Shown: positions 1 through 64,000 of the stretch, piece after piece | Layout of the letters: each line of letters starts with the position of its first letter | Position numbering within the stretch: the stretch's first letter is position 1 | Assembly: GCA_028753945.1 (NCBI GenBank) | Contig: JAPNXP010000006.1 | Location: forward strand, 1,984,001-2,048,000 | Reading direction: 5' to 3' | Source: Hexactinellida sp. DTS-2022 | Taxonomy: Eukaryota; Porifera; Hexactinellida | Length of the DNA: 64,000 nt | Made by a program: the position numbers and the translations under genes | Notes under the pieces: generated by a model | Seen by the model: only the letters and a program-made list of their open reading frames with translations | The model's database searches: none | Told to the model about the DNA's origin: nothing

Positions 1-601
1 GGCTGGACACTTTTGTAACAAAATAATTTTTAGCATCATAAGAAACAGCCGGCAACGTCCTTAAACCACGAATTTATCAATTTTGGAGTTTTTTGACTGT
101 CATTGGAAGAAAAAATGGTTTTTCTTGATTTAAACATCTTAAATGAATGTAAATGAACCAAGTGCAATTGCAGGGCACTGTCTGGACACTTTGACGATAA
201 ATAATTTTTAGCATCTAATGAAACAGCCGACAACGTCCTTAGATTCACGAATTTATGAATTTTAGAGTTTTTTGACAGTCATTAGACAAAAAATGGATTT
301 TCTTGATTTTTACCTCTTAAATGAATGTCAATGAACGAGATGCAATTTCAGAGGCACTGTCTTGTCACTTTTGTCACAAAATAATTTATTAGCATCAAAG
401 GAAACAGCCGGCAAAGTCCTTAAACCACGATTTTATCAATTTGGGAGTTTTTTGACCTTCATTGGAAGAAAAAATGGTTTTTATTGAATTAAAGCTCTCA
501 AATGAATGTAAATGAACGAGGTCAATTTCAGAGGCACTGTCTGGACAGTTTTGACAATAAATACTTTTTAGCATCAAAAGAAACAGCCGGCAACGTCCTT
601 A
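1..601. repeat. ~180-bp tandem repeat, three and a third units
   Basis: The motif CTGGACACTTT recurs at about 3, 182, 361 (as CTTGTCACTTT) and 541. Each copy is followed by AACAGCCG and AACGTCCTT in the same relative positions, giving a period of 179-180 bp. Units differ at roughly 10-15% of positions. The array is cut by the left window edge and stops sharply near 601. The open frames inside it only reflect the repeat and are not genes. It looks like satellite DNA or the internal array of a larger element. Confidence 0.9.
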
Positions 602-2598
602 AGTTTCCTATAGATTTTGGCTTATACCACAAAATTTGGCCTAACTAAGTCAATTTTTTCCGATTTCTCCCTGTTTCGAACAATATTCATTATTTTCAAA
701 TCTCTATCCAATAAAAAAAATAATCTATAACAAAACACAAAAATATCTAGGTGAGGTAAGATAGTTAAATTGTACCTAAAAATCGAATGTCATTATCAAA
801 ATACATATTTTTTGTTTTTTCTACTTGCTTAAGGAGATAGAGGCTCAAATTGATATCTATAATTAGATAATGCAAAAATTCTTGTTGAAGCATTCCAACT
901 ATACTTTTATACACTATCTATCCAATTCCGCAAGAAAAATTCGATTCGGACATTTTTTTTACATTTTTGACCCCACTAAAGGTCCAAATCATATTTTTAT
1001 AAAATAATTTGGCCATAGAGTAGTCAATTATTGTAAATTTATGAAAAAGGATAAATTTTAGTTTAGCCACTCTTAGTTATACTTTTACATGCCACCTATC
1101 CAGTTCCGAAAGAAAAAGTTGATTCGGACATTCTTTTGACCTTTTTGACGTCACTAAAGGTCAAAATCACCGTCATTTTGTACAAATACATTCCGTAAGT
1201 ATTTCTGGGGTGTGACCTTGTTTATGTAGAGGATATCTCAAAAGATATAAGTCGGAGAAAAAAAACTATCCCTCAAAAATGATCCTTGTCAGTAGAGCTA
1301 CCAGATCCGCCGTGTCGATTTTCAACTGTAATACAAAGTTATAGAGTTAATAATTAATCAGAGCAAAATATTGGTAAAATTTGAGCATTTATTTGAAAAT
1401 CTATAGAAAAAAATAATTAAATTGATTCTGATAAAGGTACGTGGCGGATCTGATGTAACTAATAGTAAAGAGTCAAATTGGCACTATTACAGAACTTGCG
1501 CCTATTAGAGTAAATTGCTAGCTCTTACATTATCTAGTATGGATTCACTATTAGGCTAAACTTGACTATCAATATCTAATTCAAATTTTTCGATTTTGAA
1601 ATTCTGAGCATCTACGTCCTTCTTAGAATAATTAGTACTGTCCAAAAACGCAATAATAATTGGGGGTTATCGGGTGTCTAAAATTTGAGCCTCTATCTCC
1701 TTAATAACTTTGTTTACTTACTACTTCCAAGTGTAAATGAGTGAGATTTGGTCATTTTCACAGTACACAGCTCTGACACAGCTTTGTCACGAATGTTCAG
1801 GCACTATTATTCCAGGTATGTCTCCGAACACTATTCCTCTATGGAACCATTTTCCATCTTGTCACGAAGAAATTTATTCGCTGACAAAAAAATGCTGATT
1901 TAAAGAAAACCAATTCACATGTAAATGAAACGAGGGAAAAACCCCGACATACTCTCTCACAGCTGTATCTAGTAGATATTTTTGAAGAACAAAAGAAGTG
2001 GTCGATTTATGATCCCAAAGCCAAGGCAATTCACTATCGTATATGTGAGATGATTGCTCTTGATAACCAGCCATTTTCCTTGTGCAAGATATAGGCTTCC
2101 AAAGGCTAATGAAACTAGTTGCTCCAAGATACGAAATTATTAGCAGACGATATTTTTATGACAAAATGAAGTGATCTATTACTAAACTCTTGCAACATGT
2201 TACTTCGATCGCATTTACATCCGATATTTGAGTGATCCTCATGCCAATAACTCATATATTAGCCTGAGTGGAACAATTGTATGGTTTTGCCGCTGCAGTA
2301 ATATAGGCACAACTTGGTTTATATATCTATTCAAATGTTTAGGGAATCACATTTCATAAATCATGGTTACATAAGTAAGGATATACGCTAAATGTCAAAT
2401 ATTTTCCTAAGCATCAGACAAGTATTGCCATTTCGGACACTTTCCATGATATATTGGAATTCTGGAAAATTCCAGCATCAAAATGCCATCTCTTGCTACG
2501 GGATAATGTAGAAAAGATTACTTTAGGAGCCGAACTGCCTGTACAGTATATATTTAATTGCTTTACCTTTCCAAAGTAATAATTTTGATATGTGTTTC
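602..2598. other. Non-coding AT-rich stretch with one diverged direct repeat
   Basis: No gene is supported. A diverged direct repeat lies at about 896-988 and 1075-1170, sharing the blocks CTATCCARTTCCG and GATTCGGACATT and a tail like CACTAAAGGTC; the offset is again close to 180 bp, but the sequence differs from the array at 1-601. A short imperfect inverted pair around AGATCCGCC occurs near 1312 and 1445. Confidence 0.5.
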
Positions 2599-2599
2599 G

Positions 2600-2880
2600 T
2601 ATCTCCCTGAATAATAATTCCCAGCGACGAGCGAGCGAAGAGAGCGAGAAATCTTTGGGAGGTGTACACGGATTTTGGCCAATGTACAGGGGAAAATTTG
2701 AGCCCTATGAGGGATATGACTCAAATAGGTTGGCAGGATGCTAGTTATGCTATTCAACTTGAATACAATAAATTCTAAACACACCTTGAATTCTCTAAGC
2801 ACCCCCACTGGGGGTGCTGACAGAGTTTCAGGAGGTGCCGTAGCACCCCCTAGCACCCCCTTGGCGCCGCCCCGTTTTTT
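2600..2880. mobile_element. GC-rich fragment resembling a hAT element end
   Basis: The stretch 2799-2874 contains runs such as GGGGGTGCT and its complement and ends in GGCGCCGCCCC, much like the end of the complete element at 55104-55448. A GAGCGAGCGAAG tract at about 2624 is also reminiscent of the element at 23212. No second terminus or target duplication was found, so this is at best a fragment. Confidence 0.35.
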
Positions 2881-3366
2881 CAAATGACCATATATGGGCA
2901 TGGATATGTGCCACATTTTGATGATTCAGCAATTTTGTATCTCATAAACCAGAGAAAGCAGAGCTTAGCTCTAATCGATTATTCACATCACTATATCATG
3001 CATATATCATTGGAATAACAAATTGGAGTATTTTCCAAATAGTCACCATGTTAAGAAGCCCATGCCAATATATGGAGGTGTCATGTGACCAACACAAACC
3101 ATCGATCATGAAAATAATAGTTGTGCAATTGCTTAGCTCTAACTAGCTAACACTATCTGTAATCGTTTTCGAGGAATATGAACTGCTTCAAATATCTTCA
3201 AACCATTATCTGTCAGAAGTATTGAAGGTTTGTTCCACTATTGTGTCCTTCTAAACCCTCTTCCCCACATAAATATTTTCTAATACCGGCAGTGGAAAAA
3301 GCTAGAGAACTCCGTGATTATTTATCGTATCAACTTGAAATTTCGAAGAGATGTAGTTTATATATA

Positions 3367-3930
3367 CACTGACCAACCAAAAGTATTTGAACAATAGGGA
3401 TTTTAATGCACACACAATATTCACCCGGTAACTTATTAACGGCTATCTAAACTACTCTGAAATGACTATAAACAACTTATTATAGATATACATATGAAAA
3501 TATTGTGATTTCAATTAAATTTAGAAAATATTCACGAAGTGGCATAAGTGTTTCTGCCACGTGCCACTTGTGGCATAAGTGGCACAAATGGAAATGTGGC
3601 TGTATCACAGTGGAAAATATTCGGATTGATTTGAAATTATGCACTTAGAGTAATTTAACTATGTGGAATTCAAATCTGCTATCAGAATTAATATATTAAC
3701 ATTGCATCTTAATTATCGCAAATTAATTATTTAATGAGCTAATTATATATTTAATGAGTTTAACGCCCCCATAAAAATGTAAATTCGGAAATTTTGCTTT
3801 TTTATTATACTTTAAATATTGTTTCATGTAAATAGCCATTTTGTAGAATCTACTATTGTTATAATGCTGGTATAAACTCAAATGTCTGAATACAAATTAT
3901 TGCTGTTCAAATACTTTTGGCAGGTTAGTG
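3367..3930. mobile_element. Tc1/mariner-like MITE, 564 bp
   Basis: The ends form inverted repeats: CACTGACCAACCAAAAGTAT at the left and the complement of CACTAACCTGCCAAAAGTAT at the right, both continuing into TTGAACA. Both ends are flanked by TA, the target of Tc1/mariner elements. No transposase frame remains. The centre (about 3537-3600) has repeated GTGGCATAAGTGGCAC motifs; a partial, inverted copy of this part occurs at 46600-46735. Confidence 0.75.
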
Positions 3931-3932
3931 TA

Positions 3933-5851
3933 TATATAAATAACGTTCAGAGCGTTTCCATACTTTTTTCTAATTTCGCAAAGTTGTATGGCCACATTTC
4001 TCAAAAATAGGGAAATTCCATCGAAAAATTGACTTAAATTTTTGAATTCCTAATAAATAATATAAATTTAGATAATATTGGTGATTTTCTTGTATACGCA
4101 AGTTGAATGCATATTTATTTGACGAGTTATGAATTAAAAACAAAGTGTTTCAAGTTATCATGTTTTTCTACTAGATATATCTATGGCTTATATTACATAG
4201 CAACGCTATATATGTTTTCATTGAATTTAGGCAAGTTTAAGAATGAAATCAATGATGTTAGTTATTTTTCATATACTATACAGTAAGGTAAAGGAACTGA
4301 TATACTAATTGAATTGACATCGTAAAAGGTATTGATTTTAACCATGACGTCACAGTCATGAGAAGTCGTAGGTAGCGTTAATGAAATTCAAAAAGAAAGA
4401 GGTTTTCCTCAACATAAGCTTATTCAGCATGTAACAACAAGATGGAACAGTATCTTCTACATGTTAGAACGATTACATGGGCAAAGAAGAGCTTTAGGAT
4501 GTTTGTCACAGACCACGTCATCAGATGATGACATATAACAATTCTGGAGGGTGCTAGGTATACCTGGATACCATTTTAATATATAGTTATAATATGTACA
4601 ATTTTCAGCTCTATCATTGCTAATTATTGCAATAAAGATCAATTCTCCATTTTTCAATGCACTCTAAGTGATCCATGGTTCAAACCAGAACTCATGCCTT
4701 TTATATCGAAGGTCACGATTAGCAGTAATTTACGTATGGCCAGGTAAACTTAAGGCTTCGCGTCCCCCTGGATAGGCCTGCTTGACCCCTAACAAAAAGA
4801 TTATATTTAGTAATGATTTATCTATTCTAACATATTAGCTATCATATGTATTAGAATACTTGGTGCCTGATAATTATTTTTTATTATACTTCTATTGCAA
4901 TTTACGATTTTTCCCACATTTTTTAGAAGAATATTTTGGCTTCTCCTCTTCGGATTAGCGAGGGTGTACTGTACTGATTTGATGTTAACTGCCCCGATTA
5001 ATAAAAAAATTTAATAATAAAAAATACCTCCCACCGAATGACCTTTCCCCCAAATCCTGAGGGTCTTGGGAAATATATTTGATCTCACACGGTCTGCAGA
5101 CCTTAATTTGTGTCCATATGTTATGTATAATGCTATTCTGAGTTATATATATTTGTGCTACATTCGCCTATCAAGTGTCTTTTTGAGGACATGTCGCCGC
5201 GCGGGTACCCCCCCTTTCTTCCATATCTCCTCACCAAAGTTTACTGATTGGCGCCAAGAGAATCTGAACCACTAATCCGATTTTAAAAAACTCGCCAGTT
5301 TTCGATAGATCTCAAAAGGTACTCGCGATTAATTTCAATTTGTAAATAATTCATTTAGATACTAGTTACAGTTTAAGAAAAGAGTACATTTGAGTGACAG
5401 CTACAGTTTCCGTTTAAAATTGACATTGAATTTCTTCAAGTTATACTGCGGTTCGCAGCACTAGTGAGTCGACGCACAATTTTATAAATGAAATTGTATG
5501 TTGTTTGCACACTGGATACTGGATTAAAACGATTAACATTATTTATTTGATTTTCCCATACTGTAACGATAATGAATTAAACCTCATTAAAAAAACTGAA
5601 ACTGAAATGAAAACTATAACTGTAGCTGAATTCTATATCAATTTTAATTACAGTTCGTAGCGCTAGTAATAACACTTCTGTTCATCTGAAAGTGTTAAAT
5701 ATTTATATTTTTCAATTTATGAGATCGTCTAAGTTTATAATTCTAATTAAAAATTTATTATAAATTATATAACAATAAAACTAGGATATAAGATATGTAA
5801 CAAATTTCCTTCTGCAAGAATATTGTTGCACAATTTGTAATATACTTATGC
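3933..5851. other. Intergenic AT-rich stretch without a supported gene
   Basis: No gene is seen. The interval 4457-4712 is a partial copy of the TIR element at 13545-14568. The right end, about 5760-5859, matches the R1 dispersed repeat (TTTCCTTCTGCAAGAAT, then AATATACT) and continues after the hAT insertion at 7650. Open frames at 5066-5275 and elsewhere show no recognisable protein. Confidence 0.5.
4457..4712 (-). mobile_element. Fragment of a TIR element (family of 13545-14568)
   Basis: On the minus strand it starts with GTGACCTTCGATATAAAAGG at 4712 and continues through CCATGGATCACTT and AATTAGCAATGATAGAGCTG, all of which recur in order at 13547-13660. The second terminus could not be located, so its left limit is arbitrary. 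An open minus-strand frame here is a by-product of the repeat. Confidence 0.6.
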
Positions 5852-5859
5852 TATTTAAT

Positions 5860-7649
5860 CAGGGTTGGGTTCAAGTACATTTGAAAGTACTTAAGTACAA
5901 GTACTACTACTTTTCAGATATTCAAGTACAATACAAGTACAAGTACAGGTAAACTTAAAGTACTTAAGTACAAGTACAAGTACAATGAAAAAATTAGGAA
6001 AATACTTAAGTACAAGTACTTCCCAAGCTCTTATCATAAATCTCTCGTACTAATAGTAGAAATTGCTAAATACATAGTTTATATAGTATCATCCAAATCT
6101 ATTTAATTGATTTAGCAGTAGTCCTTGACACGAACACAATTCCTAATATACTAAGTATTAAGTAACACTACTTTATTTGAGATGGGATTTGAGGAACATC
6201 AATGATGTGTGTTGGAAATATATTGAATGATAAAAAAGTCACGAGTAACAAGTACTCAAGTACAAGTGCAAGTACTTTAGAAAATGAGGAAAGTAATTAA
6301 GTACAAGTACAAGTACAACGGAAAAATGGTGAAAGTACTTAAGGATGCTTGCCGCCAAAAGTGTATTAGCCCTATGGGTAGTTTTACGATTATTTTGGAT
6401 ATTGAGCTGAAATTCTCCATTATTGCCTGTAATAGCCCAACTAAGCATATAATCATGACTTTTGAACTTTTTATGAGCAATTTTCAGAATTCCATCATAT
6501 TACGTGGCGGATGGCTTCCTATCTCCGTAATACTAAATATTGTATAGGCGTAGAATATTATCATAAAAACTGTTAGAGCTCAAGTTCTAAAATTTGCTGA
6601 GTATATACAGCACTACTATAGGAAGAAAATTGACCATTTTCAGACTGATCCATTCACAAATATTTATTTTGGATATAAATACCCTAAACATGAGGACATT
6701 AGTTCGAAAAGATCGATTTTTAGCCAATTTTTCTTGGACATGTCACGCAATATAAGTTCGTTTTGTTCAATCAGGGTCAAATATATAGTAACCGTTATAT
6801 ACTAACATGTGCCAAATTTTTGGCGACTTTTGATATGTATTTTATAAAAAACAATTGGTCAAAGGTCAGAAATCTCTGTTTTGAGTTATTAAGGGTCAAA
6901 GTTTTTCCGAATAAAACACTCTCTAACTAAGATATTACAAGGTGTTTCATCCCTGTATGGAAGGAGTATGTAAGCTGTTATTCGTACGATAAGCTTTACA
7001 TGTATTCAGTCATTGTTCGTAACTAAATGACTTGATATATATCCATTTATGCAAGTCCACTTTATTTTGGGACACCAGCTGGAAAAGGAATTTGATGTAA
7101 TTGGCTGTGAGAATTGTTCGAAATTCAACAGAAAGTTCATTCCAGCAATATTTTGAACTACTATGTACATGCACCATGTATATGTGTGGAATCTTTCAAT
7201 TGAATTGCTGTATATCCCAGAATAATTAAAATGATAGTCACCATAGAGATTCGAACCCATAACCTCAAATATACATTCTCCATATGCTTTCCACCGTGCC
7301 GTTGATACATATTAGTAATATATGAACTGATATTAGTATCAAAATGCACATAAATAACCATCAATGGTGATAAATGTGAGGAATGTTCACATAATCACCG
7401 ATGTCATCAAAAATGACGTCACTAATAAGGCACTTTTGAGCAAAAATATTCTAGATTTTTGAAAATTTGCACTTCCAACAGAATTCCGGGTTATTTTTGC
7501 ATGTTATTTCACAATAATCGACACTTAAATTTTTGAAGTTAAATACCGGATAATTTGGCGGCAAGCATCCTTAAGTACAAGTACAAGTACTCAAAAAATG
7601 TACTTAATTACAGAAGTACTTAAGTAAATTGTACTTGAACCCAACCCTG
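5860..7649. mobile_element. hAT-type element with AAGTAC subterminal repeats, carrying a nested element
   Basis: It begins CAGGGTTGGGTTCAAGTACA and ends with the complement (TGTACTTGAACCCAACCCTG allowing one change). It is flanked by a perfect 8-bp duplication TATTTAAT at 5852-5859 and 7650-7657. Both subterminal regions are packed with AAGTACAAGTAC units. After removing the nested TTAA element (6343-7570) it is only about 560 bp long and has no transposase. It interrupts a copy of the R1 repeat: AATATACT-type sequence resumes after 7657. Confidence 0.88.
6343..7570. mobile_element. TTAA-targeting element, 1228 bp, nested in the hAT element
   Basis: The termini are perfect 17-bp inverted repeats (GGATGCTTGCCGCCAAA and its complement). 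The element sits between TTAA at 6339-6342 and TTAA at 7571-7574, the TSD of piggyBac and Kolobok elements. No long frame resembles a transposase of either group, so it is non-autonomous and its superfamily is open. Small frames at 6284-6547 and 7006-7364 are not convincing genes. Confidence 0.85.
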
Positions 7650-8264
7650 TATTTAATATACTGACGTATTTAGTTGGTATTTTAACGCTATTGCATTCAT
7701 ACTCGATTACAGCATTGTATTATACAGCATTATACTTTTAATGTTAAAAAAATCTATCCTGAAACGGTCAAGCTACTATCTTAAATTTTTTTTAATTCGA
7801 CATTGCTAGTACACCTCAGATGGGACCTCGTTACAAGACCAAATCAAGTAAACATCATTGTATCACCATACTATTGAACAAAATACTTATTATTGTTGCA
7901 AATTTTATTCTCGCCAACAAAGTTTGCATTTTATTGTGCCATCTATTTGTTATCCATGGTCAAAATGACTTATAGGTCCTATTCCACGAAGTATCCATCC
8001 CATCCTGTCTTTTTTGAATGGTATAGATCAGGCCTGGGATAATAGTAATATGTAATAGTAATAGAACCTATTGTAATAGGAATTATCTATTACAATACTA
8101 TAACTTCGGACTGGGTTAATTTATTTTTCATGAAGAAATCGAAAGTTGTTAAAATAAATTTAAGGCAAGATGATTATCGTTTTGAATTTGTCACTTTATT
8201 GAAATTTGTTGTTTGCTTAGTTTAGATAATATGTTTTGTTTGTGTGGGATAATCAAATAAAATA

Positions 8265-8348
8265 CAGGTAAACCTCCAAAAGCGGCACCCATCGGAAGAA
8301 TGATTTTGTGCGCTTCTCGGAGGTTGCCGCTTTGGGAGGTTTAACCTG
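8265..8348. mobile_element. Tigger/pogo-like MITE, 84 bp
   Basis: Inverted ends CAGGTAAACCTCC and GGGAGGTTTAACCTG lie between TA dinucleotides on both sides. Almost the whole element is inverted repeat (GCGGCA paired with TGCCGC). A 181-bp relative is at 26948-27128. Confidence 0.75.
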
Positions 8349-8482
8349 TAATAAACTTCAGACATTCTGAATCATAGCAAAGTCTTAGTAAATGTCTAGT
8401 ATTTTGTCATGGTAATATTAAAAGTACAGTATTACTAAAGTATTAGTAATATAAAAAGTAATAATGAAAGTAATAGTAATAG

Positions 8483-8596
8483 CACGGCGTCGCACGGCTC
8501 TGAAAACTCTCCGGTCCAAAACCGGACCCCCAAATTAATATAATAGAATAAATGAAAATTGGTCCGGCCATGGCCGGACCGCATGCTACGCCTATG
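8483..8596. mobile_element. hAT-like MITE, 114 bp (GGCGTAGC family)
   Basis: The outline is CACGGCGTCGCACGGCTCTG at the left, CCGGTCCAAAACCGGACC inside and GCATGCTACGCCTATG at the right, the complement of CATAGGCGTAGC. The same layout occurs at 12773-12911, and a fragment at about 22838-22930. The flanks are TAATAG-rich, so the TSD cannot be read unambiguously. Confidence 0.6.
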
Positions 8597-8817
8597 AATA
8601 GTAATATATTACTTATAATAATGTTATTGTATATAGGAAGAAATATAAGTAATAGCAATACGGTACATAGTAATATATTACATTTTAGAGCAATTGACCT
8701 CAGGCCTGGTATTATAGATTAAGTTTTATTTTACATATATAGCACTTCATTTATTTATATGGGTTAATGAATGTGCTGAATTCAAAAGGTGGGAGCGCTG
8801 CGTTAGTGCGAAATTGG

Positions 8818-9042
8818 GGGTTGTCACTAGTTCAAATTTTCTAAGTTGTCATTAGTTCTACTGATAATTCATAGAGTTGTCATTAGTTCTACTTAAATTT
8901 CATAGAGTTGTCATTAGTTCTACTGATATTTCATAGAGTTGTCATTAGTTCTACTGACATTTCATAGAGTTGTCATTAGTTCTACTGACATTTCATAGAG
9001 TTGCCATTAGTTCTATTGTAAGATTCATGGAGTTGTCATTAC
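8818..9042 (+). repeat. 31-bp minisatellite, left arm of the MULE TIR
   Basis: About six to seven units of the type TTGTCATTAGTTCTACTGA followed by a TTTCATAGAG tail repeat with a 31-bp period (for example GTCATTAG at 8941 and 8972). The same units occur in reverse complement at 11309-11450. There are no unique spacers, so this is not a CRISPR-like array. Confidence 0.92.
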
Positions 9043-9206
9043 CTAGGGTTTCTTATTCTTCAATAATTTGCTTTTAGATATCACCTATTATGATCTTTGA
9101 TCACTACCTAATTTTATTGAATTTGTGGGTTTCCCACTCAAAACTCAAAACACATAACAATATTTCTAGATTACTATAAATTATCATTCCCTACACACAT
9201 CGTAAA

Positions 9207-10667
9207 ATGGAATACAAAATAGATAATTATCGACGACAGACTGGCCAAGTTCTCACAACAGCAGATGGCCATAAATATCTTAGACGCAAATATACAAATA
9301 ATGTAGTCTACCTGAAATGTGCTCTCTTCAGAGATGGCTGTAGACTCAGAGTAGAGCTACGGCAAAATTGAATTGGATTACTGACTTGATTACCCCGGGC
9401 TCAATCCATAACCATAACTTGCTGAAATACAGTTCTGATATTTTCCAATTAACAAAGAGATGTAAAACAGTTGCACGTACCTCACAAGATAACCTTAGGA
9501 AAATTTTTGATGATGCAGTACGAGAGGATCCTTTTGCTCAAGAGGTAACCTTCAATGAGTGCGAATCCTCTATGTATCGCTCGCGAACAGGCCTTCATCT
9601 GGGTGCGCGGAGCGCACCCAGGGGTGCGTGATTTCAAGAAAAATTGCTGGAAGGGTGCGTGAAATTGGAATTATTTTGGGTGCGAAGTGCGCACCCAGAG
9701 TATTTTAATACTAATTTTGGTCTTTTTTTTGATAAATGTCCTATTTTTGGTAAATTTGGGCGCGATTGTAAAATGAACATCACTTTGGGTGCGCGGATCT
9801 CTTAGGGCTAGATGAAGGCCTGCTCGCGAAGAAGATCTCAACCGAAAATACCTTCAAATGCTTCTGAATTATCTGAAATGATATCAACTCCACTATGAAA
9901 GTTTCATAAAAGTACAATTTCAGTGAATAACCAAACTGCACTGATATTCTTCTCTGATAGAATGAGTGAATTGATGCCACGAATAAATCATATCCAGTCC
10001 GATGGAACCTTCTACTGTGTTCAGAAGCAATTCTATCAACTGTGGACAGTTTTTGTAACAGTTGGCAGACACAACTTACCTGCTATCCGTTGTCTTTTAA
10101 CTGGCAAAGAACAAGAGCTATACAAGTGCATTTTGAATAGCATTCGCATCCTCATACCCCAATTCAACCCCACAACATGTATGTCAGACTGGGAAATCGC
10201 CCCACGAAATGCATTGAGAGATATTTATCCTAATGTTGAAGTAAAGGGCTCTTGGTTTCATTTACACAACGCATTTGGCATCAAACTCAAAAATCGGACT
10301 TGTAAAGAATTTTCACAACAATCAAGAGTTATCAACATTTGTAAGACACTTAATGGAGATTCCCTTTCTGCCAAGTACACTTATACGACCAACATATAAC
10401 CTTATAAGTACTCCGAAGACACTTAATGACACAGAAAAAGCCAACATAGACAAGCTCAAACGATATTTACAAAGAGATGGCTCGGTTAAGTTAGTTCTGA
10501 TGAATTATCGATAATTTGACGCAGAATCAACTACAAACAATGGAGCTGAAAGTTATCATGCAAAGCTCAAAAGAAGAGTTCAGACAAGTCATCCCCGAAT
10601 TTGGAGCTTTTTATCATTATTAAACGAAATAATCGTTGACACTGATCTTGAAGTTGAAAGTTGTTGA
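9207..10667 (+). pseudogene. FLYWCH-MULE transposase, decayed
   Basis: A MULE transposase would cut and re-insert the surrounding element. The first frame (ATG 9207 to about 9373) encodes a FLYWCH-type zinc finger: GHKYLRRKY, then a C-x5-C pair (KCALFRDGC) and an HNH about 9412 after a frameshift. A 235-bp hAT MITE (9588-9822) breaks the next part. The MULE catalytic domain is at about 9923-10399: IQSDGTF gives the first Asp, CMSDWE the second. After another frameshift, TTNNGAESYHAKLK at about 10527-10568 gives the third acidic residue, with SHPRIWSFL after it. The domain order is that of animal MULEs. At least three frameshifts and one insertion mean it is dead. The full protein would be about 450-500 residues, on the short side for the family, so parts may be lost. 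Confidence 0.82.
9588..9822. mobile_element. hAT MITE, 235 bp, inserted in the MULE transposase
   Basis: The ends CAGGCCTTCATC and GATGAAGGCCTG are inverted repeats, flanked by perfect 8-bp duplications CTCGCGAA (9580-9587 and 9823-9830). The inside contains several GGGTGCGC and GCGCACCC motifs. Related termini (CAGGCTTTCATC) bound the elements at 12271-12483 and 44823-45007. Confidence 0.92.
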
Positions 10668-10811
10668 GTGGAAAAGAAATAAGCAGGCAGAGAAAACTTA
10701 AGAATGTTATTAATGAGGAGCGTCGTATGGCTCATAAAGATAAGTTGCAGAATGGTAACTATACACCTTTGCAATTTTTGGAGGCTATAAGTGATACAAT
10801 CGGAAAGAATA

Positions 10812-11062
10812 TTTCAATTAATTCCTAAACATTGGGGTGGGATTTTTTTGCGATACGTTTAAGCTTGTTATGCCAACCTTCAATGTGAGTGTTGGTTCTT
10901 GGACTGTTGGAGTTTATTTCATATACATTGCATAAACCGAGAGAAAAATTACCCACGAGCCATGTTTCCTCAAAGTAGGTTATGAATTCATCAACTTTGT
11001 GTAGATTTGGGGCTGTTGCTTTTACCTCTTGCCAGGCTAAGCGTACATTTCGAACAGGTTTT
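10812..11062 (-). pseudogene. C-terminal fragment of a second MULE transposase
   Basis: Read on the minus strand, this gives FITYFEETWLVGNF and then RTNTHIEGWHNKLKRIAKKS followed by HPN. These are the conserved late part of MULE transposases (the YFE-TW motif and the RTNN-x-E-GWH motif with the third catalytic acid). The frame ends in a stop shortly after HPNV. It is only about 80 codons long and lies in the opposite direction to the main transposase, so it is a remnant of another insertion or of a rearrangement within the element. No N-terminal part is present nearby. Confidence 0.72.
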
Positions 11063-11084
11063 TTGCACTTTAGAACATAAACAT

Positions 11085-11250
11085 GTTGTTAAACAATGCA
11101 TTTCATTGAGCAGGCAAAACCACACAAATATTAATAACATAAAAATGTGTTAAACAATGCATTCCATTGAGTAGGCGAAATGGCACTATTATACAATTAG
11201 TAGGCAAAATGGGAGTAGGTGAAATGGGAGTAGGCGAAATGGGACTAACC
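11085..11250 (+). repeat. Short tandem repeats around GAGTAGGCGAAATGGG
   Basis: Two copies of a ~65-bp block (TGTTAAACAATGCATTYCAT followed by TGAG-AGGC) are followed by several GGAGTAGGYGAAATGGG units. They directly follow the minus-strand MULE fragment and may be its own subterminal minisatellite. Confidence 0.65.
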
Positions 11251-11857
11251 CCTTTTTACCATGTAAGCATGCGAATTGCTGTACAGGATGCAATAAAAGA
11301 ATTGATGAACTAATGAAAACTCTGAGAAATGTCAGTAGAACTAATGACAACTCTATGAAATGTCAGAAGAACTAATGACAACTCTATGAAATATCAGTAG
11401 AACTAATGACAACTCTATGAAATATCAGTAGAACTAATGACAACTTAGGAAATTCGCACAAGTGACAACCCCCATTTTCGCACTAATGCATGCACCTCCA
11501 AAAGGATATGCTTTAATTTATTATAATTTTAAAGTTGATAATTAATTATCAAGCCTATTTCACAACAGGGTTTCATACACGGGTGCCTGTGTTATATGAG
11601 CATTTACCCTTCTCCCTGTTAATTTAGGGGATACGTACAGTTGTTTGATCTTAATTAATCAAAAACATAAATTCCCTTTAATCTCAACTTTTATAGAAAC
11701 GAGCCTTCTGTTTTGGTAGCTTGGTGACGGATTACTCATCCCGTTATCCGCTTACATAGTTTATATTTGAAGATACCAACACAAAAATTTCGTAATCAAC
11801 ATTTTTGATTACCTATTATAACTGTTAGAGTTGGAATTGGATTTCGAATATTACAAT

Positions 11858-12077
11858 CAGTGGGGGCGCTAGCGCGCCACCACTGAAGGGGATAAAACGG
11901 GCTGAGTATTTCTTTTTGGGGCTGACACAGAATGCTGTTCTTTTGAGCAAATAACCATTTGTACTTAATTTTTTAAATAATCATTAAATAATCATCACAC
12001 CCACTGTGGACTGATGGGGCTGACAAAATTCAGATGGGGCGCTAGCCCCATCTATTCCCATGCTAGCACCGCCACTG
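11858..12077. mobile_element. hAT MITE, 220 bp (CAGTGG ends)
   Basis: It begins CAGTGGGGGCGCTAGCGC and ends GCTAGCACCGCCACTG. Flanks ATTACAAT (11850-11857) and ATTTCAAT (12078-12085) agree at 7 of 8 positions. The inside holds GGGGCTGAC and GGGGCGCTAGCCCC motifs and no protein. Confidence 0.82.
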
Positions 12078-12270
12078 ATTTCAATAGGCCCATGTTCGCA
12101 GCAGGGTTATATCCATGTAGCGAACTGTCCATGTAGCGAACTGTCCGTATCCTTTATTTAGTGACCCCTGAAAATGACTAGCACTATCAAGTTGGAAAGT
12201 TGTGTTGAGGGCACAATTTTTTTGGGGTGGGGCCTGTGCACCAAGAGCCGCAACCTGCCACGCCTCTGTT

Positions 12271-12483
12271 CAGGCTTTCATCCAGGAAATTTTACCGCGC
12301 TCCTAGATTTAGTTTGAGCTCGTTCAGTTTTCATTTAGTACGCCTAGATTAGTCATCTTGTATTAAGTCTATGGGAGCATATCTCGAAATTGTAGGCCTA
12401 GACTCGATTTTTGTACGCCTAGATTAAAATCCTACCAAATTACGCTCCTTTAGGCGCACCCAATCAGCCTGGATAACACCCTG
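12271..12483. mobile_element. hAT MITE, 213 bp (CAGGCTTTCATC family)
   Basis: The ends are CAGGCTTTCATCCAGG and CCTGGATAACACCCTG, flanked by a perfect 8-bp duplication CCTCTGTT (12263-12270 and 12484-12491). It shares internal TAGATTTAGTTTGAGCTCG and GCCTAGATTAAAATCC blocks with 44823-45007, so the two are one family. Confidence 0.9.
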
Positions 12484-12772
12484 CCTCTGTTTATAATATA
12501 TTGATCGCAAGTTGAAACAATACTATAGATAATATTTAACAAGTTAAATCAATATAATTATTACAAGTTGAGAACAATATAATTAGATTTAACAGTTTTA
12601 CTGAAATTGAAGTGCGAGAAAAAAAAATTAAACCCCCATTTATGGCAGAAATTAAACCCATTTTTTTTTGAAATTTTGTTAACCCATCTGACGCAGAATT
12701 TATGGTGAATCCAATGGTGAAATTAATTTAGGGGTTTAGTATAACATTTTTACTGTGCCGACTATACTATAG

Positions 12773-12911
12773 CACGGGCGTAGCTCGGCTCTGAAAACTC
12801 TCTGGCCAAGAAGCAGTTAAAGTGGTCCGGCCAAAACCGGACCCTCCTATATAATATAGTAGAATAAATGAAAACTGGTCCGGACCAGCCCGACCGCTTA
12901 ATACGCCTATG
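12773..12911. mobile_element. hAT-like MITE, 139 bp (GGCGTAGC family)
   Basis: The layout matches 8483-8596: CACGGGCGTAGCTCGGCTCTG-type start, CCGGCCAAAACCGGACC inside, and an AATACGCCTATG end. It splits one of the CTATACTATAGTATAG palindromes of the R1 array; the array resumes with TATAGTGGCCC after it. Confidence 0.65.
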
Positions 12912-13544
12912 TATGGTATAGTGGCCCAGTTCTAATCTTAGTCGATTATTATTTAATACTGTGCCGACTATACTATAGTATAGTGTGCCAGTTCTAATTT
13001 TAGTGCTTTGGTTACCGATTATTATTACTGTGCCGACTATATTATTGTTAGTCCGTAGATCGTCCACAGACAGAGTTTTATTAACTAAGAACTGAAATTT
13101 TCAGGACAGGTGTCTCATGGGTTACAGATGTGCACCTGGGGTCACGATTTTTGATAATTTCTTTGACACATTTTACACCTGTTTAATGTTACAACAGCTA
13201 GTACAGGAACAATAAATAGTGTCCGAATATTCAATTTATATGCTGTCGATAGAGAAAAGTTATTCTACACCTTTTTACAGTGCACGAATTTTAAAATTGG
13301 GGTTTGTTTATGCCACAATTGAGTTGCAAATTTCCTTTGTTTACTGACACTTCAGTTCAATTGAATGTGTTAAATCTGATTCTATTGTTTTAACTTATGA
13401 TAATTATATTGATTCCACTTGTGAGATCGAGTAGACTTCTATTTTCTAATTGAAACTAAGATTTTACATTCCATAACAACGACAGATTATGTGATTATAT
13501 TTAATTCTGCGAGAATAATCTTGCACAATGAATACACTGAAAGG

Positions 13545-14568
13545 TGACCTTCGATATCCTAAGGCCTGAGTGCTAAGCGAAAATTTGTGTACCATGGATC
13601 ACTTAAAGTGCATTGAAAAAGGCAGAATTGATATTTATTCCGATAATTAGCAATGATAGAGCTGAAAAGTGTATTACAGTAGAGCCTCTGAATAACGGAC
13701 ACCTTGGGACCGGAACCGTTGTCCGTTATTTAGAGGTTGTCCGCTATTTAGAGGTTGCATTTCTATTAGACATATGCTAAATAAATAAATCCGTGCCATG
13801 AGGGTTGTCCGTTATTTAGAGGTTGTCCGCTATTTGGAGTGTCCGTTATGGGAGGCTCCACTGTATAACTATATAGGAATATAATTAAGCCACCACCTCA
13901 CTTTTTCTGGTGGCTGAAGAATAAACAACGGCCGATTTAACAAACCACTGATGACTTAACAAAGTTATGATGACGTAAAACAACACTAATTTTAGTCACA
14001 AATGATGCCACTAAAATTATAATCTACACGAAGTAAATAATCCATAATTTATGGTAGATTAGTTAAGCCACCAAATGCAAAATTTGGTGGCTTATATAAG
14101 ATTTTTGGTGGCTAATGCCACCAAAACACCTAATCTATCGAGCACTGCATATCACACTCCAGAATTGTGATAGGTCATTATCTGATGACGTTATGGTTAT
14201 TTTCGTTGCGAATTATCTTGTTTTTCTAGCATACTTTTAGCATAGTTAAACGCGTTATAAATGTTCAAAATTGGAATATAGTTGTACCCAGAAGTAGTTG
14301 AATAAAATATAACGAAATTCTAAATGGAATGTTGATACATTCCTCAATTTCCATGGAATATTTATATTTCCTAAGATGTGCCATAACTAAAAACTATTAA
14401 TGTTATGTAAACTAGGCTCGGTACTGATCTATCCGGAATAGGTGCTAACTTCAATAATTTTTGAGATAGTGAGTCATTTCCTAATAATGAATTAAGTGTC
14501 AATAATCTCATTATCTCACTCAGGCCTTTTATATCGGACTCAGGCCTTTTATATCGAAGGTCTCGACT
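13545..14568. mobile_element. TIR element of about 1 kb inserted in R1 copy A
   Basis: The left end reads GTGACCTTCGATATCCTAAG then GCCTGAGT, and the right end is the complement of GAGACCTTCGATATAAAAGG then CCTGAGT. R1 sequence is broken between AATACACTGA and GACTGACATAATC, so ACTGA may be a short TSD. It contains a Tigger-like MITE (13677-13863) and a GCCACC-rich hairpin segment (about 13885-14135). No transposase frame is visible. A second copy lies at 4457-4712. Confidence 0.62.
13677..13863. mobile_element. Tigger/pogo-like MITE, 187 bp
   Basis: The ends CAGTAGAGCCTCTGAATAAC and the complement of CAGTGGAGCCTCCCATAAC are inverted repeats between TA dinucleotides. The inside repeats GTTGTCCGTTATTTAGAGG four times, so most of the element is made of TIR-like units. 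Confidence 0.8.
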
Positions 14569-15480
14569 GACATAATCAATTCTCTCTGTCTTTAACTTAT
14601 AGAGACGGTTCCAATTAGATTATTAGGTTATCGAGTGCTCTAAATTCAAATATTTACAGTGAAATTCAATTTATATTAATAATTATTAATTTATTTTGCT
14701 CTTCATATTAATGGTGTTAAATTATTAATAAATTAATTAACTAAATTTCATTGATCTCAGAAATGATGTAAGATAAAAACAAACTTCCAATTTACCAATT
14801 GATCGTTATGGCCCATAACACCTCTACAAATGGTTCTTGACACCTTGAGGTGATGATGACATCTTTTAAAAATGTATTCTCACACTTTTGTGAAATACAT
14901 AATTCAAATGGGTTGGTTGGTGTTGGGTACCCAACACGCACACGCACATAAAGATGCTGAGTAACCTATTATATTCTACTGAAACTTGAATATCTCTAAA
15001 GCGAAGTGAGCTAAATGGAAACTTGCACCACTCTAGGGTTCGCCATGTTCCACCAAAGGGTAATGCGTCGGCACAGCTGCCATTTTGGATTTATATTTTA
15101 GTCTGGGACCAGACAAATTTTTAAAGGTGTCAAAAATGTGTCCAAAATTTTTTATCAAAAATCGTGACCCCAGGTGCACATCTGTCACCCACGATACAGG
15201 TGTCCTGAAGTTTGAATTATTAGTTAATTGAACTCTAGTCTGTGGATGGGAATACATAGAAAATTAATAATATCTAACCAAGGCAGTCATTTCAATACTG
15301 GGTCACTATACTATGCTATACTATTGTCGGCACAGTAAACATACAGGGAGTGATTTCAATACTGGGCCACTATACTAAAGTATAGTCGACACAGTAATAA
15401 TTATAAAGGCAGTTATTTCATTACTTGGCCACTATAGTATAGTATAGCGGCACAGTAAAAAATCATGACAATGATTGTTG

Positions 15481-16241
15481 ATTTTTTTAAATTTTGTTAC
15501 ATCGAAAATAGTGTCAGGGCTTCAGAGAACAATAGAATTGAGACTTTTCTTTTTAAACATGGTCAAAATACGACCATAACTGACATCTGATATTAAATTA
15601 ATACTACCGATACAAACATCATATTCTATGGTTGTTCTGCACACTTTCTTAATCTTTTGGCCATAGATATCGAAATACCTCGTGTGATATCATTATTGGA
15701 TATAGTGATAATTTGTGTACAGATTACACAAGAATATTGGATTTTTGACCTTCCTTGGACCCCATAATTTCATATTTTACAGTATAAATATCGTTATCAC
15801 TTGAATTTGATAAGGAATTTGATTATTCTTTTCAGAATATAAGTATTGACAATGTATACAGTCATATATTAGATGCGGTGATACAGTGGATATAGTGATA
15901 TAATGGGTATAGTGATATATTGGATATAGTGATAATTTGGCCACAGATCAGATGTCCCCACCATTATCACTATATCCAATATGTACTGTACCATCTCCCA
16001 GCTGCATGGTATAAATCTGCTGGCGTCAAGAAACTTGTAATACCACAAGAAGTTAGTTGGTACACTCTAGCTGATTCTCTTCAGGTTTGGAAAAATCATG
16101 ATTTTTTTCCAACCCTACTTGACGTTCAAAATTAACTAATCCTTTTTTAAATCCTTCAAAAACTGGAAATGGGTGGTAAATTAGTAAACCAATTCAATAA
16201 TTTACCTTATTTAGACAATTATTCTAGTACATTACATAATA
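15481..16241. other. AT-rich stretch with GGATATAGTGATA repeats
   Basis: No gene is supported. The motif GGATATAGTGATA recurs at about 15691, 15890, 15906 (variant), 15921 and, inverted, at 15964-15977; the last two form a small hairpin (ATTGGATATAGTGATAAT and its complement). A small open frame here covers the hairpin and is unlikely to be a gene. Confidence 0.45.
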
Positions 16242-17486
16242 CAGTAATACCTCGTTTTACGCAGTATTTTTTACGCGTTTTCGTTTACCGGTATTTTTTA
16301 TGCGTTTTCGTTTTACGCGGAACAATTTTTATACCCAAAACTTTTTTACGCGATCCTCACTCGTTTCACGTATTTTATTTTTGATTTTCATACAATTAAT
16401 TCTCTTTTTTATCCAGATTTTAGATAATTTTTAAGATTCAGTGGCAACAAAGCGGTTCTACATTTCCAAAATTCAAAAATGAAGATTAGGGATAGTAGAT
16501 AGTTTGAGTTATGTATTTGTCATATAGTAAGTTCATCCAAATATATTATTGGTTAAATGAATACATATTTGCCTCACTATACACACTAAATATACCCGGT
16601 TGTGGGAGGTACTCCTAGATGTAGGGTTGCAATTCCCTTTCTGTGGGAATTCCCAAGTATTCTCACAAGTTGGTTTCTATCAGGATTCCCATAGGTCAAA
16701 ATAATTTCCATTCCAATCCCATATTGGAAATCCCATGGGAATTCCCATGGGATTAACATACACCCGGAAACCTTGGCTATCTGAGAGGTCCGGATGTTGG
16801 AGGTTTGAGTGTTTAACGGCGTTATATCGATTTAAAGAGATAGTATGTGTCATCACTTTTTGTCGAAATCCTCAAGTAAATTTTTTCAAAAATTCTAGCA
16901 TGTTGATGTATTATTGTGCTCTTGTTGGATTTGAAATTAACAGGTTCTAAATATTAAATACAAAGAACTACAGGGTATGGTATTTTCCTGAAAATCACTC
17001 CGGCAGTCTACGGTTAATAGGAATTTTTCTTATAAATCTCTTGAGAGTACACATTGGTATCAATATAATCCAAAAATGCAATAAATGATGAATAGACAAT
17101 GATTGGGATTTTATCTAAATTTTAGAAATTTCTAGAGTATACCTGAACCCTAAACACTAAGTATTTAATATTTTATTCGATGTTTTGATAATAATTGGAA
17201 ACGCATCTATTGTTTTAATATGTGTTACTATGGGAAAATACCGTTTTTATACGCGATTTCGTTTTACGCGGGCTTTTCAAGGAACGAATCTACCGCGTAA
17301 AAGAGGGATACCCAGGGCGGTCGCAGGATCTGGCCAGCCCGGGGCAAAAGAGCAGCTTTTAGTATAAATCCGGGGCATGCTCCATGTAATTATACTACCA
17401 ATTGGGCTGGAATCCGGGGCAAAATATTTTAACCCGGGGCATTTGCCCCGGATGCCCCCCCCTGGGACCGCCACTGGGGATACCTG
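16242..17486. mobile_element. Tigger/pogo-like element with a hAT MITE in its right TIR
   Basis: The left end is CAGTAATACCTCGTTTTACG; the right end, once the 164-bp MITE at 17313-17476 is ignored, is the complement of CAGGTATCCCTCTTTTACGC. Both are next to TA. TACGCG-containing units repeat just inside both ends. The centre (about 16620-16800) includes a GGGAATTCCC-rich piece starting TAGGGTTGCAATTCCC, probably the end of another, incomplete element. No transposase remains. Confidence 0.75.
17313..17476. mobile_element. hAT MITE, 164 bp, inside a Tigger-like TIR
   Basis: It starts CAGGGCGGTCGCAGG and ends CCTGGGACCGCCACTG, with CCCGGGGCA-type repeats inside. It is flanked by a perfect 8-bp duplication GGGATACC (17305-17312 and 17477-17484), which is itself part of the host TIR, so the order of insertion is clear. 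Confidence 0.93.
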
Positions 17487-17632
17487 TAGTATACAAACTA
17501 GAGTCTAATATACTTACATAAAGGTGTGTCAAGTTACTCTCAGTTCCAGACATCCGGGGACCTCCCTAGAAATCAATGCTTGGCGCCTATTTCCAATACA
17601 CCAATATTTGTGGACCTATCTTAATCTGTTTT

Positions 17633-18346
17633 CATCATACCTTATGGCCAAACTATACTCAAGAATGACATTTGAGATTAGGTTGTTTTTGGATAGTAAC
17701 CCATAAAGTAAACTAGCATTAAAAATTTCAGCTGAATCTGAGTCATACTTTTAACGTTGCACCCTTTTTAGAGATTAGGAATGTGTCCATCATCATCAAA
17801 AGGTCATTTTTAAAATGGACGATCATAACTTTTGGTCTAGATTTCACAAATTTGGTTCAACATGTTTGAAACCAAGTGTAAATGAATGAATACATATGTA
17901 CCTTTATAGAAACACGAATATTTAATATTTTGGCTCGAAACTTTCAGAGTTACAGCACTTTGAAGTCAAACTTCGACCCCAAAACTACGAAAAAGTGACG
18001 TTTGTCAGTTGAAATCCGAATTCAAAGTGCTGTAACTCTGAAAGTTTCGATCCAAAATATTAAATATTCGTGTTTCTAAGAAGGTACATATGTATTCATT
18101 CATTTACACTTGGTTTCAAACATGTTGAACCAAATTTGTGAAATCTAGACCAAAAGTTATGATCGTCCATTTTAAAAATGACCTTTTGATGATGATGGAC
18201 ACATTCCTAAGCTCTAAAAAGGGTGCAACGTCAAAAGTAAGAGTCAGATTCAGCTGAAATTTTTAATGCTAGTTTACTTTATGGGTTACTATCCAAAAAC
18301 AACCTAATCTCAAATGTCATTCTTGAGTATAGTTGGGCCTTATACC
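17633..18346. repeat. Giant near-perfect palindrome, arms ~330 bp
   Basis: The left arm (about 17633-17964) and the right arm (about 18021-18346) are reverse complements with only scattered mismatches (for example GGCCAAACTATACTC against GAGTATAGTTGGGCC). The non-palindromic centre is about 56 bp. A transcript would fold into a ~330-bp hairpin. No clear TSD was found. Frames inside do not look coding. Confidence 0.95.
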
Positions 18347-18441
18347 AAGTTTCAAATAAAACTCACATTTTTTTCTAACAATAATATAAACAGTGATTTA
18401 ATAAGGACGAACAAGTTCGTTATTTAATTTCGTTTGCATAA

Positions 18442-19787
18442 CCAGGGACTTCTTTAATATAGGGACTGTAAACTTCATTTTACGGTAAAATTAGCGTAGG
18501 CCTAAAACAGTATTGTTACTTATTGATATCCCGTAATCCGCTAATGCTAGGCACAGGAAATGTGTTATTGTCGTATAAGAAGTCATATTTTGGGAGTCCA
18601 ACGGTCATATTGGTTTATCGAAAATATTTGTGGAATGTAATTATGCGATTATCACACCTTTCCATTTATGGTAATATTGTTAAAGTCTCGAGATTAGTTA
18701 ACTTTATCCATATGAAATTTATTATTGGCGAATGGGAAATGGGAATTCATATTCAGGGACTCAGTATATCACATTGATTTACCTAAGGCGTTCCCCTTAG
18801 CCTATATTATTATTTTGGCACTCTCCACAGGAGGATTGCCCCGACCCTGTTTTGTAGTTTAGCTGATTCTTACCTATCAGATATCTGTCATTATGTTGTT
18901 TATTAAAAAATCTTGATAAGTTTCTTTCAAATCTATATTTAAATCAATGTTGTCCAATGAAATGTATTAAGTGGTGATGAGAAATGGATTTAGAACTACA
19001 TATTCTGATAAAATTCAAAAATTTTTAATACTTTATACATTAATTTCCCATTAACTCTGCTGTTATTCAACAGACCGGCTAACTGGTTAATAAAATCTCT
19101 AACCGTTAACCAATGTCAGCAACGGTAACCGGTTAACCGAATCCTGCCTTGTTGTTTTTTAATAAACAACATAATGACAGATTGCTGATAGGTAAGTATT
19201 AGCTAAACTACAAAACAGGGTCGGGACAATCCTCCTGGCAGCTGTGGAGAGTGCCAAAATAATAATATAGGCTAGGGGAACGCCTTGGGTAAATCAATGT
19301 GATCTACTGAGCCCCTAAATATGAATTCCCATTTCCCATTCGCCAATAATAAATTTAATATGTATAAAACTAACTAATCTCGAAATTTAACAATATTACC
19401 ATATATGGAAAGGTGTGAGAATCGCATAACTTACATTCCACAAATATTTTCGATAAACCAATATGACCGTTGTACTCCCAAAATATGATTTCCTGTACGA
19501 AAATGATACATTTCATATGTATAAAGTTATGTAATCTAGAGATTTTAACAATAATACCATATATGGAATGGTGTGAAAATCGCACAACTTACATTCCACA
19601 AATATTTTCGATAAACCAATATTACCGTTGGACTCCCACAATATGACTTCCTATGCGACAATAATACATTTCCTGTGTCTAGCATTAGCGGATTACGGGA
19701 TATCAATAAGTAACAATACTGTTTTAGGCCTAAGCTAATTTTACCGTAAAACGAAGTTTACAGTCCCTATATTAAAGAAGTCCCTGG
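18442..19787. mobile_element. Long-TIR element (CCAGGGAC family), copy 1
   Basis: It starts CCAGGGACTTCTTTAATATA and ends with the exact complement. The inverted arms extend for about 450 bp, through AAAACAGTATTGTTACTTAT, CATATTGGTTTATCGAAAAT and GGCGTTCCCCTTAGCC. The right arm holds an extra tandem copy of about 185 bp (19420-19610). Flanks are CATAA on both sides (18437-18441 and 19788-19792), a 5-bp TSD. The middle (19080-19150) has GGTTAACCGGTTAAC-like palindromic sequence. No transposase is present. Further copies: 34788-35992 and, truncated, 53759-54320. Confidence 0.85.
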
Positions 19788-19792
19788 CATAA

Positions 19793-20455
19793 CCCATTGG
19801 ATAGAATTACTCACATTAAATAGAAGCGATTCCGAATTAACAAGTAGGTTATTTAAAATTTTAAATATATTCGCAAGTAGAAGCATTATAGTTAGATTTA
19901 CTAATTTGATTTGACATCTTTGTTCCCGCCGGTACAAATCTGTAAAAACAAAGCAGTAAACAGATCAAACAATATATATAGATTAAACAATTACATTGGT
20001 TCTGAAGTGTGGGTAAACAAAGGATATTAGCACCCAAATTATGTCAGATTCTCCCTTTGGAGAATAAATGAACGATATTTATATCTAATAATTTTGTTAT
20101 AAATAGGATAACGAAATTCCTGTTAAATATTCGAAGAGTTTCTAACCAGATTTGCATGCAGGGGTATCAAAGTGGGGTATAAAATCTAATAGGTGACAGG
20201 TACTTAAGTTTATTCTTAAAATTAAAGTGGGAATATATTTGTTTATTAATTAAACGATAATCTATGCTTATTCAATAAACGTGAATTATCTCAGGGAGAA
20301 AAAAACTTCCAACTGTCAATTGTTCTTTATTGGGAGTAAACCTAAACCACAGATTAGTCTTATTTAACACCTTGAATAGATGTCGACATTATGAAAAAAT
20401 CTTAAATTGCAGCTAAGTATGCATAATTTTATCATCTAGGCACTATTCATAGACC
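19793..20455. other. AT-rich stretch, nothing recognised
   Basis: I see no gene, repeat boundary or RNA gene. It lies between the long-TIR element and the hAT MITE that precedes the kinase exon. Confidence 0.4.
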
Positions 20456-20463
20456 ATTAAAAT

Positions 20464-20613
20464 CAGGCACGGATCCATCGGGGGGTGCGCACCGCCCCAA
20501 ATCTTCATGAGATTGGACTAAGAGACTGTCACATTTCACAGATTAGCTAAATTAGAGTGATAATTACGCTATGGTTATCTCCCCCCACTAATTCTAGTCT
20601 GGATCCGTCCTTG
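20464..20613. mobile_element. hAT MITE, 150 bp, just upstream of the kinase exon
   Basis: It begins CAGGCACGGATCCATCGGGG and ends CTGGATCCGTCCTTG. Flanks ATTAAAAT (20456-20463) and ACTAAAAT (20614-20621) match at 7 of 8 positions. Its right end is 174 bp from the kinase start codon. Confidence 0.82.
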
Positions 20614-20759
20614 ACTAAAATATAGTACTTATGAAACAATATGCTGTTGACACAGCTGTAATTTTAGATATTTATTTCTCAGAGATGTTATAGGACTAAA
20701 TAACGACTTGAACATTATTTGAATCGCTATTACTAGTTACTTCTAACTTTTTGATATAG

Positions 20760-21158
<399 letters not shown>

Positions 21159-21397
21159 TGAAACTTGATTGTTTCTTTGTGTATTTGTGTCTGTCCAAAA
21201 TTAATTGGAAATCCATATGTTCCTCAAATCTGAAGTTTGCATACTTGGTTAATTTACACGCTGACAACGACTATAGGGTTTCTAACCAAAATAACAGGAT
21301 TATGACGTCATCAATGCACATTTGGGAATAAATTTTCAGTTTATAGCCTATTATCCCACAATTTATATTGCAAAACAACATATAATGAGACAAGTGT

Positions 21398-22041
21398 TAG
21401 ACCTCTGCGCGTGGCGGATAATAAATGAGGATTGCCGGACCGAGAACCCGCGGGAAACTTATTGCGGGTCAAATTATCAGAATATTTTGCGGGGCGGGGC
21501 GCGGCGGCTGCGAGTCACGCATTCTTCTTGCGGGGAGAGTGTGGGTCAGAGATTCTTCTAATGAGTTGGTGCTGGTTAGCGCGTGTTCTCGCCAATCCTC
21601 TTTTGGGGGTGCAATTGTACTATTGTACAATGTACCCCTCTATAATGACTAAACATATTTAATGATCAATATTATCTGAAACTGCTTAACAATCTAAATA
21701 ATTTTATACGTAATTTTCTAGTATATTTATTTCGTAATCCCGTATAGTAACCTACGGAATTCTCTGTATTCCTTATTTCTTGAGGCTGTAATTATATTTC
21801 TGCCCGCATTGTGCACCAAATGTATACCCCCCTATTATATAATCATTGCGAAAACCTTGGTTAGCGCGGGTTGGGCACTGATTATTGATGGTTAGGTGTG
21901 TTTTGGGCGCGGGCTATTAGTGTGGGTTCATTTGGTTATGGCAATGTATTGCGGGATAGGAGGGTCATTCGAAATAGATGCGGGTGCGGGTGCAGCGCAA
22001 GCGCGGATGCGGGGCCCGCATACAACATGCACAAAGGTCTA
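21398..22041. mobile_element. GC-rich TIR element, 644 bp
   Basis: The left end TAGACCTCTGCGCG and the right end GTGCACAAAGGTCTA-type sequence (GCACAAAGGTCTA) form short inverted repeats. Both subterminal regions (21405-21560 and 21860-22025) are rich in GCGGG and GCGCGG motifs that stand out from the AT-rich surroundings. This resembles hAT elements starting TAG, but the flanks ACAAGTGT and TACGTAAA do not match, so no TSD is confirmed. Three overlapping open frames at 21322-21662 are by-products of the high GC content. Confidence 0.5.
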
Positions 22042-22161
22042 TACGTAAACAACGGATTTATGGTGTTTTACGTCATATATGCAGGGATTGAAACAGCCAA
22101 GCTGTTAACAGAAAATGAAAATCGATGCTGACCAATGCAATAATTTAAATATTGTTATATA

Positions 22162-22559
22162 CAGTCAACTCCCCTTATAGCGAAGTGCTCGGGACCGTAG
22201 TTTCATTTCGTTATATGCGGAGTTTGTTATAACCGGAATTCGTTATAAGCGGAGTTCGATCTAAAAATAGTTCATTCAAGTTTAATTTCGTTGTAACCGG
22301 AGTTTATTATAAACGGATTTCGTTATAACCGGAGTTCGTTATAAGCAGAATTCGTTATAACGGGAGTAAAATCAATAGCTTAGAGGCTATATGGGATTTG
22401 AATCACTTCGTTATAAGCGGAGTTTCGTTATATCCATTTCGTTGTAACCGAAGTTTTAATAAGGTACCTAATAAGATAGAAAAATTTCCGGACCATTGAG
22501 TGACTTCGTTATAACAGGTACTTCGTTATATCCGACTTGGTTATAACGGGAGTTCACTG
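22162..22559. mobile_element. Tigger/pogo-like MITE, 398 bp (CAGTCAACTCCC family)
   Basis: It starts CAGTCAACTCCCCTTATAGC and ends with the complement of CAGTGAACTCCCGTTATAAC, between TA dinucleotides. The inside consists largely of CGTTATAACCGGAGTT-like units, so the element is built from TIR-like repeats. Copies: 46126-46536, 49392-49658 and a fragment at 43845-43895. Confidence 0.87.
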
Positions 22560-22615
22560 TAATCTAACCAATAATCATTGAAATATTATTATATAACCAT
22601 TTAGTTTAATACGAT

Positions 22616-23125
22616 CAGGGTTGTATCAACTCATTTTGAGTTGGCAAAACAACTCATTTTTTGTCTACCAACTCATTCAAATTTCCTTCACCAACTCATT
22701 CAACTCATTCATTTTGCTGTTACCAACTCATTCAACTCATTCAAGAAAATGAGTTGATTCTGCCAACTCATTTTTATTAAACTAATTGTAACTAACGTAT
22801 ATCTCAAATCTTCAGTTTACCAATACATTTACATCTGCGTAGGTCGGCTCTCAAAAGTGATCCGCCAAATTTGGATCTCCCTACGCATTAATGTTACGAA
22901 AAAGTGAAAGTTGTCTGGCCATGGTCGGAAGTAGGGTTGTATCAACTCATTTTGAGTTGGCAAAACAACTCATTTTTTGTCTACCAACTCATTCAACTCA
23001 TTCAACTCATTCATTTTGCTGTTACCAACTCATTCAACTCATTCATTTTGCTGTCACCAACTCATTCAACTCATTCAAGAAAATGAGTTGATTCTGCCAA
23101 CTCAAAATGAGTTGATACAACCCTG
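22616..23125. mobile_element. hAT element with CAACTCATT arrays, 510 bp
   Basis: The outer ends are CAGGGTTGTATCAACTCATT and the exact complement, flanked by perfect 8-bp duplications AATACGAT (22608-22615 and 23126-23133). Inside, CCAACTCATTCAACTCATTC units form arrays on both sides. A second internal start (AGGGTTGTATCAAC at about 22934) and a piece of the GGCGTAGC MITE family (22838-22930) show that it is a duplicated or nested copy. The repetitive frames here (HSTHSTHS-like translation) are not genes. Confidence 0.87.
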
Positions 23126-23211
23126 AATACGATATACAATTCGATTCGAATTTAAACATTTTTTAGTATAACTTTCTTCGCTTGTCCCTTTTCCTTAATT
23201 TTACTGATGCT

Positions 23212-23371
23212 CAAGGGCGTAGCCAGCCTAAGCCAAGCCAAAATTTATGGGGGGGGGGGGCAATGTACAACTAGCGAGCGTAGCGAGCGACTTAAAGGGG
23301 GTCTGGGTCTGAAAATGGCTAAGCTAGGGGGGGCAACTATCCCCCCCTGACCCCCCCTCCCTACGCCCATG
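23212..23371. mobile_element. hAT MITE, 160 bp, with G and C homopolymer runs
   Basis: It starts CAAGGGCGTAGCCAGCC and ends CTACGCCCATG, the complement of CATGGGCGTAG. Flanks CTGATGCT and CTGATAGCT agree except for one inserted base. It has a G run at about 23250 and C runs near 23340. Confidence 0.75.
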
Positions 23372-23392
23372 CTGATAGCTATTAGTAAAAAC

Positions 23393-23586
23393 GCTGTTAA
23401 CAGCTAGAATTGGCTGTTAACAGCTTAAAATTGGGCTGTTAACAGCTAGAATTGGCTGTTAACAGCTAGAATGGGCTGTTAACAGCTAGAATTGGCTGTT
23501 AACAGCTTAAAATTGGCTGTTAACGGCTCACATTGGCTGTTTACAGCTTACATTGACTGTTAACAGCTTAATTTGCCGTTAATTAG
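23393..23586. repeat. Minisatellite of AGCTGTTAACAGCT palindromes
   Basis: About nine units of the form AGAATTGGCTGTTAACAGCT repeat with a 22-23 bp period. Each unit carries a 12-14 bp perfect palindrome (GCTGTTAACAGC). Spacers alternate between AGAATTG, TAAAATTG and CACATTG. It lies immediately right of the hAT MITE at 23212. Confidence 0.92.
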
Positions 23587-23838
23587 GAACTTAAAGACGA
23601 CTAAAATGCAGTTAAGGTTTAATGCTCAGAGGGCGCGAATTTTGTGCGGTTGAGTGATTTTCACGCTACTCAAAATGTGACAAAGATGTCATAACTTTCT
23701 GAGGTTTGAGAATATTGAGTGGAGACCTGAACTTTTGGCAGGGGCCAAAAGTTACCCCTATAGGCCAAAAATCTTATTTGGAAACCATCCAGTTTATTCA
23801 ATCAACTCACAACATACAAACAAATATATATATATATA

Positions 23839-24337
23839 CTAGTCGCTTCGCTTGCTAGTTCGCTTCGCGGCAGATCACAACCACACACTAACCGCTTTTC
23901 GGTTCGTCTGAGGTTTATAAACTCCTAATATTGATTATACAGCGTAAATAGGCCTAAATAGTCAAATTTAACTTTGTGAAAAGTTAGTGAATTCGTCATC
24001 ATGCGATGATGAGTGAGCATATTGGCAATCTGGTGTGACCAACGTGTCCGCATCATTAATATCCATGTTCTATTAAATTTTCAGATTTTTATCTCTTAAA
24101 GGGCGCGAATTATGTGTGATTAAGTAAATTTTCAGAGTTATTGAAAAGTGACAATGAGGTCATAACTTGTCGAGGTGTGAGAAATTTTAGTGGAAACCTC
24201 AACTTGTTGGCAGGTGCCAATGGTTACACCTATATGACAAAAATCAGAATTGGAAACCGTCAACTTTCTTTCATCAACTCGGAACATACAAACAAATATA
24301 TATACAAACACCCACCCTTGTGTTTTAATAGTATAGA
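23839..24337 (-). mobile_element. Non-autonomous Helitron (inner copy), 499 bp
   Basis: On the minus strand it starts TCTATACTATTAAAACAC (24337) after an A, and ends GCGAAGCGACTAG (23839) before a T: the TC start, CTAG end and A/T insertion site are hallmarks of Helitrons. Near the 3' end, GCGAAGCG and CGCTTCGC-like words can form a hairpin. No Rep/helicase is encoded. Relatives: 26580-27335 (+) and 50013-50487 (-). Confidence 0.75.
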
Positions 24338-24351
24338 TATACACACACATA

Positions 24352-24797
24352 CAGTAGAACCTCCCAGATCCGGACCTCTCAGAACCGGGCACCTCCTTGA
24401 ACCGGGCAACATTTTTGTATAAGTTCAAAATTATTTCGCCATTTTTATGGGAATTAGCCCCAAAATATAGTTTATCTTTGCAGATTTGTATGTCAAACAT
24501 GTCACTAAAGTAGAACCACCCTTATCTGGGCGGTATATATTGGTTTGGATTTGGCCATATGGTAATCTCGCTACTTTATATACGGTTCATATTCGAAATT
24601 TATGAACTCTTTGGGCAAACTTATACCAAGATCAGATGTCGGAGGTGCGTATCAGGTCAGACAACAGGTATTGAGACATCAGAACATAAACACTGGTTGA
24701 TTTTATATAGAAATTATAATTATTTTCGAGATCCGGGCAAATTCTAAGAACCGGGCACCCTCCGGACGAAGCTGCCCGGATTTGTGAGGTTCGACTG
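24352..24797. mobile_element. Tigger/pogo-like MITE, 446 bp (CAGTAGAACCTCC family)
   Basis: The ends CAGTAGAACCTCCCAGATCC and the complement of CAGTCGAACCTCACAAATCC are inverted repeats flanked by TA on both sides. Internal CCGGGCA and GAACCGGGCA units repeat near both ends. The open frame 24559-24747 has no recognisable domain. Confidence 0.85.
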
Positions 24798-25109
24798 TAC
24801 ACACATATAGGTTTGTGTTTTAATTGTATAGATTGATTGTACTATTTCAATATTCTTTGTTTATTGGCCTCCACTTTTTCTTATATTTCCGTTTCGGATA
24901 ACAAATATCATTTAGGCCGTCGTCTATAAAGTGATGGGACTTTAGTTCCGCTTCGCGTTTGAAGTCTGTATTGTTTTGAAATGTAGGTAATATACAAAGT
25001 ATTTAATTTACAAAAATATTTTATTCTGCGTTGAGACGCACTAACCACTTAATTTACTAATAAATATACCACTTCACTAACTATATAGCATCATGAACAA
25101 TAGAGAAGC

Positions 25110-25594
25110 GCTTAAATCTCTTAAAATGGAACCTTTGTGAGATAAGCCTCCAATCCAGTGACTATGGATCACGATCATTTGGGATCTTACTAATTTCATA
25201 CAATTCGGTGTCAATTTGATGAATTTAAAGATTAGCAGGGAACTGAACTATCGGAAATTTAGTGGAAGTTTTTCTTTGACATACTCAGATGTCAATTATA
25301 TTGCGAAAACCGGGTTCTACTAGCTCTAAAACCTAGGTTATGTAATATTCAATTAAAAGTTTCTAAGTGCGCTTGAAGGCGTGACGTGGGTCAGTCACTT
25401 AATGACTTTAAACCATGTATGTTAGGATTTAAAAATAATATGATTTTCAAGAAATATAGTCAATAATCATGATGGGTGAACAATACAAATTTGTTAACAA
25501 ACCTAGAATATAATTTATGACTGAATTATCATGAAATTGTCCAGAACTACTGTTAGGAGACTACATATATAATTTTTGAATAATGCCATTCAGT
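25110..25594 (+). repeat. Dispersed repeat, inverted partner at 62622-63090
   Basis: The blocks AATTCGGTGTCAATTTGATG, GGTTCTACTAGCTCTAAAAC, GACGTGGGTCA, CAATAATCATG-GGGTGAACAAT and ATGCCATTCAG occur in the same order, in reverse complement, at 62622-63090. Divergence looks like 15-20%. No TIR or TSD was recognised, and no protein is encoded. Confidence 0.82.
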
Positions 25595-26280
25595 CTGATG
25601 ACCTATATGTCAATAATGCTTCGTTAGATCCATCTAGTATAGTTTTCCTATTTCCACTCACACTCCTGAAAATGTCCACTGTGCTTGGTAGGTCGATACA
25701 CAATTGTATCGCAGTATATAATTCATTAAATTGGGGCACGTTTCTTCGAATTACAAAATTTCTCTTCCAATCAGCGCCAGTTAATAACAAAAATGTAACT
25801 TCCTATTGCTGCCTCCCTGCATTAATTGAGGTTTGGTAATTTAATTATCTACTTACCTGGATTCCGAAATTGATTATTTAGAATACTGCGGTTTGACTTT
25901 CATTAGTTTGGTTTATACTTAGTTTATGTCAATTAAATAAGTATGTACATTATTTACATTACTATCAGTGTTGCATCATTCGTCGGGAAAGCGACCGTGA
26001 TCGAAGGGCTTGTTGCTCTACTTGGTCAACAAGGTTCAGGTCACCAGATTTTCATAGTTATGACTACCGAATTGGTGAAAAAATGTCTTATGCTTCCATT
26101 TGAGCCTGAAAGGAATCGGATAAATTTTGAAATTATGACCATACCGGATTAATAAGTGGTTCACTCGGAGAATCATTATAAGTATGATTCTAATAGTTTA
26201 TTTTGATTATAGTTCTACTTAATGAGATTCTTATACATAAAATATTCTATATCTATATGTAATATTAAAACACAAAGCTG
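25595..26280. other. AT-rich stretch with one unconvincing open frame
   Basis: An open frame at 25943-26152 (69 codons) contains VIEGLVALLGQQGSG and VKKCLMLPFEPERN. It shows no known motif, though its codon use looks less repeat-like than its neighbours. No gene is claimed. Confidence 0.35.
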
Positions 26281-26286
26281 TATTAT

Positions 26287-26418
26287 ATGGGCAATATGCG
26301 AAATTGGGCATTTTGCATAATGCCCAGGCAATATGCAAATTGCTACAAAAACCATTATTTTGCATATTGCCTGGGCATTATGCAAATTGCCCAATTTGCA
26401 ATTTCGCATATTGCCCAT
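26287..26418. mobile_element. Foldback MITE, ~130 bp, arms ~55 bp
   Basis: The left arm ATGGGCAATATGCGAAATTG and onward pairs with the right arm ending GCAATTTCGCATATTGCCCAT; both also share GCATAATGCCCAGGCAATATG. The loop is only about 15 bp. The right arm is abutted by a hAT MITE (26422-26566) whose TSD lies in the arm's edge. Confidence 0.88.
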
Positions 26419-26421
26419 TAC

Positions 26422-26566
26422 CATAGGCGTCGTAAATGCAAATGTCTTTCCTTCGGGCCGCCCGGAAATTCCGTGTAATGTCCGGGTATAGTATTAGTAG
26501 CATAGGGGCAACCCTTCCGGGCCGCCCGGACATTTTCGGGCACCCGGGCTGGTTACGACGCCTATG
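26422..26566. mobile_element. hAT MITE, 145 bp
   Basis: It starts CATAGGCGTCGTAA and ends TTACGACGCCTATG, perfect complements. Flanks CCCATTAC (26414-26421) and CCCATAAC (26567-26574) match at 7 of 8 positions. GGGCCGCCCGG occurs twice inside. Confidence 0.88.
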
Positions 26567-26579
26567 CCCATAACATATA

Positions 26580-27335
26580 TAGTATATATTTGTATACACT
26601 ACACGTAAATTTGTTTGTATGTTCCGAGTTGATTGATTAAACTGGACGGTTTCCAAATTTGATTTTGTCATATAGGGGTAACTTTTGGCACCCGCCAACA
26701 AGTTGAGGTTTCCACTCAAAATATTTCCCACACCACGACAAGTTATGACGTCATTGTCACATCTCTAGAGCATGGAAATACACTTAATCACACATAATTC
26801 CCGCTCAAAAAGAGATAAAAATCTGAAATTTTAATAGGACATGCACATTAATGATGGGGACACGTTGGTCACAGCAGATTGCCAATATACTTACTCATTA
26901 TCGCATGATTACGTCATCACTGAAATTCACATTGTTAAATTTGACTTCAGGTAAACCTCTGAAAAGGGTACCTCTGAAATACGACAACCTCCGTGATACG
27001 GCACAAAACTATTCTTCGTTTGACTTTCAATATAATATTGCATGTGGGGGCAACCTACGAAATGCGACAACCTCCGAATACCCGTACAAGCGCTGCTCCC
27101 AAAATTTCGCATTTCGGAGGTTTACCTGTATTTCGGTCTATTTACGGTTCATAATCAATGTTAGAAGTATTAAACCACTCACCAACCGCGAAGCGGTTTG
27201 TGTGTGGTTTTGTATACCGCGAAGCGATAATTGCTCTTTTTATAATTGGTTTTTAATTGGTTTTGATTGTTTTTGATAATTTGATAATTTGTGGTTGTGT
27301 TCTGCCGCGAAGCGATAATTATATTGTAACGCTTC
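26580..27335 (+). mobile_element. Non-autonomous Helitron relative, with MITE insertion
   Basis: It is the reverse complement of the Helitrons at 23839-24337 and 50013-50487. Shared blocks include TTTGTTTGTATGTTCCGAGT, CAAGTTGAGGTTTCCAC, GACAAGTTATGACGTCATTG and ACCAACCGCGAAGCGG. A 181-bp Tigger-like MITE interrupts it at 26948-27128. The 3' side (27200-27335) has several CGCGAAGCG words; the exact terminal CTRR was not identified. Confidence 0.65.
26948..27128. mobile_element. Tigger/pogo-like MITE, 181 bp (CAGGTAAACCTC family)
   Basis: The ends are CAGGTAAACCTCTGAAA and TTTCGGAGGTTTACCTG. The right flank is TA and the left TT, so the TA duplication has one change. Comparison with uninterrupted Helitron copies confirms that the host sequence resumes at TTTCGG/ATTT after it. 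CCTCYGAAATRCG units repeat inside. Confidence 0.78.
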
Positions 27336-27574
27336 GCGCTATCCACCGTCAAATAATTCTAATTTGAATTTATGTATTTGATATTAAAATAATTTCTATG
27401 CTTGAGTTTCACAGTGGGAATATATGGCCGAATAGGAATTTGTTTACCCTCTCAGATCTCTAAATTAATTCAATATCGTGAAGAGCAATTTTGAAACCCC
27501 TATAATTCAGAATTTAATAGGAAATATAGAGTTGACTAAATTAGACCGAAAATCTAGGCAGAAAATCTGATTTT

Positions 27575-28435
27575 CTAGGACTGGAATAAGACCGAATGGA
27601 ATGAGACCGAAAAAATATAAGGACTGGAATAAGATCGAAAGAAAATCATTACTGGAATAAGACCCAATGGAATAAGACCGAAATAAATTAGTACTGGAAT
27701 AAGACCGAATGGAATAAGTCCGAAATATAATCAGTAATGGAATAAGACCGAATGAAATAAGACCGAAATAAAATCAGTACTGGAATAAAACCGAATAGGA
27801 TAAGGGCTACTCTATGCTTAGAAATGTGTATTTGGAAGAATTAAAGTGAAACCTCGACTTTCTAAGCGCGAATTAAGGTTCATTGAGAAAACACCCAACT
27901 ATCTAAAGGTATGTAATGATTCATGGAGAAAACACTCGCCTTTCTAAGTGTGATGTATTGATCATGGAGAAAACACTGGCCACTCTAATTGTAATTTATG
28001 GAGAATGGTTAAAGCACTAGAACTTTCTAAAGCGTGAGTTATGGTTCATTGAGAAAACACTCGACTATCTAAGCGTGTGTAATGATTCATGAGAAAATAC
28101 TCGCCTATCTAAGTGTCTTGTATTAATCATGCAGAAAACACTCGCCACTCTCATTGTATTTTATGGAGAATGGTTAAAACGCACGCCTTTTTAAGTTTCT
28201 AATGGAGTCAGGGTGAAAAGCAGCCATTATATTTTTCGGTCTTATTCCATTCGGTCTTAATCCAGTACTGATTTTCTTTCGGTCTTATTCTATTCGGTCC
28301 TATTCCAGTACTGATTTTCTTCCATTCGGTCTTATTCCAGTACTGATTTTCTTTCGGTCTTATTCCATTCGTTCTTTTTCCAGTCCGTGTTTTTTTCCGG
28401 CCTTATTCCTTTCGGTCTTATTCAGGTTTCCCGAA
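27575..28435. mobile_element. Foldback-like element with GGAATAAGACCGAA arrays
   Basis: The left arm (27575-27805) is an array of GGAATAAGACCGAA and AATCAGTACTGGAATAAG units. The right arm (28230-28432) carries the same units in reverse complement (TTCGGTCTTATTCC). The middle (about 27845-28200) is a separate tandem repeat of about 170 bp, twice. Each unit contains GAGAAAACACTCG three times, followed by TTATGGAGAATGGTTAAA. No protein or TSD was found. Confidence 0.78.
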
Positions 28436-28439
28436 ATAT

Positions 28440-29831
28440 AGTTATTACTTGTATTACACAGACTATTCAAGTGTAGCTGGAAATGCTAACAAGATTAATA
28501 CAATAAATCTCAAATTCAATGTGACATGATATAATCATCTGAATCTCAATTATACCTGAGCTACGCACTCCATTTACTTACACTTAGCACGTTAAATTCT
28601 AAATTTCATTTCTAATTGTGTCTAGACTCGTGTGATAAAATTAGCTCTGTCATTACACATAATTAATAATAAGGATTCTCTGAAGTTAAATTATTATGAT
28701 TTCGCAATATAAATATCAGAAAGTTATATTGGACCATGCTGGACCAAAAACTTCTTGCTATTAAATGATTTGTTGGATATGCTAATTTGAAAATATCATC
28801 ATTTCAGAGTGACTAAAGATGACGAAAGTATTATTTTCAACTCTCGAAATTGTGTGTCACCGTTATCGTAATGTACCCCGATGTCATCACTTCTTAATGT
28901 TTGAGATTTTTATCAACTGATAAGTTTTAAAATACAGCAAATATTAATTACTTAGATTCTACAATTAAAGAATGATATTGGGCATAACAATTAGTGTACG
29001 TATAATTTATATAAATTCCTTTATGGCGAATGCGTAGCGTAGTGATACCGGCACAATGTTGATATTCATTAATCATTACATAATTACGCAGTCATATGAA
29101 TTCATTAATCTTACCAATACGTACATATACTTCGTTCACAACCAGTTTGTTTACATTTCAAACGTAGATCCTACTTGCAAATAAACGTACACCAATTCTA
29201 TTTATTATGATTTCATATTATGAATAATCAAGAAGCTCGAGTTTTCTTCAAAATACGGCTGATAATTGTAGTCAAGTCACTTGAAATATCCTAAAATTGT
29301 TTGATTTACCCGAATCTGAATACACACATTCTGAACAAGAAATTTACAATTTTAGTACCTGTTCGTATAGGGTTTGTACGAAATAATGACAATACACATG
29401 GTAAAAATTTCTTTTATCACCCCGCAGCATGCAAACCTTCCAAGAATCGTAAATCTGAAAGTGAAATGTTGGATTCTATTTCATTCGTTGAATCTCGTTC
29501 AATTAAAAGTAGGGAACCAATATCAGATCTCACGTTTGAATCCATAAGAACACATGTATCTGTATTACTAGACCATATTATTTTTTTGATGATAGGGAGA
29601 ATACAGAACCTTAAACTATTGCGGCTCTTGCGTTATAATACGAGGCCTTCGTTCTCGGTAGCTAACTTTGGGAATTTTTCGATGTGACGGATTAAAATAT
29701 TGAAAAATGTGACTGTTGATTCCCCTGAAGTGAGTATCTTGAATCCATAACAGATAACGTGACGGCAGTACATGTTTATCATCCCGGGGGAAAAGATCTT
29801 GTGTTTAGGGTAACCCTTGGTACATGATCAG
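28440..29831. other. AT-rich stretch with one unassigned open frame
   Basis: The frame 29301-29687 (+) can be read for about 128 codons, including GFVRNNDNTHGKNFF and SFVESRSIKSREPISDLTFE, but it lacks a recognisable domain. It could be a decayed exon or chance. The rest shows nothing distinctive. Confidence 0.35.
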
Positions 29832-30386
29832 CAGGGAATGAAAGGTTCACGAACGGACAGAATTGTCGCAATTCAGTTCATCTCAAATTGATGCACGTTC
29901 AGTTCGTTCAAGTTCACCTCCTAACTTCAGCTCGTCCAGCGTTCGTTCAGTTCGTTCATGGGCTAACCCGCGTTCGTTCAATCCGTTCAATTAAGTTCGT
30001 TCTTTTCGTTCAGTGTACAGTGAGTGGGTCGAACTATTCCGTTTATGATAGACTGTTCGATCTTCCAAGCTGTTATTGAAGTTCAGGTTAAGAAGCTAGA
30101 ATCTAAGCTAAGAGACATGAGTCCACTAGGGATGTCCTGAATTACCACTTTTGCAGTCACCTATTATATTTAATGGATCAATATTTATAATTTATCTTTA
30201 TTCAGTTTAGTTCGTTCAGTTCAGTTCGTTCAATCCGTTCAATTCAGTTCAATTCAGTTCGTTCAACTGCCGTTCGGAAACCGTTGGCGTTCGTTCAGTT
30301 CGTTCACCGTGAATTGCTTAAAAGCCCTGTGTTCAGTTCGTTCAGTTCAAGTTCAATAAGTTATTTCGTGGACCTTTCATTCCCTG
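29832..30386. mobile_element. hAT element with GTTCAGTTCGTTCA arrays, 555 bp
   Basis: It begins CAGGGAATGAAAGGTTCACG and ends TCCACGAAA-complement sequence closing with TTTCATTCCCTG. Perfect 8-bp duplications ATGATCAG flank it (29824-29831 and 30387-30394). Both subterminal halves are arrays of GTTCAGTTCGTTCA and GTTCAATCCGTTCA units. Confidence 0.92.
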
Positions 30387-30469
30387 ATGATCAGTAATAC
30401 CATAGTTTGGTAACCTAAATACAAGTATATATTGAATAATTATTCAAATAGTTTTAGTTTTTAATTTCA

Positions 30470-33142
30470 GAACTTAAAACTCATAATCGTACCTGAACTG
30501 CTTTTGAATGCCGGAAAGAAATCAAAGAAGTCTTGACCATAGTTAGAAATAAGACGCCTTCTGGTTTTTCTCGCTTAGAGATGTTCTACTTTATCGATTA
30601 CATCCAGTAAGAAAGCAGATACGAGGGATGAAGAAGTAGCAATTGTGATGGGAGGACCTCTAGTTTGTACGAATTGAATAAAGATTTGAAATTTACCATC
30701 TTCCTGTAAAGCTGTTTAAGATTGACTGGGGCACCATTCGCTAAATCCGCAACAACAATAATTATTCTTCATTCAAAATTGAAAATTTGAAAAAATTGAA
30801 AATTTGAATGCTCTGTTGTAGATAGATACTTCAAGATAGACTTAAGGTGTTGATTATTCGGGCAGTTAGTTATAATGTCCCCATTCAATACAGTAACGTT
30901 ACCGTTCACGACATAATCATTAAAAGAACCATAATCTAGATCAGCAACTAAAATGGTGAACCCTTGGGGGGAAAGTCCTTCCTTCGCGTACTGTTTTAGA
31001 GAATTTCGCGCTCTCGGATTTGTAATCCACACACGTTCTTGAATGGGTACTTGCATGCTAACGTAATCTTCTGTCAGGGTGTATCTTTGGGGATGTCTTT
31101 AAGTGTACTCAGTGTAACTCCATCGATAATTATGGTGTCTGGCGTAGTCATGCGAGTTGGACAGGTAAAATAATTTTTGTAGTTAACGTCAATAAGTCTT
31201 AAGTATGCATTCCAAGCTAAATACATAGTATGATACTTTAGATTAAGAATCCTTCCCATTCGCTTCAATTTATTGTTCTTGGCCCTATACGTGGAATAAA
31301 TAGTTTTGAAATACTTGTAGTATTATCAGTACCAGAAGTTGACAATAATTATAATAGTAAACTTACTTCACGAATGCGTAGAGTGGGTTTCTAGCAGTCC
31401 TTATCAATTCACTATATTCATAGAGCAGTCCATAGTGAACAAAGTAGCGGTTATTGAGGTTAAGTAGGAGATGTTCACTGCTTTGATAGAAAGTCTCGCA
31501 TCCGCATGGACCGCCACAAATTGATTTTAAAACTACAATAATAATATTATTAAGAAGGATCAAGTATAAATTTAGGATATAGACATGTATACCTTGATGG
31601 TTTGGAAGAGAAATTACATCACTTTCTGTATAAACAATAATTCCCTTCTGGTGAGATTCATAGGGTACAAATAGATGATCATTGACACAAACCGTATCTA
31701 ATTTATACAACTTCTCTGAAAGGTTAAGTCCAGTAGACATTTGACTACTATATATATGATTCATCTCTTGTGTAAATGTGTGAGGAATGGGTTTGGTCGT
31801 TACTGTATTAAAGTCATCGGGCGATAATCAATAGCAGAGTTGTCTGTTTCTAGTGTTTGTTGATACTCGATTATAGTTTTCACTTCAGAGCAACCACCTC
31901 TACAATCGATACAATGCCATTGATGATCAGAATACTCATAGGTGTGTAGATTAGCATCGCGCATTATACAGACGATCTTATTGGAGAATTTATGGAGATT
32001 ACAAGATCGGACAATAATTGGGGGAAGAAACTGGTAGACAATTATCTTCAAAAGCTACCCAATATGCTTTTGAGTGTAAGCAGTCATTAATTACGCATTG
32101 GTTACAAACACCATCTTCTATGAAGACCATGCGTCCATGTACAACTTGAATTATACCTACATATACAAGGACTGTAAAACCGAAGTAGTTATGACGTAGT
32201 TAACTTTATATGTTTTCTCAAAATAACATTTAACTATTTCTCTAAAATGATTTACTTACTACTTGCTTCGTTTAATTCATAATCATTAACTAGGATTATT
32301 TCAGAGCTGGTTAGTTTAAAGTGGAAGAGCTTTGTAGGAGCGCTAGAAGATACTGCACTTCGTTATTCATTTCCAAAACTGTCATTGTAAACTCATCTTC
32401 ATCTTTTTGAGGTTTGTTTGCGATCGATATCGAACCTAGTTTTTAAAGTAAAGTAATACATTCTGAGATAATAAGTTATAATTAAGCAATGAAATTAAAT
32501 ATCAATCATTAAAGATTAAGTAAATAGTAATATTACAACTCTCAGAATTGCAAAATTCGTCTGGTTCAGGTGTTGAGAGAAAGATGAAATTTCAATCTCT
32601 TCCATCACATAATCCGACATTTGTATCTCTTCCATTACTTAATCTGCCATGTTGGATTGATATTATTAATTGTTTGTTTCTACCATTTGTATTTTATATA
32701 AACAAAGTCATAATATTATTTACTGGGTAACAGATTTAGTTTTAGGAATTCAACCGCAATAATTACAATCACTAATGTGTCGTTTAGGCATTTAATTAAA
32801 CAAATGCGGTGGAGGCTGATATCATAATTGGAATTGGTAATGTTATCTTTTAGTCTTTCAATTGTGTCAGAAATTCCATTTTTCAAAAATTTTTGTCAAC
32901 GTAAACTAATCCAATTATTGGGATGAATAATCTAAATATACTGAGGTAAATGCTGTGTACTTGGGAGGAGCATGCGGAAGGTACTTTTGATGATCAGTGA
33001 ATATCCATTTTATATAGTAGTCCTTGTTAAATTCTGTGGCGCGCAGGTATTCAGATAGTTTGATAATATAATTTGTCGCATTGATATTTCCCATTAAATC
33101 TAACTTTTCTAGTAAATGAGTAAAGTCGTAATGTAACTTCAT
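30470..33142 (-). pseudogene. Decayed minus-strand gene, HMGXB3/KDZ-transposase-like
   Basis: On the minus strand a coherent protein can be followed in short frames. In order they are: LLEKLDLMGNINATNYIIKL (33120-32915); FHFKLTSSEIILVNDYEL (about 32330-32270); a cysteine cluster with VHGRMVFIEDGVCNQCVIND (about 32150-32090); EYSDHQWHCIDCRGGCSEVK (about 31940-31870); NNRYFVHYGLLYEYSELIRT (about 31470-31400); YFTCPTRMTTPDTIIIDGVT (about 31180-31110); and SNYGQDFFDFFPAF near 30520. The CxxC pairs and the DG motif after a TCP-type cysteine resemble HMGXB3-like proteins and the CxC clusters linked to KDZ transposases; this assignment is from memory of motifs only. Several frame changes occur, some possibly short introns, others clear frameshifts. 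It is probably a dead transposon gene or a retired host gene within the kinase intron. Confidence 0.4.
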
Positions 33143-34787
33143 TCAGTACAATGACAAAATAAATAGGCACAAAAGTAGCTTCGTAAACATAAATAATAAT
33201 AACCTAAATTTATTTAGTAAAGAAATCAAAAATAAAATAGAAATTAGGTACCGCTGGAACTAGTATAAGTACGCGGCTGGGTACTTTTCTATGTATGGGT
33301 CGACAGAGTCTGTTCATTAGGCATCACGCTGGTAGGGTTGTACGACTGTACGAGGCTTTTAGCGAACCTAGCACTTCCTTCCGATTCCCAATTCCTTGAA
33401 AGGTTCTTTACCAATGACGGTTATATTTCCTTTACTAGTGAATACCAATCCAAGTTGTGAGTTCACCTGCAAGTTCCGTAAACTTGGCACAGTCGACAAA
33501 GGATGTTCCTTGGCGTTTCATTCTGTGCTCTTGACATAAAATAATAACTATTCAAAAAGTAGGCTTATTTGTTAAAATAAATTAAATATATACTCAATTT
33601 ACCATGCTTGGGAGGCGCATGCGCAAGGTACTTGGGAGCCGCATACATAATGTACTTGGGAGGCGCATGCGCAAAGTACGCGTAATGTACTGAGGCGCAT
33701 GCGCAATGTACTTTTTAATATATGCATTTAGCAATTAATTGGAAGGGCCATTTTAAGCAGCCACAATCAAAAAGGTCAATCAAAGCAAAAGTTAAAATCC
33801 GGGTCTTCAATTCCATATATTTTCAGTGAGTACTGGACAACAATCGGGGTACAAATATGAGATTTTAGACAATTTCCTTAATAAGAAAGAAAGCATATCC
33901 TCCGATAAAAGCTAGAGGTTATCTTATGTATGAATTCAGGAAAAAACTTCAAAAGAGTGGCCACACACACATTGTGTGAAATGAAAGTTCTCAGGATGGC
34001 TGCGATAAAGATCATCTTCATGGGTTTCGAACTGCTGATAAATTCCATAAATGAATCTCTATCTAAATGGACATAATTTTTCCTATTATACAACTTGAGA
34101 ATATTCGCCTGTTTAAGTGCCCTCTCATTTTCCAGGACTTGACAAACCAATACATTGTAGTTTTACATTTGTTTGTATATTCCAAAATGGTGTTCAATAA
34201 GATCAATTTGTATAAATGATGACAATACTTAGTTAATTCCACATTCGCCGGTCAATATTCTACAAGTTTTAGCAGTGCAATACTTGAATGGTGAAACTTC
34301 GTGAAGGTTTGAACTGTTAATTTTCCTATTAACTTGTAAGCTTCCCCCACTAACCAACATAACTTGGGTAGCATTCAATTATATCTGGCATCATTATGTA
34401 ATCTCGGTCCTTGGGACGAACTCCCTTCCAAGAGTGTTGATTAATCAATCAATGTCTATATCTTTCGGTTTTCAAATATACAGCTGATTGAGAGATTCGC
34501 AGGAGTTCCACGATTATAAAACTTAAACTTGTCAATAATAATAATGTTTTGGACTGAAATGACTACTGCATTTGATGTCATATCGACAATATATACTATG
34601 TGGTACGTATCTAGGTTCCAAAATCCATCCTTGGAGATCTTAATGTTAGATGATTTAGTGATTATGTCATCTAATTTAAAGACAGTGAATTTTCTCTGTT
34701 CTTCTTCATACAAGTCAGCACTCTGTTTAATTGCCTATACAATTTCATACAACATATTAAAATACAAAACTTTTATATTTAGCACAA
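33143..34787 (-). other. Minus-strand open fragments, function unknown
   Basis: Two minus-strand frames stand out: 34150-33878 (90 codons) and 34713-34456 (85 codons, with DGFWNLDTYHIVYIVDMTSN and YNRGTPANLSIS). Their mixed composition looks more like coding than repeat sequence. They could be upstream parts of the decayed gene at 30470-33142, or the central region of a P-like element together with the THAP fragment at 37200-37693, from which 2.4 kb of insertions now separate them. I do not recognise a domain. Confidence 0.3.
33615..33704. promoter_or_regulatory. Three GCGCATGCGC palindromes (NRF1-like sites)
   Basis: GCGCATGCGC occurs at 33615-33624, 33663-33672 and 33695-33704, within repeats of the form GTACTTGGGAGGCGCATGCG. 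This is the core of the consensus bound by the animal factor NRF1. A degenerate fourth copy (GGGAGGAGCATGCGG) is at about 32967. The sites lie in an otherwise AT-rich tract and are part of a short tandem repeat, so their regulatory role is only a possibility. Confidence 0.4.
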
Positions 34788-35992
34788 CCAGGGACTACTT
34801 TAATATAGGGACTTCTTTAATATAGGGACTGTAAACTTCGTTTTACGGTAAAATTAGCTTAGGCCTAAAACAGTATTGTTACTTATTGATATCCCGTAAT
34901 CCGCTAATGCTAGGCACAGGAAATGTATTATTGTCGTATAAGAAGTCATATTTTGGGAGTTCAACGGTCATATTGGTTTATCGAAAATATTTGTGGAATG
35001 TAAGTTATGCGATTATCACACCTTTCCATTTATGGTAATATTGTTAAAGTCTCGAGATTAGTTAACTTTATCCATATGAAATTTATTATTGGCGAATGGG
35101 AAATGGGAATTCATATTTAGGGACTCAGTACATCACATTGATTTACCTAAGGCGTTCCCCTTAGCCTATATTATTATTTTGGCACTCTCCACAGGAGGAT
35201 TGCACCGACCCTATTTTGTAGTTTAGCTATTTCTTACCTATCAGATATCTGTCATTATGTTGTTTATTAAAAAATCTTGATAAGTTTCTTTCAAATCTAT
35301 ATTTAAATCAATGTTGTCCAATAAAATTCATTAAGTGGTGATGAGAAATGGATTTAGAACTACATATTCTGATAAAATTCAAAAAAAATTAATACTTTAT
35401 ACATTAATTTCCCATTAACTCTGCTGTTATTCAACAGACCGGCTAACTGGTTAATAAAATCTCTAACCGTTACAGATATCACAACAGTTAACTGGTTAAC
35501 CGAATCCAGCCTTGTTGTTTTTTAATAAACAACATAATGATAGATATCTGATAGGTAAGAATTAGCTAAGCTACAAAACAGGGTCGGGGCAATCCTCTTG
35601 TGCAGCTGTAGAGAGTGCCAAAATAATAATATAGGCTAGGGGGAACGCCTTAGGTAAATCAAAGTATCTACTGAGTCCCTAAATATGAATTCCCATTTCT
35701 CATTCGCCAATAATAAATTTCATATGTATAAAGTTAACTAATCTCGAGACCTTAACAATATTACCATAAATGGAAACGTGTGATAATCGCATAACTTACA
35801 TTCCACAAATATTTTCGATAAATCAATATGACCGTTGGACTCCCAAATATGACTTCCTATACGACAATAATACATTTCCTGTGTCTAGCATTAGCGGATA
35901 TCGGGATATCAATAAGTGACAATACTGGTTTAGGCCTACGCTGATTTACCGTAAAACGAAGTTTACAGTCCCTATATTAAAGAAGTCCCTGG
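34788..35992. mobile_element. Long-TIR element (CCAGGGAC family), copy 2
   Basis: It has the same inverted ends as 18442-19787, arms of roughly 500 bp, and a total length of 1205 bp. Flanks are CACAA on both sides (34783-34787 and 35993-35997). The left end carries a small duplication of CTTTAATATAGGGACT. The middle retains GGTTAACCGAATCC. Copy 1's extra tandem block in the right arm is absent here, so the two copies differ by that duplication. Confidence 0.87.
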
Positions 35993-36009
35993 CACAACTT
36001 GACATATAG

Positions 36010-36933
36010 TCTGGTCGTTGGAAGGTTGAACCTATAAAAATTCATACAAAGCGTATTTTAGTATCATTAGAAGCGGAATTTTTCGTAGAACAACATATCC
36101 AAAATCCGCTAAAATCAGTTTGGGGAAAGTTTTTTACACGGGTGGCAGTGTCGGCCCTTTCATAGAAAATCGCCGACATTTTCGTAACTAACTTTCTCAA
36201 ATCAATTCTAATCAACTTATAATCATCATATTTGTACTCCGCGTAAAATTTCCAGCAATTTGATATATCACATGACAACATTTGGAGGATTTTTTCCATA
36301 GCAACGCTGGAATGTATCAAAAATATGTCAGGAATGTGCAAACATTCCATTCTCAAATTGTGTGCCTATCCAATCTAGTGACCCCTCGTTCAACTCCACT
36401 AGTATAATTATACACATATCGACCCTCTAAAATCGGATTTGACGAGATTAATCGAGATAAACCTAAAATTGAAGATTTTCAGCTAAATCTCGTCAAATCC
36501 CATTTTAAAGGGTCGATATGTGTATAATTATACTAGTGGAGTTGAACGAGGGGTCACTAGATTGGATAGGCACACAATTTGAGAATGGAATGTTCGCACA
36601 TTCCTGACATTTTTGATACCTTCCAGCGTTGCTATGGAAAAAATCCTCCAAATGATGTCATGTGATATATCAAATTGCTGGAAATTTTACGCGGAGTACA
36701 AATATGATGATTATAAGTTGATTAGAATTGATTTGAGAAAGGTAGTTACGAAAATGTCAGCGATTTACTATGAAATGGCCGACACTGCCACCCGTGTAAA
36801 AATTTTTCCCCAAACGGATTTTAGCGGATTTTGGATATGTTATTCTACGAAAAATTCCGCTTCTAAAGATACTAAATACGCTTTGTATGAATTTTTTCTA
36901 GGTATGACCCATTTTGGGTTTTCAACGACCAGA
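36010..36933. repeat. Giant palindrome, arms ~440 bp
   Basis: The left arm (36010-36448) and right arm (36487-36933) are reverse complements with few mismatches. Examples are TCTGGTCGTTG against CAACGACCAGA at the outer ends and GACGAGAT against ATCTCGTC at the centre. The loop is about 38 bp. The same ~100-codon open frame can be read outward-in from both arms (minus strand 36356-36042, plus strand 36613-36957); this follows from symmetry and is not evidence of a gene. Confidence 0.95.
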
Positions 36934-36938
36934 TTAAT

Positions 36939-37200
36939 ACCGTATTTACTCGAATAGTAGCCTAGGCGATTATTGTTTTTTTACTCCATTTTTGGACCAA
37001 TAATTTTGAGCAATTTTCTAGAATATCAAATTTTATTACAATTTAATTATGATAATCGGTTGATAATCTTATTGTGAGTTATATTAGATATAAATGTTTA
37101 CTCCGGGTAGCAGTAATAAATTTTTATTTGCTACTTTAGGGGGCGATTATTGGGGGTAGGTGATTATTCGAATAGAGGCTACTATTCGAATAAATACGGT
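36939..37200. mobile_element. TIR MITE, ~262 bp (ACCGTATTTACTCGAATAG ends)
   Basis: It starts ACCGTATTTACTCGAATAG and then TAGCC; it ends GGCTACTATTCGAATAAATACGGT. GGCGATTATT occurs near both ends. It abuts the giant palindrome on the left (5 bp away). It separates the THAP fragment on the right from the elements on the left. TA occurs on both sides. Confidence 0.82.
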
Positions 37201-37693
37201 ACTTGGATCTGTACATCATGCTCCTTTTGTCTTTACCAATTCGCTGATACTTGATAGTGTGGTCATTAAGACGATCAGTGCCACCTGGAAGGTATTTAGC
37301 TACTGCGCCTTTCTTCAATGTTACTTTATTGGTCGTATCTTCGTTTGGCCGTCAATGTCCTGATAAATTTGTGTGTCAAATATTATCATCAGGATCAAAG
37401 TGTTTAGCACTAACAAAAATGTTTTCAGTGTGTGAAGATCTAGCATATAATTACACATAAATACGTAATGTTTAATTGAAGTATGTAAGTGATGTGATCT
37501 TAAAAGGAAAACTGGTTAAGTAATTTATTAAGCTTGTCCAACTATTTAAGTCATGCTCACCATCTCTATGCAGAATACGTTTCCACTTATGGACGATGTC
37601 TTGCGGCCCAGAAGGAATGTGAAATACTGCAACATCACTATGATCAATATAGTATCCATTAGCACATCTGGGTGCAGAACAAGAGTTGGGCAT
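37200..37693 (-). pseudogene. THAP-domain gene fragment
   Basis: On the minus strand from ATG 37693, the protein starts MPNSCSAPRC and continues with VAVFHIPSGPQDIVHKWKRI. This is the first half of a THAP zinc finger (C5, C10, conserved Pro and Trp). After a probable short intron (acceptor AG at about 37442), a second piece reads ENIFVSAKHFDPDDN and then LKKGAVAKYLP. This is the second half, with the conserved HF and the AVP-like motif. The third zinc ligand, normally Cys three residues before that His, is Ser here, and a stop follows the DDN, so the finger is inactive. THAP domains occur in P-element transposases and host DNA-binding proteins. The rest of the gene has been separated by the MITE, the palindrome and the long-TIR element to the left. 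Confidence 0.68.
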
Positions 37694-37789
37694 GAGTCCA
37701 GGTTATAAATAAACAAGGAGCTAGCATCATAGGCAAAGTATGATTGAATTAAATAGAAATTGTAATTAGAATAGCTAATATTTACGGTT

Positions 37790-37905
37790 TGCGGAAATTT
37801 CGTCTCAGTAAATTTCGTCTCAGGAATTTCGTATCCAGAAATTTGGTCTCGGAAATTTGGTCTCTTGCAATTTTCGTATCCAGAATTTTTGTATCCAGAA
37901 TATTC
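37790..37905. repeat. Minisatellite of AATTTCGTCTCAG/GTATCCAGAA units
   Basis: About seven irregular units of 14-17 bp (AAATTTCGTCTCAGG, ATTTTCGTATCCAG) occur in a row. They fade into AT-rich sequence on the right. Confidence 0.7.
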
Positions 37906-38160
37906 TTTTCACTGATGTTCGTTTACATACAGATAATTTCGTTATATTTACCAATGATATTCTCACGGGCTTCTTATTTCGTAAGATAACAATTATATAG
38001 GTGTTGCATCAAAATATTCATTGTTGTTTAAATGATTATGGCAGCCTCACAATCTTGACAGAAATACACAAACTGAAACACCACCTATAGTGTATGTAAT
38101 ACAAAACCATTAACAGTATCAGTCAGTATCAGTCAGATATTGAATTCGGTTTGAGTATAA

Positions 38161-38545
38161 AGATGCTACCAAGCCTTGCATTTGTTCCTGAACAAGTGGT
38201 TGTTAATTGTTTCAATAATATTATGCCAGATTTCCTTCGTCAGCACTGAACGTAGCAAAGTACTTCGAGGATACTTATATTGGAGAACTGCTCCCAGATC
38301 AAAGTAGGAGACTTCCACAATTCCCAATCAGAACAAGGAGAACTCGCTCGCACAAATAATGCTGTCGAGGGTTGGCACAATGCATTCCAAACCAGCATAG
38401 CTTTTTCTAACCCAATAACCTCTAAATTATTTAATGTATTACAGAGAGAGCGGTCCCTTCAGGAAGCAACATTGGTGAAGTGGGAGGCTGGGCAGATGAA
38501 GTTAGCCAGTAAAAATCAATGGAACATAATACACGTATCCAAACA
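38161..38545 (+). pseudogene. C-terminal remnant of a MULE transposase
   Basis: The plus strand gives LAFVPEQVV and VAKYFEDTYIGEL, and then, in another frame, LARTNNAVEGWHNAFQ and further LQRERSLQEATLVKWEAGQ. The YFEDTYIG and RTNNAVEGWHN motifs are the conserved C-terminal part of animal MULE transposases. The second includes the third catalytic acidic residue. A stop and at least one frameshift separate the pieces. The open frame 38280-38750 runs on into non-coding repeat after about 38545. No catalytic Asp region, FLYWCH finger or TIR is nearby, so this is a fragment of a different, longer-dead MULE than the one at 8790-11496. Confidence 0.75.
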
Positions 38546-38649
38546 ATGGTTTCAGATTTCGCAAATCGGGATACCGCTACCTATCTTAAATTGCACAGTG
38601 GCCCAGAGTGGCGATTATCTTCGAATAGGCATTTTACACATCCTAGGTA

Positions 38650-38985
38650 GTAGGTACATAGAATGTATTATTTGGGTATGGGTTATCGACCCTAAGAAAG
38701 CGATTGGTGTAATCAAAATTGCTGTATGTCTTCAATTTTTTAAATTATGACGTCATCATATTCAAACAAAATCTCATTTCGTCTCTATAATTGGCTCTAA
38801 ATGGACAATATACACATATAATGTATTATTTGGGTATAGGTTATCATTCCTAATGAAGAGATTGGTACAATCAAATTCTTGTATGGCTTCAATATCTGTA
38901 ATTATAGCGTCATCAAATTTGAAAAAATTGTCTTTCATATCTACAATGTCATTTATCTTGATGATAGAGTACCGAGTACTGCAAA
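38650..38985 (+). repeat. Tandem duplication of a ~165-bp unit
   Basis: AATGTATTATTTGGGTATRG then GTTATC occurs at about 38661 and 38820, followed in both by GATTGGT and TAATCAAA/ACAATCAAA, TATG-CTTCAAT and GCGTCATCA-like blocks. Two diverged copies are present. Confidence 0.72.
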
Positions 38986-41209
38986 AGGTCTAGCGGATGG
39001 AATATGGTGAATTAAGTTTATTTGGTTTCCACATAATATTGTTGTTTAAACTTATAATGGATTTAGGATGGCGTTAATATTAAACCCAAATAACAAAAAT
39101 GACCTTGTGAGCTCAGGATAACCTCTTGTTTGTTGATAAAGTCTTGGTTATCAACACTAAGTTCATTATAATGCGAACAACAGTATGGGAGAGTAGTACA
39201 CAGTGTGAACCATTGGGTGATAGGTCAAATTTTGACATAGCTAAATGCTAAATATGATGCATACATTCGATTCTACAATATTTAAAGATTATAAAAATGT
39301 TATTTTCATTTGCCTGGCCAAATATATCATGCTTATCAATGACTCAATGTTATGCATAGAATTGGAAAATTATATTTCTGAAGAAACACAAATTTCGATT
39401 TTTAGCCTACACTACTCAATTTAATTATTCTTGGTTATTTGGTTCTTATACATTATTTGATAGATTTTAACTAGTTTTCAAACCGAACTAACAATGTGTT
39501 TATTATTTATTGATTTTTCTTTCGGGTTATTTAATAATAACTCCCTTCATTGTGGCAAATATTCAAACCACCCGATTTTATAATGCAAACAATTGCGATA
39601 TGAATAGTTTGTGTTTTTATATTGTCTATTTATCTAAGCTTCAAATTAAATATTTCTACGCCCGCCCAAAGTAGCACAAATGTATTTTGAGCTGAACTAA
39701 AATTGGGTCCAAATATCGCACTGCTTTTTTAAAAAAATCTTATTTTGAACATTCATCACAATTTACTAATTTCCTTCCTACTTGTTAACAAATAATGCTT
39801 TAAAATAATATTAATTTATTTTGTTTTAATAACTATTGTAACCTGTAGTAGCTCTTCAAATTTTACAATATGAGTGAATCTGTTTATAATAGCTAACGAC
39901 GGAATTATCACTATATTTCTACATAATATATAGAGTGATCCATATTTGATCATTCTTGACCCATATTAAAAATTTTCAAAATTACTACATTATGATGTCA
40001 TTTTAACATATTTCTAGTTGAGTTCGAAAAACATAATTTTGGATTCTACTTAGTCGATTTCTACCCCTATTATGCAACTTTTATGCGTACCATTAACGTA
40101 ATACCTATTACCCCATAATCGCCATTTTTCCACACTGTATTATTGTGTCAGAATTCCTTACTTCAATCGGAATTCCTATGAATCAGCCGCACCTCATCAT
40201 CCATGTTGATTTCAGACCGATGTACAGCTACCCTATTATTTCCTCGTAATTTGAGATCATCTGCGAACAATGTACGCCGGAGAGTTGTGGATACTTAGTT
40301 TTGTCAATCTACAAGGAGTCAATAAAAACGAAGATTTTATACAGCGATAATCGTGGGCAGATATGAGATTAAATTCCCCTATTGATTATCTCTATGCAAC
40401 CATTTGCACTACTAGAGTCGAAGTCGTCATTGGAGCAAAGTAATAAGAGATAAGTAACAAGAGTCTTATGAGATAAACCTTCATTCTAAACAACTGTATC
40501 TAGATGTGATTTGAGGGATTAGAGACGATTCCTCAATGCTTTAGATCACCATTATATTTTCTTTGTGTAATGTTGAGGTCATCTTCAAAGCGTATGGTAG
40601 AAGTGAAGCTCAGCTTAGGCTTATTCGATATGACAAAAGTACATATAATTCCTAGTATCAATGTCCGAGTTTTTGTGGAATATGTCACTCTCTTTCTGGA
40701 TATCAGTAAACTCCATCCTAGAGAAATTTAAATCAGTTTGTAAGAAGCAGAAAGGTGAAATATATTGGTCGGTAATTGAGCGGGAACTATGTGACTTGTG
40801 TACGCAGAAAAACTGAAAAGCTTCAGAATTATTCATATTCTAAATAAACAATAAAATTACCTACTAATTGTTGATTAAATTAGATCATTTTCATAATACA
40901 GCTAAGCAACCACAATCTTTTCAATTCTAGTGACCCAGTAAGTTCGAGGTAACTAAACTAAGTTATCGGGAAATTTCGGGGATTTAGAATTGACTTTATT
41001 AAATGGAGAATTTAAATCCGATCATATAAAACTTACGTAATAACTTGATAGAACGCGACGTGTAAAGTTTTGAGGCTAGTAAGTCCAATAACGGATGAGA
41101 TTTCTAATAATATATTTAGTAAATTATTGAACGTGATTATTTATGTTTTATTATATCTAGGATTAAATACTCACTATAGTATGAAACTAATCTCTAATAG
41201 AAACAAAAA
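38986..41209. other. AT-rich stretch, no supported gene
   Basis: Nothing is recognised in about 2.2 kb. A minus-strand frame at 40836-40621 (71 codons, with FSRMEFTDIQKESDIFHK) has no known motif. Confidence 0.4.
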
Positions 41210-41330
41210 AAATCCAAAATTGCAGCCTGTGCCGACGCATATTCCTTTGGTGGCACTATATTTTGGTGGTGATTTATTGATAGTGCCTCCAAAGGAACAT
41301 GCTGTCGGCACAAGCTGCAATTTTGGATTT
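41210..41330. repeat. R1-associated 120-bp foldback, best copy
   Basis: AAATCCAAAATTGCAGC then TGTGCCGAC pairs with GTCGGCACA and GCTGCAATTTTGGATTT; both arms continue through TCCTTTGGTGGCACTA and TAGTGCCTCCAAAGGA. Arms are about 48 bp and the loop about 24 bp. Copies: 45717-45836, 46821-46947, 49833-49957, and half at 15048-15092. Confidence 0.92.
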
Positions 41331-42649
41331 GTTTTTCGCCTAGTCATCATCACTATGAAGGTGTTAAATTATTTCAGAAAGGTGTTTCAGTAGGCAACGA
41401 CCCTTAGAGTGGTGCAAGTTTCCATTTAGCTCACTTCATTTGAGAGATATTCAAGTTTCAGTAGAATATAATATGTGATGACTCAGCATTTTTAAAGTGC
41501 GTGTTGGGTATTCACCCAACTCCAACCAACCCATGCGAATTATTTAATTCACAAAATTGTAAAAATGCATTTTTTTGACGATGTCATCATCACCTCAAGG
41601 TGTCAAGACCCACTTGTATAGGTGGTACCTGGCATAAGGACCAATTGATAAATTGAAAGTTTGTTTCTATCTTGTATCATCTCTGAGATTAATGAAATTT
41701 AGCTAATTTGTATAAATATTTAATTAATAAATTAATAATTTAACACCATTATTATGTACAGCAAAATAAATAAAGTTCAATTATTTGCACTTATTATTAA
41801 TTTAAATCGAATTTCACTATCATATTTGAATTCAGCGCACTCGATAACCCCAATAATCCAATTGGAAAATTCTATAAGTTAAATACAAAAGGAATTAATT
41901 ATAATAAATTACGTCAGTACATTAATTGTGCAAAGAGAATATTCTCGCCGAAATAAATATAATCACTTAATCTGTCGTTGTTGTGGAATGTAAAATCTTA
42001 ACGGTTCTATCATAAACCATCTTTAGTTTAATGCCATTCATTCATTACTTATTGATAATAAATTAAATTATTAGTTATTTATTTTAGCAATGTTATCCAC
42101 GGTGAGTTGAGTAGAGTCAACAAATTCCTTATATAAATTAATATAATTTAATCCATTGTATAGTAATGCTACAATTAAATAGAAGCCAGCTGGAATTTAT
42201 AAGTTGAATCAATTTAATTATCGCAAGTTGAATCAATAGAGTAGGATTTAACAAGTTAAATCAATATAATTATTACAAGTTGAAACAATGGAATTAGATT
42301 TAACACTTTTACTGAAATTGAAGTGTGAGTAAACAAAGAAATTTAAACCCCCATTTATGGCAGAAATTAAACCATTTATTGAAAATTTTCTTCACCCATC
42401 AGACGCAGAATTTTATGGTGAATCCAAATATGAAATAAAATTTGCGGGTTTAGTAAAACAATTTTTGAGTTATGGACCAGACAAAATTTGAAAGGTGTTA
42501 AAGATGTGTCAAAAATTTCTTAATCATAAATCGTTGCCCCAGGTGCAAATTTGACGGTCCCATCGCACCTACATGCAAAGTTTAAGCCCATCAACTATAA
42601 AGCTCTGGCCAGGGCACCGTCTACGGAGAAAAATAAAATAAAAATAATA

Positions 42650-42843
42650 ATAAAGGCAGTGATTCCAATACTGGGCCACTATACTATAGTATAGTCGGCA
42701 CAGTAAAAATAATAAAGGCAGTGATTCTAATACTGGGCCACTATACTATAGTATAGTCGGCACAGTAAAAATAATAATAATAATAAAGGCAGTGATTCCA
42801 ATACTGGGCCACTATACTATAGTATAGTCGGCACAGTAAAAAG
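42650..42843. repeat. 62-bp tandem array with a CTATACTATAGTATAG palindrome
   Basis: Three nearly identical units each contain AAAGGCAGTGATTCCAATAC, GGGCCACTATACTATAGTAT and AGTCGGCACAGTAAAAAT. CTATACTATAGTATAG is a perfect 16-bp palindrome. Diverged arrays of the same unit are at 12750-13045, 15300-15460, 44440-44510, 49160-49203 plus 49772-49825, and 55558-55710. Confidence 0.95.
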
Positions 42844-43440
42844 CACTATTTAGAATGCACAAGTTGTATTTATTTTAAGAATTCAGCATGATAATACACA
42901 ATGAACTTTTGTGGTTTTAATAAACCCTTTCCGAACAATCAATTTATTCACACTAGACGAATTCCAATTGTAGCTATACAAAGTGAGGTATTACAGCTAT
43001 TATTATATTTTTGAAGTAATAGGATATTGAGCTTTCAGTTTACCATTAACTGTTACGATAATTGAAATAAAAAATTGGTATACTTGCAGGTGGTGTGCCA
43101 CTATAATGTACTAAAGGCTAATTTTTTTGATTGTCCATGTTCTCTATTTGTCAACCTGGATCCATTTTCCCTATTGTGGACTATTCGAGAGAAAATACTG
43201 TAATTAGTAATTTATACTAATTTTGGCTACAATCAGACTTATCAGAGGGTCCGGATGGATTACGGATTACGGATTTTCCGGTTTCCAAATCCATCAAATC
43301 CATTCCACCATCCCTAAATTACGGAATTTTAACGGAATTTTATTTTAAAACCATAATACAGTCTAAATTCGTTCTATCGATGTGCTTGGGAACTGGAAAT
43401 TCCTTTATAATATCCGTGTATTTGTTTAAGCGGATGTAAT

Positions 43441-43790
43441 CAGGGTTGATAAAATCATGATTTAAAAAAAAAATCCAAAAAATCCGATTTTTTTGATTAA
43501 ATCAAAATTTTGATTTTAATTGTTTTTTTTTGCAATCTATATCACACTGGCGTATATTATTTGGCTAATAGGTTAATTACATTGTTATTGACTCATTATC
43601 AATGTAATTTGATTCATTATCAATGTATTTCTTTTCTTTTTTCGCAAAAAACAATAGACATAAAAAATCTTATTTAAATCAAAAAAGTTTGATTTAAATC
43701 AAAAAAGTCCGACTTTATTGATTTATATCAGACTTCTTTGATTAAAATCAGATTTTTGATTTAAATCATGATTTAAATCAAACAACCCTG
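43441..43790. mobile_element. hAT element with TTTAAATCA arrays, 350 bp
   Basis: It begins CAGGGTTGATAAAATCATG and ends ATTTAAATCAAACAACCCTG. The flanks are ATG-TAAT on the left and ATGATAAT on the right (one base missing on the left). Both sides are arrays of GATTTAAATCAAA-type units. Confidence 0.75.
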
Positions 43791-43844
43791 ATGATAATTA
43801 ATACATTTAGTGCTCTGGGGGGATAATTTCAATTTCGTTGTAAG

Positions 43845-43895
43845 CGGGTTTTTCTTTATATCCTACTTTGTTATAATGGGAGTTTTCTGTGGTAC
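43845..43895. mobile_element. Right-end fragment of a CAGTCAACTCCC-type Tigger MITE
   Basis: TTCGTTGTAAGCGG and GTTATAATGGGAGTTTTCTG match the right end of 22162-22559. The left part is missing. Confidence 0.65.
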
Positions 43896-43934
43896 ATGTA
43901 TTATGAATTTTGGATTGAGAATTTATTTGTAATA

Positions 43935-44337
43935 TACCTTATTATAGGAATTTAACGCACCATAAAATTGACGCGAATTTCTCCAAATCGCGTTAATTTC
44001 CTTCACGATAATTTCATGGAGCGTTAATTTCCATGACCTTAATTTCCTGCTATTTAGCAAAATAATACAATTGATGGACAAACTTCCGAGCTACATATTT
44101 TCAGATGTGCAACTAGGTTGAAAGGATATACCATGTCTATCAAGTAGATTGGAAGCCTATTTGGGCACAATAATAGTATTCAATCAGGAGATTAATGATC
44201 CTGAAATTTTTTTATAAAATTTATTCGCGTTAATTTAATGTATTTGAAAATTTTCAGCTCCAATTCGCGTTAATTTCATGGAGCGTAAATTTCCTTCCCG
44301 TTAATTTAATGGTGCGTTAATTTCCTTTAGTAAGGTA
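43935..44337. mobile_element. TIR MITE, ~400 bp (TACCTTA ends)
   Basis: It starts TACCTTATTATAGGAATTTA and then ACGCACCAT; it ends ATGGTGCGTTAATTTCC and then TTTAGTAAGGTA. The inverted repeat is about 40 bp. GCGTTAATTTCCTT and GGAGCGTTAATTTCC units recur inside both arms. The superfamily is not recognised; TA-rich flanks hide the TSD. Confidence 0.78.
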
Positions 44338-44822
44338 ATTATAAATATGACACCTACTAGAAAGATTTCTAGACAAACCATTTGGATCTTGAAATCTGAG
44401 GTATACGCAAATCCTTATGGAATTAGAAGTCCGTATTGTTTTTACTGTGCCGACTATACTATACTATAGTGGCCCAGTTCTAATCATACTGCCTTGGTAT
44501 ATTATAATTTGAATGGTCCGTAGATCCTCCACAGAACAGATTTTTATTAACTAAGAACTGAAATTTTCAGGACAAGTGTCTCATTGGTTACAGATCTGAT
44601 GTGCATCTAGGGTCACGCTTTTTGATTAGATTTTTGGACCTATTCAATCTCACGAAAGGAACAATAAATAGTGCCCGAATATTCGATTTATTTTATATGC
44701 ATTCAATAGATAATTTAATTCTACACCATGTCAATGTTCACGAATTTTCAAATTGGGCTTAGTTTGTGCCACAATTGAGTTGCAAATTTCCTTTGTTTAT
44801 TAACACTTCAGTTTAATTGAAT

Positions 44823-45007
44823 CAGGCTTTCATCTAGACAAAATTTTACCGCGCGCCTAGATTTAGCTTGAGCTCGTTCAGTCGCGCCTAACATGTTCAT
44901 TTTGTATTAAGTTTATGGTAGCATCTCTCGATTTTTATACGCCTAGATTAAAATCCTCCCAAAAATACGCGCCTTCAGGCGCGTGCATACTCCTGGATGA
45001 AACCTTG
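44823..45007. mobile_element. hAT MITE, 185 bp (CAGGCTTTCATC family)
   Basis: The ends are CAGGCTTTCATCTAG and CTGGATGAAACCTTG. The flanks are ATTGAAT and ATTGAAA. The uninterrupted sequence in copy A (TTCAATTGAATGTGTTAAAT at about 13363) shows the empty site. It is the same family as 12271-12483. Confidence 0.87.
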
Positions 45008-45716
45008 ATTGAAAGTGTTAAATCTAATTCTATAGTTTCAAATTGCGTTAATTCAATTGATTCAACTTGTGAGATCGAGTAGGCTTTTTATTTTATAATT
45101 GAAAACTTAGTTTCTACATTCCATATCACCGACAGATTATGTGATTATATTTCCTTCTGCAAGAATACTCTTGTATTATTTTAATATACTGACGTAATTA
45201 TAATAATTAAGTCAGCCTTTAATTGACTTATATAGATGCTTTCAATTTGTTTATTAGGTTTCATCGAGTGTGCGGAATTGAAAATGGTAGCCAAATTAAT
45301 TTTATTTACTATTTCTAACAAAAATTAAACTTAATAAATTCAAGATGACATTGAAATTGGTGTTGAATTATTAATAATGTTATTTATTATACTAATTAAT
45401 TTAATATCATAAATCTCAGAGATAATACAAGTTATAAACAAACTTCCAATTGATCAATTGATCTTTATGCCACGTAACACGTCTACAAATGGTTCACAAA
45501 AATCATTTTTACTATTTAGTGTTTTCAAATCGGTTGGTTGGTATTGGGTGAACTCCCAACACGCACATAAAAAATGCTGATCCATCACCAAATATATTCT
45601 ACTGAAACTTGAATATCTCTGAATTGAAGTGAGCTAAAGCGAAACTTCATACTCACTAAGGCTTGTTACCTTCTGAAATGGTTTAACACCTTCATAGTAA
45701 TGATGACATGGCGAAA

Positions 45717-45836
45717 AAATCCAAAATTGCTGCTGTGCAGACAGCATTTTCCTTTGGAGCACTACTAGTTACCCAACCACCAAATGTAGTTCCTCCAAAG
45801 GGAAATGCGTCGGCACAGGCTGCAATTTTGGAGTTT
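45717..45836. repeat. R1-associated 120-bp foldback
   Basis: AAATCCAAAATTGC at the left and GCAATTTTGGAGTTT at the right, with TTCCTTTGGAG and CTCCAAAGGGAA pairing inside. It ends copy C of R1. Confidence 0.85.
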
Positions 45837-46125
45837 TATTTATTTTTGATAAATTGCAGGTTAGTTTCTATCTTAAACCCGTTTCGAGATTAATGACATT
45901 CATTAAATATGCGTAAATTGACATTTATTTATACACCAAACGTGAAAAAGTATTTGTACAACAATAATCTATACTCATACATTCAAGGTTCCAGCAACAT
46001 AATAACATTTGTAGAAGCTTATATATGGTTATTGCCATAAAAGTTATGTTTACTAAAATAAAATTACTAAATTTTAATTTTTCAATTTGCATCTTTATGG
46101 AGGTGTTAAACTCATGAACTATATA

Positions 46126-46536
46126 CAGTCAACTCCCGTTATAACGAAGTGCTCGGGACTGTAGTTTCATTTCGTTATAAGCGGAGTTTGTTATAACCGG
46201 AGTTCCTAATTAGCGGAGTTCGATCTTGAAAGAGGTCATTACAATTTTGATTTCGTTGTAACCGGAGTTCATTATGAACAAATTTCGTTATAACCGGAGT
46301 TCGTTATAAGCAGAATTTGTTATAAGCGCAGTTCGTTATAACCGGAGTAAAATTAATAGATTAGAGACTATATGGGATTTAAATGACTTCGTTCTAAGCG
46401 GAGTTTCGTTATATCCATTTCGTTGTAACCGAAGTTTTTTAATGTAATAAGATAGAAGGATTTCCGGTCCAGTGAATGACTTCGTTATAAGCAGGTACTT
46501 CCTTATATCCGACTTGGTTATAACGGGAGTTGACTT
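46126..46536. mobile_element. Tigger/pogo-like MITE, 411 bp (CAGTCAACTCCC family)
   Basis: It starts CAGTCAACTCCCGTTATAAC and ends GTTATAACGGGAGTTGACTT, next to TA on both sides. It aligns throughout with 22162-22559. Confidence 0.86.
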
Positions 46537-46599
46537 TAATTAGATAATTAAATATATAATTTGTGATCACTGATTTCAGATTTGAATAATACATGGTCG

Positions 46600-46735
46600 A
46601 ATTACTCTAGACCCATAATCTCTAATTATTACCATTATTTTCCAATGAGACACAGTAACATTCCCATTTGTGCCACTTGTGCCACAAGTGGTGGATGGCA
46701 GGAACACTTATGCCACTTCATGGATGGGGAAATCG
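46600..46735 (-). mobile_element. Fragment of the mariner-like MITE seen at 3367-3930
   Basis: In reverse complement, GAAGTGGCATAAGTGTTCC and then CACTTGTGGCACAAGTGGCA match about 3535-3600. Neither terminus is present. The open frame 46582-46821 runs through this fragment and is not a gene. Confidence 0.6.
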
Positions 46736-46820
46736 GTCCCCCAGGGCTGCTGATAACAATCAGTGGGCGCACTTGGAACGCATCTCAGTACCTTTCCCCA
46801 ATTTACCCTCTCAATAAGTA

Positions 46821-46947
46821 AAAAATCCAAAATTGCAGCAGTGCCGCCTCATGTTCCTTTGGTGGCACTATATTTGGTCGTTGGGTAATTCTTGAAAGTG
46901 CCTCCAAAATAAAATGCTGTTAGTAGAGCTGAAATTTTTGATTTTTT
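46821..46947. repeat. R1-associated 120-bp foldback
   Basis: AAAATCCAAAATTGCAGCAG and CTGAAATTTTTGATTTT mark the two arms, with TTCCTTTGGTGGCACTA and AGTGCCTCCAAAA inside. The right arm is more diverged than in 41210-41330. Confidence 0.8.
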
Positions 46948-47508
46948 TCGCCATGTCATCAGCACTATGAAGGCGTTAAATCATTTGAGAAAGGTGTTTC
47001 GAAGGTAATGACCCTTCGTGTGTTGGAGTTTCCTTTTTGCTCACTTCATTTTAGGAATATTCAAGTTTCGGTATAAATTAATAGGTGATGAGTCAGGATT
47101 TTTTATGTTCGTGTTGGGTCTTCACCCAACACCAACCAACCCATTCGAAGTGTATAATTCACAAAATTGTCAAACACACATTTTTTGACGATGTCATCAT
47201 CACCTCAGGGTGTCAAGACCTATTTGTATTGGTGGTACGTGCCATAATGATCAACTGATAAATTGGAAGTTTGTTTCTATCTTGTATCATCTCTGAGATT
47301 AATGCTATTAAATTAGCATAAAATTATTAATAATTTAGTACCAATTACAATGTCAAAATATATTGATTAAGTTTAATTATTCGTCAAAAATAGTATATAA
47401 ATTTAATTTGTATACTTAATTAAATTCCGCACACTCGAAGACCCCTAATAAACAAATTGTAAGCAGCATTGGAATTCAAATAAAAAATTAATTAATTATA
47501 ATTAATAC

Positions 47509-47887
47509 TAGGGCTGAAACGAATATTCGAAATGTAGCGAACGAACCTTTCTCTAGAGTCTAAACGAACGAATATTCGAATATTCGTTCGTTTGGATGAC
47601 TAAGCATTAAATCAATTTCTAGAGACAAAATAATTGGAAAATAGGTTTTTGATAATGTTAGAATGGTATAATAATAGTTACAAAGTGTATTATACACAAG
47701 TTAATTAATAATCAGCTAGTTTAAGTGGGAATTTATATTTACGATATCTCTAACCTATTCAAAAGTATTGTTGTTGTCCAAAATTAGTTAACGAATATCC
47801 GTTTCAATCTAATTTTCCTCCAGACGAATATTCGTTTAATCATTTCGAACAAATATTCGAATATTAGGTATATTCGTTTCAGCTCTA
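47509..47887. mobile_element. hAT element with CGAATATTCG repeats, 379 bp
   Basis: It starts TAGGGCTGAAACGAATATTC and ends ATTCGTTTCAGCTCTA. Perfect 8-bp duplications ATTAATAC flank it (47501-47508 and 47888-47895). CGAATATTCGTTCG motifs are concentrated near both ends. A partial copy is at about 56220-56440. Confidence 0.93.
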
Positions 47888-48315
47888 ATTAATACGTCTG
47901 TCTATTAACAGTGCAAGATTATTCTTGCAGAAGGAAATATATTCACTTATTCTGTCGTTGTTATAGAATCCTAGTTTTCAATTGGAAAATACAGTAGAAG
48001 CCTACTCGATCTCACAAGTTGAATCAATAATAAAAATCACAAGTTGAAACAATCGAATTAGATTTACACTTTTATTTGAACAGAAGTGTTAGTATACAAA
48101 AGGAATTTTCGGCAACTCAATTGTGGCACAAACTAAATACAATTTGAAAATTCGTACACTGTGAAAGGATGTAGAATTAAATTTCCTATCGAAAACATAT
48201 ACTATATTGAGTATTCGCGCAATCTTTATTGATCCTTTTCTAACATTGAATAGGTGTAAAAATGTATCCAAAAGAAATGTAATCAAAAATCGTGACCTCA
48301 GGTGCACATCTGTAA

Positions 48316-49055
48316 TAGAGGTGAGCGTCGTGTTGAAATTTGTCTTTTACACTAACACGAACACGAAACATATGACACGAACACGACACGAACACGAAAT
48401 TCGCCACACAAACAGAACACGACACGAACACGAACACGAAACAACGAACACGAAACACGAAACACGAACACGAAACACGAAACACGAACACGAAACACGA
48501 AACACGAAACACGAAACACGAATATCAATAAATAACTCGAAACTCGGACACCGAATACATAGTTTTGAAAAATCAAATTAATATATATAAATTAAGAAAT
48601 CATAACATTCATAATTATATTTGAATGTAAATAAGTCGAAGCGTGGACCACGGTCTAAGTTATGAACGCAATATGGAAGAATTGTCTCAAATACTAGTGA
48701 CAATATAAGAAAGCAATTGTGGTTGAACAACAATTTAACGGGAACACAAAAGTGAAAAAGGAATACAATACAATAACTTGAATACCACAAGTATTGTATA
48801 ATTTTAATAACAAAACCTCGATGAATTTTAATCCAACACCACACGAAGACGATCAAGATACATGAACTTTGAACACGAAAACGACACGAACACGAAAGTT
48901 TTGGCACAACACGACACGAACACGACACGAGACATAAACCTTGAACACGAACACGACACGAACACGAACACTTTGGTCTAACACGACACGAACACGAATT
49001 CGTGTCGTGTCGTGTTCGTGTTCGTGTCGTGTTCGTGTCTTGTCGCTCGGCTCTA
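48316..49055. mobile_element. hAT element with ACGAACACGA arrays, 740 bp
   Basis: It starts TAGAGGTGAGCG and ends CGCTCGGCTCTA. Perfect 8-bp duplications ATCTGTAA flank it (48308-48315 and 49056-49063). The empty site can be read in other R1 copies (ACATCTGTAACCCATGAGAC-like). The two subterminal regions (48355-48520 and 48870-49040) are dense arrays of ACACGAACACGA and ACACGAAAC. Frames through them translate to low-complexity RVRVVFVF or TRHEHE strings and are not genes. Confidence 0.94.
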
Positions 49056-49203
49056 ATCTGTAACCCATGAGACACCTGTGCCGTAAATTTCAGTTCTTAG
49101 TTAGGTAATAAAACTCTGTTCTGTGGAGTGGATACTGACTAATATTCGGTAACCAAAGCAGTAAGTTTAGAACTGGGCCACTCTAGTATAGTATAGTCGG
49201 CAC

Positions 49204-49771
49204 CAGCCAGTGGTGTCCTTCTGTGGGAGCGGGTGGGAGCGTCGCTCCCATACTTTACTTTTAAATGATATTATTTGCTGTTGGTGAGACTATAACAACT
49301 AAGTTGATATGGCTTAGAATTCTGCCCAATATAAACGTGGAGTAAAAACTAGTAATTCCCAATCTCAGGAATATAATGTGATATTGAAGTACAGTTAACT
49401 ACCGTTATATCGAAGTGCTCGGGACCGTGGTTTCATTTAGTTATAAGCAGAGTTTGTTATAACCGGAGTAAAACCAATAGCTTAGAGGGTATATGGGATT
49501 TAAATCACTTTGTTATAAGCGGAATTTCGTTAATTCCATTTCGGTTTTACGAGAGTTTTAATAATGTAATATGATAGAAGGATTTCCCGACCATTGAATG
49601 ACTTCGCTATAAGCAGGCACTTCGTTATATCCAACTTGATTATAATGGGAGTTGACTGTACTAGTGGTTTGGTATTTTGTGAGTAATTACTTAATCATTT
49701 ACTTGTCAATTTATTCAATTTTTGGAATCATACTACGCTCCCATAGTTATAAATTGAGCAGAACACCACTG
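49204..49771. mobile_element. hAT element inserted in an R1 palindromic array
   Basis: It starts CAGCCAGTGGTGTCCTTCTG and ends GAGCAGAACACCACTG; GGGAGCG near the left pairs with CGCTCCC near the right. Flanks GTCGGCAC (49196-49203) and TTCGGCAC (49772-49779) match at 7 of 8. A Tigger-like MITE (49392-49658) lies inside. Confidence 0.82.
49392..49658. mobile_element. Tigger/pogo-like MITE, 267 bp, internally deleted
   Basis: It starts CAGTTAACTACCGTTATATC and ends TTATAATGGGAGTTGACTG, flanked by TA. It aligns with both ends of 22162-22559 but lacks about 130 bp of the middle. Confidence 0.85.
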
Positions 49772-49957
49772 TTCGGCACAGTATAAAGGCAGTGATTTCA
49801 ATACTGGGCCACCACATAATAGTCGGAACAGTAAAATCCAAAATTGCAGCTGTGCCGACAACATGATCCTTGGAGGATTATCTTTTGGTGTCAAGTTAAT
49901 TGATAGTGCCTCCAAAAGAAAATGCTGTCGACACTGCTGCAATTTGGGATTTTTTTA
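49772..49957. repeat. R1 array remnant followed by a 120-bp foldback
   Basis: 49772-49830 resumes the 62-bp unit (AAAGGCAGTGATTTCAATAC, GGGCCACCA, AGTCGGAACAGTAAA). 49833-49957 is a foldback copy with AAATCCAAAATTGCAGCTGT and CTGCTGCAATTTGGGATTT arms. Here the array and the foldback are directly adjacent, unlike copies B-D, where about 1.2 kb separates them. Confidence 0.8.
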
Positions 49958-50012
49958 ATGAATTTACAAAACAGCTGTAGATTATGGATCGGATTTTGCT
50001 TTAAATTCTGGA

Positions 50013-50487
50013 CTAGCACGCTTCGTTTGTTAGATCGGCTCGCGGCAAACCACAACCACACACCAACCGCTTCGCGGTTAGTGTGTGGTTTATATACGTC
50101 TAACATTTATTATAAACCGTAAATAGGCTTAAATATTCGATTTTAACAATGTGAAATTTAGTGATGACGTATTCATGTGATAATGAGTAAGCTAATTGGT
50201 GATCTGGCGTGACTAACATGTCCCCATCATGAATGTACATGTTCTATTAAGTTTTTCAGATTTTTATCTCTTAGAGGGTTGGAATTATGAGCGATTAATT
50301 GAATTTTCAGGGTTCTCCAAATGTGAGGCTTGCCGAGGTATGATCATTTTTGAGTGGAGACCTTAACTTGTTGGCGGGTGCCAAGAGTTACCCCATATGC
50401 CAAAGATTACATTTGGAAACCGTCCACTTTCTTCAATCAACTCGGAACATACAAACAAATATATACTTTGTGTTTTAGTATTATAGA
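50013..50487 (-). mobile_element. Non-autonomous Helitron, 475 bp
   Basis: On the minus strand it starts TCTATAATACTAAAACACAA (50487) and ends GAAGCGTGCTAG (50013), followed by T. Upstream of the 3' end, CCGCGAAGCGG can pair with nearby GCG words. It shares AACATACAAACAAATATATA, TTGGAAACCGTCC and CCAACCGCTTCGCGGTTAGT with the other two copies. The base before the start is T rather than A. Confidence 0.72.
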
Positions 50488-50489
50488 AT

Positions 50490-50922
50490 TGATAATATAT
50501 ATTATGTACTGAATTTGGTAAGGATTCCGATCCATTCGTACCCTTTGGTTTCAATATTTGAATACAGCCACTCAATAATCCCAATCAACATACTATTATG
50601 AAGTGGCGCAGGTCTTAACTGAGCATACTTCAAGTAGCATTTCCTAAATTATTTATATTTTTCTAAATTCGATTACAGAATTATTACCAATTCCTGACTA
50701 TTATAAGTTTCTTGTGAAAAACTTTGACAAAAATATTGATTTTTCTTAATAAATACGCTTGAAATTATCTAGCACTTTATTCACTGATCACATCAGTACC
50801 CTTTTTAACACATTTTCAACTGACATGTTTCAATTATAGATTGTAGACATTTCACACTGTTGGATTTGGATAAAAATCGTGTTATCATTGGAAGAGACTT
50901 GGACGTTTGTGTTTCTAAATTG
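50490..50922. other. AT-rich stretch, nothing recognised
   Basis: No repeat boundary or gene was seen. Confidence 0.4.
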
Positions 50923-50924
50923 TA

Positions 50925-51023
50925 GTCGACTCCGCTTAATAAGGCACCGGTTAATAGATTTATCCCCTTCATCTGGTCAAAGCAACCTGGTCCCGAGGTA
51001 ACTCTATTAAGCTGAGTCAACTG
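50925..51023. mobile_element. Tigger-like MITE fragment, ~100 bp
   Basis: GTCGACTCCGCTTAATAAGG at the left and CTATTAAGCTGAGTCAACTG at the right are inverted repeats (both contain an AGTYGAC-like motif and TTAAT). Internal CACCGGTTAATAG and GGTCCCGAGG resemble the other Tigger-like MITEs here. Confidence 0.6.
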
Positions 51024-51156
51024 TATATATTTTCATTTCAATTGGTTTGCACTTGATTGCCATTGAACAAAATTAAAAAAATTCGATTCTAGACTAAATT
51101 TACTCATGGTTTATACTCTAGTCTAGATTTTTTTAAATATTAATTGTTAGGGTAGT

Positions 51157-51510
51157 ATGCTTTCTATATTGCCCAATATTGGGCTAGCAAACATATCTCG
51201 TTTAATGTGTTCTGGGGGTTCAAGCCCTCATTTTGGTGCAAAATATAAACCTACCAATTATTCTGAATTCTTCGATATCTTTCTTGATACTGGCATAATT
51301 ATAATGGACAAAGGTAATTTATTATTATAATAACTATTGATTCTCCTTTCAAACCTAATAACTTGAAAGTATCTTCTAGCTTTACCCTCTGATTTTTCCA
51401 AGTTTATCTCATTTTGTTAAACAGAGACATTAGCTCTGAATCTTCTTCACGGAGCTGCATTAATCCAAACTTTATCTGGGGCGATCTGTCTAACTACATA
51501 TTTGGGAGGA
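51157..51510 (+). CDS. Possible two-exon gene fragment, unknown function
   Basis: ATG 51157 opens a 52-codon frame (MLSILPNIGLANISRLM, then GGSSPHFGAKYKPTNYSEFF and FLDTGIIIMDK) that ends at AAAG before GTAATT (51313). An acceptor (TTGTTAAACAG) ends at 51424. The next frame continues in phase with TLALNLLHGAALIQTLSGAI and TYLGG, stopping at about 51526. The intron would be 111 bp. Amino-acid composition is mixed and unlike repeat translations, and both splice sites look reasonable. I do not recognise the protein. It could be a gene fragment carried by an element, a small gene in the kinase intron, or chance. Confidence 0.3.
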
Positions 51511-51573
51511 ATAGAGTCGATTTAAGGAAAATCTTATCTTAAATGGAAAAACAACTCTAGAGGAATTTAATTA

Positions 51574-52301
51574 ATGTTGGAAAATAAAGACCTTAATAAC
51601 CCATCTGGTTTCAGCTTTCAGGTTTGTATTAGCTTGGATTTACTTACTATAAAAGAGAGAACTCCTTTAATAACCTCAAATTTGATGAGCAATGCCAGTA
51701 ATTTAGAAAACCTGCTTGGCCTTAATTCTAGAGAAGCTGAGGATATTGATTTTTACACTATTAATGCACGTGACAAAAATATCGATACATCTCACTATTT
51801 AAAATATTTCTGCGAGTTTTACATAAATAGAGAGGATTTAAATAGCATAAGTTACGTAGATTATGTTGTATATCGAATGAATATAGAATGGACTAGTGAC
51901 TAGTCTAATGGCTAATCTGTGTTTTTTCAGTTCATAGTAGGAAATTGAAATCTCCTTTTTTCCAAGCTTGGGTAGTATGTGAATTCTCTAATTGTTCTAT
52001 TTAGAATAATTTTTTTTGATAGATTCTAAAGTCATTAGATATGGACTATCATTCTCAACGTGATATTTCATTATATCATGAAGGTAAAGAAATACTCATG
52101 AACGTCACATTATTTCATATGAAAGAAAAAAATTGGGCACAGTTAATTAATAATTCAGCAAGTAATATTTTTCATAGACAATTTATAATGAAAAAGAACA
52201 TTGAGTCATCCAAAAGTGATAATTTCACTAATTTAAAATCACAACAAACTCACGAAGAATTCGATCAGACTTTATATATAGATTCTCAAATGGCCAGGTA
52301 A
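51574..52301 (+). other. Two open frames of unknown nature
   Basis: The frames 51574-51903 (109 codons, with NLENLLGLNSREAEDIDFYT) and 52041-52301 (86 codons, ending at a GTAATAG that could be a donor) lie just downstream of the possible two-exon fragment and on the same strand. No domain is recognised. They may be exons of one decayed gene. Confidence 0.28.
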
Positions 52302-53758
52302 TAGATGTTTTGGAAACACAAAGACGTCCGTTTAGAGTTCCTCTACGATCAAATATATGGTTACATTCAATATATGGTACAAGATCATTGACGCCGAACT
52401 TTTTAATACTTCCAAAACTGAGAGGGGGCTCGAAGCTTTTAATTTAACTTTGTAGTAGTTTTGACAACACAAGGTTCTCCAGTGAGCCTCAGCCCTGCCT
52501 CAAGAGCCACCTCCCCCCCCCCCCCCTGTTCGATATCATGGGTGGCGGGGGACTTTGGCCTATTTCTGAGTTACATTTATTATTATTCAATTATATAGCA
52601 GAAAACATATATAAGTTATTACTTAGTCCAAATTGTAGATAGTGTACTGAATCTAGATACCTTCGGTTACATTATCAAACCCATCAATATTTATGCAAAA
52701 TCAATATACTCTTATGCTCTTACTTTATTGCACCTTAATTTTTACTAGCCCTCTACCTGTTGCAGAAATGATTATTAGTGTTCCATGAACGTCCGAAATA
52801 ATTTCTTTTACATAAATGGATTTTATCTAGTATATTTTTCTCCTTAAAGATTTAAATATTGACCAAGTTGAAATGGACTATAGTTACCCAGTAACGCATA
52901 GTACATGTTTAGCATTCAACAAGCAGAATTTCACCATTTCTTTTTCTAAATGTTGAGAGATTCTAAACTGTAAAACCAGTTAATAGTTATATTTTCCAAT
53001 TTTATAGCATCTCTGTTCGGCACACATAATGAATAGTATTAGTTATAAATTAGATATAAAATTGATAAACGAGTCAAACGATAAGTGCTATATGCATGCG
53101 ATACTCTTGTAAAGAGTAAAATATCGTCGAAGTAGAAATTGATTTTGAATTCCTGTTTCTTTTGATGATAACTGAATCAATGTTACCCCTAGTTACTTAG
53201 AATTTGCTGAATTTAGAGAGTGTAATTAAAGATGTCCAAATTAATAGTTCAGAGAGTTTTTCACTATGTGTATTCAGGCACTGAGAAAGATCAGTTTTTT
53301 CCAGTGTTTGAAATTGACCTTTAGAAAGTAAGCCTGGGCTTTTAGTATGGGAAAAAATCTGAACTCTACAAAGCTCAGCTCTATTTAAGGATTCTCTAAA
53401 AGTAAACATCCACAAAAACTAAAAATAATATAAAAATATAGAACACACTGTCTATAAACATGGCTTACGCTATTCCTCTCTATATAATATATTTATTGTT
53501 GATTGCCACTTACACATGTCTCGCTGGGAGTTCTCTTTTCTATTTGTAATAATCTAGACCAAATACAAATTGATTGTGCTGGACTTTACTTATGGTTTAT
53601 TTGGACATCTATTTTATTCATCCAAACAACCCTAAAATCTCAAGTTCGATTTAAAGCAGATATCACCACTCGAACTTACTCTGCAATGAAATGAGTATTA
53701 GTTCTCGAATTTCAATCTTTTATTTTATCTTTTACGTAGTAAAAAACTAAGTGTTTAA
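52302..53758. other. Non-coding stretch with a poly-C tract
   Basis: A C run of about 14 lies near 52511, inside a GC-rich piece (AGCCCTGCCTC, GGGTGGCGGGGGAC) that may be a hAT MITE remnant. A minus-strand frame at 53415-53197 (72 codons) has no known motif. Confidence 0.35.
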
Positions 53759-54320
53759 CCAGGGAATTCTTTAATATAGGGACTGTAAACTTCGTTTTAC
53801 GGAATATTGGCGTAAGCCTAAACCAGTATTGTCACTTATTGATATCCCGATATCCGCTTATGCTAGACACAGGAAGTGTATTATTGTCGTATGAGGAAGT
53901 CATATTATGGGAGTCCAATTGGTTTATCGAAAATATTTGTGGAATGTAAGTTATGCGATTATCACACCTTTCCATTTATGGTAATATTTTTAAAATGTCG
54001 AGATTAGTTAGCTTTATCCTATGAAATTTATTATTGGCGAATGGGAAATGGGAATTCATATTTACGGACTCAGTAGATCACATTGATTTACCTAAGGCGT
54101 TCCCCTTAGCCTATATGATTATTTTGGCACTCTCCACAGGAGGATTGCCCCGACCTTGTTTTGCAGTTTAGCTAATTCTTAACTATCTGTTATCTGTAAT
54201 TATGTTGTTAATTAAAAAATCTTGATAAGTTTTTTTCAAATCTATTCCTTTTTATTCTGACAAGGCTGGATTCGGTTAACCGGTTAACTGTTGCTGACAT
54301 CGGTTAACGGTTAGAGATTT
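53759..54320. mobile_element. Long-TIR element (CCAGGGAC family), left arm only
   Basis: It starts CCAGGGAATTCTTTAATATA and follows the left arm of 18442-19787 through GGCGTTCCCCTTAGCC and CTCCACAGGAGGATTGCCCC. It ends near GGATTCGGTTAACCGGTTAA and CGGTTAGAGATT, the centre of the complete copies. The right arm is absent, so it was truncated at or near the loop. Confidence 0.82.
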
Positions 54321-54329
54321 TTTCAAAAA

Positions 54330-55095
54330 CAAAAGTTCAGAGAAATAAATACTGTACTAAATCCAAATTCTTTGTATTATTTCTATTAATTGCATATAGG
54401 TTATCGTTTCCTTTGAATCGAATTGTTTATTGATATTCTTCTTGGTTTCTTCTTATCCAGTAATGACGAGAATATTGAGAGATAATTCTTGAAATATTCA
54501 CAATAATTTAATTGTAAATTTTATTATTTATTATTCTTTCGTCACTTTTTATTGTGATATAGCGATATTTATATATTCGTTAATTTTTTCACATATCTAA
54601 TAATAAATTATGGGTAGATCAACAATTTTATCAATTGATGCTGCTAATGACAGCAATTTTCTCTATAATCCTTGCTCATATTATGTGGCTAAGTTTACCA
54701 CAACTTTAATAAACTAAATTTCATCGATATTGAAATAGGATGAGGATACTTTCTTAATCCAAACCCACGCAATGTCTATTATCTTCAAATGAAGACTTCC
54801 TTAGGAGTTCTAGCTATAATCTTTCAGCTACTTGTTCCATGCCTGAAGCCTTTCTCAGATAAATCTTCAAACCCAGCCCTTCGTTGAACTCTTTCAAAAT
54901 TTATTCTGAGTGTGAAAATACCCTACCGTATGCAATGTGGTCGTATTGTTCGCCAAGTAGAACTATTCAGAGTAGATATTTCGACATATCTCTCATCAAT
55001 TTAGTAGAGCTTTCTTGTCTTAATTTAATAATTTAAGAAGATGTTCCCTCAGCTCCAATAACTGGCTACATATTCAATGAATTTAGATTAGTATT
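54330..55095. other. AT-rich stretch, nothing recognised
   Basis: No gene or repeat boundary is seen. Confidence 0.4.
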
Positions 55096-55103
55096 CATAC
55101 TCG

Positions 55104-55448
55104 CAGGGCGGCGCCAGCACAGTCCCATTGGGGGGGGGGGGGGGGGCGAAAGGGGGGCGGACCAATACACTGGAGGGGTAAACCCAATAGTTGTAAACAT
55201 TCCAAAAATCACATTCAAACCAAAATCGATTATTTTAATGACAAACTTAGTTAAATAATCTGTCCTATAATAATATACGGTGGGGCATCTCTGCAAAACA
55301 GCTAATTATGGACTGCCTGTCCAGGGAGTATAGCATTTCCACATTAACATTAAGTAATCCTATAACAGACAAGCGAATTCTCGCCCCCCACAGGGGAGGA
55401 GAATCAAAAGCGCGGGGGGGGGCGGCCGCCCCCCTCGCGCCGCCACTG
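55104..55448. mobile_element. hAT element, 345 bp, with a 16-18 bp G run
   Basis: It starts CAGGGCGGCGCCAGCAC and ends CTCGCGCCGCCACTG. Perfect 8-bp duplications CATACTCG flank it (55096-55103 and 55449-55456). A G run near 55130 and a GGCGGCCGCCCCCC palindromic tract near 55420 sit just inside the two ends. Confidence 0.93.
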
Positions 55449-55557
55449 CATACTCGACACGCCCACTACCAGTAGAGGTTCTCCCCCTCTTGGATCAGAG
55501 CGACCCAGCCTAAATCCTGTTTTTTTTCACTTGAGTTATTGCAATTGTTGTCGAATT

Positions 55558-55960
55558 TTACTGTGCCGACTATACTTTAGTATAGTGGCCCAGTATTGGA
55601 ATCACTTCCTTTATTCTATATTATTATTATTTTATTTTTACTGTACCGAGTACTACCGACTATACTATAGTATAGTGGCCCAGTTCTAATCTTACTGCCT
55701 TTAATATTATTATTATTATTATTATTTTATTTTTCTCCGTAGACGGTGCCCTGGCCAGAGCTTTGTAGTTGATGGGCTTAAACTTGGCATGTAGGTGCGA
55801 TGGGACCGTCTAATTTGCACCTGGGGTTACGATTTTTGATTAACAAATTTTGGACACATCTTTAACACCTTTCAAAATTTGTCTGGTCCATAACTCAAAA
55901 AATGTTTTACTAAACCCCCGATTTTTATTTCATATTTGGTACATTGGCGTATAGGATAAT
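55558..55960 (+). repeat. R1 dispersed repeat, copy E (partial)
   Basis: Two palindromic units (55562-55600 and 55650-55700) are followed by GACGGTGCCCTGGCCAGAGC, GGGCTTAAACTTGGCATG and CCATAACTCAAAAAATG. This is the reverse complement of about 42420-42840. It ends where copy B continues into CATTTATGGCAG. Confidence 0.8.
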
Positions 55961-56794
55961 CCGCTATTATTATCGTCCCAACTGCGACGCGCTTGGCATG
56001 TGTTTGTGTTTGCCTCGAAGCGACCTAGAAAGCGATCCGCGCTTGTATATAATACGCGACATCCTGAATAATGTCGTTTCCTTCTCAGTTATCTAAATTC
56101 AACACTGCCTTAATAATACCTTTACTCTCTTGGCTCACTTGTTTAATCTTCTAGAGGTTTGCGTTTGGGATGTTAGAGATTACCACAGTCAATATTAATT
56201 GATTTTAGGATTAAATTGTATTTACAATTAACCAACGATTATTCGAATATTCGTTCGTTTTGATGACTATGCATAAATCAAATTCAAAACTCAAATTGCA
56301 ATGGAAAATAGTTTTTTGTTAAGGTTTCAATAATTTATTCTTAATTAAAGTGTTTATTGCACACAAAATAGACACGAACAGATATGAATTTATATTTACG
56401 ATATATCTAATCCCGCCAAATTCATACCCTCGACCAGTTAAATTCAGAAGATTTAATCAACGTGTCTATTGATGATGCTGACATGTTGGTCACATCATAT
56501 TATCAATATTCTTGCTATGATAGAATAAATATTAACAGCCTGGTAGCTTTTAGTTTCTAACATTCCCCTCAAACAGTTAACACACCCTATGTGTGTAACT
56601 GCTCAATTTTCTACATAATAATTATGGATTCTTTGGGATATAAAACTATGTTGGAAGACATTTGTCGATTATTAACTACAGTCTACTTCGCTTGACCAAA
56701 ATCGTTCATCACACAAGTATTCTGCAGTAGCCAAATCATCTTGATTACAATAAAATGTTAAGCTAAAACCCTCACTATAAGAGATTATCATATA
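55961..56794. other. Mostly AT-rich, with a hAT fragment
   Basis: About 56220-56440 matches the interior of the hAT element at 47509-47887 (ATTCGAATATTCGTTCGTTT, TGATGACTA-GCAT, ATTTATATTTACGATAT). No termini are seen. Near 55990-56070, CGCGCTTGGC and CCTCGAAGCG words recall Helitron 3' ends. No gene. Confidence 0.5.
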
Positions 56795-57212
56795 CAGTGT
56801 ACTCCGCTTAATTGGGACATCGATTAATCGGGACAAACTCAACAAATTGGGTTCAAAGAATGGTGCTCGCTAAATGTAAACTCACATTGATAAACACAAA
56901 GTCTAACAAACTTGATCAATTCTTACAAAGGTATAACAAAATTTCTAAAAGGGTCTATTTCTTTTTTATTTCCGTAAATCGTGATTTACCAGAGAATATA
57001 AGCTTGTGGTTGACGGATAATTCCAAACGGTTCACAAAATATTAAGGCTTATACTATGGAAGTGAGTAGAATCAAGGGTCCACACTCCACAGGCATTGGA
57101 GGAATTGTCGTAGCAAGTTTAAAACTGTAAATCGCTGGTAGATCACTACTTTACATAATTTTGGGGTTAATTGGGATTTCCGCTTAATTGGGACAAGAGG
57201 CCTGGAATAGAC
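56795..57212. mobile_element. Tigger-like MITE, ~418 bp (CGCTTAATTGGGAC motifs)
   Basis: The left end CAGTGTACTCCGCTTAATTG follows TA. The right end is less clear (TTCCGCTTAATTGGGAC then AAGAGGCC). GATTAATCGGGAC and GGGTTAATTGGGATT units repeat near both ends. The open frame 56812-57045 inside has no recognisable domain. Confidence 0.6.
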
Positions 57213-57516
57213 GTGTAATATATTTTAAATAGGTATAAAATATAAATTATTTGGCTGTTAACAGGAGTTGCTGTTTTCAGCCTTGCTCATCATCAGATGA
57301 TGACAAAATCTGTTTCCCATTTTTTGAAATTGATTTTTATGCCTATTTTCGTTATGATGTATTGATTACAATTGTCTTATAATACTATACAATATATGCG
57401 AAGCGTTTGTTGTCTTGGTTTCTTCTGTCGCGAAGGACCTTTCTAGCAAAGCCAGCTTGCACATAATATGATGCACTTAAAGTGTATTATTTGGCCAATG
57501 CACTACGGATTTTTGA

Positions 57517-57807
<291 letters not shown>

Positions 57808-58021
57808 TAAACATTTGTATATAAAGAAACTGAAGGTCATTATTTATCTTAATTTAAACAACAATTGGTTTGGATGTAAGTTTATATCATTTACTAGTTA
57901 TTTATTATATGCATTTAAATTTTATCAGTGCATATTCACTATGTATTGTGATGAGAATTTAGTGGCTTAGTCTAATTTTTGCTACCTAACACTTAGTTTA
58001 GACCTGTTGCATGATATTTTG

Positions 58022-58286
58022 AGACGCGTGAGATTTTGAGACATACTATTATCAAACCATGTATATGCTATTAGAAATTATACAGTGATATTTGAGACAC
58101 TATAAAAGGAATTTTTGGCTTGTTTTTACTTTTTATTATGAATTTAATTTAAGAATGAGACGCGTGAGATTTTGAGACATACCATTTGCAAACCATGGAT
58201 GTGCTATTAGAAATTATACAGTGATATTTTCAGACGCGTGATATTTTGAGACACTACTATAAAAGTAATTTTCTACTTAATATCAC
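58022..58286 (+). repeat. Tandem repeat with GACGCGTGAGATTTTGAGAC units
   Basis: GAGACGCGTGAGATTTTGAG occurs at 58022 and 58158, and GACGCGTGATATTTTGAGAC at about 58233, with GCTATTAGAAATTATACAGT-type sequence between. Similar sequence (ATTTTGAGAC, AACCATTGAGACATAGATGT) resumes after the P element at 61912. The P element therefore inserted within this array. Confidence 0.8.
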
Positions 58287-61200
58287 CATGGCCTACTTAA
58301 TATACGGCCGTGTATCGGTGTATGTCACCGAGAAGGCCAAAAAATAGAAGGCCAGTTTATAAATTTCATTCTAGGCTAAACTATGCCTCCTATTGTTATT
58401 ATTTGCATTGTATATGGGGTAATCAACCATTGCGAGTCCAATGGAACCACTTTTTAGAATCTCAGATTTGTGGTTAAGCTGTTTAGGCGCCATTTAATGA
58501 TGACGTCAGCATATACTATATATATTGTATTAATTAATATTATTATAATTATACGCATGAAATTAGTAGAAGTGAAATCATGGTAATAAATTCAAAATCA
58601 GAGAATTAGACAATAGACAATAGGAATGTGAAGCAATAAATCAATCCAGATCAATTGAAGTATGCATAATGTGGTTAGAATGTGGCAGATCAAAATAACA
58701 TTCGAGCTTCTGTGGAATATAAATAACTAATCACTTTGACATTCCATAAAACACTTGACAAAACTTTGAAACCACCTCTGTAGCCATAAAAGAAATTATC
58801 TGTTATTCCACTAGTATTCTTCAACATAATTTTCCTTCAAATATGCCCAATAAATGTTCAGTTCCTGGATGTAACACAAATTACGAGTTATGTCAGACTA
58901 AACCAGTTTTCAGATTTCCACAGGATCAAGTACTCTCAAAAAAGTGGCTAGAATTTTTGAATAGGAAAGATTACGAGTCCAGCAAATCTTCTGTAATGTG
59001 TATTGATCATTTTGAAGATAAATATCTTATCAAAAATAAAGAAAGAATCAGGCTTGATTATTCTATGAGTCCAATTCCTACTATTCACCCGAAATCCATT
59101 CCACTATCCCAAGCTCCAGTGCCATGTGAACCACGGAAACTCCCAAAAGTTCGAGTATATGCCCCTGATGAATTAGTAAGTTTCATGTCAATATATGATG
59201 TCAAATCCTTCGATAATCTAGTTGGGTTCATCGTACAAGCAAAAGAATATCAACATTTTCAGTTAGAAATATCTGATAGCAGTATTACAGCATTCCGAGT
59301 CCAGATTTGTTCAGGAATTGCGAGGGTCAAAGAATGCATACACGTTGACAATAGCTTTCATGTCAAGCTAAGCTATGACAGTTGTCCCATCCCACTTCCT
59401 AGTTACATACAAAAAGGTGAAAGATGCAAAATTACTTCTCTAGATATGCTTACAAATCTTCCAACATTGTAGAAATGCTGCAGCAACCTGTGATACAAGC
59501 ATAATTGATGAGTTAACAACGCCAAATACTATAGTCAAAAAGGGAGACCACCTTATTCCTCTAAAGCATTAAGATTTGCTTTAATCTTTCGCTATACTTC
59601 CCTTTCTACATATCGATACCTGCAAGAATTTCTCCCTCTGCCTAGCTTATCTTTATTATACAAATTAAGTGCCAGAGGAGTAGACACCAGTAAAAGTTTG
59701 ATCTCTTTAAGGGAGAATTCTATATTTGGTAACGACGTGATCATATTGCTCGACGAAATGTATTTACAGCAAGAAGTTCAGTACGATGGGCGAGAATTAA
59801 CTGGATGCACTAATCTATTACAATTGTACAAAAGCATACTTTGCTTTATGGTGGTTTCTTTGAAGCAATCAACACCTTTTATACTAAAAGCTATTCCACT
59901 CACAAAAATTGATAACCATATCGTACAAGATGGTATATTGGATTGCTTGAAAATCCTGAACGAAGCACTCTTCAATACGAGAGCCGTGATCAGCGACAAC
60001 CATCCAACTAACGTTAGCGCGTTTAAACACTTAAAAGAAAGATATCCCTGTTCACTACGCGAAAACTCTATGATTAACCCATCCAACCCAGAGAGACATT
60101 TATATTTATTATTCGACAGCGTTCATTTAATGAAAAACATCAGGAACAACTTGATTTCGAAAAGATTTTTCCAAATTCCGGAACTATCAACAAGTTTAAT
60201 GGATAGCATTTTTGATGTTGTACCTGGGTTTATCAAATGGTCAGTTTTTCATCATATCCATGAAAGAGATTTAGAAATGCAATGCCATTTGAGGAAAGCA
60301 CCCAAAATTTCAGAACAGGTGCTGCATCCTGGAAATAACAAACAATCTGTGCCACATGCACTAGCAATATTCGACTTAACAACTATTGCAGCAATTCGCC
60401 AATACTTTCCCGAAGAAATAACTTCCTCTTCGTTTCTAAATTTGATCTACAATTGGTGGTTAGTTGTAAACGCCAAAGAAAGATTTCATCCTATTATAGT
60501 TGGCAATGCTCTAGTGTCAAATGATGGAAAAATTAATTTTCTGCAGAAAATGAATAACTGGCTAAATCAATGGGGAGACTAAAAAAAGTATGGCCTGTCT
60601 AAGCAAACATTTGATGCTCTAATCTGTACTAACCAAGCAATTGCAGACCTTAGCACAGATTTACTAAATGAAGGCTATCTATATGTTCTTACAGGAAGGT
60701 TACAAACGGATCCTCTTGAAAGAAGATTTTCACAGTATAGGCAAATGTCAGGAGGTAGGTTTTTAGTGAGTCTTAAGGATGTATATCGGTCGGAGTCAAT
60801 CATAAGATTGAAAACTATCCTTAGAAATAACATTGAACTCACCTCAATTTCAGTTTCTTCATCGGATGAACAAACAGCCATCATAGAACATTTTCTAACA
60901 GAAATTGGCAATGAAAACTTCGATGATTTAACTATTTCCCAAGATACAATTGATGTCATCATCTATGTAGCAGGATATATATCTCTGTCTCTAGTCAGAC
61001 ACATTGAATGTGAATTGTATACAATTTCCCTCAACAATGATCCTGTTTCTAGTGCCTACCTAGATGAAAGTAATAAAGGAGGCCTCAAGTATCCAACTTC
61101 ATCATTGAGCAACTATGTACAATCAGCTTTTTCAGTTCTTAACTTTTTAGAGAAAAGAATTTTAAAATTAGACGTTCCCTCCAAAGTTGTAGCACAGTGT

Positions 61201-61875
61201 GTCCTGAATCGCTACTCATCTGATTGGGAATATTCTTTTGTCTGTGAATATCACTCTGACATTGGTTGTCAAAAGGTAAACTCCATCGTTGCAAATTGCT
61301 TCTTGAAGAACATAGCAAGGGATGTCAGTGAAAAGAGAAGATTGGATCAAGTAAGAGAATTTAAAAGAAGACAAATAAGTCGTGATGACAAGTAAATATT
61401 TATCTGGCACAGTAATATATGAAAATCATGTATTAATTAATAAATTATTAAATAATTTAATATTTATGGGTCGCTATAATTTGTTTCATCATTAAACCAC
61501 ATGGAATTGGTTATGTATTGTTCATTCTTTAGAAATTAGCTATTGAATAAATGATCATGAAATAAGTAGCATTCAAACTATGTTAAATCAATCATTCTAT
61601 AATTTTCGTCAAAATACTTACAATAGTAATATTAATACAATATATATATATAGTATATGCTGACGTCATCATTAAATGGCGCCTAAACAGCTTAACCACA
61701 AATCTGAGATTCTCAAAAGTGGTTCCATTGGAATCGCAATGGTTGATTACCCCATATACAACCCAAATAATAACAATAGGAGGCATAGTTTATCCTATAA
61801 TGAAATTTATAAACTGGCCTTCTATTTTTTTGGCCTTCTCGGTGACATACACGGCCGTATATTAAGTAGGCCATG
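58287..61875 (+). mobile_element. P element, 3589 bp, with ~250-bp TIRs
   Basis: The left end CATGGCCTACTTAATATACG and the right end (exact complement) are flanked by ATATCAC on both sides (58280-58286 and 61876-61882), a 7-bp TSD. The inverted repeats extend inward through GGCCGTGTAT, GTCACCGAGAAGGCC, GTGGTTAAGCTGTTTAGGCG (one mismatch in the partner) and GATGACGTCAGCATATAC, to about 58545 and 61628. The two arms are about 95% alike. One ~14-bp insertion near 58313 is present only in the left arm. Between them is a P transposase (58843-61395). The element sits in a kinase intron, in the same direction as the host gene. Confidence 0.9.
58843..61395 (+). pseudogene. THAP-domain P-element transposase, one nonsense codon
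   Basis: This would encode the P-family transposase, related to vertebrate THAP9. From ATG 58843: a THAP zinc finger (C5, C10, W35, C53, H56, then F57 and a SPIPTI motif near 77-82), about 83 residues. A central part follows, then an RNase H-like catalytic domain with ILLDEMY (about 59752) and ISDNHPTN (about 59990) as likely acidic motifs, LLFDSVHLMKN (about 60107), and a C-terminal GRLQTDPLERRFSQYRQ (about 60694) followed by SGG, whose Glu fits the last catalytic residue. The frame is broken at 59470-59515. A 66-nt GT-AG intron (59469-59534) would remove those stops and keep the frame, so it may be a true intron. The TAA at 60580 lies inside conserved sequence (NWLNQWGD before, KKYGLSKQT after) in the same frame, and is the only clear inactivating change. 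Length would be about 828 codons, normal for the family. Confidence 0.88.
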
Positions 61876-61882
61876 ATATCAC

Positions 61883-62621
61883 TTTTTTTTATGAATTTAA
61901 GATTCTTACAATTTTGAGACGATAGTATAGGTAAACCATTGAGACATAGATGTGATAGCTATATGTTGTTTGATACGCTGGTATATAACAATTTTTGGCT
62001 TGATTACCTGTTTTGAACTTCTAACTATATTTTGTATTCTATCTGCAATATTTATCCCTTTTTAATTAATTTAATTACTGATAATTAAAGCTAATTATAC
62101 ACTAATCCAATTTCCAATGTAGTATATCTAATTGACTATTTTTTCCTAATCTAATAATTTCCCAATTCAGCATATGGTTATAATACTAACAATTACAAGG
62201 ACACAACTTTATTTTAAAACAAAAACTACTGCGTATTACAAACAAGCAGAATAAATATACAAAATTAATTATATAAAACAAACTAATAAATACATAAACT
62301 AACTAAGAATTTAAATACAAAAAATATTATAAAAACCGCAATAGCGCCCCCTCCTCCCCCGTAGCATCCTCCTTAATGTCAAAATCTCCCCTTCTCCACT
62401 CCACCTCATCTCCTCCATCGCCTTCCTCTCCTCTCCCCTTCCCACTTCCCAAAATATAACCAGAGCAAATACAGTAGTAACATTTAAATTAGGTAAGTTT
62501 GTTACGTAGCTATTACATACTTCACATTGGGAATTTTCAGGGGTGTAAGTTGAAATAGGGACACTATGCTAGATAGACTCTAATGAAGTATTATTTACAT
62601 ATAGGTTATCTGTAGCTGCAA
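61883..62621. other. AT-rich stretch with a pyrimidine-rich tract
   Basis: It starts with the remainder of the array split by the P element. At 62340-62455 there is a strongly C/T-rich tract (GCGCCCCCTCCTCCCCC, CTCCATCGCCTTCCTCTCC), unusual against the surroundings and of unknown origin. No gene is seen. Confidence 0.5.
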
Positions 62622-63090
62622 ACTGAATGGCATAATCAAAAATGATGTACGTAGCTCCTAAACGGAGTTATAGACAGTTCATGTTAATTCTGTCATAAAT
62701 TATACTTTAGGTTTGTTAACAAATTTTTTATTGTTCACCCATGATTATTGTTTCTATTTCTTGAACAAGGTATAACTTTTTCAAAAATCCTAATATATAT
62801 GGTTCAAAGTTATTAAGTGACCCACGTCGCGCCTTTTCGCGCATTTAGAAACTATTTTATTAGAATATTACATCTCCTAGGTTTTAGAGCTAGTAGAACC
62901 TAGTTTTGACAATATTGTTGAGATCTCAGTATGTAAAAAGTATTTCCAACAATATACCGACAGTTCAGCTCCCTGCTAAACTTTAATTCATCAAATTGAC
63001 ACCGAATTGTTTGATATTAGTCAGATTCTAATTCATTGTAATCCATAACTCACTGGATTCGAGTTAAGAAATTCAAAAGCTTCCTTGTTA
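62622..63090 (-). repeat. Dispersed repeat, inverted partner of 25110-25594
   Basis: It is the reverse complement of 25110-25594, including CTGAATGGCATAAT, ATTGTTCACCCATGATTATT, GACCCACGTCGCGCC, TTAGAGCTAGTAGAACCTAG and CATCAAATTGACACCGAATT. It lies 37 kb from its partner. Confidence 0.82.
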
Positions 63091-64000
63091 TGCATAAGAA
63101 ATAATTTTAATTGAAGGAGTATAATTTGTACTTGAATCACATATCTTAATAAATTAATTAATATTAATAGAAAATATCTGTGGGCAAATTTTTGGGAATC
63201 TGGAATTTGGTTTATATTGAAGTTAAATATGTCTACTTTATATTAAAAACACTAAAAAACCCCATAGACCTCGACACGATATTTCCCATCACCTTGAATG
63301 AGGGGGACTAAGCAAGAATTTATTGTCCGAATCGTATATTTTCCGTTAGCCACATCCCATAATCAATTTATACTCAATTTATCAATTTAATCAATTTATA
63401 CATTATGATATCTAATATATATAATTAAACCATCTATATCAGAATATTCAAAAGAGTAGTCATTCTCAAGAAAAGTGTTCTCAAAATCTGCAATGAAGCA
63501 TTAGTAACTTTCTATAACCGCAAAATAGAAATACTAATTGTCAAAAATCTAATACTTTGAATAGTCATAACAACCAATATATTTCCTGGATTGCAGAATG
63601 AAATTATGCATTAGTAGGTTATTTGCTATTCTGAATTCAGTGGTGACCATGAATTCAAGTTTCAAGAGAATAATAATTTTACCCTATTTCCCCTTAAATT
63701 CCCACTGTGTACTTATACAGTAGTTATTAACTTTGTATAGCCAACTCACGAAATTATATTACACAGTGTCATTTACGCCAATAGCCAACACTACCTTACC
63801 TGATTACGATTAACAAAATAATATAAACAAAATATTTTATACAAAATTTGTTGCTGTGAAATAAAACGATTTTTAAAAAATGTTTAAACCTTTTATTTCT
63901 CCTGAATTTCAATAATCAAATTCTTACGACTTATGGTCACTATCCCAGGGTTTTTTTAAGGCCGATCTTGGTGTAAATTTGCACCAAGATTTTTTGGTTT
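63091..64000. other. AT-rich stretch, short palindrome at the edge
   Basis: No gene is seen. At about 63965-63992, ATCTTGGTGTAAATTTGCAC then CAAGAT forms a short hairpin with 9-bp arms. It could be the start of a repeat that continues outside the window. Confidence 0.4.

Follow-up and report, generated by a model that had tools for sequence, protein, structure and literature searches.

The palindrome that occupies positions 17646 to 18339 of the window (the whole stretch of 64,000 nucleotides analysed, C15:1984001-2048000) is one copy of a small family of repeats that inserts at TTAA, and is in this respect an ordinary element. Its 694-bp unit is very probably a non-autonomous cut-and-paste transposon amplified in trans, with arms that were symmetric when it spread and were copied in patches afterwards. 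The element would have been amplified as a unit by a TTAA-specific transposase acting in trans, most likely of the piggyBac type. The likeness of its arms would have two sources: symmetry that the palindrome already possessed when it multiplied, and later copying of mid-arm patches from one arm onto the other. This pattern is visible in the aligned copies, and the probable route of copying would be mismatch repair in a hairpin or cruciform, or short gene conversion.

Structure and insertion of the 694-bp palindrome

In the window, the inverted-repeat finder placed arm A at 17643-17977 (+ strand) and arm B at 18008-18342 (- strand). The arms are 335 nt each, 96% complementary and separated by a central 30-nt spacer (17978-18007); with these bounds, the first three bases of arm A and the last three of arm B lie within the target-site duplication. 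Self-comparison of the window showed 700 bp complementary without gaps at 93.1%, the spacer being counted in. The palindrome contains no reading frame that reaches 120 aa, and the window had no Rfam match at the gathering scores. The near-perfect palindrome in non-coding DNA reported in the preliminary description is therefore borne out, although the limits given to it (17633-18346, 714 bp) were slightly wide: if the terminal GGCC is taken as its limit on each side, the unit measures 694 bp. Folded as RNA, the palindrome reached -529.7 kcal/mol compared to a mean of -135.9 (sd 8.9) for 20 shuffles, a hairpin stability far beyond chance. The siRNA that the preliminary description envisaged from a transcript of this hairpin is hypothetical. 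The neighbouring repeats had been described as far more diverged. Many inverted repeats of the window do lie at 72-86%, but the segment 36036-36896 is equally good (self-complementary at 94.1% over 865 columns); the same self-comparison gave 92.9% for the inverted pair 34807-35274/35518-35990 and 91.3% for the pair 18442-18740/19488-19787. By eye, the foldback repeats 18442-19787 and 34807-35990 look like one family, with similar AGGGACTGTAAACTTC and AGGCCTAAAACAGTAT stretches.

The genome searched comprises 112.4 Mb in 18 contigs. The search for other copies, which the preliminary description had suggested, returned 89 match rows for arm A with the best 40 of 298 candidates scored, so the copy counts of the family are lower bounds. 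Among 20 matching places compared, 11 carry the palindromic form (L021-L028 and L030-L032, of which L026 and L027 are partial) and nine a longer relative sharing its left end (L029 and L033-L040, with L035 interrupted). Over about 700 bp, identity to the window copy is 97.0-99.1% for L021-L025, 96.6% for L028 and 91.9-92.9% for L030-L032. On these nine near-full copies, the recent origin proposed earlier is right in part. Copies of the 694-bp form at unrelated sites share identical end points.

Most copies start and finish with GGCC[A/C]AACTATACTC or near variants, adjoining TTAA-like letters. The window copy, for which no target-site duplication had been seen, is flanked by TTAT on the left (17642-17645) and on the right (18340-18343), where most other copies read have TTAA. 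The flanks of L021, L022, L024 and L025 are TTAA/TTAA, and L023 also has TTAA on both sides, with GGTC at one of its ends. L028 is flanked by TGAA/TTAA, and L030 and L032 have no matching duplication. Exact 4-bp duplications are thus present in six of the nine near-full 694-bp copies with both ends read (the window copy and L021-L025). L031 was left out of this count because its right end is not clean.

Empty sites were looked for among the sequences compared. A match spanning the junction was obtained for four of ten insertions (L022, L025, L037 and L038), whose flanks, joined by a single TTAA, form an uninterrupted repeat in which TTAA is present once. L022 and L025 sit in a 116-bp tandem repeat, L037 sits in a tandem array revealed by self-comparison, and the flanks of L038 match a repeat in L052. 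Among the same sequences, no such match was found for the remaining six (the window copy, L021, L024, L028, L039 and L040). The four restored sites show precise insertion at TTAA. A duplication of fixed length with a matching empty site, the signature of cut-and-paste transposition, is thus available for four of the ten insertions, the one in the window not being among them. The 694-bp unit, which is entirely inverted repeat, inserts at TTAA-like sites with a 4-bp duplication.

Taken together, the shared end motif, the TTAA duplications and the empty sites therefore identify a non-autonomous, self-complementary, TTAA-inserting DNA transposon (a palindromic MITE or foldback element). The preliminary description had been unable to assign the palindrome to a transposon family, and had named as its own refutation many genome copies with clear terminal repeats and target-site duplications; other copies with these features are present, and make it a foldback or MITE-like element. 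The inverted repeats are those of a DNA transposon, and their great length is that of foldback elements of the FB/Mutator type. The element is also short, non-coding, multi-copy and equipped with terminal repeats and a duplication, as MITEs are, with a copy number that is low for a MITE in the 694-bp form. The near-identical arms and the short spacer would equally be expected of an isolated inverted duplication, the scar of a template switch. However, full-length copies elsewhere in the genome, inserted at unrelated sites, sharing the ends and carrying TTAA duplications, in some cases with an empty site, refute this origin, and we regard it as extremely improbable.

The longer relative, candidate transposases and the C11 block

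The longer relative, likewise non-autonomous, is 1562 bp long and has 14-bp terminal repeats, GGCCAAACTATACT. Its flanks are TTAA/TTAA in four of the eight copies with ends read (L037-L040) and imperfect in L029, L033, L034 and L036. When the first 345 bp are compared, the two arms of seven close 694-bp copies resemble the 1562-bp left end (about 86% for L037, 94-96% for L029) more closely than they do the inner 3' arm of that form's internal palindrome (79-81%). The 694-bp and 1562-bp forms share an ancestor. Fold-back of the 1562-bp left end was weighed as the origin of the 694-bp form; descent from 694 to 1562 and the reverse fit equally.

When one mismatch was allowed, the end motif TTAAGGCCNNACTATACT occurred 158 times in the genome. 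Three unpaired ends were examined. L049 and L050 proved to be other relatives (88.8 and 88.7% identical, 1537 bp), and the third, L051, adjoins a RAG1-like frame. In the part of the end-motif places examined, no transposase was found inside elements with these ends. A TTAA target points to piggyBac or Kolobok, and the TTAA duplication is the one that characterizes the piggyBac superfamily. The genome search for piggyBac transposase (PF13843) returned 57 pieces; at eight of these loci (L041-L048), no GGCC terminal repeat was found in 1.5-kb flanks on each side. The element resembles piggyBac-derived MITEs in its TTAA target, its short terminal repeats and its want of a coding region, and piggyBac genes are present in the genome. 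However, its ends are GGCC, whereas piggyBac ends start CCC-type, and no link to a transposase was found. A piggyBac-type transposase is the leading, if unproven, guess for the mobiliser of the 694-bp element.

Mobilisation by Transib, a RAG1-like transposase, was considered as well. Transib is abundant (105 relatives scored among 785 candidates), and Transib-like frames lie 2-3 kb from the right end of the element at two loci, L051, where the frame is upstream of a matching right end, and L053, which is similar. The L051 frame matched Pfam RAG1 just under the cut-off (E 1e-5) and PDB 6pqn, a DNA-mediated transposase that we take to be Helicoverpa zea Transib (E 7e-17). However, this frame lies inside an inverted-repeat pair of its own. 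Moreover, the two Transib copies compared end to end (L054 and L055) terminate in CACAGTG and are flanked by 5-bp duplications, CATTT and TCTCA. The 694-bp element has GGCC ends and a 4-bp TTAA duplication, instead of the CACWGTG-like ends and 5-bp duplication of Transib. Because of the ends and duplications of L054 and L055, which show a separate element, Transib was not taken as the mobiliser, a role that we judge very improbable for it. The two copies are 99.8% identical over 2784 bp and each about 3.08 kb long, with a 3-kb insertion in L055, and they contain an open frame of 713 aa.

The element end motif, common to the 694-bp form and its 1562-bp relative, occurs 69 times genome-wide. A hand count placed 54 of the 69 on contig C11, all within 2.98-11.70 Mb. 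From its length, C11 should hold 13.8% (P about 3e-33, the motifs not being independent, since one element can yield two and copies may have spread locally). At two places read in this block (L022 and L025), 116-bp tandem arrays are present. The piggyBac pieces show a similar distribution (37 of 57 on C11, from 3.6 to 11.6 Mb), and the Transib pieces lean to C11 (26 of 106, a hand count in the best-scored part of 785 candidates). Three controls were examined. Reverse-transcriptase matches fell in the block in nine of 150 cases (best 150 of 608; 11.6 expected), and the second palindrome family, that of 36036-36896, was on C11 at five of 40 places (best 40 of 654), three of them within the block. 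Ras-domain matches were absent from it (0 of 150, best 150 of 251, about 12 expected; P 5e-6), so that at least one large gene family is scarce in the block. The TTAA elements crowd the C11 block more than the other repeats tested. The region between 2.98 and 11.70 Mb could be pericentromeric or non-recombining.

Agreement between the arms of single copies

The arms of a 694-bp copy are 86-95% identical to each other, which is not above the identity of the same arm between copies (90-97%). The differences near the centre (columns 329-347) are common to all seven close copies, and one position near the tip also differs between the arms in all seven. When the partial L026 is added to these seven, variation on both arms is seen at 11 sites among the eight copies, and the two arms of a copy agree in 67 of 86 cells. 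Seven of the 11 are mid-arm sites, located in arm A between 17721 and 17807 (+ strand; 17721, 17742, 17753, 17772, 17774, 17787 and 17807) and in arm B between 18177 and 18263 (- strand; 18263, 18242, 18231, 18212, 18210, 18197 and 18177). Agreement here reaches 50 of 56 cells; the six exceptions all come from the window copy and L021, at three sites. One of the seven sites carries three alleles. At the other four sites, one at the tip and three further in, agreement is 17 of 30.

These mid-arm sites were picked after the fact, and the permutation tests use all sites in columns 20-320. For the seven close copies, 41 of 49 cells agreed compared to 27.6 when the arms were re-paired (P 0.003, 5000 permutations); for ten copies, the values were 134 of 180 and 111 (P 0.0002). 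An identical pattern was seen on both arms at three sites, whereas 0.04 would be expected if variants were placed at random (0 of 20000 runs). Among the minor alleles, counted without L026, L027 and L031, six are on both arms (two of them private) where 0.1-0.3 would be expected, five are mixed and 91 are found on one arm only. The both-arm signal in this family comes from few copies. L022 has the appearance of a close sister to the window copy, its arm B having been overwritten from arm A across 17742-17774; overwriting of arm B of the window copy and L021 from elsewhere is a possible alternative. The gene-conversion-like correction put forward in the preliminary description thus holds in part: variants on both arms of the same copy exceed chance, but most variants are on one arm, and the differences at the centre are old and shared.

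The segment 36036-36896 is a second palindrome of equal quality and belongs to a dispersed family present at 40 places or more. A search with it gave 100 match rows, the best 40 of 654 candidates being scored, and the replicate set consisted of the window copy and 12 of the other 16 near-full-length places (13 copies, 404 gap-free columns). In this set, 24 minor alleles are solely on both arms of their carriers. Sixteen of these are private to one copy, compared to 0.4-1.2 expected from independent hits. A further 137 alleles (104 private) are confined to one arm, and eight are mixed. Shared cells numbered 55, whereas re-paired arms gave a mean of 21.5 and a highest value of 45 (0 of 3000 reached 55). 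As in the first family, the two arms of a copy (87-94% identical) are no more alike than the same arm in different copies (92-96%). Eight differences at the centre (columns 473-486) are fixed. Those at the tip (columns 24-30) occur in 12 of the 13 copies, L065 lacking them, and L062 and L063 have them in reversed order.

The arms might be alike solely through the youth of the family, with no correction between them. Five copies 97-99% identical to the window copy, centre differences fixed across the seven close copies, within-copy arm identities no higher than those of the same arm between copies, and the large excess of one-arm over both-arm alleles all agree with youth. However, youth leaves unexplained why the arms of a copy mostly match at mid-arm sites that have up to three alleles, and why the second family has 16 private both-arm alleles; we find it an unlikely account when taken by itself. 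Matching arms could also arise in assembly or polishing, from reads mapped to the wrong arm; most both-arm sites are indeed mid-arm, away from the unique flanks and the centre, where mis-mapping would act. Against such an artefact, some both-arm alleles recur in several copies located on different contigs (second family, columns 217, 237 and 375), and many one-arm variants persist in the same stretches, so that it too seems improbable. The arm pattern in both families, strong in the second, lends partial support to patchy arm-to-arm copying, an undatable process that mis-mapping of reads may mimic. We put forward tentatively, as possible rather than probable, that sub-kilobase palindromic transposons of this genome repeatedly correct their arms on a hairpin or cruciform template, so that the mid-arms evolve partly in concert and the centre does not.

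If arm correction is true, near-perfect hairpins, and any dsRNA made from them, would be kept beyond what youth allows. Two families with fixed centres as an internal control would then give position-by-position evidence on the way arms are kept alike in hairpin-forming elements, with consequences for cruciform repair and for the time over which MITE hairpins stay sources of dsRNA.

Known palindromic elements and other features of the window

In palindromic MITEs, the whole element is one inverted repeat and is moved in trans. The element described here is likewise entirely one inverted repeat; it differs in having about a dozen 694-bp copies and a longer, asymmetric sister form with a common left end. 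In titles and the openings of abstracts, we found no published account of TTAA palindromic elements with arm correction, which is weak evidence.

Foldback elements of the Galileo and Tetris kinds resemble the present one in their very long inverted repeats and non-autonomous copies. According to passages of the Galileo report (PMC2775673), the terminal repeats of GalileoN-1 and -2 are more than 99% identical inside one copy, whereas those of different copies diverge by about 7%. For GalileoN-4 and -5, which are chimeras formed by ectopic recombination, the passages give about 6% divergence within a copy and less than 1% between matching ends. The within-copy likeness of Galileo terminal repeats is stronger than the arm likeness seen here, and the same passages describe 7-bp duplications, compared to the 4-bp TTAA of the present element. 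For Tetris, the published account suggests that two of the three complete copies have had their internal repeats homogenised (PMC4079207). Tetris is there described with duplications of 8-10 bp, compared to 4 bp here, and with internal tandem repeats (PMC4079207). In large sex-chromosome palindromes, arm-to-arm conversion is established according to parts of two reports (PMC8981503, PMC7023750). Correction of the arms against each other is the point of likeness; those palindromes are large and often gene-bearing, whereas the present ones are mobile elements of less than 1 kb. Given the Galileo and sex-chromosome precedents, the element is of a known kind and correction between arms is not a new idea. 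The site-level arm pattern in two short families is a useful addition.

The window contains other mobile elements. A P element at 58287-61875 has long inverted repeats starting CATGGCC and 7-bp flanks, ATATCAC, on both sides; its frames encode a THAP domain (58759-59472) and a TNP-like RNase H (59512-60582). With two or fewer mismatches, its end motif has 846 genome occurrences, and many of the places listed are paired about 760 bp apart. A MULE transposase fragment (9899-10399, Pfam MULE) lies between the inverted repeats 8799-8982 and 11307-11490. Finally, a protein kinase exon (20760-21161, Pfam Pkinase), which resembles Misshapen/TNIK, is located about 2.4 kb downstream of the palindrome.
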